Shown: one piece after another, positions 1-54,750 of the stretch
How positions within the stretch are numbered: the stretch's first letter is position 1
Layout: each line of letters starts with the position of its first letter
From: Actinomycetota bacterium
Lineage (GTDB): Bacteria; Actinomycetota; Actinomycetes; Nanopelagicales; Nanopelagicaceae
Direction: 5' to 3'
Length of the DNA stretch: 54,750 nt
Assembly (NCBI GenBank): GCA_009700025.1
Contig: WLMW01000003.1
Location: forward strand, 1-54,750
The notes under the pieces: model-generated
Seen by the model: only the letters and a program-made list of their open reading frames with translations
What the model was told of the DNA's origin: nothing
Databases searched by the model: none
Made by a program: the position numbers and the translations under genes

Positions 1-116
1 TCTGCCATTCTTAACGCGGTATCGATATCAACAACTCCAACTTGCTCACCGGTATGTCCGATTAGACGAATTTGAGGTGTACGAATTCGATCATTAATGC
101 GAGGTTCTGTGCTGAC
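1..116 (-). CDS. infC: Translation initiation factor IF-3 (5' part, runs off window)
   Basis: The minus strand encodes the IF-3 N-terminal domain: [19 protein letters not shown] followed by [18 protein letters not shown], the conserved first roughly 38 residues. IF-3 binds the 30S subunit, keeps subunits apart and proofreads the start codon. The gene leaves the window at base 1. The frame has no ATG, GTG or TTG: the upstream in-frame stop is a TAA about 17 codons before STEP, and a strong AAGGAG (123-128) lies six bases before GTC at 114-116. I therefore place the start at this GTC, as IF-3 genes are known to use rare start codons (AUU in E. coli) for self-regulation. An ATT eight codons further in (RIND) is an alternative but is too far from the ribosome binding site. 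The gene identity is very secure; the exact start is moderately secure. Confidence 0.9.
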
Positions 117-181
117 TGTGTGCTCCTTCGGTTTAGTAAACGCTTGGTTTGACAGCGCTTAGCAAAAAGAAAACCGCAAGG

Positions 182-255
182 AAAAAAGGAGATTACTCCC
201 TAAATCCGACGAACCAGATCGCACAAGTGACGATGTAGGTGGGAGCGGTGACTCC
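182..255 (-). promoter_or_regulatory. Possible infC leader attenuator (two alternative hairpins)
   Basis: Read on the minus strand, a first hairpin GGAG-TCACCG-CTCC (255-242) is followed by a second, GGGAG-TAAT-CTCC (200-188), and then six T residues (187-182). The second hairpin plus T-run has the form of an intrinsic terminator, although its stem is only 4 to 6 pairs. The CTCC(C) of the first hairpin can pair with the GGGAG of the second, so the two states exclude each other, as in an attenuator. It lies 66 bases before infC and 75 or more bases after the fabI stop. It could instead be only a weak terminator for fabG-fabI. Confidence 0.4.
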
Positions 256-330
256 TCTTGCAGTGAGCTGTTTGGCCACTGGTCTAGTGCAAATGATACC
301 TGAGCCATGGCAAAGCGCGAAATCGCTGGA

Positions 331-1101
331 CTACGCACCCATCGCGTGCAGGCCGCCATCGACATGGATGATTTCGGCAGTCGTCTTTGGGAACCAGTCG
401 GAAAGCAAGGCCACTGTGGCCTTTGCCGCTGGGACGGGATCCGTTACGTCCCAAGACATTGGGGAGCGTTCATTCCAAACTTTTTCAAACTCATCAAAGC
501 CTGGAATTGATTTAGCCGCCATTGTTCGAATTGGCCCGGCAGCAATCAAATTCACACGGATATTTTCTGCCCCCAAGTCACGCGCCAGATAGCGAGACGT
601 GGATTCGAGTGCCGCTTTTGCCACGCCCATCCAGTCATACTTTGGCCAGGCTACTTTTGCGTCGAAATCCAAGCCAACAACGGAACCACCACCATTAAAC
701 AACGGGCGCGCGGCCATAGTTAACGCTTTCAGTGAGAAGGCTGAAACATGTAATGCAGTTGCGACATCATCCCAGGAGGTGTTGAGAAAATTTCCCCCGA
801 GTGCAGTTTCTGGGGCAAAACCAATTGAGTGAACTACGCCATCAAGTCCATCTGGAAAATGTTCACGGACGCGTGATTCAAGCGCATCCAAGTCTTCATT
901 ATTAGTTACATCAAGTTGCACAATTGGTGCAGGTTGTGGAAGTCGGCCAGCTATACGGGTAGTTAGGGAAAGCACGCGACCGTAAGAAGAAAGGACAACT
1001 TGTGCACCTTCTTCTTGTGCAATACGCGCGATATGAAAAGCAATTGATGCATCTGTAAGTACACCAGTTACTAATATCTTTTTTCCTTGAAGAATCCCCA
1101 T
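331..1101 (-). CDS. fabI: Enoyl-[acyl-carrier-protein] reductase (NADH), FabI/InhA type
   Basis: This 256-residue protein of the short-chain dehydrogenase fold reduces trans-2-enoyl-ACP, the last step of each fatty acid elongation cycle. The N-terminal nucleotide site is the FabI variant TGVLTDASIAF (12-22), not the usual TGxxxGIG. The catalytic pair Y155 and K162 sits in YDWMGVAKAALES with the six-residue spacing specific to FabI/InhA enzymes. Length is normal for the family. Its ATG directly abuts the fabG stop, so the two form an operon, the same fabG-fabI (mabA-inhA) pairing known from other actinobacteria. Confidence 0.96.
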   Translation of the reverse strand: MGILQGKKILVTGVLTDASIAFHIARIAQEEGAQVVLSSYGRVLSLTTRIAGRLPQPAPIVQLDVTNNEDLDALESRVREHFPDGLDGVVHSIGFAPETALGGNFLNTSWDDVATALHVSAFSLKALTMAARPLFNGGGSVVGLDFDAKVAWPKYDWMGVAKAALESTSRYLARDLGAENIRVNLIAAGPIRTMAAKSIPGFDEFEKVWNERSPMSWDVTDPVPAAKATVALLSDWFPKTTAEIIHVDGGLHAMGA

Positions 1102-1806
1102 TTAGTGCCCCATACCTAATCCGCCATCAACTGGAATTAATGCCCCAGTTATATAGCCTGCTTGTGGTGATGCTATGAATGCTACGACTTCTGCAATCTC
1201 TTCGGCTGAACTAAAACGACCAAGCGGAACTGATGCTGCAATTTCATTGCGGCGACTTTCGCCAAGATTTGCAGTCATGTCGGTTTCGACAAATCCAGGG
1301 GCAACTACATTTGAAGTAATACCACGGCTTCCGATTTCGCGAGCAAATGATCTCGCTAGTCCAAGCAAGCCCGATTTGCTTGCTGCATAGTTAACTTGTC
1401 CAGCTGAACCCGTTGATGCAACCACCGAACCAACAAATATCAGACGCCCACGCTTTAACTTAAGTAAACCTTTAGTTGCGCGACGAGCAACTCGAAATGC
1501 ACCCGTTAGATTTGCGTCGATAACATCTGTGAAATCAGTATCACTCATACGCATCACGAGACCATCTTTTGTTATTCCAGCGTTTGCAACGATGATTTCC
1601 GGAATCCCCCATTGCGCCTCGATTGAAGAAAAAGCATCTTCGACACTCTCGGTTGATGTCACGTCCATTCTCACTGAGTTAAATCCTTCAGGCGGAGTGC
1701 CACTCCTGTACGTGACGACAACCTGATGACCTGCCAATTTGAGTGAATGAGCGATAGCTAAACCAATACCTCGGTTACCACCGGTAACTATTGCCACTGA
1801 ACTCAT
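1102..1806 (-). CDS. fabG: 3-oxoacyl-[acyl-carrier-protein] reductase
   Basis: This 234-residue short-chain dehydrogenase has the NADP(H) motif TGGNRGIG (8-15), the structural N99 in DANLTG, and the catalytic set S127, Y140 and K144 (NYAASKSG). It reduces 3-ketoacyl-ACP to 3-hydroxyacyl-ACP. It is the first gene of the fabG-fabI unit. FabG has many close relatives, but the adjacent fabI supports a role in fatty acid elongation. A TAGATT box ends seven bases before the ATG and there is no Shine-Dalgarno, so the message is probably leaderless. Confidence 0.93.
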   Translation of the reverse strand: MSSVAIVTGGNRGIGLAIAHSLKLAGHQVVVTYRSGTPPEGFNSVRMDVTSTESVEDAFSSIEAQWGIPEIIVANAGITKDGLVMRMSDTDFTDVIDANLTGAFRVARRATKGLLKLKRGRLIFVGSVVASTGSAGQVNYAASKSGLLGLARSFAREIGSRGITSNVVAPGFVETDMTANLGESRRNEIAASVPLGRFSSAEEIAEVVAFIASPQAGYITGALIPVDGGLGMGH

Positions 1807-1813
1807 ATGTACA

Positions 1814-1841
1814 AATCTACTGGCTACTGAGAGGTATTCAA
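1814..1841 (-). promoter_or_regulatory. Promoter of fabG-fabI (leaderless)
   Basis: On the minus strand TTGAAT (1841-1836) is followed after 16 bases by TAGATT (1819-1814), which fits a sigma-70-type -35/-10 pair. Only seven bases separate the -10 box from the fabG ATG at 1806, so transcription would start at or next to the start codon. No ribosome binding site is present, as expected for a leaderless mRNA. Confidence 0.5.
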
Positions 1842-1844
1842 AAG

Positions 1845-2153
1845 ATGCAACGTCTTGTTGCTGGTAATAGGCTTCTCTGCATGGCCGCCGAAAAGGAAGT
1901 CTTTGATATCACCAGTGCTCCTAAATCCCTGAGCACTGATCAGGCTGGGCGGCAAAAACGCTATTTCATATCGATGATGGTGCGAACACTTTGCTTCATA
2001 TTGACTGTTATTTTGCCTTCCCCATTTCGCTGGTTCGCTCTTTTTGGAGCTGTAGTACTACCTTATTTCGCAGTTGTAATTGCAAACGCAGGGCGTGAAA
2101 CTTTTACTGCCGGGGCGAATGTAAAGAATAAGAACCCACTTTCACTAGACTGA
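1845..2153 (+). CDS. DUF3099 family membrane protein
   Basis: This small actinobacterial membrane protein of unknown function has 102 residues from the chosen start. After a short hydrophilic segment it has the family block ITSAPKSLSTDQAGRQKRY, then two predicted membrane helices (about residues 42-59 and 62-79) with the conserved VLPYFAVVIANAGRE. I chose the ATG at 1845 because GAGAGG (1829-1834) precedes it at ribosome-binding distance. An ATG at 1881 (90 residues) begins nearer the conserved part and is also possible, and a 1791 start would overlap fabG. It lies four bases before the SURF1-like gene and is probably cotranscribed with it. Confidence 0.75.
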   Translation: MQRLVAGNRLLCMAAEKEVFDITSAPKSLSTDQAGRQKRYFISMMVRTLCFILTVILPSPFRWFALFGAVVLPYFAVVIANAGRETFTAGANVKNKNPLSLD

Positions 2154-2157
2154 TTGT

Positions 2158-2847
2158 ATGCAGCGCGAGCCTTGGTCTTTTTTTAAGTCATTCATCGCTC
2201 TGATTCTGATAATTTTATGTTTATGGGCAGCCCAGTGGCAGTATCACCGTGGAGTGGACCGGCACGCGCGGAACTCCTTGATTGAGGAACACATAGCGCT
2301 ACCCGCGATTGCACTTTCGGTTTCAAGCGCTTCTCCTTCACTGTTTGAGTGGCAAAGCGTGACCACAGAGGGAACTTTCGATTCTAGCCAGCAGATTTTA
2401 TTACGCAATAGATACTCAGAGGGAGTTTACGGTTTTGAAGTTTTAACATTATTCACATCCGTCGACGCTAAGAAATTTTGGGTAGATCGTGGATGGGTAA
2501 AAGCTGGAAAATCAGCAGTCACTGCTCCGCAAATCTCACAGGCTCCAGATGGTGTTGTGAAAATTACCGGACGACTTCGATTAGATTCATCATTGCCACA
2601 GGGCTCATTTTTTGCTCTTCCACCGAAGGGCAACGGATTAGTAGCAGAGCTCAACGCCCAATCGCGATTGAACACGGAAAATTTCTACCTTGATCTACTA
2701 TCCGGTTCACAGCCATCGTTAACACCAGAAGTTAGTGCCCAACTTCCCGAATTAAGCGATGGACCTCATATGGCCTATGCGCTTCAATGGATATTCTTCG
2801 CTGGTCTTGTTGGCTATGGGCGAGTATTAATTCGACGAGCCCGTTAA
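2158..2847 (+). CDS. SURF1-like protein (cytochrome oxidase assembly)
   Basis: This 229-residue protein has the SURF1 layout: one N-terminal membrane helix (about 9-25) ending in AAQWQYHRGVDRH, matching the family's WQ-x2-R signature, a large extracytoplasmic domain with RNRYSEGVYGFEVLTLF and VDRGWV, and a C-terminal helix (about 206-224). SURF1 helps insert heme a or otherwise mature the aa3-type oxidase, which fits with heme A synthase (ctaA) further along this window. It follows the DUF3099 gene by four bases and its last 21 bases overlap the tail of the convergent ABC exporter gene. Confidence 0.85.
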   Translation: MQREPWSFFKSFIALILIILCLWAAQWQYHRGVDRHARNSLIEEHIALPAIALSVSSASPSLFEWQSVTTEGTFDSSQQILLRNRYSEGVYGFEVLTLFTSVDAKKFWVDRGWVKAGKSAVTAPQISQAPDGVVKITGRLRLDSSLPQGSFFALPPKGNGLVAELNAQSRLNTENFYLDLLSGSQPSLTPEVSAQLPELSDGPHMAYALQWIFFAGLVGYGRVLIRRAR

Positions 2848-4698
2848 ATCTTGTCTGCTATAGAGATCGGCATAAAGGCCACCTAGAACAACAAGCTCGT
2901 CGTGAGTTCCCCTCTCAACTATTGTTCCTTTTTCCAATACTAAAATTTGATCTGCATCACGTACCGTACTGAGTCTGTGAGCAATAACAATACTGGTGCG
3001 ACCCTTAAGTGCATTTTCTAGAGCCGCATGAACCAGTGATTCATTCTCTGAATCCAAGTGTGCAGTGGCCTCATCTAAAATGACGACAGAAGGTGACTTA
3101 AGTAGTAACCGCGCAATAGCTAGCCGTTGTTTTTCACCTCCGGAGAGACGGTGTCCACGCTCACCTACCATTGTGTCTAATCCATTGGGAAGCGATTCAA
3201 TGAGTCGCCAAATTTGGGCTGCCTCGCATGCTAATTGCATCTCTTCCATTGTTGCATCGACTTTGGCATAGCGGAGATTTTCGGCGATCGTTTCATGGAA
3301 AAGATGCGCATCTTGCATAACGACACCAATGGAATTCCTGAGAGTTTCGAGATTGATATCACGAAGGTCTACTCCATCGAAAGTAATCGCGCCTAAAGTG
3401 ACATCATATAAACGTGGAATCAAAGCGCTGATTGTCGTTTTTCCCGCACCAGAGGGTCCAACAAGTGCTGTAAGAGTTCCCGGCTCTGCAGTAAATGAAA
3501 GCCCCCTTAAGACTTCTCCACTCTCAATCATCTCCGGCTTAGCCGCTGATTCTAAAGATGCAAGTGAAATCTCATTCGATCGGGGATATGCAAAACCGAC
3601 ATTGTCGAACACGATTCGTGGATTTGAGCCAACATGTTCTATAGCGCCTTCACGATTCTTAACCATTGGCTCTAAATCCAAAACCTCAAAAACACGTTCG
3701 AAGGACACTAACGAAGTCATAACATCTATACGAACATTCGATAACGCAGTTAAAGGTCCATACAATCGAGCCAGTAACGCAGTAATTGCTAGCAAAGTAC
3801 CAACAGTTACTCCCCCGCTAATTGCTAAATGTCCACCAATTCCATAAGCAAATGCCGTTGCAATAGCTGCAACACTCGTTAGCGCGATAAAGAACAGGCG
3901 ATTTAGCATTGCCATTTTTATCCCGATATCGGCAACACGTCGCGCACGAGAGCGAAAGTACTCTTTCTCTCGTGCCGGCTGGCCGTAAAGGGCAACAAGC
4001 ATTGCACCTGAGACATTGAAACGTTCCGTCATAGTGCTAGACATTTCGGCATTTACATTGAAAGACTCTCGGGTAAGACTTTGGAGTTTGCGGCCGACCC
4101 ATTTAGTTGGGATGAGAAAAAGTGGAAGCAGTACAAGCGAGAAGATGGTGATTTGCCACGAGAGAATTAGCATGGTGATTCCAACTAAAAATAGGGATAC
4201 AACATTGCTCACAATTCCAGAAAGCGTGGCTGTGAAGGCTTGTTGGGCTCCCATGACATCAGAGTTAATTCTCGATATGAGTGCACCAGTTTGGGTTCTA
4301 GTGAAGAATGCAATTGACTGGCGTTGTACATGCGCAAATACAAGAGCTCTAAGATCATAAATGAGACCTTCACCAATACGCGAAGAAAAATATCTACCTA
4401 TCAAACTCATCACTGCATCAGCTACTGCCAATAATCCAACAAACAATGCTAATCGGGTAACTAAAGCACCGTTCTTAGGAATTACTCCATCATCGATGAG
4501 CCGAAGAAGCAATAATGGTGTTGCCACGACAAGTCCGGCGTCGACGATGACTGTACCGAGAAAAATCAAAATACTTGTCCTATAGGGCTTAGCAAATTTG
4601 ATGATTCGTTTTATGGTACCTGGTTTTAACTTTTGCTCTTTCACCGACGGGTCGGCAATCATAGAGCGGTGCGTCATCCAGGCGGCATGGTTGGACAT
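2827..4698 (-). CDS. ABC exporter, fused membrane and ATPase domains
   Basis: This 623-residue half-transporter has six predicted membrane helices (roughly residues 35-320) followed by an ATPase domain. Walker A GPSGAGKTT is near 413, the Q-loop in VVMQDAHLFHE follows, the signature LSGGEKQRLAIAR is near 517, Walker B VVILDEATAHLD is near 536, and the switch histidine is in IAHRLSTVRDAD. It belongs to the MsbA/MDR-like exporters and would act as a dimer; the substrate cannot be read from sequence. It sits alone between the convergent SURF1-like gene and sufT. Upstream, AAGGTAGGGGT can serve either as a ribosome binding site or as a TAAGGT -10 box six bases from the ATG, so it may be transcribed separately from suf. 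Confidence 0.92.
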   Translation of the reverse strand: MSNHAAWMTHRSMIADPSVKEQKLKPGTIKRIIKFAKPYRTSILIFLGTVIVDAGLVVATPLLLLRLIDDGVIPKNGALVTRLALFVGLLAVADAVMSLIGRYFSSRIGEGLIYDLRALVFAHVQRQSIAFFTRTQTGALISRINSDVMGAQQAFTATLSGIVSNVVSLFLVGITMLILSWQITIFSLVLLPLFLIPTKWVGRKLQSLTRESFNVNAEMSSTMTERFNVSGAMLVALYGQPAREKEYFRSRARRVADIGIKMAMLNRLFFIALTSVAAIATAFAYGIGGHLAISGGVTVGTLLAITALLARLYGPLTALSNVRIDVMTSLVSFERVFEVLDLEPMVKNREGAIEHVGSNPRIVFDNVGFAYPRSNEISLASLESAAKPEMIESGEVLRGLSFTAEPGTLTALVGPSGAGKTTISALIPRLYDVTLGAITFDGVDLRDINLETLRNSIGVVMQDAHLFHETIAENLRYAKVDATMEEMQLACEAAQIWRLIESLPNGLDTMVGERGHRLSGGEKQRLAIARLLLKSPSVVILDEATAHLDSENESLVHAALENALKGRTSIVIAHRLSTVRDADQILVLEKGTIVERGTHDELVVLGGLYADLYSRQDLTGSSN

Positions 4699-4722
4699 AC
4701 CCCTACCTTAGGCAGTTAAACG

Positions 4723-5034
4723 TTAAACGGTAAATCCAAGAGCGCGAAGTTGGTCACGACCATCATCTGAAATTTTGTCTGGACCCCAAGGTGGCATCCA
4801 TACCCAGTTGATCTTTACATCACTTGTCATACCCGCCAAGGCTTGTCGAGTTTGATCTTCAATCACATCTTGTAGTGGGCAGGCCGCAGAAGTCAGAGTC
4901 ATATTCAAGATTGCGATATTTGCCTCATCAACCATGACGTCGTAAATCAACCCAAGATCAACAACATTAATACCAAGTTCGGGGTCGACCACGTCTTTCA
5001 TCGCCTCAGTTACATCATCAACGCTGGTCGTCAT
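4723..5034 (-). CDS. sufT: SufT-type Fe-S assembly protein (DUF59/MIP18 family)
   Basis: This 103-residue protein of the DUF59 family has VVDPELGINVVDLGLIYDV (15-33) and the conserved cysteine C52 in LTSAACPLQD. Family members act late in iron-sulfur cluster maturation or delivery. It is the last gene of the suf operon, 40 bases after sufU, with GGGAGA just before the ATG. The same gene closes the suf operon in other actinobacteria. Confidence 0.9.
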   Translation of the reverse strand: MTTSVDDVTEAMKDVVDPELGINVVDLGLIYDVMVDEANIAILNMTLTSAACPLQDVIEDQTRQALAGMTSDVKINWVWMPPWGPDKISDDGRDQLRALGFTV

Positions 5035-5074
5035 TGCTCTCCCTTTTCACTCATTATGATTGTTTTGATTATTA

Positions 5075-5512
5075 TTAATCTGTTTGTGCTTGTATTGCTG
5101 CATCTTTAAACGCCATCCACCCTAACAAAGCGCATTTTATTCGCCCAGGAAACTTAGAAACACCAGCAAAAGCAACAGCATCTTCGAGGATAAGAGAATC
5201 TCCACTTGAAGTTCCTTTACTTGACATTAAATCTGAAAAATTAGTGGAAATCAAAGATGCTTGATCCAGAGTCTTGCCGATGAGGAGCTCTGACATCATT
5301 GAAACACTCGCCTGTGATATTGAGCAACCCTGCCCGTCCCAGGTGAGCGATGAAATCTGATTACCTTCGAGGATGAGGTTTAAAGTAATTTCATCACCAC
5401 AGCTTGTATTGACGTGATGCACTTGTGCGGTGAAAACAGGGCTCAAGCCCTTATGTTGTGGATACTTGTAATGATCAAGAATAACTTCTTGATAAAGAGA
5501 ATCTAACTCCAT
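5075..5512 (-). CDS. sufU: SufU scaffold / sulfur transfer protein
   Basis: This 145-residue zinc-containing NifU-like protein accepts sulfur from SufS. The ligand set is clear: C38 and D40 in TSCGDE, C63 in GQGCSIS, and C127 in KCALLGW. The N-terminal LYQEVILDHYKYPQHKG is typical of the family. Its ATG overlaps the sufS stop (ATGA), which implies translational coupling with its enzyme partner. Confidence 0.96.
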   Translation of the reverse strand: MELDSLYQEVILDHYKYPQHKGLSPVFTAQVHHVNTSCGDEITLNLILEGNQISSLTWDGQGCSISQASVSMMSELLIGKTLDQASLISTNFSDLMSSKGTSSGDSLILEDAVAFAGVSKFPGRIKCALLGWMAFKDAAIQAQTD

Positions 5513-6768
5513 CAGAAACTCCCAAAATACTTCTGTGCTCCGAGAATTCCATTGAACAAGGCATCACAATCAGCTTCATTATTATACAAATACAGTGAGG
5601 CGCGCGTGGAGGCTGGAACTCCCATACGTTTTGCAAGTGGCCACGCACAATGCTGTCCTGTTCTTACCGCGATACCTTGACTATCTAAGTATTGCCCTAA
5701 ATCATGTGGGTGGATTTGATTCACAGTGAATGAAACTGCGCTGCCTCTAGCTTCAGAGTCGTTGGGTCCGACAATTGATAAGTCATCAACCGAATTCAAT
5801 TTTTGTAATAGATACTCTGTGAGCGTGCGTTCATGATTGTTCACGATATCCATTCCAACACTACTCAAATATTCAATCGCTGCACCGAGACCAACAGCCT
5901 GTGCCATATTTGGAACTCCTGCTTCAAATTTTTGAGGCACAGGGGCCCACGTAGCAGTCCTCATTGTGACCATTTCAATCATTGAGCCACCAAAAAGAAA
6001 TGGTGGCAAATCCTCCAATAAATTCTTTCGCCCCCACAAAACACCGATGCCCGTAGGTCCAAGCGCTTTGTGTCCAGAAAATGCTAGAAAATCCACTCCC
6101 AGTTGCGCTAAATCAATTTTCATGTGTGGTGCCGATTGACACGCATCAAGGATAACAAGCGCACCTACCTCATGCGCTCTGCGCACAATCTCTTCAAGAG
6201 GGTTGATAGTCCCGAGAACATTCGATTGGTGAGTTAGTGAGACTACTTTTGTATTAGGTGTAATAACCGAATCAATAGCCGATAGATCTAATCTCCCATG
6301 AGGTGTTACTTCGAACCATGCAAGCTCTGCCCCTGTGCGATCACATAGTTGCTGCCATGGAACCAAATTTGAGTGGTGTTCCATTTCAGTGACAACGATT
6401 CGATCCTGTGGCCCAAGATGAAAGCGATTGCCCGGGTGGGCATTGCCCATGGCATATGCCATTAAGTTCAACGCTTCTGTTGCACTCTTTGTGAAGACGA
6501 TTTCCTCTGATCCACCAGGAGCGTTAAGAAACTCTGCAACAATCTCGCGTGCACCTTCGTAAGCTTGCGTAGCCTCTTCAGCTAATTGGTGGGCGCCTCT
6601 ATGTGCAGCGGCGTTATGAAGCTTGTAGAAATTTGTCTCGGCCTCAAGAACAGAGTTTGGCTTTTGACTAGTTGCACCATTGTCTAAATAAACAAGCTTT
6701 TTTCCACCACGAACAGTACGCTCAAAGATTGGGAAATCTTTGCGTATCTGTTCGGGTGAAAACAACAT
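5512..6768 (-). CDS. sufS: Cysteine desulfurase SufS
   Basis: This 418-residue class V PLP-dependent enzyme takes sulfur from cysteine for cluster assembly. The PLP lysine is K234 in SGHKALGPTG and the persulfide-carrying cysteine is C374 in RTGQHCAWPL. The substrate-binding MEHHSNLVPWQ is intact. The short loop around the active cysteine places it in group II (SufS), which needs SufU as partner, and SufU is the next gene. It starts five bases after the sufC stop. Confidence 0.97.
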   Translation of the reverse strand: MLFSPEQIRKDFPIFERTVRGGKKLVYLDNGATSQKPNSVLEAETNFYKLHNAAAHRGAHQLAEEATQAYEGAREIVAEFLNAPGGSEEIVFTKSATEALNLMAYAMGNAHPGNRFHLGPQDRIVVTEMEHHSNLVPWQQLCDRTGAELAWFEVTPHGRLDLSAIDSVITPNTKVVSLTHQSNVLGTINPLEEIVRRAHEVGALVILDACQSAPHMKIDLAQLGVDFLAFSGHKALGPTGIGVLWGRKNLLEDLPPFLFGGSMIEMVTMRTATWAPVPQKFEAGVPNMAQAVGLGAAIEYLSSVGMDIVNNHERTLTEYLLQKLNSVDDLSIVGPNDSEARGSAVSFTVNQIHPHDLGQYLDSQGIAVRTGQHCAWPLAKRMGVPASTRASLYLYNNEADCDALFNGILGAQKYFGSF

Positions 6769-6773
6769 GAAAT

Positions 6774-7526
6774 TTACTTGCTCACATAATCTGCATAACC
6801 ATTTGCCTCAAGCTTGTCAGCCAAATCTGGGCCGCCTTCTTCTACAATATGACCATTTGCGAAAACGTGAACAAAATCTGGCTTGATGTATTTGAGGATT
6901 CGTGTGTAGTGAGTAATCAGTAAAACGCCCAAGTTGTTATTCTCTTTCGCGCGATTTACACCTTCAGAAACGATACGAAGTGCATCGACATCTAGACCCG
7001 AATCGGTTTCATCCAATATCGCAATCTTTGGTTTTAGAAGTTCAAGTTGCATAATTTCGTGGCGCTTTTTTTCTCCTCCAGAAAAGCCTTCGTTGACATT
7101 TCGTGAGGCGAAAGCTGGATCCATATTCAAAGCCTCCATTGCCTCCTTGACTTCACCAACCCAAGTGCGGAGCTTTGGTGCTTCACCGCGAAGGGCAGTT
7201 GCTGCCGTTCGCAAGAAGTTAGAGACAGAGACTCCTGGAACTTCTACTGGATACTGCATCGCGAGAAACAACCCGGCTTTTGCGCGTTCATCGACAGTCA
7301 TTTCAAGAACGTCAGCGCCATCGAGAGTCACGCTACCGCCAACAATCGTGTACTTAGGGTGTCCAGCGATTGAATAGGCGAGAGTTGATTTACCAGAGCC
7401 GTTTGGCCCCATGATTGCGTGTGTTTCACCAGAGTTGATTGTTAGATCCACTCCCTTGAGAATGTCGACAGCCCCCGCATCTGTGTTAACAGAAACCTGT
7501 AAATTGCGAATTTCTAATCTGCTCAT
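6774..7526 (-). CDS. sufC: SufC ATPase of the SufBCD complex
   Basis: This 250-residue ABC-type ATPase lacks membrane parts. Walker A is GPNGSGKST (40-48), the signature is NEGFSGGEKKRHE and Walker B is IAILDETDSGLD, both with the variations typical of SufC. It drives conformational change in the SufBCD scaffold where new Fe-S clusters are built. It lies between the Rieske ferredoxin gene and sufS. Confidence 0.97.
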   Translation of the reverse strand: MSRLEIRNLQVSVNTDAGAVDILKGVDLTINSGETHAIMGPNGSGKSTLAYSIAGHPKYTIVGGSVTLDGADVLEMTVDERAKAGLFLAMQYPVEVPGVSVSNFLRTAATALRGEAPKLRTWVGEVKEAMEALNMDPAFASRNVNEGFSGGEKKRHEIMQLELLKPKIAILDETDSGLDVDALRIVSEGVNRAKENNNLGVLLITHYTRILKYIKPDFVHVFANGHIVEEGGPDLADKLEANGYADYVSK

Positions 7527-7541
7527 TTTCTTCTCTTCTCT

Positions 7542-7838
7542 CTAAATCTCGACCGTAACGGAGTTTTCTTGTATGTCTACTTGATATGTCTGCAATGCAA
7601 TATTGGCAGGTAATGTGAGGGCCTGTCCCGTTCTTAAATCAAACTCGGCTCCATGAAGCCAACATTCAATTTTAAAGTCCGTTACTTCTCCCTCACACAA
7701 TGAGGCATCTGAGTGAGAACAAGTATCATCAATTGCGAATACTTCATCCTTGACTCGGACCACACAGACTGTTTTACCATTTCTTTCAAGCTTTACAGGT
7801 GCGCTCTCTTTGAGTTGGTCCAACTGAAAATCAGCCAA
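7542..7838 (-). CDS. Rieske-type [2Fe-2S] ferredoxin of the suf operon
   Basis: This 98-residue soluble Rieske protein has the two cluster-binding pairs C40-S-H42 and C59-W-L-H62, followed by GAEFDLRTGQ. Such proteins are often named as dioxygenase ferredoxin subunits, but the gene sits between sufD and sufC, a placement known in actinobacterial suf operons, and no oxygenase is present. An electron supply or Fe-S carrier role in assembly is likely but is inference. The start is a TTG directly abutting the sufD TAA, with GAGAAGG inside the end of sufD as a possible ribosome binding site. Confidence 0.92.
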   Translation of the reverse strand: MADFQLDQLKESAPVKLERNGKTVCVVRVKDEVFAIDDTCSHSDASLCEGEVTDFKIECWLHGAEFDLRTGQALTLPANIALQTYQVDIQENSVTVEI

Positions 7839-8921
7839 TTAGACACCAGCCTTCTCAAGCTCGCCATCAATGCGATCCATTAAACGCTCCTGGATTCGTT
7901 CTATACCTATTTCAGTAATGATCTCGTTGAAAAAACCTCTAACTACAAGTCGTCGAGCATTTTCCATAGATATTCCTCGTGACATCAGGTAAAAAAGTTG
8001 TTCATCATCAAATCGACCTGTTGTACTTGCATGTCCAGCTCCAACGATCTCGCCAGTTTCAATCTCCAAATTAGGGACAGAATCGGCACGTGACCCATCA
8101 CTTAACAACAAGTTGCGATTGAGTTCATAGGTATCAGTACCTTCGGCAACCGCACGGATTAACACATCACCAATCCAAACCGTATGAGTATCCCGACCCA
8201 CTAATGCTCCTTTGTAATTTACTCGGGATTTCGCATGAGGAACAGCGTGATCGACATGCATGCGGTGTTCAAAGAATTGACCTGAAGTCGCAAAATAAAC
8301 ACCAAGAAGTTCGGCTGATCCACCGGGTGCCGTGAATTCGACTGTAGGAAGAATTCTGACAACATCGCCTCCGACAGTTATCGTGATGGATTTAAACTGA
8401 GCATCTTTATCTACAACTGCATGATGGCGTGCGGTATAAACGCTCTTAGATTCAAACTCTTGAATTGTGACGAATTTAAGTGAAGAGCCCGGAGCGAGTG
8501 AAATTTCCAAATCCTCGGCTAAAACTGTATCCCCAGTATTTTCAAGAACCACAGTTGCAACAGCATGGGCTCCAAGAGAGATGCGCACACGAGAGAATTC
8601 TGCAGTTTCGAGAGCACCTAGAACTCGACCTAGAAAGATTGGTTCTGTTAATTCACAATTAGCTGCAATTGAGAGATGAGATACGTCGTCGGTTAAACCA
8701 CGCACTCTTTCAATGATTACATCATCGCTGGAAGCCAGTGGTTGTAAACTTTCACGGACAAAATTAACTCCAGAAGGCAAGGCTGCCTTAGATACAAGTG
8801 AAGTTCGCTGACCATCGATTGCAGCGCCATCATGAAGGCCCTGCAAGCGTTTCAGAGGGGTGAATCGCCACGCTTCTTCACGCCCAGTCGGTGTTAAATA
8901 ATTGGTTGTTGCAAGTGACAT
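7839..8921 (-). CDS. sufD: SufD, Fe-S assembly scaffold subunit
   Basis: This 360-residue SufB/SufD-family protein begins with LTPTGREEAWRFTPLKRL, the typical SufD opening, has a central beta-helix region, and ends with the shared core GEIVGAGHASTTGRFDDE and [20 protein letters not shown]. It pairs with SufB and SufC to form the scaffold. Its ATG overlaps the sufB stop by one base (TAATG). The C-terminal histidine in GAGHAST and the family end block are present, so the gene looks intact. Confidence 0.96.
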   Translation of the reverse strand: MSLATTNYLTPTGREEAWRFTPLKRLQGLHDGAAIDGQRTSLVSKAALPSGVNFVRESLQPLASSDDVIIERVRGLTDDVSHLSIAANCELTEPIFLGRVLGALETAEFSRVRISLGAHAVATVVLENTGDTVLAEDLEISLAPGSSLKFVTIQEFESKSVYTARHHAVVDKDAQFKSITITVGGDVVRILPTVEFTAPGGSAELLGVYFATSGQFFEHRMHVDHAVPHAKSRVNYKGALVGRDTHTVWIGDVLIRAVAEGTDTYELNRNLLLSDGSRADSVPNLEIETGEIVGAGHASTTGRFDDEQLFYLMSRGISMENARRLVVRGFFNEIITEIGIERIQERLMDRIDGELEKAGV

Positions 8922-10330
8922 TAACCAACAGCACCTTCCATTTGAAGTTCAATTAAGCGATTGAGCTCTAAGGCATATTCCATAGGCAGCTCACGAGCGA
9001 TTGGCTCAATAAAACCACGAACGATCATTGCCATTGCCTCATCCTCTGTTAAGCCACGAGACATAAGATAAAAGAGTTGGTCATCACTAATTTTTGACAC
9101 AGTTGCTTCGTGTCCCATTGAAACATCATCCTCACGAATATCTACATACGGATACGTATCAGAACGCGAAATCGTATCTACCAATAATGCATCACATTTA
9201 ACAGTGCTCTTTGAATGATGAGCGCCTTCTTGCACCTGCACTAAGCCACGGTATGAAGTGCGCCCACCATTTCTAGCAACCGACTTTGAGATAACCGAAG
9301 AGGATGTGTAAGGTGCTGCATGCACCATTTTCGCTCCAGAGTCCTGGTGTTGGCCCTCCCCTGCAAAAGCGAGAGAAAGCGTTTCACCCTTTGCATGTGG
9401 TCCCATTAGAAAAATTGCAGGATATTTCATCGTAACTTTAGAGCCGATATTTCCATCGACCCACTCCATAGTTGCACCTTCAGCACAGGTAGCGCGCTTG
9501 GTAACTAAGTTGTAAACGTTATTCGACCAATTCTGAATCGTTGTATAACGTACTCGAGCACCCTTCTTTACAATAATCTCAACAACTGCGGAGTGAAGTG
9601 AATCAGATTTGTAAATTGGCGCAGTGCAACCTTCAACATAATGAATGTATGAATCTTCATCAGCGATAATCAAGGTTCGCTCAAACTGACCCATATTCTC
9701 AGTATTAATTCGGAAGTAAGCCTGAAGTGGAATATCTACGTGTACGCCTTTAGGTACATAAATAAAGGAACCACCTGACCATACGGATGTATTGAGCGCT
9801 GCAAACTTGTTATCCCCCACTGGAATTACCGTCGCAAAGTACTCCTTGAATAACTCTGGATGCTCTTTAAGTGCAGTATCGGTATCTAAAAATATGACAC
9901 CTTGGGCTGCTAAATCCTCGCGAATCGAGTGATATACAACTTCGGATTCATACTGTGCTGCTACTCCTGAGACAAGACGCTGTTTTTCAGCTTCTGGGAT
10001 TCCGAGCCGGTCATACGTGTTCTTGATTTCTTCCGGAAGGTCATCCCATGTTGCAGCCTGCTTCTCGGTTGAGCGTACGAAATATTTAATTGTGTCAAAG
10101 AAGATTCCGGAGAGATCTGATCCCCAGTTTGGCATTGGCTTTTTTTCGAATAGAGCTAAACCTTTTAAGCGAAGATCAAGCATCCACTGTGGCTCAGACT
10201 TCTTTTCTGAGATATCACGAACCACGTCTTCGTTGATACCACGACGTGCATTCGTACCCACTTCACTTTTATCTGACCAGCCGTATTCGTAATTGCCGAG
10301 ACCGTCGAGTTCTGGATGTGCGATTGTCAT
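8921..10330 (-). CDS. sufB: SufB, Fe-S assembly scaffold subunit
   Basis: This 469-residue protein has the well-conserved SufB body ([44 protein letters not shown]-type end [19 protein letters not shown]). It is the main cluster-building subunit. The open frame extends 19 codons upstream to 10387, but I chose the ATG at 10330. It overlaps the sufR stop as ATGA, it has AAAGG seven bases upstream, and the protein then begins [18 protein letters not shown] as in relatives. No intein is present, unlike the SufB of some mycobacteria. Confidence 0.97.
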
Positions 10331-11016
10331 GCACGTACCTTTCTGTTTGCTGAGCTGGTTTGTGGAGTGGGAATGAAAGTTGTACATACACCATCGCCAT
10401 GCGCGATGGTGGCTAGCCGTTGAACGTGCGTTCCTAATAAACGAGAAAGCGCCTCAGTTTCGGCTTCACACAACTGTGGAAACTCAGTTGCGACGTGGGC
10501 GATAGGACAGTGATGCTGACACAACTCTTCACCCAAAGGACGTTCTTGAATACTTGCTGCATAACCCTGCTCTGTTAGAAATTCGGCAAGGGCCAAACTC
10601 TTATTTTTTTTCTTCGCTAATTCCACTGCCGCCTTGCGTTCAAGCTCTTCAGCACGGGAGTTGGCAAATGATTGAACAAGGTGCTCCCCTAATTGGGCAG
10701 ACATAAATTTAAGAGCAGATACAGCTAAATCATCATATGAGTGCTCGAATTTTTCACGGCCAGAATCAGACATTAAAAATACTTTCGATGGCCTACCGCG
10801 TCCGCGGACAAGAGTGGAGCGAGGTTCACGTGCCTCGAGAACTCCTTCAGAAACCAGTAAATCTAGATGACGACGAATTCCCGCCGGTGTTAAACCCAAT
10901 CGGGCCGCTAGAGTCGCCGCGCTCGAAGGTCCATTTTCAAGAATTGAACGGGCTACGAGATCACGCGTACGCGGATCATCTACCTTGGCTAGATTCTTGG
11001 ACTGGGCTAATTTCAC
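10327..11016 (-). CDS. sufR: SufR-type iron-sulfur sensing repressor
   Basis: This winged-helix regulator (229 residues from the chosen GTG) has an N-terminal DNA-binding part [20 protein letters not shown] and a C-terminal metal or cluster site. Its conserved cysteines lie in [10 protein letters not shown] (about 166 and 170), FPQLCEAE (183) and GDGVCTTF (211). SufR proteins bind an Fe-S cluster and repress their own suf operon when clusters suffice. An ATG at 11079 would add 21 residues, but that would leave only 11 bases to ctaA and place an inverted repeat inside the gene. The GTG at 11016 matches the usual start just before [15 protein letters not shown]. It is coupled to sufB by an ATGA overlap. 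Confidence 0.9.
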
Positions 11017-11032
11017 AACACTATTGTGTCGT
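11015..11032. promoter_or_regulatory. Putative SufR operator
   Basis: The imperfect palindrome ACAACACTATTGTGTCGT contains perfect arms ACAC / GTGT (11018-11021 and 11026-11029). On the minus strand it covers CACAAT, a weak -10 box ending six bases before the proposed sufR GTG. A repressor bound here would block its own promoter. The link to SufR is inferred from position only. Confidence 0.4.
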
Positions 11033-11090
11033 AATTCGACACCAAAGGCCACTCCAACCCGCAGACCAAGCTTGGCCATAGGGTTAGGCC

Positions 11091-11978
11091 ATGAGCCGAG
11101 CGCGTGAGATGTCGAAACGAATCCTGCCGGCCGCCACAGGGATTTTGCTCTTTATGCAATCTGCAATCGTAGTAACTGGCGGTGGAGTTCGACTGACTGG
11201 ATCGGGACTGGGCTGTCCGACATGGCCCGAATGTACGCCTGGTTCATACGCACCGGTGCCTGGGCAAGCCGAGGGCCAATTGCACTCGTGGATTGAATTT
11301 TCTAACCGACTCTTGACTTTTGTGCTTGTACTCGCAGCCTTAGTTACTTTAATCGCAGTTATGCAATCAGGCAGAAAAGATTTGCGAGGACTTGCATTAG
11401 GACAATTCCTTGGAATTTTCGGTCAAGGGATTTTAGGCGGTATTACAGTCTTGACTAACCTAAATCCAATATCAGTTGCGAGTCATTACCTTCTATCTAC
11501 AATTCTTATAGCCGCTGCCGTTTCGCTTTACTCAAGAAGGCGAACGCCTGCTGTAAAAAGAATATCTCCACGAGCTATAGATATTTTTTCAAAATTGCAC
11601 GTAGCGATTGCTGCGACAGTAGTTGTACTCGGAACTATTGTCACTGGCGCAGGACCACACGCAGGTGATGTTGATGCTCCACGTCTGAGTATCAGGATAC
11701 AAGATGCAACTTTTTATCATGCAGTTGCTGTCGTTTTTTTACTTGTAGTATCCCTAGCATTTTTTCTTTCACCCGAAACTTCTGGATTGACTAAAAAACG
11801 GTTAGCAATTTTTGCACTTTTATCTTTGTCACAAGGTGCAATCGGCGCAATTCAGTACCTTCAAGGCGTACCTGAACTACTTGTCGCTATTCATATCGCT
11901 GGGTCAACATTAGTGTGGATTAATGCTTGGGGAGTTTGGTTATCCGTGCAACGAAAAGAAATGGAAAATTCACCATGA
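11091..11978 (+). CDS. ctaA: Heme A synthase (COX15/CtaA family)
   Basis: This 295-residue integral membrane protein with about eight helices oxidises the C8 methyl of heme O to make heme A for aa3-type cytochrome oxidase. The opening GGGVRLTGSGLGCPTWPEC is the family hallmark. Likely heme-ligand histidines occur in LHSWIEFSNRL, ASHYLLSTI, FYHAVAVVF and AIHIAGSTL. TAGGGT ends six bases before the ATG and no ribosome binding site is seen, so it may be leaderless; a second ATG at 11109 is possible. The heme O synthase gene ctaB, often nearby in actinobacteria, is not in this window. Confidence 0.93.
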   Translation: MSRAREMSKRILPAATGILLFMQSAIVVTGGGVRLTGSGLGCPTWPECTPGSYAPVPGQAEGQLHSWIEFSNRLLTFVLVLAALVTLIAVMQSGRKDLRGLALGQFLGIFGQGILGGITVLTNLNPISVASHYLLSTILIAAAVSLYSRRRTPAVKRISPRAIDIFSKLHVAIAATVVVLGTIVTGAGPHAGDVDAPRLSIRIQDATFYHAVAVVFLLVVSLAFFLSPETSGLTKKRLAIFALLSLSQGAIGAIQYLQGVPELLVAIHIAGSTLVWINAWGVWLSVQRKEMENSP

Positions 11979-14023
11979 GCACAATTGTGGGTTGGAGCGA
12001 TCTCGACAATCGTGCGATTACCTATTCTCGCGCCTTAGCAGCAGATGCAGTTCAAAAAGCTGGTAACGGTCATCCTGGAACGGCAATGTCGTTGGCTCCA
12101 GTTGCTTACTTGCTATTTCAACGTCACTTAGTTCATGATCCATCTGATCCAACGTGGATTGGACGAGACCGATTTATTCTTTCATGCGGTCACTCTTCCC
12201 TAACCCTGTACACGCAACTGTTCTATAGTGGTTATGGATTAGAGATGGATGACCTAAAAAGCTTTAGAACGTGGGGTTCATTAACACCGGGCCATCCTGA
12301 GTACGGCCATACTGCAGGTGTTGAAATGACTACTGGCCCACTTGGCCAAGGAGTTGGTACTGCGGTGGGAATGGCGATGGCGTCACGATATGAACGTGGA
12401 TTGTTAGACCCTAAGGCTAAATCTGGTGAGTCTTTATTTGATCACAACATATGGGTGATTTGTTCTGACGGAGATTTGCAAGAAGGAGTGAGCGCAGAAG
12501 CGTCATCTCTGGCTGGAACACAAGAACTCGGAAATCTTAAAGTCATTTATGACGACAATAGAATTTCAATCGAGGGTGATACTCACAATGCTTTTACTGA
12601 GGATGTTTCAATGCGTTACCGCGCTTATGGTTGGAATGTTTTAGAAGTTGCCGCAGATAGCGATGGAAGTGTGGATATTTCTGCTCTGGATTCAGCAATG
12701 CGAGCCGCTAAAGAAGAGACATCCAAACCAACACTTATTCGCTTGAAGACTGTGATTGCATGGCCGGCGCCTACATTGCGCGGCACTGGAAAATCTCATG
12801 GTTCAGCTTTAGGTGCAGAAGAGATTGCAGCCACAAAAACACTTTTGGGACTCAATCCCGAAGAACATTTTGCAATGCCACAAGAAATCTTAAATCACGT
12901 GAGAGAAGTTAAAAAACGTGGAGCAGATTTACGCAAGGATTGGAATAAGATTTTTGAATTATGGAGTTCAGCTAATCCTGACGCAGCGACATTGTTACAA
13001 CGCTTACAAAATCGCGGTCTCCCTGCAGGTTGGGATAAAGATTTGCCAATATTTACGACAGGTAAAGAGATCGCTACCCGTGCTGCCTCTGGTGACACTA
13101 TAAATGCGCTAGCTAAAGTTCTTCCAGAACTTTGGGGAGGGTCAGCTGATTTAGCTGGATCAAACAATACGAGTATCGATGGCGGCGGCTCGTTTCTTCC
13201 TTCTTCAAGTGCAATTAAAGGCGCTAATCCTTTTGGTCGAATAATTCACTTCGGTATCCGCGAGCATGCAATGGGAGCAATTCTCAACGGCATATCCCTG
13301 CATGGACTGACCCGCTCATTTGGTGGAACCTTTGCAGTCTTCAGTGACTACATGCGCCCAGCTGTCCGTCTTGCTGCATTGATGAAAATCCCTGTCACAT
13401 TTGTGTGGACACATGATTCCATCGGTGTTGGTGAGGATGGTCCCACTCACCAACCCATCGAACACTTTGCTGCTCTGCGCGCGATTCCAGGCTTAGATGT
13501 CATTAGACCTGCCGATGCCAATGAGGTGGTTGAAGCCTGGAAACAAATCCTTATTCGAAACCGTCCAGCAGGAATATTGCTCTCCCGTCAGAATCTTCCA
13601 GTAATAGACCGCGAACAATGCGAATCCGCTTCCGACGTTGCCAAAGGTGCATATATTTTAAGTGATACAGAAAAGCCCGTCGCAATATTAATTGCAACAG
13701 GTTCCGAAGTCACTTTGGCACTTGAGGTACAAACATCACTTAAAAATGATGGCATCGCTGTACGTGTGGTGAGTGCACCGTGCCTTGAGTGGTTTAGTGA
13801 GCAAGATGATTTTTATAGAAATACCGTGCTTCCAGCTTCAATCCCCTTAAAAGTAAGCATCGAGGTTGGAATCGCACAGGGATGGCGTGAAATTATTGGC
13901 GACAAAGGAATCGCAATTTCAATCGAGCATTTTGGCGCATCAGCTGATGCAAAGAAACTGTTCAGTGAGTTCGGCTTCTCGGTAGAGAATGTATCAAATC
14001 GAATTAAGGCAGCGCTTGCGTGA
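11975..14023 (+). CDS. tkt: Transketolase
   Basis: This 682-residue thiamine diphosphate enzyme moves two-carbon units between sugar phosphates in the pentose phosphate pathway. The N-terminal AVQKAGNGHPGTAMSLAP, the ThDP/metal motif beginning CSDGDLQEG and ending DDNRIS, the pyrimidine-domain FGIREHAMGAILNG and the FVWTHDSIGVGEDGPTHQP block are all intact. I use the ATG at 11975, which overlaps the ctaA stop as ATGA; the longer frame from 11927 lies within ctaA. Confidence 0.97.
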   Translation: MSTIVGWSDLDNRAITYSRALAADAVQKAGNGHPGTAMSLAPVAYLLFQRHLVHDPSDPTWIGRDRFILSCGHSSLTLYTQLFYSGYGLEMDDLKSFRTWGSLTPGHPEYGHTAGVEMTTGPLGQGVGTAVGMAMASRYERGLLDPKAKSGESLFDHNIWVICSDGDLQEGVSAEASSLAGTQELGNLKVIYDDNRISIEGDTHNAFTEDVSMRYRAYGWNVLEVAADSDGSVDISALDSAMRAAKEETSKPTLIRLKTVIAWPAPTLRGTGKSHGSALGAEEIAATKTLLGLNPEEHFAMPQEILNHVREVKKRGADLRKDWNKIFELWSSANPDAATLLQRLQNRGLPAGWDKDLPIFTTGKEIATRAASGDTINALAKVLPELWGGSADLAGSNNTSIDGGGSFLPSSSAIKGANPFGRIIHFGIREHAMGAILNGISLHGLTRSFGGTFAVFSDYMRPAVRLAALMKIPVTFVWTHDSIGVGEDGPTHQPIEHFAALRAIPGLDVIRPADANEVVEAWKQILIRNRPAGILLSRQNLPVIDREQCESASDVAKGAYILSDTEKPVAILIATGSEVTLALEVQTSLKNDGIAVRVVSAPCLEWFSEQDDFYRNTVLPASIPLKVSIEVGIAQGWREIIGDKGIAISIEHFGASADAKKLFSEFGFSVENVSNRIKAALA

Positions 14024-15105
14024 GCGCACGTGATGTCGGAGCTAATGGGACTTCAATTTGGTTAGATGATTTATCGCGCGCAAAAATTTCTGGGACTAGC
14101 GCACACTCATTACCTTCCCGAATTGCTGCCGACTCTGTAGTAGGAGTAACAACTAATCCCAGCATATTTGCTGCGGCAATATCCGGAGCCAATGAGTATG
14201 CAAGCGACATCGCCCTCATGAAAGACTTAACCCCAGATGAGTGTGTGAAGAAATTAACTACAGACGACGTTCGCAAAGCATGTGATTTATTCAAAGACAT
14301 CTACTCAACTTCTAAAGGTATTGATGGTCGCGTAAGTATTGAGGTAGATCCTCGTCTAGCAAGTGATACCCAAGGCACTATTGCAGCTGGCAAAGAACTA
14401 TGGGCAATAGTTGATAGACCAAATCTGATGATCAAAGTCCCGGCAACACTTGAGGGACTTCCGGCAATCACAGCGCTTGTCGCAGCAGGAATAAGTGTCA
14501 ATGTAACTTTAATTTTTTCAGTTAAGAGATATGGGGCAGTTATCGATGCGTACATGTCAGGAATTGAATCGGCAACCAATCCATCTCATGTCCACTCGGT
14601 AGCATCCTTTTTTGTTAGTCGAATAGATTCAGCAGTCGATGCACTGTTGAAGAAGGACGGCAGTAGTGAAGCACAAGCATTACTCGGTAAAGCAGCCATA
14701 GCTAATGCTCATCTTGCCTATCAGCTGTTTGAAGAAAAATTCTCTTCGGCGCGTTGGTCCGCACAGGTTGCGCGTGGTGCACACAAACAGCGGCCACTGT
14801 GGGCTTCCACTGGCGTTAAAGATCCTACTTATGACGACACTCGATACGTTGTCGAATTAATTGCTCCACATACAGTTAATACGATGCCACAAGCCACTCT
14901 CGATGCTGTCATTGACCATGCGATTGTTCGCCCAGACACTATTACTTCCCGATATGGCGAAGCTGTGGAAATATTTAAATCTCTCTCTGGGCTCAACATC
15001 TCGCTTAACTCAGTAACGGATGATCTTGAAGTAGATGGTGTCAATAAGTTCGCCCAAGCATGGGAAGAACTATTAACTACAGTAAAGGCTGCTCAACTAC
15101 AATGA
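14020..15105 (+). CDS. tal: Transaldolase
   Basis: This 361-residue enzyme moves a dihydroxyacetone unit between sedoheptulose 7-phosphate and glyceraldehyde 3-phosphate. The Schiff-base lysine is K139 in LMIKVPAT, and the N-terminal TSIWLDDLSR and TTNPSIFAAAI are family signatures. The start is a GTG overlapping the tkt stop (GTGA). It is the long actinobacterial/cyanobacterial type. It is followed directly by pgi through another ATGA overlap. Confidence 0.96.
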   Translation: MSARDVGANGTSIWLDDLSRAKISGTSAHSLPSRIAADSVVGVTTNPSIFAAAISGANEYASDIALMKDLTPDECVKKLTTDDVRKACDLFKDIYSTSKGIDGRVSIEVDPRLASDTQGTIAAGKELWAIVDRPNLMIKVPATLEGLPAITALVAAGISVNVTLIFSVKRYGAVIDAYMSGIESATNPSHVHSVASFFVSRIDSAVDALLKKDGSSEAQALLGKAAIANAHLAYQLFEEKFSSARWSAQVARGAHKQRPLWASTGVKDPTYDDTRYVVELIAPHTVNTMPQATLDAVIDHAIVRPDTITSRYGEAVEIFKSLSGLNISLNSVTDDLEVDGVNKFAQAWEELLTTVKAAQLQ

Positions 15106-16628
15106 CCTCGCTCTCTGGAAATATTGTTCATCTCATCGATAGAACTGACCCACGATATGTGGCTTTAAGTAATACTCACGCAAGGCTGGCGATGAAGGAT
15201 TCGAGTATCTGGGGAGCGGAGGCCGCTACTGAAGCGAAAGTTCGCCTTAACTGGATTGATTTACCTGAAAGTTCAAGGGAATTACTTCCCATTCTTGATG
15301 CCCTTTGTGCAAAACACCGTGATAAAAAACGGGTAGTGCTGTGTGGAATGGGTGGTTCTTCATTAGGACCAGAAGTTATCGCTCAAACTTTCAATCGAGA
15401 TCTCTTTGTTTTGGACTCTACCGATCCGAACTATATTGCACATGCTTTAGTGGGAGATCTTGCAACCACGATCGTTGTTGTGAGCTCTAAATCAGGTTCA
15501 ACAATTGAGACATCATCGCAGCGCGGATTATTTGAAGAAGCATTTTCTCAATCTGGTCTAATCCCTCAAAATCATATTGTCATCGTCACAGATCCCTCGT
15601 CTCCCCTGGATATTTCTGCGCGCGCAGCTGGATACGCGGTGATAAATGCCGATCCGCATGTTGGGGGCAGATTTAGTGTTTTGAGTGCGTTCGGTCTAGT
15701 GCCATCTGCATTAATTGGTGTTGATGTCTCAGTACTACTTGATAATGCAAGTGCCACCAAAAAAGCGTTTCTTAAGGATTCGACTTTGGTAGTTGATATG
15801 GCATATGCCATTGCCTACTTATCTGGTCAGTACATGAGTTATTGCGATTCTGGATCCGACATGCCTGGTTTAAGTGACTGGATTGAACAACTCGTGGCTG
15901 AATCAACGGGCAAAAACCAAGTAGGGCGTCTACCTATTGTTGTTGATTCAAATGTCGGGGATGATTTATTTTCTATTGCATATGCAGGTTCAGCAGACTT
16001 AGTCATAAACGCTGATTTAGCTTCCCAGTTCATCGTTTGGGAATGGGTAACTGCGCTCGTCGGCGCAGCATTAGCAATCGATCCCTTTAATCAACCCAAC
16101 GTCACTGAGGCAAAAGAGGCAACATCACTCCTTTTGAATGACTGGGCCGGTGTGCTTCCAAAATTCTCTCCTACTGCTACCGACGAAGATGTAGAGATTT
16201 TTGGTGAGGGTGTTGATCTCAAAACCGCTTTGGAGCGTTTTATTGCCAGCATTCCAGATGATGGGTATGTAGCTGTGATGGCTTATCTAGATCGCCGCGA
16301 TGATAAAGCGATTTCAAATGTCAGAGCATTACTTTCTGCAAAAGCTAACCGGCCTGTCACATTTGGGTGGGGTCCACGCTTCCTCCACTCAACTGGTCAG
16401 TTCCATAAAGGTGGCCAACAAAACGGTGCATTCCTTCAAATTACTGGTGATGTACTCAAAGATATTGCTATACCGGGAAAGAATTTCGGATTTTCAACAT
16501 TGCTTTCAGCGCAAGCACTCGGTGATGGAAACGCATTAGCGTCACGAAACTTTCCGCTATTGCGCTTGAATCTCACAGATCGAAGTTCCGGAATAGCAAA
16601 GATAATAGAGACTCTTAAATCTCTTTAA
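15102..16628 (+). CDS. pgi: Glucose-6-phosphate isomerase
   Basis: This 508-residue enzyme interconverts glucose 6-phosphate and fructose 6-phosphate. The sugar phosphate-binding SSKSGSTIET, the preceding CGMGGSSLGPEV, the DPHVGGRFSVLSAFGLVP block and the catalytic histidine in HSTGQFHKGG are present. It is somewhat shorter than classical Pgi (about 550) and fairly divergent, as is common in actinobacteria next to tkt-tal. I chose the ATG at 15102 because it overlaps the tal stop (ATGA). Its stop overlaps the rbpA stop on the other strand (shared TTAA). Confidence 0.92.
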   Translation: MTSLSGNIVHLIDRTDPRYVALSNTHARLAMKDSSIWGAEAATEAKVRLNWIDLPESSRELLPILDALCAKHRDKKRVVLCGMGGSSLGPEVIAQTFNRDLFVLDSTDPNYIAHALVGDLATTIVVVSSKSGSTIETSSQRGLFEEAFSQSGLIPQNHIVIVTDPSSPLDISARAAGYAVINADPHVGGRFSVLSAFGLVPSALIGVDVSVLLDNASATKKAFLKDSTLVVDMAYAIAYLSGQYMSYCDSGSDMPGLSDWIEQLVAESTGKNQVGRLPIVVDSNVGDDLFSIAYAGSADLVINADLASQFIVWEWVTALVGAALAIDPFNQPNVTEAKEATSLLLNDWAGVLPKFSPTATDEDVEIFGEGVDLKTALERFIASIPDDGYVAVMAYLDRRDDKAISNVRALLSAKANRPVTFGWGPRFLHSTGQFHKGGQQNGAFLQITGDVLKDIAIPGKNFGFSTLLSAQALGDGNALASRNFPLLRLNLTDRSSGIAKIIETLKSL

Positions 16629-16960
16629 TCGTCCCCACGAATCTTGCGTAAGGCTTCTTCTAGAAGTCGCTCACCTTCTGCGTCAGTACGTCGTTCCTTT
16701 ACGTAAGCTAAGTGAGTCTTGTAAGGTTCATTCTTGATTGGGCTAGGCGGATTATTTCTATCTCTGCCTGCTGGATATCCGCACTTTGGACAATCCCATT
16801 CAGCGGGAATAACGACAGTCTCTTCTACGGCAAATGATGGTCGAACTTCATGTCCATTTGCACAAAAATAAGAAACATACGCACGTGCAATTGAATCACC
16901 ACGCTCTGCCTCACCCATTGGTCCTGCACCAACTCGACTACCGCGAATTGCACTTGCCAT
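16625..16960 (-). CDS. rbpA: RNA polymerase-binding protein RbpA
   Basis: This 111-residue transcription factor is found only in actinobacteria; it binds core polymerase and the principal sigma factor and stabilises open complexes. The N-terminal basic MASAIRGSRVGAGPMGEAE, the small zinc-ribbon-like domain with C33, H37, C57 and C60, and the C-terminal sigma-binding helix RTDAEGERLLEEALRKIRG are all seen. AGAGGAG lies six bases before the ATG. It is the last gene of the gap-pgk-tpiA-secG-rbpA series and is a strong marker for the phylum. Confidence 0.97.
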   Translation of the reverse strand: MASAIRGSRVGAGPMGEAERGDSIARAYVSYFCANGHEVRPSFAVEETVVIPAEWDCPKCGYPAGRDRNNPPSPIKNEPYKTHLAYVKERRTDAEGERLLEEALRKIRGDD

Positions 16961-16998
16961 GCGTTACTCCTCTAGAAAAAATCGAAATGGAAAATATT

Positions 16999-17226
16999 TT
17001 ATTTAAGAACAAGGCTTAAAGCGACTACCAATGCAAACCAGAGTCCCCCAACAACAATCGTGATGCGATCAAGGTTTCGCTCTACTACGGAAGAACCGCC
17101 ATAGCTCGAAGAAACGCCACCACCGAATAGATCAGAGAGTCCGCTTCCTTTGCCCTTATGCAAAAGTACGAGCAGAATCATGAGGACGCTGGTAATGATG
17201 AGCAAGATTGAGAGAGCTAGTTTCAC
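16999..17226 (-). CDS. secG: Protein-export membrane protein SecG
   Basis: This 75-residue protein has two membrane helices (about 1-22 and 52-73) flanking the conserved loop LLHKGKGSGLSDLFGG. SecG is the small accessory subunit of the SecYEG translocon. The start is GTG with AAGGAG about ten bases upstream. Its place after tpiA is conserved in actinobacteria and many other bacteria. Confidence 0.95.
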   Translation of the reverse strand: MKLALSILLIITSVLMILLVLLHKGKGSGLSDLFGGGVSSSYGGSSVVERNLDRITIVVGGLWFALVVALSLVLK

Positions 17227-17288
17227 GGTTCGTAAACTCCTTGTTTCGTAGAGGGTAAGGATACCTTCAAATCAGGCTCTGGCTTTAC

Positions 17289-18062
17289 TTAGCCTTGCGC
17301 GTAAAACTTCACAATCTTTGCCAACTCTTCAGGATCTAGGCTCGCTCCGCCTATTAAAGCACCGTCAACATCAGGCTTTGCCATAATCTCGGCCACATTT
17401 GAGGACTTGACTGAGCCTCCATAGAGAACGCGCATAGCTGCGGCTATCTCCGGCGAGCCGATGTTTTCAATCTCTTCACGAATAGCTGCGCATACTTCTT
17501 GAGCATCCTCTGGAGTTGCAACTTTTCCCGTTCCAATCGCCCACACTGGTTCGTACGCTATTACTAATTTTTTTAGCTCTGGTTTTGTTAACCCTTCTAA
17601 CCCACTACGAATCTGACGGATGACGTGGCTGACATGCGTCCCTGATTCGCGCACTGAGAGTTCTTCTCCGACACAAAAAATTGGAATCATCTCGTGGGCT
17701 AAAGCAGCCTTAATCTTACGATTGATGAGAGCGTCACTTTCACTATGAACTGAACGGCGCTCTGAGTGTCCCACCAAAACATATGTACATCCGAGCTTGT
17801 GCAACATAGAACCAGAAATATCTCCGGTGAATGCGCCACTTGCTTCTGGTGAAAGATCTTGAGCTCCGTAGGTCAAACGCAGGCGGTCTCCGTCAATGAG
17901 AGTTTGGATAGAGCGAATGTCAGTAAAAGGTGGAATAACTGCAACATCAACGGCGTCATAATCCTTATCATCAAGTGAATAAACCAATTTCTGCGCAACT
18001 GCAATCGCCTCAAGATGATTTAAATTCATCTTCCAGTTTCCAGCCATCAATGGTTTACGCAT
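17289..18062 (-). CDS. tpiA: Triosephosphate isomerase
   Basis: This 257-residue TIM-barrel enzyme interconverts dihydroxyacetone phosphate and glyceraldehyde 3-phosphate. The catalytic residues are K11 (GNWKMN), H99 (VGHSERR) and E171 ([12 protein letters not shown]), and the flexible loop 6 follows. It starts ten bases after pgk with AGGGAG as ribosome binding site. Confidence 0.98.
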
Positions 18063-18072
18063 TGGAATCTCC

Positions 18073-19259
18073 CTATAACCCTAACGCTAATAGGCCAGGA
18101 AGTTCCTTGCCCTCTAAATACTCAAGTGATGCACCGCCACCAGTTGAAATATAACCGAAATCCGAGTCAGCAAATCCAAGAGCTCTTACCGCCGCCGCCG
18201 AATCTCCGCCTCCAACAACTGAAATTCCTGAAACCTTTGTGAGCGCGGTTGCAACAGTCTTAGTGCCTGCAGAGAAATTGGCAAACTCAAAGACCCCCAT
18301 CGGACCATTCCAAAATACTGTTGCACACTTTTCAATCTCATAGGCAAAGAGAGCAGCTGATGCAGGTCCAATATCGAGGCCCATTTGATCGGCAGGAATA
18401 TCATCTGCTGACACCAATGTTGGTTTCGCATCAGCACTAAAGGCTGGTGCGACAACAATGTCAGTAGGCAAAATAAGTTGGACCCCTTTATCTGCAGCAC
18501 TTGCTATGAGCCCTTTAACGACATCAATCATTTCCGTCTCAACTAAAGACGTACCGATCTCTTTGTCTTGGGCTGCGAGGAAAGTGAAAACCATTCCCCC
18601 GCCAATAGCTAGAACATCAACTTTGCCTAAAAGATTTTCAATAACACCTAATTTATCCGAGACTTTTGCTCCACCTAAAATTACTCCGTAAGGGCGAGCC
18701 GGACTCTGTGTTAGCTTTTTTAGGACTTCTACCTCTGCTTCGACAAGTAATCCTGCACAACGAGGAAGCAGTTTTGGTAAATCATAGACCGATGAGTGTT
18801 TACGATGAACGGCACCGAAACCATCACCAACATAAACATCAGCAAGTAGTGCTAACTTTGCGGCAAAAGCTGCTCGTTCTGTCTCGTCCTTACTTGTCTC
18901 TGCGGCACTGAAACGAATATTCTCGAGGAGTAATATCTGGCCTGACTGCAAATTCTGAGCAATTGCAGTAACTCCATCGCCTGTGACATCTCCAGTAAAT
19001 AAGATTTCACGTCCCAGTAGTTCGCCTAGTCGCTTGGCAACTGGTGCTAGCGACAATTCAGTTGTGGCAATCCCCTTTGGGCGGCCTAGATGCGCCGCGA
19101 TTACAAGTGAGGCACCTCTTTCCAGGAGGAGTTCGATAGTTGGCAGCGAGGCCTTTATACGACCATCGTCTTTAATTACTCCATCTTTCAATGGAACATT
19201 CAGATCACAGCGCAGAAAGACTCGCTTGCCAGCTACATCAAAATCTGACAGTGAAGTCA

Positions 19260-19260
<1 letters not shown>
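18073..19260 (-). CDS. pgk: Phosphoglycerate kinase
   Basis: This 395-residue two-domain glycolytic kinase makes ATP from 1,3-bisphosphoglycerate. Key motifs are RCDLNVPL near the N-terminus, AAHLGRPKG, the GGAKVSDK nucleotide-domain block, [10 protein letters not shown], and the C-terminal GGGDSAAAV. The start overlaps the gap stop by one base, so expression is coupled with gap. Confidence 0.98.
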
Positions 19261-20276
<1,016 letters not shown>

Positions 20277-20310
20277 TTAAGGGGCTAGAAGGCCCATTCG
20301 TTGGAGGTGC

Positions 20311-20334
20311 AAAAAAACTGCCACAACGTTGGGG
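20311..20334 (-). terminator. Possible weak terminator after whiA
   Basis: On the minus strand CCCCA-ACGT-TGTGG forms a short stem with one mismatch (334-321), followed by a few bases and seven T residues (20317-20311). It would end the coaE/uvr/rapZ/yvcK/whiA transcripts before gap. The stem is weak, so this is tentative. Confidence 0.35.
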
Positions 20335-20401
20335 TCTTGAGGTAATCCTATCAGTGGCCATCTAGTGAACTCTCCGCAATGTGGTGCAGATTCAAGGCAA
20401 T

Positions 20402-21379
20402 TTAATTCAGCAAATCAGGTGAAAGACCACTTTCGGTATCAGGAATCCCAAGCTCTGCCGCTCGTTTATCAGCCATTGCCAAGAGCCGACGAATGCGACC
20501 AGCAATTGCATCCTTGGTCATCGCCGGAACAGCCAATGAACCGAGCTCTTCAAGCGAGGCTTGACCGTGATTGATACGTAACTCCCCTGCCTCTTTTAAA
20601 TGCTCAGGGATGCTGGCTCCAAGAATTTCCATTGCTCGAGCCACACGAGCCGATGCCGCTACAGCAGCACGGGCCGAACGACGAAGATTGGCATCATCAA
20701 AGTTTGCTAAGCGATTTGCAGTTGCGCGAACTTCCCGGCGCATGCGGCGCTCTTCCCACGCAAGAACTGATTCGTGCGCTCCGAGTCTGGTCAAAAGCAC
20801 ACCTATGGCATCACCATCTCGAATTACCACTCTATCGACACCACGAACTTCGCGCGCCTTGGCAACAATTCCCATTCGTCTAGCAGCACCCACAAGGGCC
20901 AGTGCGGCTTCAGGTCCTGGGCAGGTAATTTCAAGCGAAGAAGATCGACCGGGTTCAGTTAATGATCCGTGAGCGATAAAGGCTCCGCGCCATGCCGCTT
21001 CGGAATCACAAATTGCTGCGGAAACTACTTGGGGTGGGAGGCCGCGCACTGGACGACCATGTGAATCCACTAAACCAGTTTGTCGAGCTAATGCATCTCC
21101 GGCTTCAATTACTCGCACAACATAGCGAGAACCTTTTCGCAATCCACCCGATGATAGAACCGCTAAATCAGAGTCATGCCCATAAATGTCGGCGATGTCT
21201 TTACGTAATCTCCGTGCGCTCTGAGAAGTATCTAATTCAACTTCAATTAAAATCTTCCCTGCCGCCACATGCAGGCCCCCAGCAAAGCGAAGCAGCGATG
21301 AGACTTCCGCCTTACGGCAACACGGTTTTGTTATTGCGATACGACTGAGTTCGTCCTTAACCGATGCTGTCATTGCCAT
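20402..21379 (-). CDS. whiA: WhiA, sporulation-regulator-family DNA-binding protein
   Basis: This 325-residue protein has an N-terminal LAGLIDADG-homing-endonuclease-like domain ([20 protein letters not shown]) and a C-terminal helix-turn-helix ([24 protein letters not shown]). WhiA controls division and differentiation genes in Streptomyces and is kept in non-sporulating actinobacteria and firmicutes, where its role is broader. The frame is open from a TTG at 21391, overlapping yvcK. I prefer the ATG at 21379 since relatives start MAMT-KDELSR. It belongs to the rapZ-yvcK-whiA block. Confidence 0.95.
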
Positions 21380-21383
21380 GTGC

Positions 21384-22340
21384 TTATCCAACCAAACTTT
21401 TGCGCATAATGTGGCTCAAATGAAGAGCTAATTGTGGAACCTCATGATGGACACTCCCCGGAGCTCTGCGAATGTCGACTGCCACTACCTGGCCACCAAG
21501 CTTTCGGGCCATTGCGGCAAGAGATTTTTCATTACGAACCACCGAATTATCCACAAGAAAATAATCGATTTTTACATCAGGGGCGTACTCAGCAAAGAGT
21601 TCCAGATGCTCTTCGGGCGTTGATCCAGAAAACTCTTCACCCGTTGCAAAGGGGTTGTTGCTCGAATTTGAATCCAAGTTGAGAATAAGAATTTTTTTGG
21701 CCTTAGTCCTACTGAGAGCATCTAGCTGCATAGGTACCAACAGATGTGGCATCACACTTGAGAACCATGAGCCTGGTCCCATGGTGATCCAATCGGCTAC
21801 TCGAATTGCAGTGAGTGCTTCCATGCGTGCAGGCGGATTTTGTGGAATCACTCGCAAAGATTCGATTCGACCCTTTGCGGTTGCCACCTCTTTTTGCCCA
21901 CGAACTACTATTCGCCCAGTAGAAGTATTAAACGTTCCCTCTATGTCTAAAGGAACCGCAGCCATTGGAAGAACGCGACCGACTACTTTAAGTAACGAAC
22001 CTACGCGATCTAATCCCACTACTGGATCTTCATCAAGACTCCACAAAGAAGCGAGCAGTAAGTTGCCCAATGCATGACCATTTAATTCACCAGAGCTTAC
22101 AAAACGGTGCTGCATGATGTCGGCCCACGTCCGGCCCCACTCATCATCAGCACAGAGAGCGGCAAGAGCCATTCGTAAATCTCCAGGAGGGAAAATCTCA
22201 AACTCTTGGCGCAATCGACCACTTGAACCACCGTTGTCCGCAACGGTGACTATTGCGGTTATTTCAGAAGTGATTGTGCGAAGTGCCGAAAGTGTTGCCG
22301 ATAAACCATGACCTCCACCAAGTGCAACAACTTTACTCAC
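21384..22340 (-). CDS. yvcK: YvcK/CofD-like protein (gluconeogenesis factor family)
   Basis: This 318-residue protein of the CofD-like fold binds UDP-sugars in the studied members and is needed for growth on gluconeogenic substrates and for cell-wall regulation. Key segments are [18 protein letters not shown] (4-21), [16 protein letters not shown] and the [12 protein letters not shown] block. It starts only two bases after the rapZ stop. In mycobacteria the relative (CuvA) links to peptidoglycan synthesis. Confidence 0.94.
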
Positions 22341-22342
22341 TA

Positions 22343-23218
22343 TTATTCACGTCCAATATCCCGGTGGGTTGGGTAAGCAGATACTTCAATATCATTTACT
22401 TTTTTTAGTTCATTAAGCTGATTCGCTATCTCTTGTGTCAGCGCAACACTTCTATGCTTGCCACCAGTACATCCGATAGCAATAGTTAAATACTTCTTAC
22501 CTTCATGGATATATCCGGGAATCATCGCCGCGACCAAACTAACATAACTTTTAACAAAATCTTGAACTCCGGTATTACCTAAAACCTTTGCGCTTACCTG
22601 AGGAGTTAATCCCGTCAAAGGTCGTAACTCAGGTATCCAATGTGGATTAGGAATAAAACGAGCATCTAGCACTAGGTCAGAATCGACTGGAATTCCATAT
22701 TTGTATCCAAATGATAGAACATTTATGCGAATTCCTTGAACTTTTCCACTTCCAAAGATTTCGCCAACACGCTTTTCTAATTGATGAACATTTAAATTTG
22801 TTGTATCTATAGATATATCTGATTGTGATCTCACTTCATCTAATTTTTCACGTTCTCGAGCGATTCCATCGACTATGCGGTCCGAACCTTGCAATGGATG
22901 TGGTCGTCGCGTCAATTCAAAGCGTTGAACTAATGCTTGATCTGTTGCGTCTAGAAAAACTAATTGGTACTCCGAGCCATTACTCTTAAGTTGTTCTAAA
23001 GCATGCATCAGTTCGTCAAAGAAATGCCCTCCTCGCACATCAACAACTACCGCATACTCCTTACCGTCTGGTCCGGCATCTTTACTGACCAACTGCGGAA
23101 GTAGAGCTGGAGGCAGGTTATCAACGACGTACCAACCTAAATCCTCTAATGCATGGGCTACCGTGGATCGGCCCGCCCCAGACATCCCGCTAAGTATCAA
23201 AATCTCATTGCTGCTCAT
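22343..23218 (-). CDS. rapZ: RapZ/YvcJ family nucleotide-binding protein
   Basis: This 291-residue protein has an N-terminal P-loop GMSGAGRS (11-18) followed by LGWYVVDNLPPALLP and a C-terminal domain ending in IGCTGGKHRSVALTQEIA. In E. coli RapZ controls glmS through small RNAs. In gram-positive bacteria the role is less clear, but it is nearly always with yvcK and whiA as here. AGAGGA lies seven bases before the ATG. The upstream phosphotransferase gene overlaps its start by 14 bases. Confidence 0.95.
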   Translation of the reverse strand: MSSNEILILSGMSGAGRSTVAHALEDLGWYVVDNLPPALLPQLVSKDAGPDGKEYAVVVDVRGGHFFDELMHALEQLKSNGSEYQLVFLDATDQALVQRFELTRRPHPLQGSDRIVDGIAREREKLDEVRSQSDISIDTTNLNVHQLEKRVGEIFGSGKVQGIRINVLSFGYKYGIPVDSDLVLDARFIPNPHWIPELRPLTGLTPQVSAKVLGNTGVQDFVKSYVSLVAAMIPGYIHEGKKYLTIAIGCTGGKHRSVALTQEIANQLNELKKVNDIEVSAYPTHRDIGRE

Positions 23219-24206
23219 GGGGATATCCTCTTACATCTGTCAAGAACCCAGAAACACGCTCAATAGTCTTTGACAAGTATTCCGGAAGCATTTCCTTGTG
23301 CTCTTGGTTACTCGTTTCGAAAAGATAATTCAGTAACATCAACCTACGCTGCAAAAGAAGTGCCTTCATCGCCGGCTCTGAGTATTCTGGCAAGGGAATG
23401 ACACTTGTATAACCAGCAAGGAGGGCCGCATTCTGTTCTGGAGTATCTAGATAGTAGAGGGCTACAGCAATATCCTGGGCTGCCAGTCCGAAGCCACAAT
23501 CATCAAAATCAAAGATATATATCCACCCATCATTGGAAATCAGATTCCATCCATGAATATCGGCATGAATAATCTGGCTTGTTGATTTTTCATACAGTTC
23601 ATTAGTGAATTTAATAACAAGTTCAGCAGCTCGATTCAATAACTTACTGTGACTTTCGCTGAGGACGGACTTTGGGCCGAATAGAAAGTCTTCAGTTCCC
23701 CATAGGAGATCTTTAAATAAGGGTAATTGTGATTTCGATGAAAGCGTGAATTCTGATGATGCTTTATGCATACTGGCTATAGCTCTACCAATATTATGAA
23801 GTTGTTCAATTGAAGGTTCGTCTCCAACTTCTACTCCATCAAGCCATGAATACAGAACACAATTCAACGTTTGACCGCTGTCTTGATGATCAAGTACAGT
23901 CAGATATTCACTTTCAAGATTTGCAATCGGCGTTGGAACGTTAACTTCTGGAATACGTGCTAAAAACTGTACCCACTCAATCTCCGCTAAGATATTTTCG
24001 CTGGTACGCGTGGAATTTATGTTAATCCGCAGTGCATATTTTTCTCCGGAATCGGTTGACACAGAAAAAGTTATATTGAATTCATAGTTGATGCACTCTA
24101 TTTCAATATTGGTGAGCCCATAAAGTTGCAACACTTTCTTGGCGAAAGTCGTCAAGGATTCAATCTGCTGTTCCGGAGTCCGGAAGAAAAAATCATTGCG
24201 CAACAT
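23205..24206 (-). CDS. Aminoglycoside phosphotransferase-fold kinase, substrate unknown
   Basis: This 333-residue protein has the APH/choline kinase fold. The nucleotide-contacting strand is YALRIN (57-62), the catalytic loop is HADIHGWN (H214, D216, N221) and the metal-binding segment is IFDFDDCGFG (D233, D235). A conserved SMHK helix lies at about 145-148. Family members phosphorylate small molecules such as homoserine, choline, sugars or antibiotics, or protein serine residues (SrkA-like); nothing here fixes the substrate, and an antibiotic-resistance role should not be assumed. It is translationally coupled to uvrC (TAATG) and overlaps rapZ by 14 bases. Actinobacteria normally have uvrC and rapZ side by side, so this gene is an insertion in a conserved block. 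It looks intact. Confidence 0.85.
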   Translation of the reverse strand: MLRNDFFFRTPEQQIESLTTFAKKVLQLYGLTNIEIECINYEFNITFSVSTDSGEKYALRININSTRTSENILAEIEWVQFLARIPEVNVPTPIANLESEYLTVLDHQDSGQTLNCVLYSWLDGVEVGDEPSIEQLHNIGRAIASMHKASSEFTLSSKSQLPLFKDLLWGTEDFLFGPKSVLSESHSKLLNRAAELVIKFTNELYEKSTSQIIHADIHGWNLISNDGWIYIFDFDDCGFGLAAQDIAVALYYLDTPEQNAALLAGYTSVIPLPEYSEPAMKALLLQRRLMLLNYLFETSNQEHKEMLPEYLSKTIERVSGFLTDVRGYPHEQQ

Positions 24207-26125
24207 TAATCACTCAATATCTCGCCCGTAGAAGTATCAACTTTTTGAGTCGTGATTACTCTTAGGTGCTCTTCGATTATCGAAGCTATTTTTATACCAA
24301 TTCCTGGAGTGGCAGCAATATCATCCAATTTTGCTTTGCGTATAGCTGCAACCGAACCGAACCTTTCAAGTAGCGCTGCACGTCTTGCCTGGCCTAGTTG
24401 CGGAACTTCATCCAAAATAGATTCCAGCATAACCTTGGATCTGCGGGACCTATGGAAAGTTATTGCAAAGCGGTGTGCCTCATCACGGATTCGCTGCAGC
24501 AAATACAAGCCCTCACTCGTTCGAGGCAAGATTATTGGATCACTCGATCCAGGGAGCCAAACTTCCTCTAGCCGCTTGGCTAGTCCGCACAGGGCTATGT
24601 CATTGATGCCTAATTCTCGCAGCGCTCGTGCGGCAGCATTAACTTGTGGTGCACCTCCATCGACAACAATCAGCTGGGGAGGATAGGAAAATTTGCTCAG
24701 TTTTCCACCATATTGCGCCACCTCAGCGGCATCTACCGTTCTGTCATCTTGTAGTCGCTTTAATCTCCGAGTAATTACTTGATGCATTGCCCGTGTGTCA
24801 TCAAAACCATCATCAGTGTTAATGATGAATCTGCGGTATTCACTCTTTTTTGCTAGGCCATCTTCAAAAACCACCATTGACGCTACAACCGATGTCCCAG
24901 AGATGTTTGAAATATCGAAGCATTCGATTCGCAGTGGTGTGCGATCTAAATCGAGAGACTCTTCAATTTCAATAAGAGCTTTGCCACTCACTGCAGCATC
25001 TGTTGATCGTTTGCTCAAATATTGAATAAGTGAGTACTGTGCATTCCGCTTGACGGTCTGCATAATCTCAACTTTTTCTCCCCTAAGTGGAGTCTTCAAA
25101 GCCACGGGTCCACCTCTTAAATCTGATAACCAGCCCTCTAAGACTGAAGAGTCCTTCGGGATTTCATTGACCAAGATCTCTGAGGGAATCTCATGTGCAG
25201 CACTCTGACTATAAATTGAGAAAAATAGCGCGCTTATTTCGTCCGCATCTTCAAGAGATTTACTATGGTCAACAATCCACGATCGCGAACCCTTAATTGA
25301 TCCACCTCGGATAATGAAAATTGAACCCGCTGCATGAACACCATCTCTATGAATTGCAACTACATCTGCCGTCAAACTCTCAGGCAACGCTGCGTCTGTT
25401 GACTCTTGCGCGCGCTCTATTGCACTGATTGAGTCTCTGATTTTGCTTGCTCGCTCAAACTCTTCTCGTGAAGATGCAATCTCCATCTCAGCGCGCAAAG
25501 TTGGGACAATGTCAGCATTCCCATCAGCCATAAAAGAAACAAGTCGGTCAGATAGTTTTTTGTGGTCCTCTTGGCTCACCCAGTTGACACAAGGGGCTGC
25601 ACATTTTCCAATATCCCCCAAAAGGCACTGGCGCTTACTCATTTGAGCTCGCTTGAAATTGCCAGTGGAACAAGAACGAATAGGAAAGACCTTCAAAATG
25701 ACATCTAAAGTATTACGCAGTGCCCACGTATGAGTGAATGGCCCGAAATATGAAATTCCCGGACGTTTAGATTTTCTAGTGATAAAAATGCGCGGATACT
25801 CCTCATTATTCGTTACCGCCAAATATGGATAAGACTTATCATCTTTGAATTGAACGTTGTAGTAGGGATTGAACTGTTTAATCCAGGAGAACTCAAGTTG
25901 CAGGGCTTCAACTTCCGTAGCAACAATTGTCCATTCAACACGAACTGCCTCATGAACCATGCGATCTGTTTTCGTCGCAAGGTTTGACTGGAAATAACTG
26001 CTGAGCCGATTTTTCAGGTTTTTAGCTTTGCCGACATAAATCACAACATCATCTGCGTTATAGAAACGGTAAACCCCAGGGTGCTCTGGAATATTACTCG
26101 GCCGATAACTCTGCGGATCTGCCAT
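24206..26125 (-). CDS. uvrC: Excinuclease ABC subunit C
   Basis: This 639-residue dual-incision nuclease of nucleotide excision repair has an N-terminal GIY-YIG domain (GVYRFYNADDVVIYVGKAKN, about 17-36), a Cys-rich stretch (CLLGDIGKCAAPC), a UVR domain near 205-240 that binds UvrB, the RNase H-like domain with ECFDISNISG and VVDGGAPQV, and a C-terminal helix-hairpin-helix pair (LLERFGSVAAIRKA, IAATPGIGIKIA). It lies four bases after uvrA, an adjacency that keeps all three uvr genes together. Confidence 0.98.
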   Translation of the reverse strand: MADPQSYRPSNIPEHPGVYRFYNADDVVIYVGKAKNLKNRLSSYFQSNLATKTDRMVHEAVRVEWTIVATEVEALQLEFSWIKQFNPYYNVQFKDDKSYPYLAVTNNEEYPRIFITRKSKRPGISYFGPFTHTWALRNTLDVILKVFPIRSCSTGNFKRAQMSKRQCLLGDIGKCAAPCVNWVSQEDHKKLSDRLVSFMADGNADIVPTLRAEMEIASSREEFERASKIRDSISAIERAQESTDAALPESLTADVVAIHRDGVHAAGSIFIIRGGSIKGSRSWIVDHSKSLEDADEISALFFSIYSQSAAHEIPSEILVNEIPKDSSVLEGWLSDLRGGPVALKTPLRGEKVEIMQTVKRNAQYSLIQYLSKRSTDAAVSGKALIEIEESLDLDRTPLRIECFDISNISGTSVVASMVVFEDGLAKKSEYRRFIINTDDGFDDTRAMHQVITRRLKRLQDDRTVDAAEVAQYGGKLSKFSYPPQLIVVDGGAPQVNAAARALRELGINDIALCGLAKRLEEVWLPGSSDPIILPRTSEGLYLLQRIRDEAHRFAITFHRSRRSKVMLESILDEVPQLGQARRAALLERFGSVAAIRKAKLDDIAATPGIGIKIASIIEEHLRVITTQKVDTSTGEILSD

Positions 26126-26129
26126 GGTT

Positions 26130-28988
26130 TTACTTTTTTGCAGCAGTTTTTCGATTATTTGCCAGCATCGGCGCTAAATACTGACCTGTGTAACTAACTT
26201 TTACTTTTGCTACTTCCTCTGGAGTTCCCTCGGCTACTACTAATCCCCCTCGGAAACCACCCTCTGGCCCCAAATCGATGACCCAGTCAGAGCACTTAAT
26301 AACATCTAAATTATGTTCAATAACTACAACCGTGTTTCCAGTATCAACCAAGCGATTGAGAACAATTAGAAGTTTGCTGACATCTTCAAAGTGCAATCCA
26401 GTCGTAGGTTCATCGAGGACATAAATTGTCCGTCCGGTTGAGCGACGTTGAAGCTCGGTTGCCAGTTTTACGCGTTGTGCCTCTCCTCCTGACAACGTTG
26501 GTGCTGATTGCCCTAGACGTACATAGCCCAAGCCCACATCATTGAGCGTCTTTAAAAAACGTGCAATGGTTGGAACTGATTCAAAAAAAGCATGCGCTTC
26601 CTCGATAGGCATGTCCAGCACATCCGCAATAGTTTTTCCTTTGTAGTGAACCTCTAGCGTCTCTCGGTTGTAGCGAGCACCGTGGCAGACTTCGCACGGT
26701 ACATAAACGTCGGGTAAAAAGTTCATCTCAATCGTGATTGTTCCATCGCCAGAGCAGTTCTCGCATCGTCCGCCTTTAACGTTAAACGAAAACCTTCCCT
26801 GCTGATAGCCACGAATCTTTGCTTCGGTGGTTTCAGAGAACAAAGCTCGCACCTTATCGAAGAGACCGGTGTATGTAGCAGGATTTGATCGTGGAGTACG
26901 TCCGATAGGAGATTGATCTACATGGACAACCTTGTCGAGCAAGTCAATTCCACTCACGCTTCTATGCCGACCTGGTACTAATCGTGCACCATTGAGTTTA
27001 TTTGCAAGCGTTGTATACAAAATATCGTTCACTAAAGTGGATTTTCCCGAACCGCTAACACCGGTCACGGACACGAATACTCCAAGAGGAATTTCTACAT
27101 CAATATTCTGGAGGTTATTCTCGCGTGCACCCTTAACCGTCAAAACTCGCTTTGAGTCTATTGGCCGACGAGTTGCTGGTATTGAAATGGATTTACGCCC
27201 CGAAAGATATGCACCTGTAATTGATTCCTTAGATGCAATTAACTCCTCATAACTACCAGAGACGACTACGTGTCCACCATGTTCACCGGCTCCTGGTCCA
27301 ATATCTACAATCCAGTCGGCTGTGCGAATAGTTTCTTCGTCGTGTTCGACCACAATCAATGTATTTCCAAGATCACGCAGGTGTGTAAGCGTCTCGATAA
27401 GGCGATGGTTATCGCGTTGATGAAGCCCGATACTCGGCTCATCTAGTACGTAGAGAACCCCAACAAGTCCGCTACCAATCTGAGTTGCAAGACGGATTCT
27501 CTGTGCCTCTCCCCCAGAAAGTGTCGCTGCTGGTCGTGCGAGTGATAAGTAATCCAGTCCGACATCTAGGAGAAAACCAAGACGCGCATGAACCTCTTTC
27601 ATTACGCGTTCAGCGATCTGCGCCTCTCGCTTTGTCAGCTTAATGTTTTTGAGAAATTCCGCGCACTCAGAAATAGAAAGCTCGGTCATTTCACTGATAT
27701 TTCTATTTCCGATTGTTACCGCCAATACCTCTGGTTTTAACCGTGCGCCGGCGCATACGTGGCAAGGAATCTCGCGCATATAGGCCTCATATTTATCGCG
27801 ACTGTAATCACTATCAGTTTCGCTATGACGCCGGTGGATAAAAGGAACTACCCCTTCGAAACCCGTTGTGTAATTCTTGGTGCCATAGCGGCCTTTGTAC
27901 TTCATCTTTATTTCAAACTCATACCCATTTAAAATCGCTTCTTTGACTTTAACGGAGAGTTTCTTCCAAGGGGTATCAAGTGAAAATGGAAGGTCCTTAG
28001 CAAGAGCTTCCAGAAGGCGGATAAAGTAATCAGAGGATTGCCCTCCTGACCACGGGGCTATTGCACCCTCATTTATGCAGATTGAGTCATCCGGAATAAT
28101 CAAGTCCTCATCGACCTCTAACTTTGTGCCAATACCTGAACACTCTGGACATGCGCCAAAAGGTGAGTTAAATGAAAACGAGCGTGGCTCTAGCTCTTCA
28201 AAAGAAAGGTTGCAATCATGGCAAGCAAGGTGTTCACTAAACGTGCGTTCTTTGTCACTAGTCTTGGAGTCAACGAAATCCAAGACCACAATTCCAGATG
28301 CTAAACGTAGGGCAGTTTCAATCGAATCGGTCAGCCGAGTTTTACTTTCAACTTTTGCTGTCAGCCTATCCACAACTACTTCAATAGTATGTTTTTCCTG
28401 CTTCTTTAACTTGGGTAAATCGGTAAGCGCAATCACTTCCCCATCAACCCGAGCACGTGAATAGCCTTGTGTGATTAACTCTGCAAAGAGATCGACAAAC
28501 TCACCTTTGCGTGAACGTACAACTGGCGCAAGAACTTGAAACTTAGTCGTCGCCGGCATTGCCAAAATCTGATCGACAATCTGCTGAGGTGACTGGCGCG
28601 AAACCGCTTTCGCACACTTGGGGCAGTGTGGGCGGCCAGCTCGCGCAAAGAGTAAACGTAAATAGTCGTAGACCTCTGTGATGGTTCCAACTGTAGAGCG
28701 TGGATTCCTATTGGTAGATTTTTGGTCAATTGAAACTGCAGGTGAAAGTCCCTCAATAAAATCAACATCTGGCTTATCCATCTGCCCCAGGAACTGCCTT
28801 GCATATGCTGATAGAGATTCAACATAACGCCGTTGCCCCTCAGCAAAAATCGTATCGAATGCCAATGAAGATTTTCCCGAGCCTGATAAACCAGTGAAGA
28901 CAATGAGTGCGTTGCGCGGGAGCTCTATTGAGACATCTTTGAGATTATGCTCGCGTGCACCACGAACCACTAACTTATCGATACTCAT
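26130..28988 (-). CDS. uvrA: Excinuclease ABC subunit A
   Basis: This 952-residue damage-recognition ATPase has two ABC modules. Walker A motifs are GLSGSGKSS (near residue 33) and GVSGSGKST (near 650), each with its own LSGGEAQR signature and LDEPSIGLH / LDEPTTGLH Walker B. Zinc-binding cysteine pairs are visible (CPKC, CPEC with CHDC, CENC with CEVC). Length is standard. It is coupled to uvrB by an ATGA overlap. Confidence 0.98.
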
Positions 28989-31069
28989 CAGATTCCTGCC
29001 TCTTCCATAGATCTCAGCTCGCGCTTTAAAATTTTGATCTCATCGCGAAGCCGTGCGGCAACCTCAAACTGGAGCTCACCGGCGGCATTCTTCATCTGAT
29101 CAGTGAGCGAGCCTATCAACGCCATTAATTCTTGTCGTGGCAAAGTGGTCAGTGACTTGGTAAATACCCCGGCCGATGTTGCGCTCTTTTGATTTGCCTT
29201 CTTGCTATTTGCAAGCAGCTCTTCCGTATCTTCGGACTCGCGGTTAATAAGATCAGTGATATCCGCAATTTTTTTACGCAACGGCTGAGGATCCACACCG
29301 CGTTCGAGGTTATAGGCCACCTGCTTTGCACGGCGACGATTAGTCTCATCAATGGCTTTGGCCATCGAATCGGTAATGTTATCGGCGTACATATGAACTT
29401 CACCGGAAACATTTCGGGCGGCTCGGCCAATTGTTTGAATCAATGAGGTCGCTGAACGCAAGAAGCCCTCTTTGTCAGCATCCAAGATTGCAACTAATGA
29501 AACTTCAGGTAAATCAAGACCCTCTCGCAATAAATTGATGCCGATTAGAACATCATATTCACCAGTGCGTAGTTCGCGAAGGAGCTCCACGCGTCGCAAA
29601 GTATCTACCTCTGAGTGCAAATAGCGAACTCGGACACCTTTCTCCTGCATGTATTCGGTCAGGTCCTCTGACATTTTCTTGGTTAAAGTCGTCACAAGGA
29701 CTCGTTCATTTTTTTCAACGCGGATACTTATCTCATTGAGCAAATCATCAATCTGACCTTTAATGGGTTTAATGATTATCTGTGGGTCTACTAGGCCGGT
29801 AGGGCGAATGACCTGTTCAACCACATCACCAGCAACTTTCGCCATTTCGTATTTTCCTGGAGTAGCCGATAAATAGAGTTTTTGTGCAGTTCGCTCTAGG
29901 AATTCAGGGAACTTTAATGGGCGGTTATCGAGTGCACTTGGCAAGCGGAAACCATGTTCTACAAGCGTACGCTTTCTCGAAGCATCACCCTCATACATCG
30001 CACCGAGTTGTGGCACCGTTACGTGACTTTCGTCAATTACAACTAGAAAATCTTCTGGAAAATAATCTAGAAGACAGTTAGGCGCAGATCCGGATTCACG
30101 ACCATCCAGGTGTCTTGAATAATTCTCAATTCCACTGCAAAATCCAATCTGCTCCATCATTTCAACATCAAAAGTCGTGCGCATGCGTAAGCGTTGAGCT
30201 TCTAGTAGTTTTCCCTGTTTTTCAAATAGATTCAGTTGTATCTGCAGTTCATCTTCAATTTCACCAATAGCACGCTTAATAGTTTCAGGTCCAGCGGCAT
30301 AGTGTGTAGCTGGAAAAATATACATCTCAGTCTCATCGCGGATAATTTCTCCAGTAAGAGGATGCAGAGTTGATATTTTCTCAATTTCATCGCCAAACAT
30401 CTCTATACGAATAGCAAGCTCCTCGTACATGGGGATAATTTCAATCGTGTCCCCACGGACTCTAAAAGTACCTCGCTCGAAGGCCATGTCATTACGTTTG
30501 TATTGGACATCTACGAATCTGCGCAATAATGCATTGCGTTCTATTTCGTCCCCAACACGCAAAGTGACCATACGATCGATATATTCTTGTGGAGTGCCGA
30601 GTCCATAAATACATGAAACTGTGGCGACAACGATGACATCACGCCTGGTGAGTAGCGAGTTTGTGGCAGAATGGCGAAGTCGTTCAACCTCATCATTCAC
30701 ACTCGAATCTTTCTCAATAAAAGTATCCGTCTGCGGAACATATGCCTCTGGTTGGTAGTAGTCGTAATATGAAACAAAGTATTCAACCGCATTATTTGGA
30801 AGAAGTTCCCGAAACTCATTTGCGAGTTGAGCGGCTAAAGTTTTATTAGGTGCTAAAACCAATGTTGGACGTTGCAGTTTTTCAATCAACCAAGCAGTAG
30901 TGGCAGATTTTCCAGTTCCGGTAGCACCGAGTAGCACTACATCCTGCTCCCCGGCTTGGAATCGTCGTGCAATTTCTGCAATTGCCTCTGGCTGATCGCC
31001 AGCTGGGACATAGTCACTAATTACTTGAAACGGTTCAACCCGACGTTGCAAATCAGATATCGGGCGCAT
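28988..31069 (-). CDS. uvrB: Excinuclease ABC subunit B
   Basis: This 693-residue helicase-like protein verifies damage and loads UvrC. Walker A is [15 protein letters not shown] (about 47-61), the strand-separating beta-hairpin is [20 protein letters not shown], the DEAD-type motif is [12 protein letters not shown], and helicase motif VI is QTIGRAARN. The C-terminal UVR domain ([20 protein letters not shown]) is present. It starts nine bases after coaE ends. Confidence 0.98.
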
Positions 31070-31078
31070 TGATTAATT

Positions 31079-31669
31079 CTAGTTTGAAGAAGAGGTTAAG
31101 GTCTCCCAGATATTTTCGACTTGTCGCAATAAATCATCCTTTGAGCCGCTGTTTTCGATGACAAAGTCGGCAATAGAGACCCTTTCCTCGCGTGAGGCCT
31201 GTGCTGCCATACGAGCCTCAATCTCAGACGGATGCAGACCCTTGTCCCGTAAACGTTGTGTGCGCTCATCCAAATCTGCCTCAACAGTAATAACAGTCTT
31301 AAAACGATTGGCTCCACCCGTTTCAAAGAGGAGTGGAATTTCATAGATCAAAGTCTGGTTTCCGGTAAGCGATGCGACCGCTGCCTCAAATTCACTGCGA
31401 ACATATGGATGAATTATGGATTCAAGTTTCTCTTTTAGATGTGAGTCATTGAAGACCAATTCACCTAACGCGCGTCGATTAATATCGCCATTTTGCAAGA
31501 TAGAGTCCCCGAATATTGCAACAACCTCATCAAATCCTGCTGAGCCTCGCTCGATAGCTGCGCGCGCTAATTGATCGGCATCGATTACAAGTGCGCCAAG
31601 TTCTGCGAAGAACTGCGCAGCAAGTGATTTCCCACTACCTATTCCTCCGGTTAAACCAATGACAAGCAT
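31079..31669 (-). CDS. coaE: Dephospho-CoA kinase
   Basis: This 196-residue kinase catalyses the last step of coenzyme A synthesis. The P-loop is GLTGGIGSGKS (5-15), followed by FFAELGALVIDADQLAR, and the CoA-domain YEIPLLFETG is seen. The frame opens 20 codons earlier (31729), but that extension crosses the rpsA terminator. The ATG at 31669, giving MLVIGLTGG, is the family start. TATCCT ends six bases upstream and no ribosome binding site is seen, suggesting a leaderless message. Confidence 0.95.
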   Translation of the reverse strand: MLVIGLTGGIGSGKSLAAQFFAELGALVIDADQLARAAIERGSAGFDEVVAIFGDSILQNGDINRRALGELVFNDSHLKEKLESIIHPYVRSEFEAAVASLTGNQTLIYEIPLLFETGGANRFKTVITVEADLDERTQRLRDKGLHPSEIEARMAAQASREERVSIADFVIENSGSKDDLLRQVENIWETLTSSSN

Positions 31670-31675
31670 GTAATA

Positions 31676-31681
31676 AGGATA
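31676..31681 (-). promoter_or_regulatory. Candidate -10 box of coaE
   Basis: TATCCT (minus strand) is six bases before the coaE ATG and just past the rpsA terminator, where a new transcript would be expected to begin. No good -35 box is visible, so this is tentative. Confidence 0.35.
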
Positions 31682-31698
31682 GTGCGGGAATAAGAAAT

Positions 31699-31746
31699 CC
31701 CCGCAAGTTAAACGGTTTTGACGAACCAAACCGTGAAACTGCGGGG
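31699..31746 (-). terminator. Strong terminator after rpsA
   Basis: A long hairpin has outer arms CCCCGCA / TGCGGGG and inner arms ACGGTTT / AAACCGT with a small internal loop, about 15 to 18 pairs in all. On the minus strand it begins 16 bases after the rpsA stop and is followed by ATTTCTTATT. It separates the abundant rpsA message from coaE. The A/T-rich flanks on both sides would also let it work in the other direction. Confidence 0.8.
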
Positions 31747-31761
31747 ATTTATTATCAAACT

Positions 31762-33141
31762 TTATTCGGAGGCGACAACCTCTTCGGTTGCTTCTACTGC
31801 GCCATCTTCAGGAGTTGCAGCAGCATCAGCGGCTTTCGCTTCAGCCTTCTGCTTCTTGTGAGCCAAGAAACGCTCCTGTGCTTGAGCGTATTGACGCTCC
31901 CACTCTTCGCGCTGTGATTCATGTCCTGGCTTCCACTCTTGGGTTTCAGCATCAAAGCCCTCTGGGTAGATGAAGTTTCCTTCAGCATCATAGCGAGCAG
32001 CCATTCCATACTGTGTCGGATCAAATGCTTCGATCTCAATCTCTGTACCTTCATTTGCTTGCTTCAATGAAAGAGAGATACGGCGACGCTCTAGATCAAT
32101 ATCAATAATCTTTACAAAAAGTTCGTCATCTACTGCGACAACCTGCTCTGGGATTTCAACGTGGCGTTCTGCCAACTCTGAAATGTGAACAAGACCTTCA
32201 ATACCTTCGTGTACACGGATGAAGGCACCAAATGGAACGAGCTTTGTTACCACACCTGGAACAACTTGATTGATTGTATGTGTGCGAGCAAATGCTTGCC
32301 ATGGATCTTCTTGCGTTGCCTTAAGAGAAAGTGATACACGCTCATGCTCGAAGTCAACTTCAAGAACTTCAACAGTTACTTCATCGCCAACTTCTACAAC
32401 TTCACCAGGGTGATCAATGTGCTTCCAAGAGAGCTCAGACACGTGAACAAGGCCGTCAACTCCGCCTAGGTCTACGAATGCACCAAAGTTAACAATGGAT
32501 GAGACAACACCAGAGCGCACTTGACCCTTTTGTAGTTGGTTAAGGAAAGTTGTACGTGACTCTGATTGAGTCTGCTCGAGGAATGCACGACGTGAAAGAA
32601 CAACGTTGTTGCGATTCTTATCAAGTTCGATAATTCGAGCTTCAACCTGCTTGCCAATATAAGGTGTTAGATCGCGAACGCGACGCATCTCAACAAGGGA
32701 TGCTGGTAAGAAGCCACGAAGTCCGATGTCAACGATGAGTCCGCCCTTAACAACTTCAATAACTGTTCCAATAACAACTTCGTCGCGCTCTTTCTTGCCT
32801 TCGATATCTCCCCATGCGCGCTCGTACTGTGCGCGTTTCTTTGAGAGAATTAAACGGCCTTCTTTATCCTCTTTTTGTAGGACAAGAGCTTCAATGCTCT
32901 CTCCAACTTTAACAATTTCATTGGGATCTACATCGTGGCGAATTGAAAGCTCGCGAGAAGGAATAACACCTTCTGTTTTGTATCCGATGTCGACGAGAAC
33001 TTCCTCGCGTCCAACTTGAACGATTGTTCCGATGACGAGATCCCCGTCATTAAAATTTCTAATTGTTCCTTCAATAGCGGCTAGAAAATCAGCGGCTGAT
33101 CCGATGTCATTTACTGCGATTACTGGTGTTGTTGTAGACAA
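31762..33141 (-). CDS. rpsA: 30S ribosomal protein S1
   Basis: This 459-residue mRNA-binding ribosomal protein has four S1 domains, at about 33-105, 120-185, 205-275 and 290-362 (for example DLVIGTIVQVGREEVLVDIG, VRSGVVSSIVNFGAFVDLGG and VPGVVTKLVPFGAFIRVHEG). An acidic/Ala/Lys-rich tail ends in EATEEVVASE. Four domains is the actinobacterial form; E. coli has six. The frame is open to 33390, but I choose the TTG at 33141: CGGAG lies five bases upstream and the protein then starts LSTTTPVIAVNDIG as in relatives. The rare TTG may limit or regulate its translation. Confidence 0.95.
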   Translation of the reverse strand: MSTTTPVIAVNDIGSAADFLAAIEGTIRNFNDGDLVIGTIVQVGREEVLVDIGYKTEGVIPSRELSIRHDVDPNEIVKVGESIEALVLQKEDKEGRLILSKKRAQYERAWGDIEGKKERDEVVIGTVIEVVKGGLIVDIGLRGFLPASLVEMRRVRDLTPYIGKQVEARIIELDKNRNNVVLSRRAFLEQTQSESRTTFLNQLQKGQVRSGVVSSIVNFGAFVDLGGVDGLVHVSELSWKHIDHPGEVVEVGDEVTVEVLEVDFEHERVSLSLKATQEDPWQAFARTHTINQVVPGVVTKLVPFGAFIRVHEGIEGLVHISELAERHVEIPEQVVAVDDELFVKIIDIDLERRRISLSLKQANEGTEIEIEAFDPTQYGMAARYDAEGNFIYPEGFDAETQEWKPGHESQREEWERQYAQAQERFLAHKKQKAEAKAADAAATPEDGAVEATEEVVASE

Positions 33142-33196
33142 GTGTGCTCCGTAGGGATAGATGAGTAGTAGTTTCCACTTTCGTGGCTGGAGGGTA

Positions 33197-33226
33197 AGGG
33201 TACGGTTTGTGCCTGTATTAGGGCAA
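33197..33226 (-). promoter_or_regulatory. Probable rpsA promoter
   Basis: On the minus strand TTGCCC (33226-33221) is followed after 18 bases by TACCCT (33202-33197). Transcription would begin near 33190 and give a leader of about 50 bases. The leader contains a small hairpin CCAC-GAAA-GTGG (33186-33175) before the ribosome binding site. Confidence 0.45.
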
Positions 33227-33270
33227 ATCCACCCACATTCCGCGCTCTCATCATTACACTGATATCTCAT

Positions 33271-34497
33271 ATGAAACGCTACCGTCAGCTCTTTGCAATG
33301 CCCAATGTCTGGGTACTGGTGCTGGCCGCTTTTCCTGCACGAGTTGCCTATGGGATGGTTGGACTCTCGTTGTTTTTCAAGACTGAGCAAGAGACTGGAT
33401 CAATCGCACTAGCTGGCCTTGTAATCGGAGCCAACTCACTTGCAGGCTCTTTTACGGCAGGAGTTCGTGGATCCATCATTGACAAATATGGACAGAAATG
33501 GCCACTTCGCATACTTGTCCCTGGCTATGCGGCCATGATGATTTTAGTAAATATCTCTCATTCATCAACATTCATACTGGTGATGGCGACAATCATGGGT
33601 CTTTCTGCCCCACCAATTAATCTCTCAGTCCGTCCACTATGGAAAACAATTGTCCCTGGAGATTTTCTGCGAACAGCGTATGCAGTTGATTCATCCGTAA
33701 TGAACACTGCCGGAGTCTTAGGTCCAGTCATTGCCACTTCTCTCGCACTGTCATCTCACTCCGGCAGCCCTTTGATCTGCGCTGCAGTTTTCATGGCCAT
33801 TGGTGGAGGTGCGCTTGCACTTGCGCCGGTTTCTAGAGATTGGAAACCTGAAAAGAAAGTCTCAGGTGCGCAGTCTCTATGGCGTAACCCAGCGCTTCGA
33901 TTAATGATGCTTGAAGGCTCTTTCATTGGATTTGGGTGGGGTCTCTTTGACGTTGCAGTACCCGCCTTTGCAACTATCGAAAACGTTGCACAACGAACTG
34001 CATGGGTATTTGCTGCAATAGGAGTTTCCAGCATAGTCGGAGGATTATTTGCAGGTCTCATCTCTAAACGGACTTCATCGCTCTCTGCATTGAGGAAAAC
34101 TTATTTAATCTGGTTTCTTGTAGCGATTCCTATGGCATTTACATATCCAGGATGGTCTATGGCTCTTGCAGGTGCCTGCTTAGGATTTGCAGGAGGTGCA
34201 ATTCAAGTCTTTTACTGGGAGGTCATGGAGGCGGTACGCCCTAAGGGCTCTGCAGTTTCATATATGGCATGGTTGTGGACAGTTGAAGGAAGTGTGATGT
34301 CACTTGGCGCTGCGGTTGGCGGCGTAATCTCTGAAGCAGTTTCCCCGCAGTTTTGTTTGGCATTAACAGCGTTGTCAATTGGATGTGGAAATCTCGTACT
34401 CGCCATCGGTAAGAAGCGCTTAGAGGCCGCCGATCGAATTCCATCGGATGAAGAGAATTTACAAGCGATTGAAGATAACTCACCAGCTACAACTTAA
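33271..34497 (+). CDS. MFS transporter, substrate unknown
   Basis: This 408-residue protein has about 12 membrane helices in two halves with a central loop (near 200, KPEKKVSGAQSLWRN). The charged motif between helices 2 and 3, RGSIIDKYGQKWPLR, is the typical MFS cytoplasmic loop. It resembles the broad class of predicted actinobacterial sugar or drug-efflux MFS proteins, but I cannot name the substrate. It is divergent from rpsA and its end overlaps the convergent polA stop by four bases. TACACT lies ten bases before the ATG and no ribosome binding site is clear. Confidence 0.85.
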   Translation: MKRYRQLFAMPNVWVLVLAAFPARVAYGMVGLSLFFKTEQETGSIALAGLVIGANSLAGSFTAGVRGSIIDKYGQKWPLRILVPGYAAMMILVNISHSSTFILVMATIMGLSAPPINLSVRPLWKTIVPGDFLRTAYAVDSSVMNTAGVLGPVIATSLALSSHSGSPLICAAVFMAIGGGALALAPVSRDWKPEKKVSGAQSLWRNPALRLMMLEGSFIGFGWGLFDVAVPAFATIENVAQRTAWVFAAIGVSSIVGGLFAGLISKRTSSLSALRKTYLIWFLVAIPMAFTYPGWSMALAGACLGFAGGAIQVFYWEVMEAVRPKGSAVSYMAWLWTVEGSVMSLGAAVGGVISEAVSPQFCLALTALSIGCGNLVLAIGKKRLEAADRIPSDEENLQAIEDNSPATT

Positions 34498-37082
34498 TGT
34501 GCAGCTTCATTCCAGGTCAGTCCTAAACCCGCACTAACATTGAGCGGTGCACGCAAAGGATAAGCCGCTCCCATCTCTCGCTTTACAAGTATGGTGATGT
34601 GCTCTTCCTCCCCCGCTACAACTTCAACAATTAACTCATCATGGATTTGTAGCAAAAGCCGTGATTTCATTTTTTCAGAATCTATCGCCCTTTGAACTTG
34701 CAACATAGCTAACTTAATAACGTCAGCCGCTGATCCTTGGATGGGAGCATTCAGCGCCATGCGCTCGGCCACTTCACGACGTTGACGATTATCGCTCATG
34801 AGATCTGGGAGATAACGCCTGCGGCCCATAATCGTTTCGGTATAACCAACTTTTCTAGCCTCATCAACAACTGTTTTTAGGTAGTCCCGAATCCCACCAA
34901 AGCGCTGGAAATAGGTATCCATTAACCCCTGTGCCTCAACCGGAGTTATATCCAACTGCGCAGATAAACCATAGGAGGATAGACCGTAGGCCAAGCCATA
35001 GGACATTGCTTTAATCTGTCTGCGCATCTCTGAATCGACATCTTGAGGCTTTACTCCAAAAATTACCGAAGCAATTGTTGCGTGCAAATCTTCACCGGAT
35101 TCAAATGCGGCGAGCAGTTTTTCATCATTAGATAGATGCGCCATGATGCGCATCTCAATCTGGCTGTAGTCGGCGGTTAATAGACCTACATAACCTTTCC
35201 CTGCAATAAACGCGTTTCTTATTGTGCGGCCTTCCTCAGTGCGCACTGGAATATTTTGTAAGTTTGGACCGATCGATGAGAGTCTTCCAGTTGCTGTGAC
35301 GCTCTGTCCAAAATGAGTATGGATACGTCCATCGGGGGCGATTTCGCAGATTAATCCATCGACAGTAGTAGAGAGTTTTTTCGTCTCACGTATCCGCAGC
35401 AAATGTGTCAATAACGGGTGACCCGTCTTTTGATGAAGCCAATCTAAGCTCTCTGCATCGGTTGTATAGCCAGTCTTAATCTTCTTAGTCTTAGGGAGTT
35501 TGAGCTCATCAAATAGGACAACTTGTAACTGCTTTGGTGAGCCAACATTGAATTCGCGACCTGCCGACTCATGTGCAAGCTTCGTCTCACGCGAGACTTC
35601 ACCTTCGAAAAATCCTCGTAACTTCTCAAGCTCTTTTTTGTTAACGGCAACGCCGACTCTCTCCATCTGCGCCAAGAGCTCAGCTATCGGCAGTTCCATA
35701 GATTTGTACAGGTCAAAAACTCCACGAACTTCTAACTCCTTGGTAAGCGGGTCTCTCAGTGAGAGTAAAGCTCTGGCCGAAGTCAGTAACTCTTGCTCAG
35801 GAGTCGATGTATTGATTGCCGAACCATCCCCCCAGCGCTCCTGAATATCCGTAAGCTCTAGCGACCTAGTCCCTGGATTGAGCAAATAGGCAGCAAGCGA
35901 TGTATCAAAGTCAACGCCAACGACAGGATTGATGCGAGATAAGGCTTTAGCATCATGCATGATCTTCTTAACTTCGTAATTTGTTGCCCAATCCCCCATC
36001 TTTGAAGAGTGCACAAGAAAAATATCAGTAGGTGAAAATGCAACTGCGTAGCGATGAAGTTTTTCATCAACGAGTGAGTATGAAAGAGCGAACGCTCCGG
36101 TGTGCTGCGCAATCTTTGTATCAATTTCTGTCGGTGTTAAAACTCCTTCGCTCATCTCTTCTGCGAATAACATGAACTCTGGTTCAGATCTCAAAGCAGT
36201 CTCACTCTTGAGTAAAATTGGTTTCATACGCTCTTTGAGAGTTTTGAACTCCAATATTTCAAAGAGTGGATTTGTTTTCTGCTGGTCAACCCCCACCCAC
36301 GCAAGCTTGTCGATAGTAAAATCAATAGGAACATCACAGACTAATTGAGTCAACTCACTATTGAGAATTATGTGATCCATCGAGTCACGAAGTGATTGCC
36401 CGACCCTTCCAGCTACCTTATCCGCGTGAGCAATCAGCTCTTTGAGGGATCCGTACTCCACAATCCACTTAGCAGCGGTTTTCTCCCCAACTCCAGGTAC
36501 AGATGGCAGATTATCGCTTGGATCTCCGCGCAACGCGGCAAAATCTGGATACTGCGCCGGAGTCATCCCATACTTTTCGACAACTGCATCAGGTGTCATT
36601 CGCGCTAAGTCGCTCACTCCACGCTTTGGGTAGAGCACGGTCGTCTGTTCGTTAATTAACTGGAAAGAGTCACGATCTCCCGTACAAATAAGAACCTCTG
36701 CTCCTTCTCTCTCCGCCCGCTTTGCAATAGTTCCCAAAATGTCATCGGCCTCATAGCCTTCAATTTCAAAACTTGAAATACCAAAGGCAGTGACAAGTTC
36801 GTGCAGATAAGACATCTGTGATCGAAACTCATCTGGGGTGGCTACACGTTTAGCTTTGTACTGTGGGAAGATCTCAGATCGAAAGGTTTTGCGTGATACA
36901 TCAAATGCCACGGCGACGTGGGTGGGTTTCTCACTGGCGAGGAGAGCAAGAAGCATCGTCGCAAAGCCATAGATTGCATTGGTGTGTTGGCCTGAAGCGG
37001 TTCTGAAGTTCTCTATCGGTAAGGCATGGAAGGCTCGATATGCCATGGAGTGCCCATCGATAAGTAATAGGCGTTTGTTCAT
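34494..37082 (-). CDS. polA: DNA polymerase I
   Basis: This 862-residue repair and Okazaki-fragment polymerase has an N-terminal 5' nuclease (LLLIDGHSMAYRAFHALP, YEADDILGTIAKRAE, GDRDSFQLI, LRGDPSDNLPSVPGVGEKTA), a middle 3'-5' exonuclease-like region without clear active-site motifs, and the polymerase domain with motif A (TADYSQIEMRIMAHLS), motif B (RRQIKAMSYGLAYG) and motif C (LQIHDELIVEV). The O-helix residue that is Phe in E. coli is Tyr here (about 695). I use the ATG at 37082, with AGGA about eight bases upstream; a GTG at 37088 is possible. Confidence 0.97.
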   Translation of the reverse strand: MNKRLLLIDGHSMAYRAFHALPIENFRTASGQHTNAIYGFATMLLALLASEKPTHVAVAFDVSRKTFRSEIFPQYKAKRVATPDEFRSQMSYLHELVTAFGISSFEIEGYEADDILGTIAKRAEREGAEVLICTGDRDSFQLINEQTTVLYPKRGVSDLARMTPDAVVEKYGMTPAQYPDFAALRGDPSDNLPSVPGVGEKTAAKWIVEYGSLKELIAHADKVAGRVGQSLRDSMDHIILNSELTQLVCDVPIDFTIDKLAWVGVDQQKTNPLFEILEFKTLKERMKPILLKSETALRSEPEFMLFAEEMSEGVLTPTEIDTKIAQHTGAFALSYSLVDEKLHRYAVAFSPTDIFLVHSSKMGDWATNYEVKKIMHDAKALSRINPVVGVDFDTSLAAYLLNPGTRSLELTDIQERWGDGSAINTSTPEQELLTSARALLSLRDPLTKELEVRGVFDLYKSMELPIAELLAQMERVGVAVNKKELEKLRGFFEGEVSRETKLAHESAGREFNVGSPKQLQVVLFDELKLPKTKKIKTGYTTDAESLDWLHQKTGHPLLTHLLRIRETKKLSTTVDGLICEIAPDGRIHTHFGQSVTATGRLSSIGPNLQNIPVRTEEGRTIRNAFIAGKGYVGLLTADYSQIEMRIMAHLSNDEKLLAAFESGEDLHATIASVIFGVKPQDVDSEMRRQIKAMSYGLAYGLSSYGLSAQLDITPVEAQGLMDTYFQRFGGIRDYLKTVVDEARKVGYTETIMGRRRYLPDLMSDNRQRREVAERMALNAPIQGSAADVIKLAMLQVQRAIDSEKMKSRLLLQIHDELIVEVVAGEEEHITILVKREMGAAYPLRAPLNVSAGLGLTWNEAAH

Positions 37083-37104
37083 GGGCACATCCTAGGATGC
37101 CGAC

Positions 37105-37110
37105 TAGAAT
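37105..37110 (+). promoter_or_regulatory. -10 box of the hotdog thioesterase gene (leaderless)
   Basis: TAGAAT is followed by seven bases and then the ATG at 37118, without any ribosome binding site, so the transcript probably starts at the start codon. No convincing -35 box is visible. Confidence 0.5.
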
Positions 37111-37117
37111 ACGTCTC

Positions 37118-37531
37118 ATGATCAATGAAGAGTTTCTTAAGTTTTATAAGGAGCGCGGCAGTGGCGCTCTTGATCAAAAATTAGGTATCGTCATTACAGA
37201 GGCCGAGATAGGTCGAGTTGTCGCAACAATGCCAGTTGAGGGTAATACGCAGCCACTCGGGCTTTTACATGGTGGTGCAAGTGTTGTGCTGGCTGAATCA
37301 CTTGGTTCAATTGGAACTTCTCTACACGCCGGCCCTACTCGAAAAGTTGTAGGGGTTGATATAAATGCGACTCATCACAAATCTGCCATAAGTGGCTTGG
37401 TCACTGGCGTTGCTACAGCGATTTCGTTGGGTAAGACTTTATGCAGTTGGGAAATAATTATCTCTAACGACAAGGGCGAAAGAACATGTACTGCTCGCAT
37501 TACCTGTTTAATCTTGGCAGAGCGAAACTAG
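37118..37531 (+). CDS. PaaI-like hotdog-fold thioesterase
   Basis: This 137-residue single hotdog domain has the PaaI/YbdB-type signature QPLGLLHGGASVVLAESLGSIG (about 43-64), where HGG and the downstream acidic residue form the CoA thioester-hydrolysing site. It probably hydrolyses an acyl- or aryl-CoA; the substrate is unknown. In related actinobacteria a similar thioesterase lies between polA and the pyk region. The frame opens seven codons earlier at 37097, but the ATG at 37118 follows a good -10 box. Confidence 0.88.
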   Translation: MINEEFLKFYKERGSGALDQKLGIVITEAEIGRVVATMPVEGNTQPLGLLHGGASVVLAESLGSIGTSLHAGPTRKVVGVDINATHHKSAISGLVTGVATAISLGKTLCSWEIIISNDKGERTCTARITCLILAERN

Positions 37532-37533
37532 TT

Positions 37534-38256
37534 CTATTGGTGAGCGCCGGTTCCTAAATAAGCCTCGCGAACTGCAGGATCGTTGAGCAGGTCAGAGGCC
37601 TTAGCCTCTTTCACTACGTTTCCAGTCTCAAGGATGTATGCCCGATGTGCGCGCTGCAAAGCCTGCTGCGCATTTTGCTCTACTAGCAAAATAGTTACTC
37701 CCTGTTTATTGATTTCAGTGATGATACGAAAGATATTTGCAATCATCTGTGGGGCAAGACCCATCGATGGCTCATCGAGGAGAAGTACTTTTGGCCGCGC
37801 CATGAGAGCTCGACCGATAGCTAACATCTGCTGCTCTCCCCCGGACAATGTGCCACCAGCCTGCGATGTGCGCTCTTTTAGGCGTGGGAATAGCTCGTAG
37901 ATTTTGTCGAGATCTTCAGCCATCTCTTGACGGCGATTTTTACGATGAAACTTTCCCATCTCAAGATTTTCTAGCACGGTCATTCCTGGAAAGATTCCAC
38001 GACCCTCTGGAGCCTGTGAGATTCCAAGATCTACTCTCTCATGGGCTGGAACCTTAGAGATATCTTGACCATCAAATATAATCGCTCCACTAGAGACTTT
38101 ACGAAGTCCGGAGATAGTCTTAAGAGTTGTCGTCTTGCCGGCGCCATTGGCACCAATCAAAGTAACAATCTCGCCCTCATTGACTACAACTGAGACTCCC
38201 TTGATCGCCTCAATCTTGCCGTAGTGGACATGAAGATCTCTAATTTCAAGACGCAT
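37534..38256 (-). CDS. livF: Branched-chain amino acid ABC transporter ATPase LivF
   Basis: This 240-residue ATPase has Walker A GANGAGKTT (34-42), signature LSGGEQQMLAIGRALM, Walker B VLLLDEPSMGLAP and the LivF-specific QAPEGRGIFPGMTVLENL and C-terminal REAYLGTG. It powers uptake through LivHM. It overlaps livG by 11 bases and is the last gene of the liv operon. Confidence 0.95.
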   Translation of the reverse strand: MRLEIRDLHVHYGKIEAIKGVSVVVNEGEIVTLIGANGAGKTTTLKTISGLRKVSSGAIIFDGQDISKVPAHERVDLGISQAPEGRGIFPGMTVLENLEMGKFHRKNRRQEMAEDLDKIYELFPRLKERTSQAGGTLSGGEQQMLAIGRALMARPKVLLLDEPSMGLAPQMIANIFRIITEINKQGVTILLVEQNAQQALQRAHRAYILETGNVVKEAKASDLLNDPAVREAYLGTGAHQ

Positions 38257-39022
38257 CGGCAGGAACTCCTAAATAGGCCTCAATAACCTTGGGATCACTT
38301 TGAACTTTACCAGGCAGATCATCAGCGATCTTTACACCGAAATCTAGAACTACAACACGATCGGAGATTCCCATAATCAACGACATATCATGTTCGATCA
38401 AAAGAACTGTGTACCCAGCATCGCGGATCTTCTGAATCAACAGTGCAAGCTCTACTTTTTCTGCGGGATTAAATCCAGCGGCAGGTTCGTCAAGAAGTAG
38501 GAGCTGAGGTGAAGTTCCCATAGCACGGGCGATTTCGAGGCGCCGCTGCACACCATAGGGCAAATTTTTAGCTAAACGATCTGCATACTCTTCAATTCCT
38601 ATGAAGCGCAAAATTTCATACGCTCGCTCACGATTTTCCTTCTCTTCGCGACGAGCTCTTGGCAGACCGAATAGCGCTCCAACTAATCCACTTTTTTTAT
38701 GGGCATCCGTGCCAGTAATCACGTTCTCTAGGGTCGTCATATCTCCCCATAAGCGAATATTCTGAAAAGTACGTGCAATACCCAATTGCGTAATTTGAAA
38801 ACGCTTTTGCTTAACAATGGCAGTGCCATCAAAAGTAATAGAACCACTAGTTGGTTTATAAACTCCAGTAATCACATTAAAAACCGTTGTTTTACCTGCA
38901 CCATTGGGACCAATGAGGGCGAGAATCTCTCCCTTTTTAACCTCAAGATTTACATCACCCAGAGCGGTGACTCCACCAAATTTCATGGTTAAGTTTTTGA
39001 TAGAAAGAAGTGACTCAGACAT
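38246..39022 (-). CDS. livG: Branched-chain amino acid ABC transporter ATPase LivG
   Basis: This 258-residue ATPase has Walker A GPNGAGKTT (38-46), the family mark GIARTFQNIRLWGDMTTLENV, the signature LPYGVQRRLEIARAM (the LSGGQ-equivalent is the LivG-type PYG-QRRLE), Walker B LLLLDEPAAGFNP and the C-terminal VIEAYLGVP. It abuts livM and pairs with LivF on the inner face of the membrane. Confidence 0.95.
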   Translation of the reverse strand: MSESLLSIKNLTMKFGGVTALGDVNLEVKKGEILALIGPNGAGKTTVFNVITGVYKPTSGSITFDGTAIVKQKRFQITQLGIARTFQNIRLWGDMTTLENVITGTDAHKKSGLVGALFGLPRARREEKENRERAYEILRFIGIEEYADRLAKNLPYGVQRRLEIARAMGTSPQLLLLDEPAAGFNPAEKVELALLIQKIRDAGYTVLLIEHDMSLIMGISDRVVVLDFGVKIADDLPGKVQSDPKVIEAYLGVPADAS

Positions 39023-40060
39023 TTAAGCATTCACCTCACTCTTTACGATTGCCTTTTCGCGCTTCTTACGCGGGAGCAAACCATCTGGACGGAAGTTCAT
39101 TACAACAACGAGGACAGCTCCAAAGACAAGCAACCGCGCATCAGAGATGAAACGAATACGATCTGGTAGATAACCCAATATTGTCGCGCCAACGACTACT
39201 CCCCAAATATTTCCAATGCCACCAAAAACTACACATGAGAGAATGAGAATCGAGACGTTTAGAGTAAACATTTCGGGGGCGATAAAAAGATTCTTTGATG
39301 CATATAAGACACCTGCTGCGCCACCAACAGCTGCACCTAAGGTAAAGGACCAAATTTTATACTTTAATGTTGCAACACCCATCAACTCTGCTGCGTCCTC
39401 GTCTTGACGGATCGCCTCCCAGGCACGACCAGGCCGGCGGATACTGAGTCGGCGAATCATCCAGATAACAAGTAAAATCATAATAACAACTACCCAGAAA
39501 AATACTTTTTGATCTTCTAACTTAAATTTAAACGGACCAATATCAGGAGGCATAGGAATATTTGCTATTCCATTGGGACCTTTACTCCAAGTTGAGTTGA
39601 GGACAACTAAACGCACGATCTCACCAAAACCAAGAGTTACGATTGCCAGGTAATCCCCACGAAGTCGCAGAGTTGGAAGCCCAAGTAATACTCCTGCTAG
39701 CATGGCAAATCCAATACCGAATGGCATGATTTCCCAAGTATTGAGACCAGTGTGTGTACCCATAAGCGCCATGGTGTATGCGCCGATAGCAAAGAACGCT
39801 ACATATCCCAAGTCGAGCATTCCAGATTTACCAACAACGATATTTAAACCCAGCGCCATCAAAATAAATACGCCCACTGGATAAACGAGTACCGCGTCAT
39901 ATGCCGCTATTGGAGTGGCTAGAAAACTCGCGCCTGCAAACGGCAATAACCCAACTAAAAATATGGAGGATGTAGCAATGACAACTCTCTTGGGGCGATT
40001 GGCTTTTTCCCAAACTGAGGCACCTAGATCACGGAGGTTCCAGTAATTACGAATTTTCAT
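39023..40060 (-). CDS. livM: Branched-chain amino acid ABC transporter permease LivM
   Basis: This 345-residue permease has about nine or ten membrane helices, the core GLNIVVGKSGMLDLGYVAFF and the ATPase-contacting EAIRQDEDAAELMGV. I choose the ATG at 40060, nine bases after GAGGG, which leaves four bases to the livH stop; the frame extends to 40105 inside livH. It forms the channel with LivH. Confidence 0.94.
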   Translation of the reverse strand: MKIRNYWNLRDLGASVWEKANRPKRVVIATSSIFLVGLLPFAGASFLATPIAAYDAVLVYPVGVFILMALGLNIVVGKSGMLDLGYVAFFAIGAYTMALMGTHTGLNTWEIMPFGIGFAMLAGVLLGLPTLRLRGDYLAIVTLGFGEIVRLVVLNSTWSKGPNGIANIPMPPDIGPFKFKLEDQKVFFWVVVIMILLVIWMIRRLSIRRPGRAWEAIRQDEDAAELMGVATLKYKIWSFTLGAAVGGAAGVLYASKNLFIAPEMFTLNVSILILSCVVFGGIGNIWGVVVGATILGYLPDRIRFISDARLLVFGAVLVVVMNFRPDGLLPRKKREKAIVKSEVNA

Positions 40061-40064
40061 ATTT

Positions 40065-41015
40065 CTATGCCCTCGTTTGCTGTACGGCTTCACCAAATAA
40101 GCCATTTGGCTTAAAGAGGAGAACTAGTACCAAAACAATAAAGACGGTTACCGCTTTCCATTGCGTTCCTAACACTGCTGAGGCGTAGACCTCAAGTAAA
40201 CCTAGTGTGAGGCCACCGAAGAATGCACCACGAATATTTCCGATTCCACCAAGTACGGCAGCGGTGAAGGCGGCCATACCCATCGTGAAACCAATATTAT
40301 ATTTTGAGTATTCAAAGACTGTTACATAGAAAAATGACGCCGCTCCTGTTGCTAAACCACCGACGAGGAATGTTGTTGTAATGACACGATTTAAATTTAC
40401 ACCCATTAACTTAGCCGCATCTTCATTTTGCGAAACGGCACGGATTGCTTTGCCCATTCGTGAAAGCTTAATAAAGCGCTCGAGTAAGAAGTAAATGATC
40501 GCTGCTGCAATGATAGTGATAACCGTGTCAAGGCGAATATTGGCGCCCCAAACTTCAGTCAGAATAATTTTTTCAAGAACGCGTGGAGAACCGACGGGGC
40601 GTGAATCTGTCAGCAAGCGCATAATCTCCTGTAAACAAATTGACACACCGATCGCTGAAATTAATGTTGCCAGACGGTTCGTACCCTTTGCACGCAGGCG
40701 CCGATAAGCTACGAACTCCACTAGAACAGCGGTTAATCCAGCGACAAACATCGACATCAATAACGAAGAAATTAGAACAATGCCTAGCTTTAAACCTGTA
40801 GCCGGCTCAGATATTTGGGTGTAATGAAAAATATCGCGGTTAGTAATGATAGTTCCAAAAGTTCCCCACATAAAAATTTCGGAGTTTGCGAAATTGATCA
40901 TTCGCAAAACTCCATAAACCATGGTGTATCCGAGGGAGATCAAAACATAGATAAATCCGAGCGCCACTCCAGCAATAGTTAGTGACCAAAACTGGTCAAT
41001 CAACACTGCGAACAT
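40065..41015 (-). CDS. livH: Branched-chain amino acid ABC transporter permease LivH
   Basis: This 316-residue permease has about eight helices, an N-terminal GFIYVLISLGYTMVYGVLRM and the ATPase-contacting segment RAVSQNEDAAKLMGVNLNR. It is the first gene after the large livK-livH hairpin. LivHM-type transporters import leucine, isoleucine and valine, though relatives take amides, urea or other amino acids, so specificity is not proven. Confidence 0.95.
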   Translation of the reverse strand: MFAVLIDQFWSLTIAGVALGFIYVLISLGYTMVYGVLRMINFANSEIFMWGTFGTIITNRDIFHYTQISEPATGLKLGIVLISSLLMSMFVAGLTAVLVEFVAYRRLRAKGTNRLATLISAIGVSICLQEIMRLLTDSRPVGSPRVLEKIILTEVWGANIRLDTVITIIAAAIIYFLLERFIKLSRMGKAIRAVSQNEDAAKLMGVNLNRVITTTFLVGGLATGAASFFYVTVFEYSKYNIGFTMGMAAFTAAVLGGIGNIRGAFFGGLTLGLLEVYASAVLGTQWKAVTVFIVLVLVLLFKPNGLFGEAVQQTRA

Positions 41016-41051
41016 TGGGCTCCTTCATTCATGGGGTATAACGGGCTATAC

Positions 41052-41116
41052 ACGTTGATGGTGGGTGTCCGGGTTATCATAAAACATAACCTAGACACCC
41101 ACCAACTTATCAACGT
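41052..41116 (-). terminator. Large hairpin between livK and livH
   Basis: Three nested sets of arms are perfect: ACGTTGAT / ATCAACGT (outer), GGTGGGTGTC / GACACCCACC (middle, ten pairs) and GGTTAT / ATAACC (inner). It starts 14 bases after the livK stop on the minus strand. No T-run follows, so partial termination or protection of the livK mRNA 3' end is more likely than a complete stop. Either effect would give more binding protein than permease. Confidence 0.75.
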
Positions 41117-41129
41117 TTGATCGAGTTAA

Positions 41130-42281
41130 TTACTTAACTGGACCTGTGTTTTTCAGTAGGCCATTTGTAATTGTGAAGCCAGAGAATCCACCAGTTGCAA
41201 TGTCACCATTCGGTAAGAATGAGAGAACTGCGCCGCCTAGTCCGACTCCCTTGTAATTAGTAACCCACTTGAGCATTGCTGCGCGAGTAGTCTTTCCAGC
41301 TTTGATACCAGATAGGAAGATATTGGCTGCGTTGAAAGACTCAACTGCATAAACACCAGATGAGATTCCCATTGACTTCTTAAACGCTGCCTCTTCTTTT
41401 GCACCAACATCAGCCAAGCCCGCTACACCAGTAAGGCGTGAACCTTCTGCTGCTGCACCTGCAAGAACTGCGAACTGTTGGTTGAATACTCCGTCGCCAC
41501 CAGCAAATACTGCTGTTGAACCTGAATCGCGAAGCTGCTTAACGAAAATTGCAGCTTGGCTATAGTAACCGGTGTAGATAACTACGTTTGCGCCAGATGT
41601 TTTGATCTTGGCAATCGTTGGGCTGAAGTCAGTTGTTGTATTTGGGACTGAATCTCCGCCACCAACAAGTGATGCTCCGGAAACCTTAGGCATTGCTGCC
41701 TCAACATATCCACGTAGTGGAACTGCATACGCTGACTGGTCATCAAATACGAAGACCTTAGCGGCTGAAACACCCTTGGTAGCGTACTTAGCCAACGCTG
41801 GACCCTGCTTGTCATCTGTCGCTACGACGCGGTGGAAAACTGGGTAGCCGAAGTCAGGCGAATCTGATTTAGTCAAAGATACGCGGGTAGCTGATGGAGA
41901 GATAAGAGGCAATCCGCCAGCCTTGTAATATGGAAGCGATGCAATAGTTGCACCTGAGTATGCAGGTCCAACAAGACCAATGATCTTCTTGTTAGCGCCA
42001 GTTCCTGGAGCTACCACTGATGCAACAGCTGGATCTCCCTGGTCATCTACTGCAACTACCTTAATATTGAAGCCTTTGTTTGCTGCATTGAAAAGCTTGA
42101 CAGCATACTTAACTGCATTGATCTCATCGATACCCGTTGATGCTTCTCCACCAGATAGTGGGCCTTGGTATGCGATTGAGTATGTTTTTACTGCGGCCTG
42201 CGCGCTAGATGCTGAGACAGCTCCGAAAGCGAGAGCTACTGCAGATATAACGGCAAGCGAACGCTGAAAGTTCTTATTCAT
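41130..42281 (-). CDS. livK: Branched-chain amino acid ABC transporter substrate-binding protein
   Basis: This 383-residue exported binding protein has a signal peptide at 1-29 (basic MNKNFQR, a hydrophobic core, then SSAQA before AVKTYS). The mature part has the Leu/Ile/Val-binding fold: YQGPLSGGEASTGIDEINAVKYAV, GLVGPAYSGATIASLPYYKA, PLISPSATRVSLT and VIYTGYYSQAAIFVKQL. No lipobox cysteine is present at the cleavage site. AGGAAAGG precedes the ATG. It is the first gene of livKHMGF; the family also binds amides and other small molecules, so the ligand is inferred from context. Confidence 0.93.
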   Translation of the reverse strand: MNKNFQRSLAVISAVALAFGAVSASSAQAAVKTYSIAYQGPLSGGEASTGIDEINAVKYAVKLFNAANKGFNIKVVAVDDQGDPAVASVVAPGTGANKKIIGLVGPAYSGATIASLPYYKAGGLPLISPSATRVSLTKSDSPDFGYPVFHRVVATDDKQGPALAKYATKGVSAAKVFVFDDQSAYAVPLRGYVEAAMPKVSGASLVGGGDSVPNTTTDFSPTIAKIKTSGANVVIYTGYYSQAAIFVKQLRDSGSTAVFAGGDGVFNQQFAVLAGAAAEGSRLTGVAGLADVGAKEEAAFKKSMGISSGVYAVESFNAANIFLSGIKAGKTTRAAMLKWVTNYKGVGLGGAVLSFLPNGDIATGGFSGFTITNGLLKNTGPVK

Positions 42282-42404
42282 GTGTTGCCTTTCCTGTTCT
42301 GTTCGTCCCGGGACAGGGAGGTGCTGAGCGTAATGGCAAAGGCAGAGTTTTCACAAGCCAGATGTGAGCGTAGAATGTACCAATTTCGTTATAAAGGATT
42401 GCCC

Positions 42405-42980
42405 TTAGCTCCCTGGGACTGCATCAGGGCTTATCACTGCTTGAGCCACCGCCTTCATACTCATGCGACGATCCATCGCCGCCCTTTGAATCCAAGAAAA
42501 TGCTTCGGGCTCTGACAAGTTTAAAGCCTTCATTAAAATTCCTTTGGCCCTATCAATAATCTTCCGAGTCTCAAGGCGCTCATGAAGATCAGCGACCTCA
42601 TCGGCCAAGGATCGCATCTGCTGATGCCGGCTGATAGCAATCTCGATGGCTGGAACTAAATCACCAATAGTGAAGGGCTTGACTACGTAGGCCATCACAC
42701 CAGCATCCCGAGCTCTATCAATTAACTCTTTTTGTGAAAAAGCGGTCAACATCAAGACCGGAGCCAAATCAATAATTTTTTCAGCTGCAGAAATTCCATC
42801 CATAACTGGCATCTTGACATCGAGTATTGCCAGATCGGGAGAATGAAGATGCGCTAAGTCAATCGCTTCTTGTCCATTCGTTGCTTCTGCAACAACTTCA
42901 TATCCAGCATCTTGCAACATTTCTACAAGATCCATACGAATCAATGCCTCGTCTTCGGCAACAAGAATGCGAATAGTCAT
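42405..42980 (-). CDS. ANTAR-domain response regulator (PdtaR-like)
   Basis: This 191-residue protein has an N-terminal receiver domain with acidic pocket VAEDEAL, phosphorylated D54 in LAILDVKMPVMDG, T/S in MLTAFSQ and K in YVVKPF, then a coiled linker and a C-terminal ANTAR domain (about 131-187, DRAKGILMKALNLSEPEAF and a following helix). ANTAR domains bind paired RNA hairpins and prevent transcription termination. It matches PdtaR of mycobacteria, whose kinase PdtaS is coded elsewhere. It lies 34 bases after a tRNA gene and close to pyk, as in other actinobacteria. The start used is the second codon (ATG at 42980) of a frame opening with TTG. Confidence 0.93.
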   Translation of the reverse strand: MTIRILVAEDEALIRMDLVEMLQDAGYEVVAEATNGQEAIDLAHLHSPDLAILDVKMPVMDGISAAEKIIDLAPVLMLTAFSQKELIDRARDAGVMAYVVKPFTIGDLVPAIEIAISRHQQMRSLADEVADLHERLETRKIIDRAKGILMKALNLSEPEAFSWIQRAAMDRRMSMKAVAQAVISPDAVPGS

Positions 42981-43014
42981 CAAAGAATCATCCCTTCAGG
43001 ATGTGAAACTAACG

Positions 43015-43087
43015 TGCCCCGAGTCGGATTCGAACCGACACTATGCAGTGTTTGAGACTGCCCTCTCTACCGTTGGAGTACCGAGGC
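43015..43087 (-). tRNA. tRNA with CAA anticodon (Leu by anticodon, class I fold)
   Basis: The minus strand folds as a 73-base tRNA. The acceptor is GCCTCGG / TCGGGGC with two G-U pairs and A73, and the D arm is CTCC-AACGGTAG-AGAG with one C-A mismatch. The anticodon stem is GCAGT / ACTGC around the loop CTCAAAC, the variable loop is ATAGT, and the T arm is GTCGG-TTCGAAT-CCGAC. The anticodon CAA reads UUG leucine. The variable loop has only five bases, whereas normal bacterial tRNA-Leu has a long arm (class II). No CCA is encoded. It sits 14 bases after pyk and 34 before the ANTAR regulator. Confidence 0.85.
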
Positions 43088-43101
43088 GCTAGTGATGAAT
43101 C

Positions 43102-44541
43102 TTAGCGGTAGGCAGGGGCTACGCCGCCAACGGCATCGCCCACGCGGTGAACGCGCATTGCATTAGTTGAGCCAGGTATTCCTGGAGGAGATCCTGCAAC
43201 AATCATCACGTTATCTCCGATATCTGCTCGACCAGAGTCGATTAAAACTGTATCGACCAACTTCACCATCTCATCGGTTGCCCCAACGATGGGAGTAAGC
43301 ATCGATTCGACTCCCCATGAAAGAGATAAACGATTGTATGTTCCGCGCTCAGGGGTCATCGCAAGAATTGGAATAGGAGAGCGTAGTCGTGACATGCGGC
43401 GTGCCGAGTCACCGCTTTGTGTGAATGCAACCAAGTACTTAGCGTCCACGATTGCACCGACCTCTGTCGCCGCTTTTGTAATAGCCCCACCCTTAGTGCG
43501 AGGGGCGGTTCGAATAGGGCGGATTCGATCGAGACCACCCTCCTCCGTCTTTTGAATTATTCGCGCCATAGTTTGCACAGCCTCAATCGGAAACTCACCA
43601 ATACTTGTCTCGCCCGAGAGCATTAATGCATCTGCCCCATCAATGACGGCATTGGCGCAGTCTGTAGCCTCTGCTCGCGTTGGACGTGAGTTAGAAATCA
43701 TTGAATCAAGCATCTGTGTTGCAACAATCACCGGCTTTGCCATATCGCGCGCTAGTTCGACGCAGAGTTTTTGTACAAGAGGCACATCTTCTATGGGGAG
43801 TTCAACACCTAAATCACCACGAGCAACCATGATGCCATCAAAGGCATCGACGATTTCAGCGATATTTGCAACGGCTTGGGGCTTTTCAATCTTGGCAATT
43901 ACTGGAATGCGGATACCTTCTTCATCCATAATCGCATGAACATCTTTAATATCGGCGGCGTTTCGAACAAATGAGAGTGCGATGAAATCAGCACCTGCCC
44001 TAAGTCCCCAACGTAGATCTTCAATGTCTTTTTCAGACATGGCAGGAACAGAGACGGCAACCCCTGGAAGGTTTATTCCTTTGTTATTGCTTACAGCCCC
44101 TGGCTCGATGACCTTAGTAATCACATCGTTACCCTTAACTTCTAGGACCTGCACCGTTACTTTTCCATCATCGATCAATATGTGATCACCGGCCTTGCAA
44201 TCTCCTGGTAGTCCCTTGTACGTGGTACCAACACGATCTTTTGTTCCACCAACTTCATCGGTAGTAATAGTAAAAATATCTCCCCGCGCTAATTCGTGTG
44301 GGCCGTCAACAAATCTAGCCAGACGTATTTTTGGCCCTTGTAAGTCCACAAGGATTGCAACGGGACGCCCTGCTTCTTTGGCTGCAGCACGAACCTGATC
44401 TAATCGTCCTTGGTGCTCTTCATAGGATCCATGAGAGAGGTTAAGTCGTGCCATATTCATTCCAGCAGCGATAAGCTCTTTAACTTTATCGGCAGATTCA
44501 ACGGCAGGACCCATCGTGCAAACAATCTTCGCTCTTCGCAT
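43102..44541 (-). CDS. pyk: Pyruvate kinase
   Basis: This 479-residue enzyme makes pyruvate and ATP from phosphoenolpyruvate, the final glycolytic step. Motifs are TMGPAVESADKVKEL, MARLNLSHGSYEEH, the lysine segment VIAKIEKPQAVANI and metal-binding IMVARGDLGVELP, with the C-terminal allosteric domain complete. AAGG lies seven bases before the ATG, nine bases after gltD, so it is probably in the gltBD transcript. Confidence 0.97.
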   Translation of the reverse strand: MRRAKIVCTMGPAVESADKVKELIAAGMNMARLNLSHGSYEEHQGRLDQVRAAAKEAGRPVAILVDLQGPKIRLARFVDGPHELARGDIFTITTDEVGGTKDRVGTTYKGLPGDCKAGDHILIDDGKVTVQVLEVKGNDVITKVIEPGAVSNNKGINLPGVAVSVPAMSEKDIEDLRWGLRAGADFIALSFVRNAADIKDVHAIMDEEGIRIPVIAKIEKPQAVANIAEIVDAFDGIMVARGDLGVELPIEDVPLVQKLCVELARDMAKPVIVATQMLDSMISNSRPTRAEATDCANAVIDGADALMLSGETSIGEFPIEAVQTMARIIQKTEEGGLDRIRPIRTAPRTKGGAITKAATEVGAIVDAKYLVAFTQSGDSARRMSRLRSPIPILAMTPERGTYNRLSLSWGVESMLTPIVGATDEMVKLVDTVLIDSGRADIGDNVMIVAGSPPGIPGSTNAMRVHRVGDAVGGVAPAYR

Positions 44542-44550
44542 GGGCCTACC

Positions 44551-46005
44551 TTAAACCATTAGCTGACGAGTGGTGGGTTCGATCGGTGACGGAAGTTGTG
44601 TGTCACCAGTGAGATATCTATCAACTGCTGATGCAACACTTCGCCCTTCTGCAATCGCCCACACTATGAGTGATTGTCCACGCCCGGCATCTCCAGCGAT
44701 AAAAACACCATCTTCATTAGCTGCAAAGTTTGCATCTCTGACAATATTTCCACGGTCATCAATATTTACTTCCAGTTGGTCCAATAATGGTGTTTGTTCA
44801 GGTCCAGTAAAGCCCATGGCTAGAAAAACGAAATCTGCAGGTATCTCTTGTTGACTGCCAGCAACAGATTCAAATTTTCCATTCACAAATTTAGTTTCGA
44901 CAATCCTAATCGCACGTAGATTTCCCGATCCATCACCCAGAAACTCTTCCGTGCTGACTGCAAAGAGTCGGTTATCTGTTTCTTCATGTGCACTCGATAC
45001 ACGATAAATCATCGGATAAGTCGGCCAAGGCTGCGAAGCCGGGCGTTCATCGCTAGGGCGTGGCATGATTTCTAACTGAGTAATGCTCGCAGCGCCTTGG
45101 CGAATAGATGTACCAAGACAGTCTGCTCCTGTGTCACCACCACCCAGAATTACAACGTTCTTTCCAGCAACATTGATTGGTGGATTATCAATCTCTCCTA
45201 AAGCTTGTTTGTTTCCCCATGGCAAGAACTCCATCGCTTGATATACGCCATTCAAATCTCTACCTGGAATATCAAGATCACGCCACTTTGTTGCGCCAAT
45301 TGCTACAACAATCGCATCGTATTTTCTGCGCAGATCAGCTCCAGTGAGCTCTCCGCCCACGTCAATACCCGGGCGAAAACGAGTTCCTTCTTTTTCCATC
45401 TGTTCAAGGCGTCGGTCGAGAATATGTTTTTCCATTTTAAATTCAGGAATCCCATATCTGAGCAATCCACCAATTTTTGCGGCACGTTCATAAACCGCAA
45501 CAGTATGACCAGCTCGCGTTAATTGCTGAGCGGCAGCTAAACCAGCCGGCCCGGAACCTATAACTGCAACTGTTTTTCCAGTCAGGCGATCTGGGATGAG
45601 TGGCTTCACATTGCCCGTTGAAAATGCTTCTTCAATAGTGCGCAGTTCCACTTGCTTAATCGTGACCGCGTCGCGATTAATTCCAACAACACATGCCGTC
45701 TCGCATGGAGCAGGACATAAGCGTCCAGTGAATTCAGGGAAATTATTAGTTGCATGAAGTCGATTGATTGCTTCTTGAGTATCTCCACGCCAAATTAAAT
45801 CGTTCCATTCAGGAATGAGATTACCTAGTGGGCAACCTGAATGACAGAAAGGTATACCGCAGTCCATGCAACGACCTGCTTGTTTTTGCAGATGCTCAAA
45901 ACTTTGTGGCTCATAAACTTCTCTCCAGTCTTGAATACGTACGTCAACCGGACGCCGTTGAGGAGTTTCGCGTGGCGTAGTGATAAATCCCCTTGGGTCA
46001 GCCAT
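44551..46005 (-). CDS. gltD: Glutamate synthase small subunit
   Basis: This 484-residue flavoprotein feeds electrons from NAD(P)H to GltB. The N-terminal Fe-S binding cysteines are in [19 protein letters not shown] with a further cysteine pair in [13 protein letters not shown]- and NAD-binding glycine motifs are [13 protein letters not shown] and [13 protein letters not shown], and the C-terminal [17 protein letters not shown] is typical. The ATG at 46005 overlaps the end of gltB by eight bases. The frame begins three codons earlier but relatives start MADP. Confidence 0.96.
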
Positions 46006-49000
46006 TTGCAGCAACCTCCATTACAAGTGCATCTACCGGAAGGCCTTCACGTGTTGCGCGAGCCATAGCCTCTAACACTCGAGCATAATCCCGAGGCATG
46101 ACTAGCGAGATGCGATTAACCGATGTCTGCCAATCAATTAGAAGTGATTGGGCTATCACAGACTCGGTGTTAAAAGCAAAGTTGGTGATAATTGAATGCA
46201 ATTTTTCACGTTCATCCTCTGGAACCGCAAGTACATCGACCATATCCATATTCACGTGTGCTGGATTTAAATCGAGTAAAAATGCACGACCGCCCGACAT
46301 GCCCGCTGCAAAATTTCGGCCAGTCTGGCCTAGTACAACAACCGTGCCGCCTGTCATGTATTCACAACCATGATCTCCGATGCCTTCAACGACTGCGGTT
46401 GCTCCAGAGTTGCGAACACAAAAGCGCTCCCCAACTACTCCGCGAATCATGATTTCCCCGGAAGTCGCTCCGTAACCAATCACATTTCCAGCAATGACAT
46501 TTTCATGAGAGTTGAAAGTAGATGCACTATCGGGGCGCACTATCACGCGACCACCAGATATGCCCTTGCCGACATAGTCATTTGAATCGCCAAAGAGTCG
46601 CAGAGTTAACCCAGATGGAATAAAAGCACCTAGCGACTGACCAGCAGATCCTCGAAGGGTGACATCGATTGTTCCATCAGGTAAGCCAGCACCACCATGC
46701 AATCGAGTAATTTGCGCGCCTAACATTGTTCCAACCGTTCGGTTTACATTTCGTACAGGTAAATCAATTCGTACTAATTCTTTACTTGTAAGCGCTGGTT
46801 CGGATAATCGAATGAGTTCGTTATCTAGCGCTGCATCTAGACCGTGATCTTGAGTCACGGTGTTGTAGAGAGAGCTCGAAGTTTCTGGACGAACTAGTAG
46901 TGGAGACAAATCCAATCCACTTGCTTTCCAGTGTTCAATCGCCTTTCTTGTTTCCAAATATTCCACGTGACCAATGGCTTCTTGCAATGATTTAAAGCCG
47001 AGACTTGCTAGTAACTCGCGAACTTCTTCAGCTATGTACTCAAAAAAAGTTTCCACAAACTCTGGTTTACCAGTAAAGCGAGCTCGCAGTTCAGGGTTTT
47101 GAGTCGCGACACCTACCGGACATGTATCTAAATGACACACTCTCATCATCACGCATCCAGAAACAACTAATGGCGCAGTCGCGAAACCGAATTCCTCTGC
47201 ACCTAGCAATGCCGCAATCACAACATCACGACCTGTTTTAAGTTGGCCATCTGTCTGAACCACGATTCGATCTCGAAGATTATTCAGAAGTAAAGTCTGT
47301 TGAGTTTCAGCCAATCCAAGTTCCCACGGAGCGCCAGCGTGCTTAAGCGAAGTCAATGGTGAAGCACCCGTGCCACCATCATGGCCAGAAATCAATACAA
47401 CATCGGCATGCGCTTTGCTCACACCTGCGGCGACTGTACCAACACCGACTTCGGCGACTAACTTGACATGAATACGGGCATTTTTATTCGCATTTTTTAA
47501 ATCATGAATCAGTTGAGCTAAATCCTCAATTGAGTAAATATCGTGGTGTGGAGGTGGCGAAATAAGGCCCACACCAGGAGTTGAGTATCTAACTTTTGCA
47601 ATCCAGGGGTAAACCTTGTTTCCAGGCAACTGACCACCTTCACCAGGCTTTGCACCTTGCGCAATTTTTATTTGGATATCATCGGCGTTTACCAGGTATT
47701 CACTTGTAACTCCAAAGCGACCGGATGCAACTTGCTTGATTGATGAACGTTTTGAATCACCGTTATCCATCAGAATAAAACGAGATGGATCTTCGCCACC
47801 TTCACCGGTATTTGATTTTGCACCTAATCGATTCATTGCAATGGCAAGAGTTTCATGAACCTCTTGAGAAACTGAACCGTAGGACATAGCTCCAGTCGAA
47901 AATCTCTTCATAATTGCAGTTGCTGGTTCTACTTCATCAATTGAAATTGGAGTTCGATCGGTGAATTCAAACAATCCCCGCAGAGTCATAAGTCGCGCAC
48001 TCTGGTCATTCACTCGATTCGTATATCGCTTGAAAATGTCGTAGCGCTTATTGCGAGTGGAATGCTGAAGTGCGAAAACAGTTTCAGGGTCAAATAAATG
48101 TGGTTCACCTTCACGGCGCCACTGATATTCACCACCTATAGGCAGTCGCTTAGTTCCGGGAACTTCTCCCCCAGGTGGATAAGCAATATGGTGTCGCGAG
48201 ATCGTCTCTTGCGCAATGACGTCGAGTGAGACTCCTCCTAAGCGAGATGTTGTTCCAACAAAGAACTCATCTACAACCTCGGTGCTCAAACCAATAGCTT
48301 CAAAAACTTGAGCTCCCGTGTATGAAGCAATTGTGCTGATGCCCATCTTAGACATCACCTTCAAAACGCCTTTTCCAAGTGACTTGATGAGATTGCGCAC
48401 AGCCTTTTCAGGAGTAAGCCCAGTTATAACGCCTTGTAGAACTAAGTCTTCAGCACTTTCCATAGCTAGGTAGGGGTTAACTGCCGCAGCACCATATCCA
48501 ACTAAGAGTGCGACATGGTGAACTTCACGAACATCACCGGCTTCGACTACTAAACCAACTTTTGTGCGAGTTTTCTCGCGAATCAAATGGTGATGCACGG
48601 CAGATGTGAGGAGAAGTGAAGGTATTGGTGCTTCTTCGGTATCGCCATCTCGATCTGATAGAACAATAATGCGGGCCCCATCTGCAATCGCTTGTGATAC
48701 TTCATCTTTAATCTCATTGAGACGATTGCGAAGAGAATCTCCTCCGTCTGCTACATAGAAAAGTCCACGGATGACATGTGCACCTAATCCAGGATGATCA
48801 CCGTCTGCGTTAATGTGAATAATTTTTGCAAGTTCATCATTATCAATAACTGGGAAAGCAAGTGAAATCTGTCGACACGATGATGGTCCTGGATCTAAAA
48901 GATTATGCTCTGGGCCCATCGCAGTTCCAAGACTGGTGACTAGCTCCTCACGAATTGCATCTAACGGTGGATTAGTCACTTGTGCAAAAAGTTGTGAGAA

Positions 49001-50509
49001 ATAATCAAAAAGTAATCGTGATTTATTGGATAGTGCAGCGATAGGTGTATCTGTCCCCATTGAGCCAAGAGCTTCCATGCCATTACGTGCCATCGGAGTG
49101 ATGAGAATTCGAAGCTCTTCTTCGGTGTAACCGAATGCGCGTTGTCTTCGAACTACCGATGAATGAGGGTAGACGATGTGCTCACGAGCGGGCAGTTCGC
49201 TTAACTTAACCATTCCGCCATGTAGCCAATCACCATAAGGTGCTGCGGTTGCTAGAGATTCTTTAATCTCTTCATCTTCAATAATTCGACCAGCTTCAAT
49301 GTCTACCAAAAACATTTTTCCAGGTTGCAAACGTCCCTTGCGAACAATCTTTTCTGGCGCTATATCTAAAACGCCTACTTCGGATGCCAAAACCACTAAA
49401 CCATCATTTGTAACCCAGAACCGCGAAGGACGAAGTCCGTTGCGATCCAGAACTGCACCAACTTGATGGCCATCAGTGAAAGTTACACAGGCGGGTCCAT
49501 CCCACGGCTCCATTAGAGAGGCATGGAAAGCGTAGAAATTTCGACGCGATTGAGACATGGACGTGTGGTTTTCCCAAGCCTCTGGAATCATCATCAAGAC
49601 GGCGTGCGGCAATGAGCGTCCCCCTAGATAGAGCAGTTCCAGAACCTCATCAAATGAGGCCGAATCGCTGCCCGACATTTCCACGATAGGAAACAATCGC
49701 TTTAAATCTCCAGGAATCAGGTCGCTCTCAAGCAGTGATTCGCGCGCACGCATCCAATTGCGATTGCCTTTCACTGTATTGATTTCACCATTATGGGCGA
49801 TGTAGCGATACGGATGAGCAAGTGGCCATGAAGGAAAAGTATTTGTTGAAAAACGCGAGTGCACTAAAGCTAATGGAGATACGACGCGTTCATCACTGAG
49901 ATCTGGGAAAAACTCTTCTAGTTGACCAGTTGTGAGCATGCCTTTGTAAACAATTGTCTGCGAGGAAAGAGAAGGGAAATAAAGTGGCAATGTATGTTCT
50001 GCGCGCTTGCGAAGACAAAATGCCATGCGCTCTAGAATTATCCCACTTTCATTTTTAAGTCCAGCAATAAACAGCTGCTGAAAATCTGGCATAACTGAAA
50101 GCGCAGTGTTTCCAAGGTTTTTAGAATTGATTGGTAACTCGCGCCAACCTAAAACTTTTAGACCTTCCTCCTGGGCAATACGGTCGATCGCATCTCTAAC
50201 ATCACTGCCTTGTTCGATGAAGGCGATGCCAGTTGCATATGATCCTTCCGGCGGAAGTTGGAACTGAGTAACTTCCTCAAAAAATTGATGCGGAACTCGG
50301 ATTAATATTCCGGCACCATCTCCACTATCTGGTTCGGCACCAGATGCACCACGGTGTTCAAGATTTCTTAAGGCAGTAAGTGCCTTCTCAACAATTTCAT
50401 GTGTTGCAATTTTATTTAGAGTCGCAACCATGGCAACACCGCATGCATCATGTTCTTGGGCAGGGTTATAAAGCCCTTGTGCGGGTGGATAGTTGGATGA
50501 CAAAACCAT
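45998..50509 (-). CDS. gltB: Glutamate synthase large subunit
   Basis: This 1503-residue protein makes two glutamates from glutamine and 2-oxoglutarate. The propeptide (1-22) precedes the glutaminase nucleophile C23 in [10 protein letters not shown]; the N-terminal glutaminase domain runs to about 430, followed by the central and FMN-binding domains ([43 protein letters not shown]), the 3Fe-4S cluster cysteines in [13 protein letters not shown] and the C-terminal beta-helix with GxxGG repeats. GGAG lies ten bases before the ATG. With gltD it forms the GOGAT complex. Confidence 0.97.
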
Positions 50510-50580
50510 AATCTTTGAGCTCCGATTGTCTGTGCATTTTACGGGACAACCTTGGCCCTGTTTTTCTGATTACGACGGTA

Positions 50581-50611
50581 TAAAGAATAGCAAGAAATAC
50601 CCTGATTGCTA
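50581..50611 (-). terminator. Possible weak terminator after the VIT1-like gene
   Basis: On the minus strand TAGCAA / TTGCTA (50611-50606 and 50593-50588) can pair across a 12-base loop and is followed by TTCTTTA. It starts five bases after the VIT1-like stop and would separate the trp-lgt unit from gltB. The stem is short and A/T-rich. Confidence 0.35.
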
Positions 50612-50615
50612 GTGC

Positions 50616-51323
50616 TTAAATTCCGGCGACCCGTGCAATCTGCCCAATACCAGCGGTAATGAGCATTCCAAAACACCCGCCGATGATCACTCGTAAAGTG
50701 GTTCCAAGCACTTTGGCACCGGCAGTACGGGCACTGACAATCCCAGTCAGAACTAACCCGCTGACAGTGAATCCGATAATGCTCCAAGTTTTTGCGCCGA
50801 GCGTCGGTGCGAACGCTCCTACAAATGGAATCAATCCCCCCGCTGTAAAAGAGATTGCCGATGCAATTGCCGCCTGTACTGGCCGGGCTTTCGTATGGGG
50901 GTGCTGTCCGAGCTCATCTCGTAAATGTGCAGCAAGGGGGTCCTTAGCATGCATAGCATTGGCAACTTCAAGTGCAAGTTCGGGAGTTAGACCGCGATTA
51001 ATATAAATATGTTGAAGTTCTAAGAGTTCACCTTCTGGGTCTGCTGTTAAATGTTCGATTTCAAGAATGCGATCAGATTCTTCTACATCATTTTGTGAAC
51101 GCACCGAAACGTATTCACCTACAGCCATAGACATAGCGCCAGCAGTTATTCCAGCCAAACCGGCAGTAACTAAGAAATCATTTTTTCCGGCAGCAACAAC
51201 GCCAATCATCAAAGATGCAGTTGAGACAAGTCCATCATTTGCACCAAGAACTGCCGCCCGGAGCCACCCGGCGCGATGGGTTCGGTGGTGGAGATTTCTC
51301 AAATAAACGTCTTCCAGTGCCAT
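50616..51323 (-). CDS. VIT1/CCC1 family iron or manganese transporter
   Basis: This 235-residue membrane protein has about five helices. The N-terminal GWLRAAVLGANDGLVSTASLMIGV and GAMSMAVGEYVSVRSQND are the family signatures; the acidic cytoplasmic loop (about 80-150) carries E and H residues likely to bind metal. Relatives move Fe2+ or Mn2+ out of the cytosol (vacuolar import in plants and yeast; probably efflux in bacteria). It starts ten bases after lgt and is the last gene of the trpBA-lgt unit. Confidence 0.9.
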   Translation of the reverse strand: MALEDVYLRNLHHRTHRAGWLRAAVLGANDGLVSTASLMIGVVAAGKNDFLVTAGLAGITAGAMSMAVGEYVSVRSQNDVEESDRILEIEHLTADPEGELLELQHIYINRGLTPELALEVANAMHAKDPLAAHLRDELGQHPHTKARPVQAAIASAISFTAGGLIPFVGAFAPTLGAKTWSIIGFTVSGLVLTGIVSARTAGAKVLGTTLRVIIGGCFGMLITAGIGQIARVAGI

Positions 51324-51333
51324 ACGTCAGAGC

Positions 51334-52152
51334 CTACCTGAGATTTTCGCCGCGAACTTTATTCTGACGCAAGAAACTGATTATTGCGCCAATTCCGACG
51401 ACTATGCCTACCAATACATTTATGCGTAGTCCAAAAATGTGATGGGCCTCATCTATTCGAATCGATTCAATTGCAACGCGACCCAAGCAGTATCCGGCAA
51501 TGTAGATGGTGAAAACTTGTCCGGCGTGAAGTCTTTTTCCAATTCTCATCAGGACAATAGCTAGAGCCGTTGACCAGATTGCTTCATACAAAAAAGTAGG
51601 GTGAAAAGTTTCAAACTGGGTATAACCAACTGGGCGCTGACTCATTGGAATCGAAAGCGCCCATGGCGCAGTCAAAGGTCCACCAAAGAGTTCGATATTG
51701 AACCAGTTTCCAAATCGGCCAATGGCTTGAGCTAAAAGAATTGCTGGAGCTAATGCATCCATAAAATATGAGAATGCTGGGAGTTCCATTCGTACGGTCA
51801 GAGAGCGATAGCGAAGCCAAGCAACCAATGTTCCGAGAGAAATAGCTCCCCAGATTCCCAACCCACCTTGCCAGATTTTGAAAGCGTCAAGCGGATGTCC
51901 TCCATCACCAAAATATGCATCGGGCGAAGTAATGACGTGATAGATCCGTCCACCGATTATCCCAAAAGGGACTGCTGCAATTGCGATTTCAGAAACAACT
52001 GATTTCGCGTGCGGGGCAACTACTCTAAATCGACGGTCTCCTAGCCAAATTGCAAGAGCGATTCCGAGCATGATGCACAGAGCATAGAAATGAATCGTGA
52101 GCGGTCCGATTTCAATCGCCGAAGTGGGTGGCGATGGAATCGAACGAAACAA
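51334..52152 (-). CDS. lgt: Prolipoprotein diacylglyceryl transferase
   Basis: This 272-residue membrane enzyme with about seven helices attaches diacylglycerol to the lipobox cysteine of lipoproteins. The Lgt signature is IGRFGNWFNIELFGGPLT, the conserved N-terminal HFYALCIMLGI histidine is at about 21, and GGRIYHVIT is present. It starts three bases after the DsbA-like gene. Position next to trpA is conserved in actinobacteria. Confidence 0.96.
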   Translation of the reverse strand: MFRSIPSPPTSAIEIGPLTIHFYALCIMLGIALAIWLGDRRFRVVAPHAKSVVSEIAIAAVPFGIIGGRIYHVITSPDAYFGDGGHPLDAFKIWQGGLGIWGAISLGTLVAWLRYRSLTVRMELPAFSYFMDALAPAILLAQAIGRFGNWFNIELFGGPLTAPWALSIPMSQRPVGYTQFETFHPTFLYEAIWSTALAIVLMRIGKRLHAGQVFTIYIAGYCLGRVAIESIRIDEAHHIFGLRINVLVGIVVGIGAIISFLRQNKVRGENLR

Positions 52153-52155
52153 TTT

Positions 52156-52869
52156 TTAGCCAGCCTCTACAGCAAGTCGGAATTCATTAACATCAAACGT
52201 ACCTGACTTGCGTACCCAGAGTTTGTCATTGATAAAGACTGTCGGTGTCCCTCTGACATTGTATTTTTGCATTGCATCTGTTTGCGCTTGAACTACCGCC
52301 AGTTTAGAACCTTTTGACACGCAGTCCGTAAAGCTCTTGGATTTGAGTCCTACGTAACTACCAATTTTTATCAAGTTTGGGCCATTAAAGAAACCAGAGT
52401 TTTCCAATGGAGGTTGCACAATGTATAACGCTTTATGAAAGTCTAAATAGCGTCCCTCATCAGCTGCACACATCGCAGCATTCGACGCACGGACGGAGTC
52501 ATCACCAAGGAATGAGAGCACGTGGAAAACAACTGTTGCTTTCTTTGTGCGAACTAAATCATCAATATAGGCTCCATTTGCCTCTTCAAACAAACGACAA
52601 ACAGGACACTGCGGATCTTCCCAAAGGTCAATCTTGATCGGAGCACCTGGATTGAGAACTAACCCTGACCCTTGGGCAACATCAACTGTGCCCTTTACTT
52701 CTGCCCCAAGTGTGTAGCCCTTGAGTGCAGTAAATGAAGCCTCTGCTTTGGTTTTAGAGCTCGTAACAGAAAAAACTACACCGGTAACAACGACGAGAGC
52801 AACCATGCCAATAACCAACCAGCGAGTGAAGTGATCTCCGCCTTGAGTAGCCTTTGCTTGCTTTGCCAT
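52156..52869 (-). CDS. DsbA-like thioredoxin-fold protein, membrane anchored
   Basis: This 237-residue protein has an N-terminal basic stretch and one membrane helix (about 17-34), then a DsbA/thioredoxin-4 domain outside the membrane. The active site is C88-P-V-C91 in WEDPQCPVCRLFEE, and the cis-proline loop is RGTPTVFIND near the C-terminus. It probably oxidises or isomerises disulfides in exported proteins. It abuts the MauE-like gene, which is probably its redox partner, and precedes lgt. Confidence 0.92.
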   Translation of the reverse strand: MAKQAKATQGGDHFTRWLVIGMVALVVVTGVVFSVTSSKTKAEASFTALKGYTLGAEVKGTVDVAQGSGLVLNPGAPIKIDLWEDPQCPVCRLFEEANGAYIDDLVRTKKATVVFHVLSFLGDDSVRASNAAMCAADEGRYLDFHKALYIVQPPLENSGFFNGPNLIKIGSYVGLKSKSFTDCVSKGSKLAVVQAQTDAMQKYNVRGTPTVFINDKLWVRKSGTFDVNEFRLAVEAG

Positions 52870-53367
52870 TTATCTCTCCTCGATGGGTGCAGCTTGTTTC
52901 TCAATTGAGAATAGTCCGTAGGGGAAAAAGTATAGATACAGCGCGATAAATGCCAAACCTAAATCTCGCATGATTTCTATGAAATAGGTCCTATGTACCG
53001 TTGCAGCCAACGCAGGATCAATTGCGCCGCCCCCACCGAAGCAACCACAGTCAATAAGAAGCCCCCGAGCCCAGACGCTGATAATGGAGGCTACGAACAG
53101 AAGCATTATTCCCCCAGCGACAATCGTGGCTAGGCGCAAAGAGACTCCAATAATAAGGAGCAGACCTATTGCAATTTCAAGCCACGGTAAGGCATAACCC
53201 GCGATATGGGCTAGTTGAGTTGGCAGAATTTTGTATGCGGCAACGGCATTAGCTGACTCTGCCGGCTTGAAAGCCTTCAATCCCCCAGCAACAAGTAGAA
53301 CCCCGCCAAGAATAAGACGCCCAATAAGCGTCAAAATGTTTTGATATCGGTTATTAAAATTTCTCAT
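52870..53367 (-). CDS. MauE/DoxX-family redox membrane protein
   Basis: This 165-residue protein has four predicted membrane helices (about 10-30, 53-72, 78-98, 128-147). The MauE signature D-C107-G-C109-F-GGGG follows helix 3. MauE-like proteins are thought to pass electrons to or from thioredoxin-like proteins outside the cytoplasm. The gene overlaps trpA by four bases and directly abuts the DsbA-like gene, supporting a pair. Confidence 0.9.
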   Translation of the reverse strand: MRNFNNRYQNILTLIGRLILGGVLLVAGGLKAFKPAESANAVAAYKILPTQLAHIAGYALPWLEIAIGLLLIIGVSLRLATIVAGGIMLLFVASIISVWARGLLIDCGCFGGGGAIDPALAATVHRTYFIEIMRDLGLAFIALYLYFFPYGLFSIEKQAAPIEER

Positions 53368-54167
53368 CGACCTTCTCGTACTCCCAATGCCAATTCTTTT
53401 GCGAGTAGGGATACTGCCTCTAGTCCACTTGCTTCATCTTCTGAATTAAGCAAGAGTTTTATGAAAGCAGACCCAACAATAACTCCATCAGAGTATCCAG
53501 CAACAGATTTTGCTTGTTCACGAGTGGACACACCTAAACCAACGCATACTGGTAACGATGTAACTGACCGCACACGATTTACCAAATCCTTTGCATCGAC
53601 TGAAACAGTAGTTCTGGCACCAGTAACTCCCATAACACTTGCGGCATAAACAAAACCGCCAGTCTTAGATGTGACTTGAGCAAGCCTTTCATCACTTGAA
53701 CTTGGGGCAACCACAAATATCGGATTAATTTTATGAGTAGATGAGGCCATTAACCATTGTGAAGACTCTTCAATAGTTAAATCAGGCGTGATTACGCCAG
53801 AGCCACCGTTTGTCGAGATTGCCTCTGCAAATTTACTGACCCCATATTTTTCTATCGGGTTCCAATAAGTCATTACAACCGAAGCAACACCAGTATCGCT
53901 TGCGACTTTTAGCGCTGCAAAAACATCGGCAGCCTCCGTGCCCCCTTTGAGTGAAATGTCTGCTGCTTCTTGAATTGTTGGTCCATCCATCACTGGATCG
54001 CTATAAGGAAAACCGATTTCGATAGCATCAACACCTGCGTTAGCTAAAGCTTGAATTACTTTCGCGCATCCACTTTTGGATGGAAAGCCCGCAGGAATAT
54101 ATGCAATAAGTGCCGCACGGTTCTCTGCTCGGACTTTGATAAAAAGTTCATCCAGACGTGAACTCAC
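53364..54167 (-). CDS. trpA: Tryptophan synthase alpha subunit
   Basis: This 267-residue TIM-barrel enzyme cleaves indole-3-glycerol phosphate to indole. The catalytic residues are E50 in [11 protein letters not shown] and D61 in VMDGPTIQ. The phosphate-binding part is [29 protein letters not shown]. Its start overlaps the trpB stop by four bases, and its end overlaps the MauE-like gene by four. Confidence 0.97.
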
Positions 54168-54750
54168 AGCGGAATTCCAAAGTAATTTGCTGCAGTCTGT
54201 ACATCTTTATCACCACGGCCCGATAAATTAATCAGCAACGTTGCATCCGGGCCTATCTCTCTTCCAATAATCATTGCTCCTGCTAAAGCATGTGCAGTTT
54301 CGATTGCTGGAATAATTCCCTCTGTTCGACAAAGTAGTGAAAAAGCTTCCATCGCTTGATCATCGTTGATGGCACGATATTCGGCCCGACCAATGTCGTG
54401 AAGATAAGCATGCTCAGGACCGACTCCTGGATAATCCAGACCTGCTGAAATTGAATGTGACTCTACTGTTTGACCATTTTTATCTTGAAGTACATACGAA
54501 CGAGTGCCATGTAACACACCAGGTGAGCCACCTGTGATTGTTGCTGCATGGCGACCAGTCTCAACGCCATCTCCCCCAGCTTCAAAACCAATCAATCGCA
54601 CATCTGTATCTGGAATAAATGCATGGAAAATTCCAATTGCATTTGAACCACCACCGACACAAGCAAGAACTGCATCCGGTAACTTTCCAGTCAGCTCTGA
54701 TACTTGCTCACGAGCTTCTATGCCTATAATTTTATGAAAATCTCTAACCA
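54164..54750 (-). CDS. trpB: Tryptophan synthase beta subunit (C-terminal part, runs off window)
   Basis: About 194 C-terminal residues of this PLP enzyme, which joins indole and serine, are present. The open frame reaches the window edge; the GTG at 54599-54601 is internal, since [10 protein letters not shown] and the PLP phosphate loop [13 protein letters not shown] lie upstream in frame. Later motifs [16 protein letters not shown] and [12 protein letters not shown] are intact. The upstream half lies beyond base 54750. Confidence 0.96.

Follow-up and report, generated by a model that had tools for sequence, protein, structure and literature searches.

Textbook bacterial tRNA-Leu is a class II tRNA with a long variable arm. 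The E. coli leucyl-tRNA synthetase (LeuRS) requires A73, A15-U48, G18G19 and A20a and can dispense with the variable arm, and human mitochondrial tRNA-Leu(UUR) has no long arm at all (PMC9976931). The mitochondrial tRNA, whose identity is established via A73 and A14 (PMC9976931), resembles the one described here in being a leucine tRNA without a long variable arm, but it is organellar and is served by a dedicated mt-LeuRS, whereas ours is bacterial, forms a fully paired cloverleaf and coexists with class II tRNA-Leu in its cell. A bacterial parallel is a short-variable-loop tRNA-Leu(UAG), mentioned in passing in a description of horizontally acquired mycobacterial tRNA clusters (PMC6582537). 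It is likewise class I, but it is an extra, probably phage-derived gene beside a normal class II isoacceptor, whereas the gene here is the sole one for CAA and its locus is conserved. Streptomyces phage Alone3 also has an annotated class I tRNA-Leu(CAA), 74 nt long and 81.5% identical over 65 nt, although in phages such genes are part of accessory tRNA arrays rather than single chromosomal genes. For the endonuclease discussed below, the nearest precedents are free-standing homing endonucleases such as SegB of phage T4, whose genes lie beside tRNA genes and for which break repair co-converts neighbouring DNA (PMC2988022, PMC13096335). SegB, however, is a GIY-YIG enzyme of a phage and is encoded in accessory tRNA clusters, whereas here a LAGLIDADG protein with a helix-turn-helix is found on bacterial chromosomes next to a single-copy tRNA gene whose alleles are of different structural class. 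In the open-access literature we found no report of a chromosomal class-swapping tRNA-Leu/endonuclease system, and only passing or phage cases of class I bacterial tRNA-Leu or of tRNA-linked LAGLIDADG genes in actinobacteria; such absences are weak evidence.

The window, the whole 54,750-nucleotide stretch that we analyzed, comes from a member of the Nanopelagicaceae (contig WLMW01000003.1). The features of interest are as follows.

43015..43087, minus strand: class I tRNA-Leu(CAA), 73 nt, CCA not encoded (ARAGORN; Rfam RF00005, 52.1 bits; covariation)
43052..43054, minus strand: anticodon CAA, positions 34-36 (placed by the ARAGORN anticodon position 34)
43040..43044, minus strand: 5-nt variable loop AUAGU (44-48), U48 pairing with A15 (Levitt pair; A:U/G:C covariation in the family)
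43102..44541, minus strand: pyk (pyruvate kinase), an ORF on the same strand as the tRNA, 60% identical to pyk of the Streptomyces-like L071 and named from homology
42405..42980, minus strand: pdtaR (receiver plus ANTAR regulator), an ORF supported by alignment, with tRNA-Leu(CAA) as its neighbour in 90/90 loci
42989..43003, minus strand: weak terminator-like hairpin between the tRNA and pdtaR, at chance level (2 found versus 1.8 expected)

An earlier sequence-only reading had described a class I tRNA of 73 bases with a CAA anticodon and a five-base variable loop, placed between pyk and an ANTAR regulator gene. ARAGORN, Rfam and our own direct reading agree with that description, and the location is also right: the pyk stop codon lies 14 nt upstream of the tRNA and the pdtaR ATG 34 nt downstream, with all three genes on the minus strand, which the earlier reading left unstated. 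This arrangement offers no space for an endonuclease gene between pyk, the tRNA and pdtaR. ARAGORN's minus-strand call at 43014-43087 is tRNA-Leu(CAA), and the Rfam tRNA model RF00005, the sole Rfam hit in the window, covers 43015-43087 on the minus strand from end to end (E 2.2e-8). Read along the minus strand from 43087 to 43015, the RNA is GCCUCGG UA CUC CAACGGUAGA GAG G GCAGU CUCAAAC ACUGC AUAGU GUCGG UUCGAAU CCGAC UCGGGGC A. It forms a full cloverleaf: the acceptor, anticodon and T stems are completely paired, the D stem consists of three pairs plus a C13·A22 mismatch, and the anticodon loop CUCAAAC comprises 7 nt on a 5-bp stem, an unambiguous setting that rules out a mis-set anticodon.

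The gene is identical or nearly so (96-100%) in 32 of the 37 genomes of the genus that were searched, the window's own included and one truncated by a contig end among the copies counted. Across 29 distinct 73-nt orthologues, 99.7% of pair cells hold standard pairs (79% in the shuffled control), and in 15 of the 21 pairs both positions vary; the tertiary 15:48 pair is among these, with A:U in 18 sequences and G:C in 11. The covariation score for the cloverleaf is 0.592, compared with 0.195 after shuffling (0/500). From this covariation and conservation across orthologues, selection maintains the RNA as a class I tRNA, and it is neither a chance fold nor a pseudogene. Of the two outcomes that the sequence-only reading had thought would undo its proposal, a longer variable arm is absent, with none concealed among the class I orthologues, and an unconserved pseudogene is out of keeping with so strongly conserved a gene. 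With its 5-nt variable loop the RNA lacks the long arm of canonical class II tRNA-Leu, yet its decoding and its core assign it to tRNA-Leu.

That core is distinctive. The window tRNA has A73 and the leucine determinants of the D/T hinge (A15:U48, G18G19 and A20a), and among the class I tRNAs of Ca. Planktophila lacus and the window genome, the combination of A73, A15:U48, a 13·22 mismatch and A20a-G21 occurs only in leucine tRNAs. A73, U8:A14 and a paired 15:48 (54 A:U, 11 G:C) are common to all 65 distinct class I CAA sequences that we compared, and 63 of them have C13·A22. We would expect LeuRS to recognize A73 together with the D/T-loop hinge (U8:A14, A15:U48, G18G19, A20a and the unpaired 13·22), with no need of a long variable arm.

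The window's genome assembly is a 1.38 Mb MAG that is 85% complete, and its LeuRS is broken across two contig ends, so the statements that this is the only CAA tRNA and that there is one LeuRS hold for a relative rather than for this genome. Our tRNA inventories combined an Rfam search with retrieved genomic regions. For Ca. Planktophila lacus, which belongs to the same family and has a complete genome, the full inventory holds 41 tRNAs, and in its leucine set CAA and UAA are class I, GAG and UAG class II. The orthologue of the window tRNA is the sole CAA tRNA there: neither a second CAA tRNA of any kind nor the separate class II tRNA-Leu(CAA) that the earlier reading had suggested looking for elsewhere is present, which rules out an additional class II CAA gene in this relative. 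The window genome itself also encodes a class I tRNA-Leu(UAA) (L021:1501-1576, equivalent to G000:C22:14174-14246) alongside class II tRNA-Leu for UAG and GAG. UUG supplies 65 of the 401 leucine codons in nine window genes, and where conserved columns coincide with UUG, distant actinobacteria have leucine in 16/20, much like UUA (14/18); reassignment of the UUG codon is ruled out by these columns. A second or unusual LeuRS is likewise ruled out: 16 named genomes each have one LeuRS above the cutoff, whichever tRNA class occupies the locus, with the window genome's own hit split at contig ends. Both genomes also contain low-scoring odd tRNA-like genes (L033:680-754 in the window genome; L196, L189 and L199 in P. 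lacus), one without a clear anticodon and the others called Val(AAC), Val(GAC) and Gly(ACC).

Because the orthologue is the sole CAA tRNA, UUG reads leucine and the leucine core is conserved, we consider it very probable that the window gene specifies a functional class I tRNA-Leu(CAA) with UUG as the cognate codon that it decodes, and this bears out the suggestion of a special leucine isoacceptor: a class I RNA with a leucine anticodon. Charging with leucine would then be by the organism's ordinary LeuRS. The sequence-only reading had also entertained charging by another enzyme or a non-decoding job, for example as a tRNA-like regulator linked to pdtaR, and the missing class II arm and the adjacent ANTAR regulator gene do lend themselves to that idea. 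Against it stand the sole-CAA status of the orthologue in a complete relative, the frequent use of UUG as a leucine codon, the conserved leucine determinants, the class I form of another leucine tRNA (UAA) and the presence of class II tRNA-Leu(CAA) in the same slot in sister taxa (described below), and we regard an RNA that is not leucylated as very improbable.

The pyk-pdtaR interval is the usual chromosomal slot of the tRNA-Leu(CAA) gene in Actinomycetia. A PdtaR profile search gave 80 named loci from GTDB genomes, and in all 80 a tRNA-Leu(CAA) gene lies beside pdtaR. The tRNA at this position is class I (74-77 nt as called) in Nanopelagicales, Gordonia, Demequina and many Streptomyces and Kitasatospora, and class II (83-88 nt) in other Streptomyces, Arthrobacter, Rothia, Kocuria and Ruania; with ten more loci, which were picked via a class I tRNA, the total is 90, 64 class I and 26 class II. 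The suggestion in the sequence-only reading that short CAA tRNAs occur at the same locus in other actinobacteria thus proved correct, both at pdtaR loci and in genome-wide patterns. L125, the lineage that neighbours Nanopelagicales on the flank tree, has the same order gltD, pyk, tRNA, pdtaR in the same orientation, and its tRNA-Leu(CAA) is class II; since order and orientation are identical, a class change near the window's lineage occurred in place.

We extended the comparison to 247 genomes of the class, each at least 90% complete except the window's own. By sequence pattern, a class I CAA tRNA occurs in 151 of these, a class II one in 58 and neither in 38, and the two never occur together (0/247 genomes versus 35 expected; hypergeometric P about 5e-31, relatedness ignored). 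Class I UAA patterns are found in 105 of the 247, never in the Streptomyces-like genus, and class I leucine patterns are found in other classes of the phylum too. Most sampled Actinomycetia thus carry, by pattern, a class I tRNA for UUG, against the textbook class II, and for this reason the LeuRS of these organisms should work without the arm, which makes it a directly testable case for tRNA identity rules. In one family (f20; L241-L243), the CAA tRNA can be class I with the acceptor GGCCCGG and a D arm unlike the main class I type.

Within Streptomyces, tRNA class is almost random relative to the flanking genes. On a tree of the flanking proteins, class needs at least 19 changes, 13 of them forced by well-supported branches, compared with 22.7 for shuffled labels; branches within Streptomyces have moderate support, and recombination may have affected the flank tree as well. 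Where sisters carry opposite classes, as L141 and L154 (Streptomyces canus) do, their upstream flanks agree at 87-100%; identity then falls, for the most part to 30-70%, over the stretch that runs from about 70 nt before the tRNA to about 600 nt past it, and recovers beyond. Discordant sisters in Streptomyces differ only in this cassette, which spans the promoter region, the tRNA and, in an adjacent LAGLIDADG endonuclease gene (HEG), the N-terminal half. Flank identity is equal (88.2%) in 81 class-discordant and 82 concordant pairs, whereas tRNA identity is 60% in the former and 85% in the latter; in the discordant pairs, the N-terminal half of the HEG is 41.5% identical and the C-terminal half still 75%. 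In one species pair, the CAA tRNA is 56% identical, whereas seven of eight other tRNAs are 97-100% identical and the eighth, Ser(UGA), 91%. These comparisons show that class I and class II tRNA-Leu(CAA) replace one another as cassettes at the pdtaR slot.

The sequence-only reading, which was confined to the window, had missed the class I tRNA-Leu(UAA) of the same genome, the repeated class flips at the locus and the link to the HEG elsewhere. In Streptomyces the HEG lies 49-110 nt downstream of the tRNA, and its N-terminal half is inside the replaced tract. Its product of about 255 aa has an N-terminal helix-turn-helix and two LAGLIDADG motifs, LYLGDG (D77) and GLIHSDG (D178), whose aspartates are invariant in 23 sequences. 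The match to Pfam LAGLIDADG_3 is just under the cutoff, and AlphaFold predicts a LAGLIDADG fold with a pLDDT of 88, for which the best PDB match is I-Tsp061I (2dch, E 6.4e-8), with I-AniI and I-DmoI also found. By these motifs and this predicted fold, the family would be a LAGLIDADG homing endonuclease, with cleavage as its predicted activity.

The HEG is present, in some cases degraded, in 32 of 47 Streptomycetaceae loci, with either tRNA class, and in 53 of the 247 genomes, spread over nine families. In 52 of those 53 it adjoins a tRNA-Leu gene, in two orientations; the neighbour is a CAA tRNA of either class in 48 and a UAG tRNA in four. The latter are four genomes of one Mycobacterium-like genus (L245-L248), in which the HEG stands head-to-head with a class II tRNA-Leu(UAG). 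The N-terminal half of the HEG tracks tRNA class (8 changes versus 21.5 shuffled, 0/500), whereas the C-terminal half shows no such link (19 changes, 84/500). Some copies are tandem, split or truncated, as expected of a homing life cycle; in L249 and L250, two tandem LAGLIDADG genes follow a single class I tRNA-Leu(CAA). Plasmid-borne spread was ruled out, as neither the tRNA nor the HEG has a match in plasmids, and a phage-borne HEG likewise, as none was found in phages. We looked at L203, L204 and L205 for a tRNA-HEG intermediate; instead, at roughly 1.4-10 kb from the full tRNA-Leu(CAA) gene, they contain a second, incomplete copy of it (1953-1982 in L203), and these partial repeats suggest the ends of integration islands that use the tRNA 3′ end.

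From the cassette replacement, the tract boundaries and the link to the HEG, we infer a form of intronless homing: at HEG-bearing loci, the swaps are most likely, though by no means certainly, driven by the free-standing LAGLIDADG protein, with the essential tRNA gene co-converted when a double-strand break is repaired. The enzyme would cut an allele of the tRNA locus that lacks the HEG or carries the other class, repair from incoming donor DNA would copy HEG and tRNA together, and the other-class tRNA would then resist cutting. This part of the model does not apply directly to the window's lineage: its genome has no HEG, and its family is unrepresented among the 53 HEG-positive genomes of the 247 searched. 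Since the family is without the HEG, we tentatively read the window's class I form as a fixed relic, left by an earlier replacement event of this type, a reading to which we give somewhat less than an even chance. An equally tentative extension is a "home-and-rescue" element, in which the HEG cuts the resident tRNA-Leu(CAA) locus and the same tract supplies an uncuttable, structurally different tRNA-Leu; class I might then have arisen or spread as a cut-proof rescue allele, and the window tRNA might be what an arms race has left fixed in streamlined freshwater actinobacteria. Repeated swapping of a single-copy tRNA gene next to a HEG, with hardly any regard to phylogeny, would amount to a naturally occurring system that resembles a gene drive and targets the translation apparatus encoded on bacterial chromosomes.

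The swaps could also reflect ordinary horizontal gene replacement, in which homologous recombination uses the conserved flanks and the HEG is a passenger for which the tRNA gene is a safe insertion site. Loci of both classes exist without the HEG (15 of 47 in Streptomycetaceae), and the classes differ also between lineages with no detected HEG, such as Demequina and Ruania, for which reason homing may not be the sole route. Moreover, a tract that ends at the first available homology, in the C-terminal half of the HEG, is what any recombination would give, and with that conserved half as the nearest homology, plain linkage could explain the association of the N-terminal half with tRNA class. 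What argues for homing over such a passenger is the extreme swap rate at this one tRNA in the species pair above, the position of the HEG beside tRNA-Leu in nearly every genome that has it, in two orientations and nine families, and the tracking of tRNA class by its N-terminal and not its C-terminal half; we consider the passenger explanation unlikely, with perhaps a minor share of the probability. Less likely still is that class I forms are phage-derived and were selected for escaping enzymes that cut class II leucine tRNAs, such as toxins or phage defence nucleases. Streptomyces phages Alone3 and LuckySocke do carry class I tRNA-Leu(CAA), the best phage match at 81.5%, in Alone3 with a class I tRNA-Leu(UAG) adjoining it, an Mtb VapC toxin cleaves tRNA-Leu(CAG) (PMC6459853), and known defences cleave tRNA variable loops (PMC13096335). 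This explanation fits poorly, however, with the many swaps that leave class II forms still common and with the class II form of the UAG and GAG tRNAs seen here, and the window shows no sign of a nuclease. Near its two class I leucine tRNAs, phage Alone3 also encodes a 74-nt tRNA-Ser(GCU) (L278:2816-2889), which is short for a serine tRNA.
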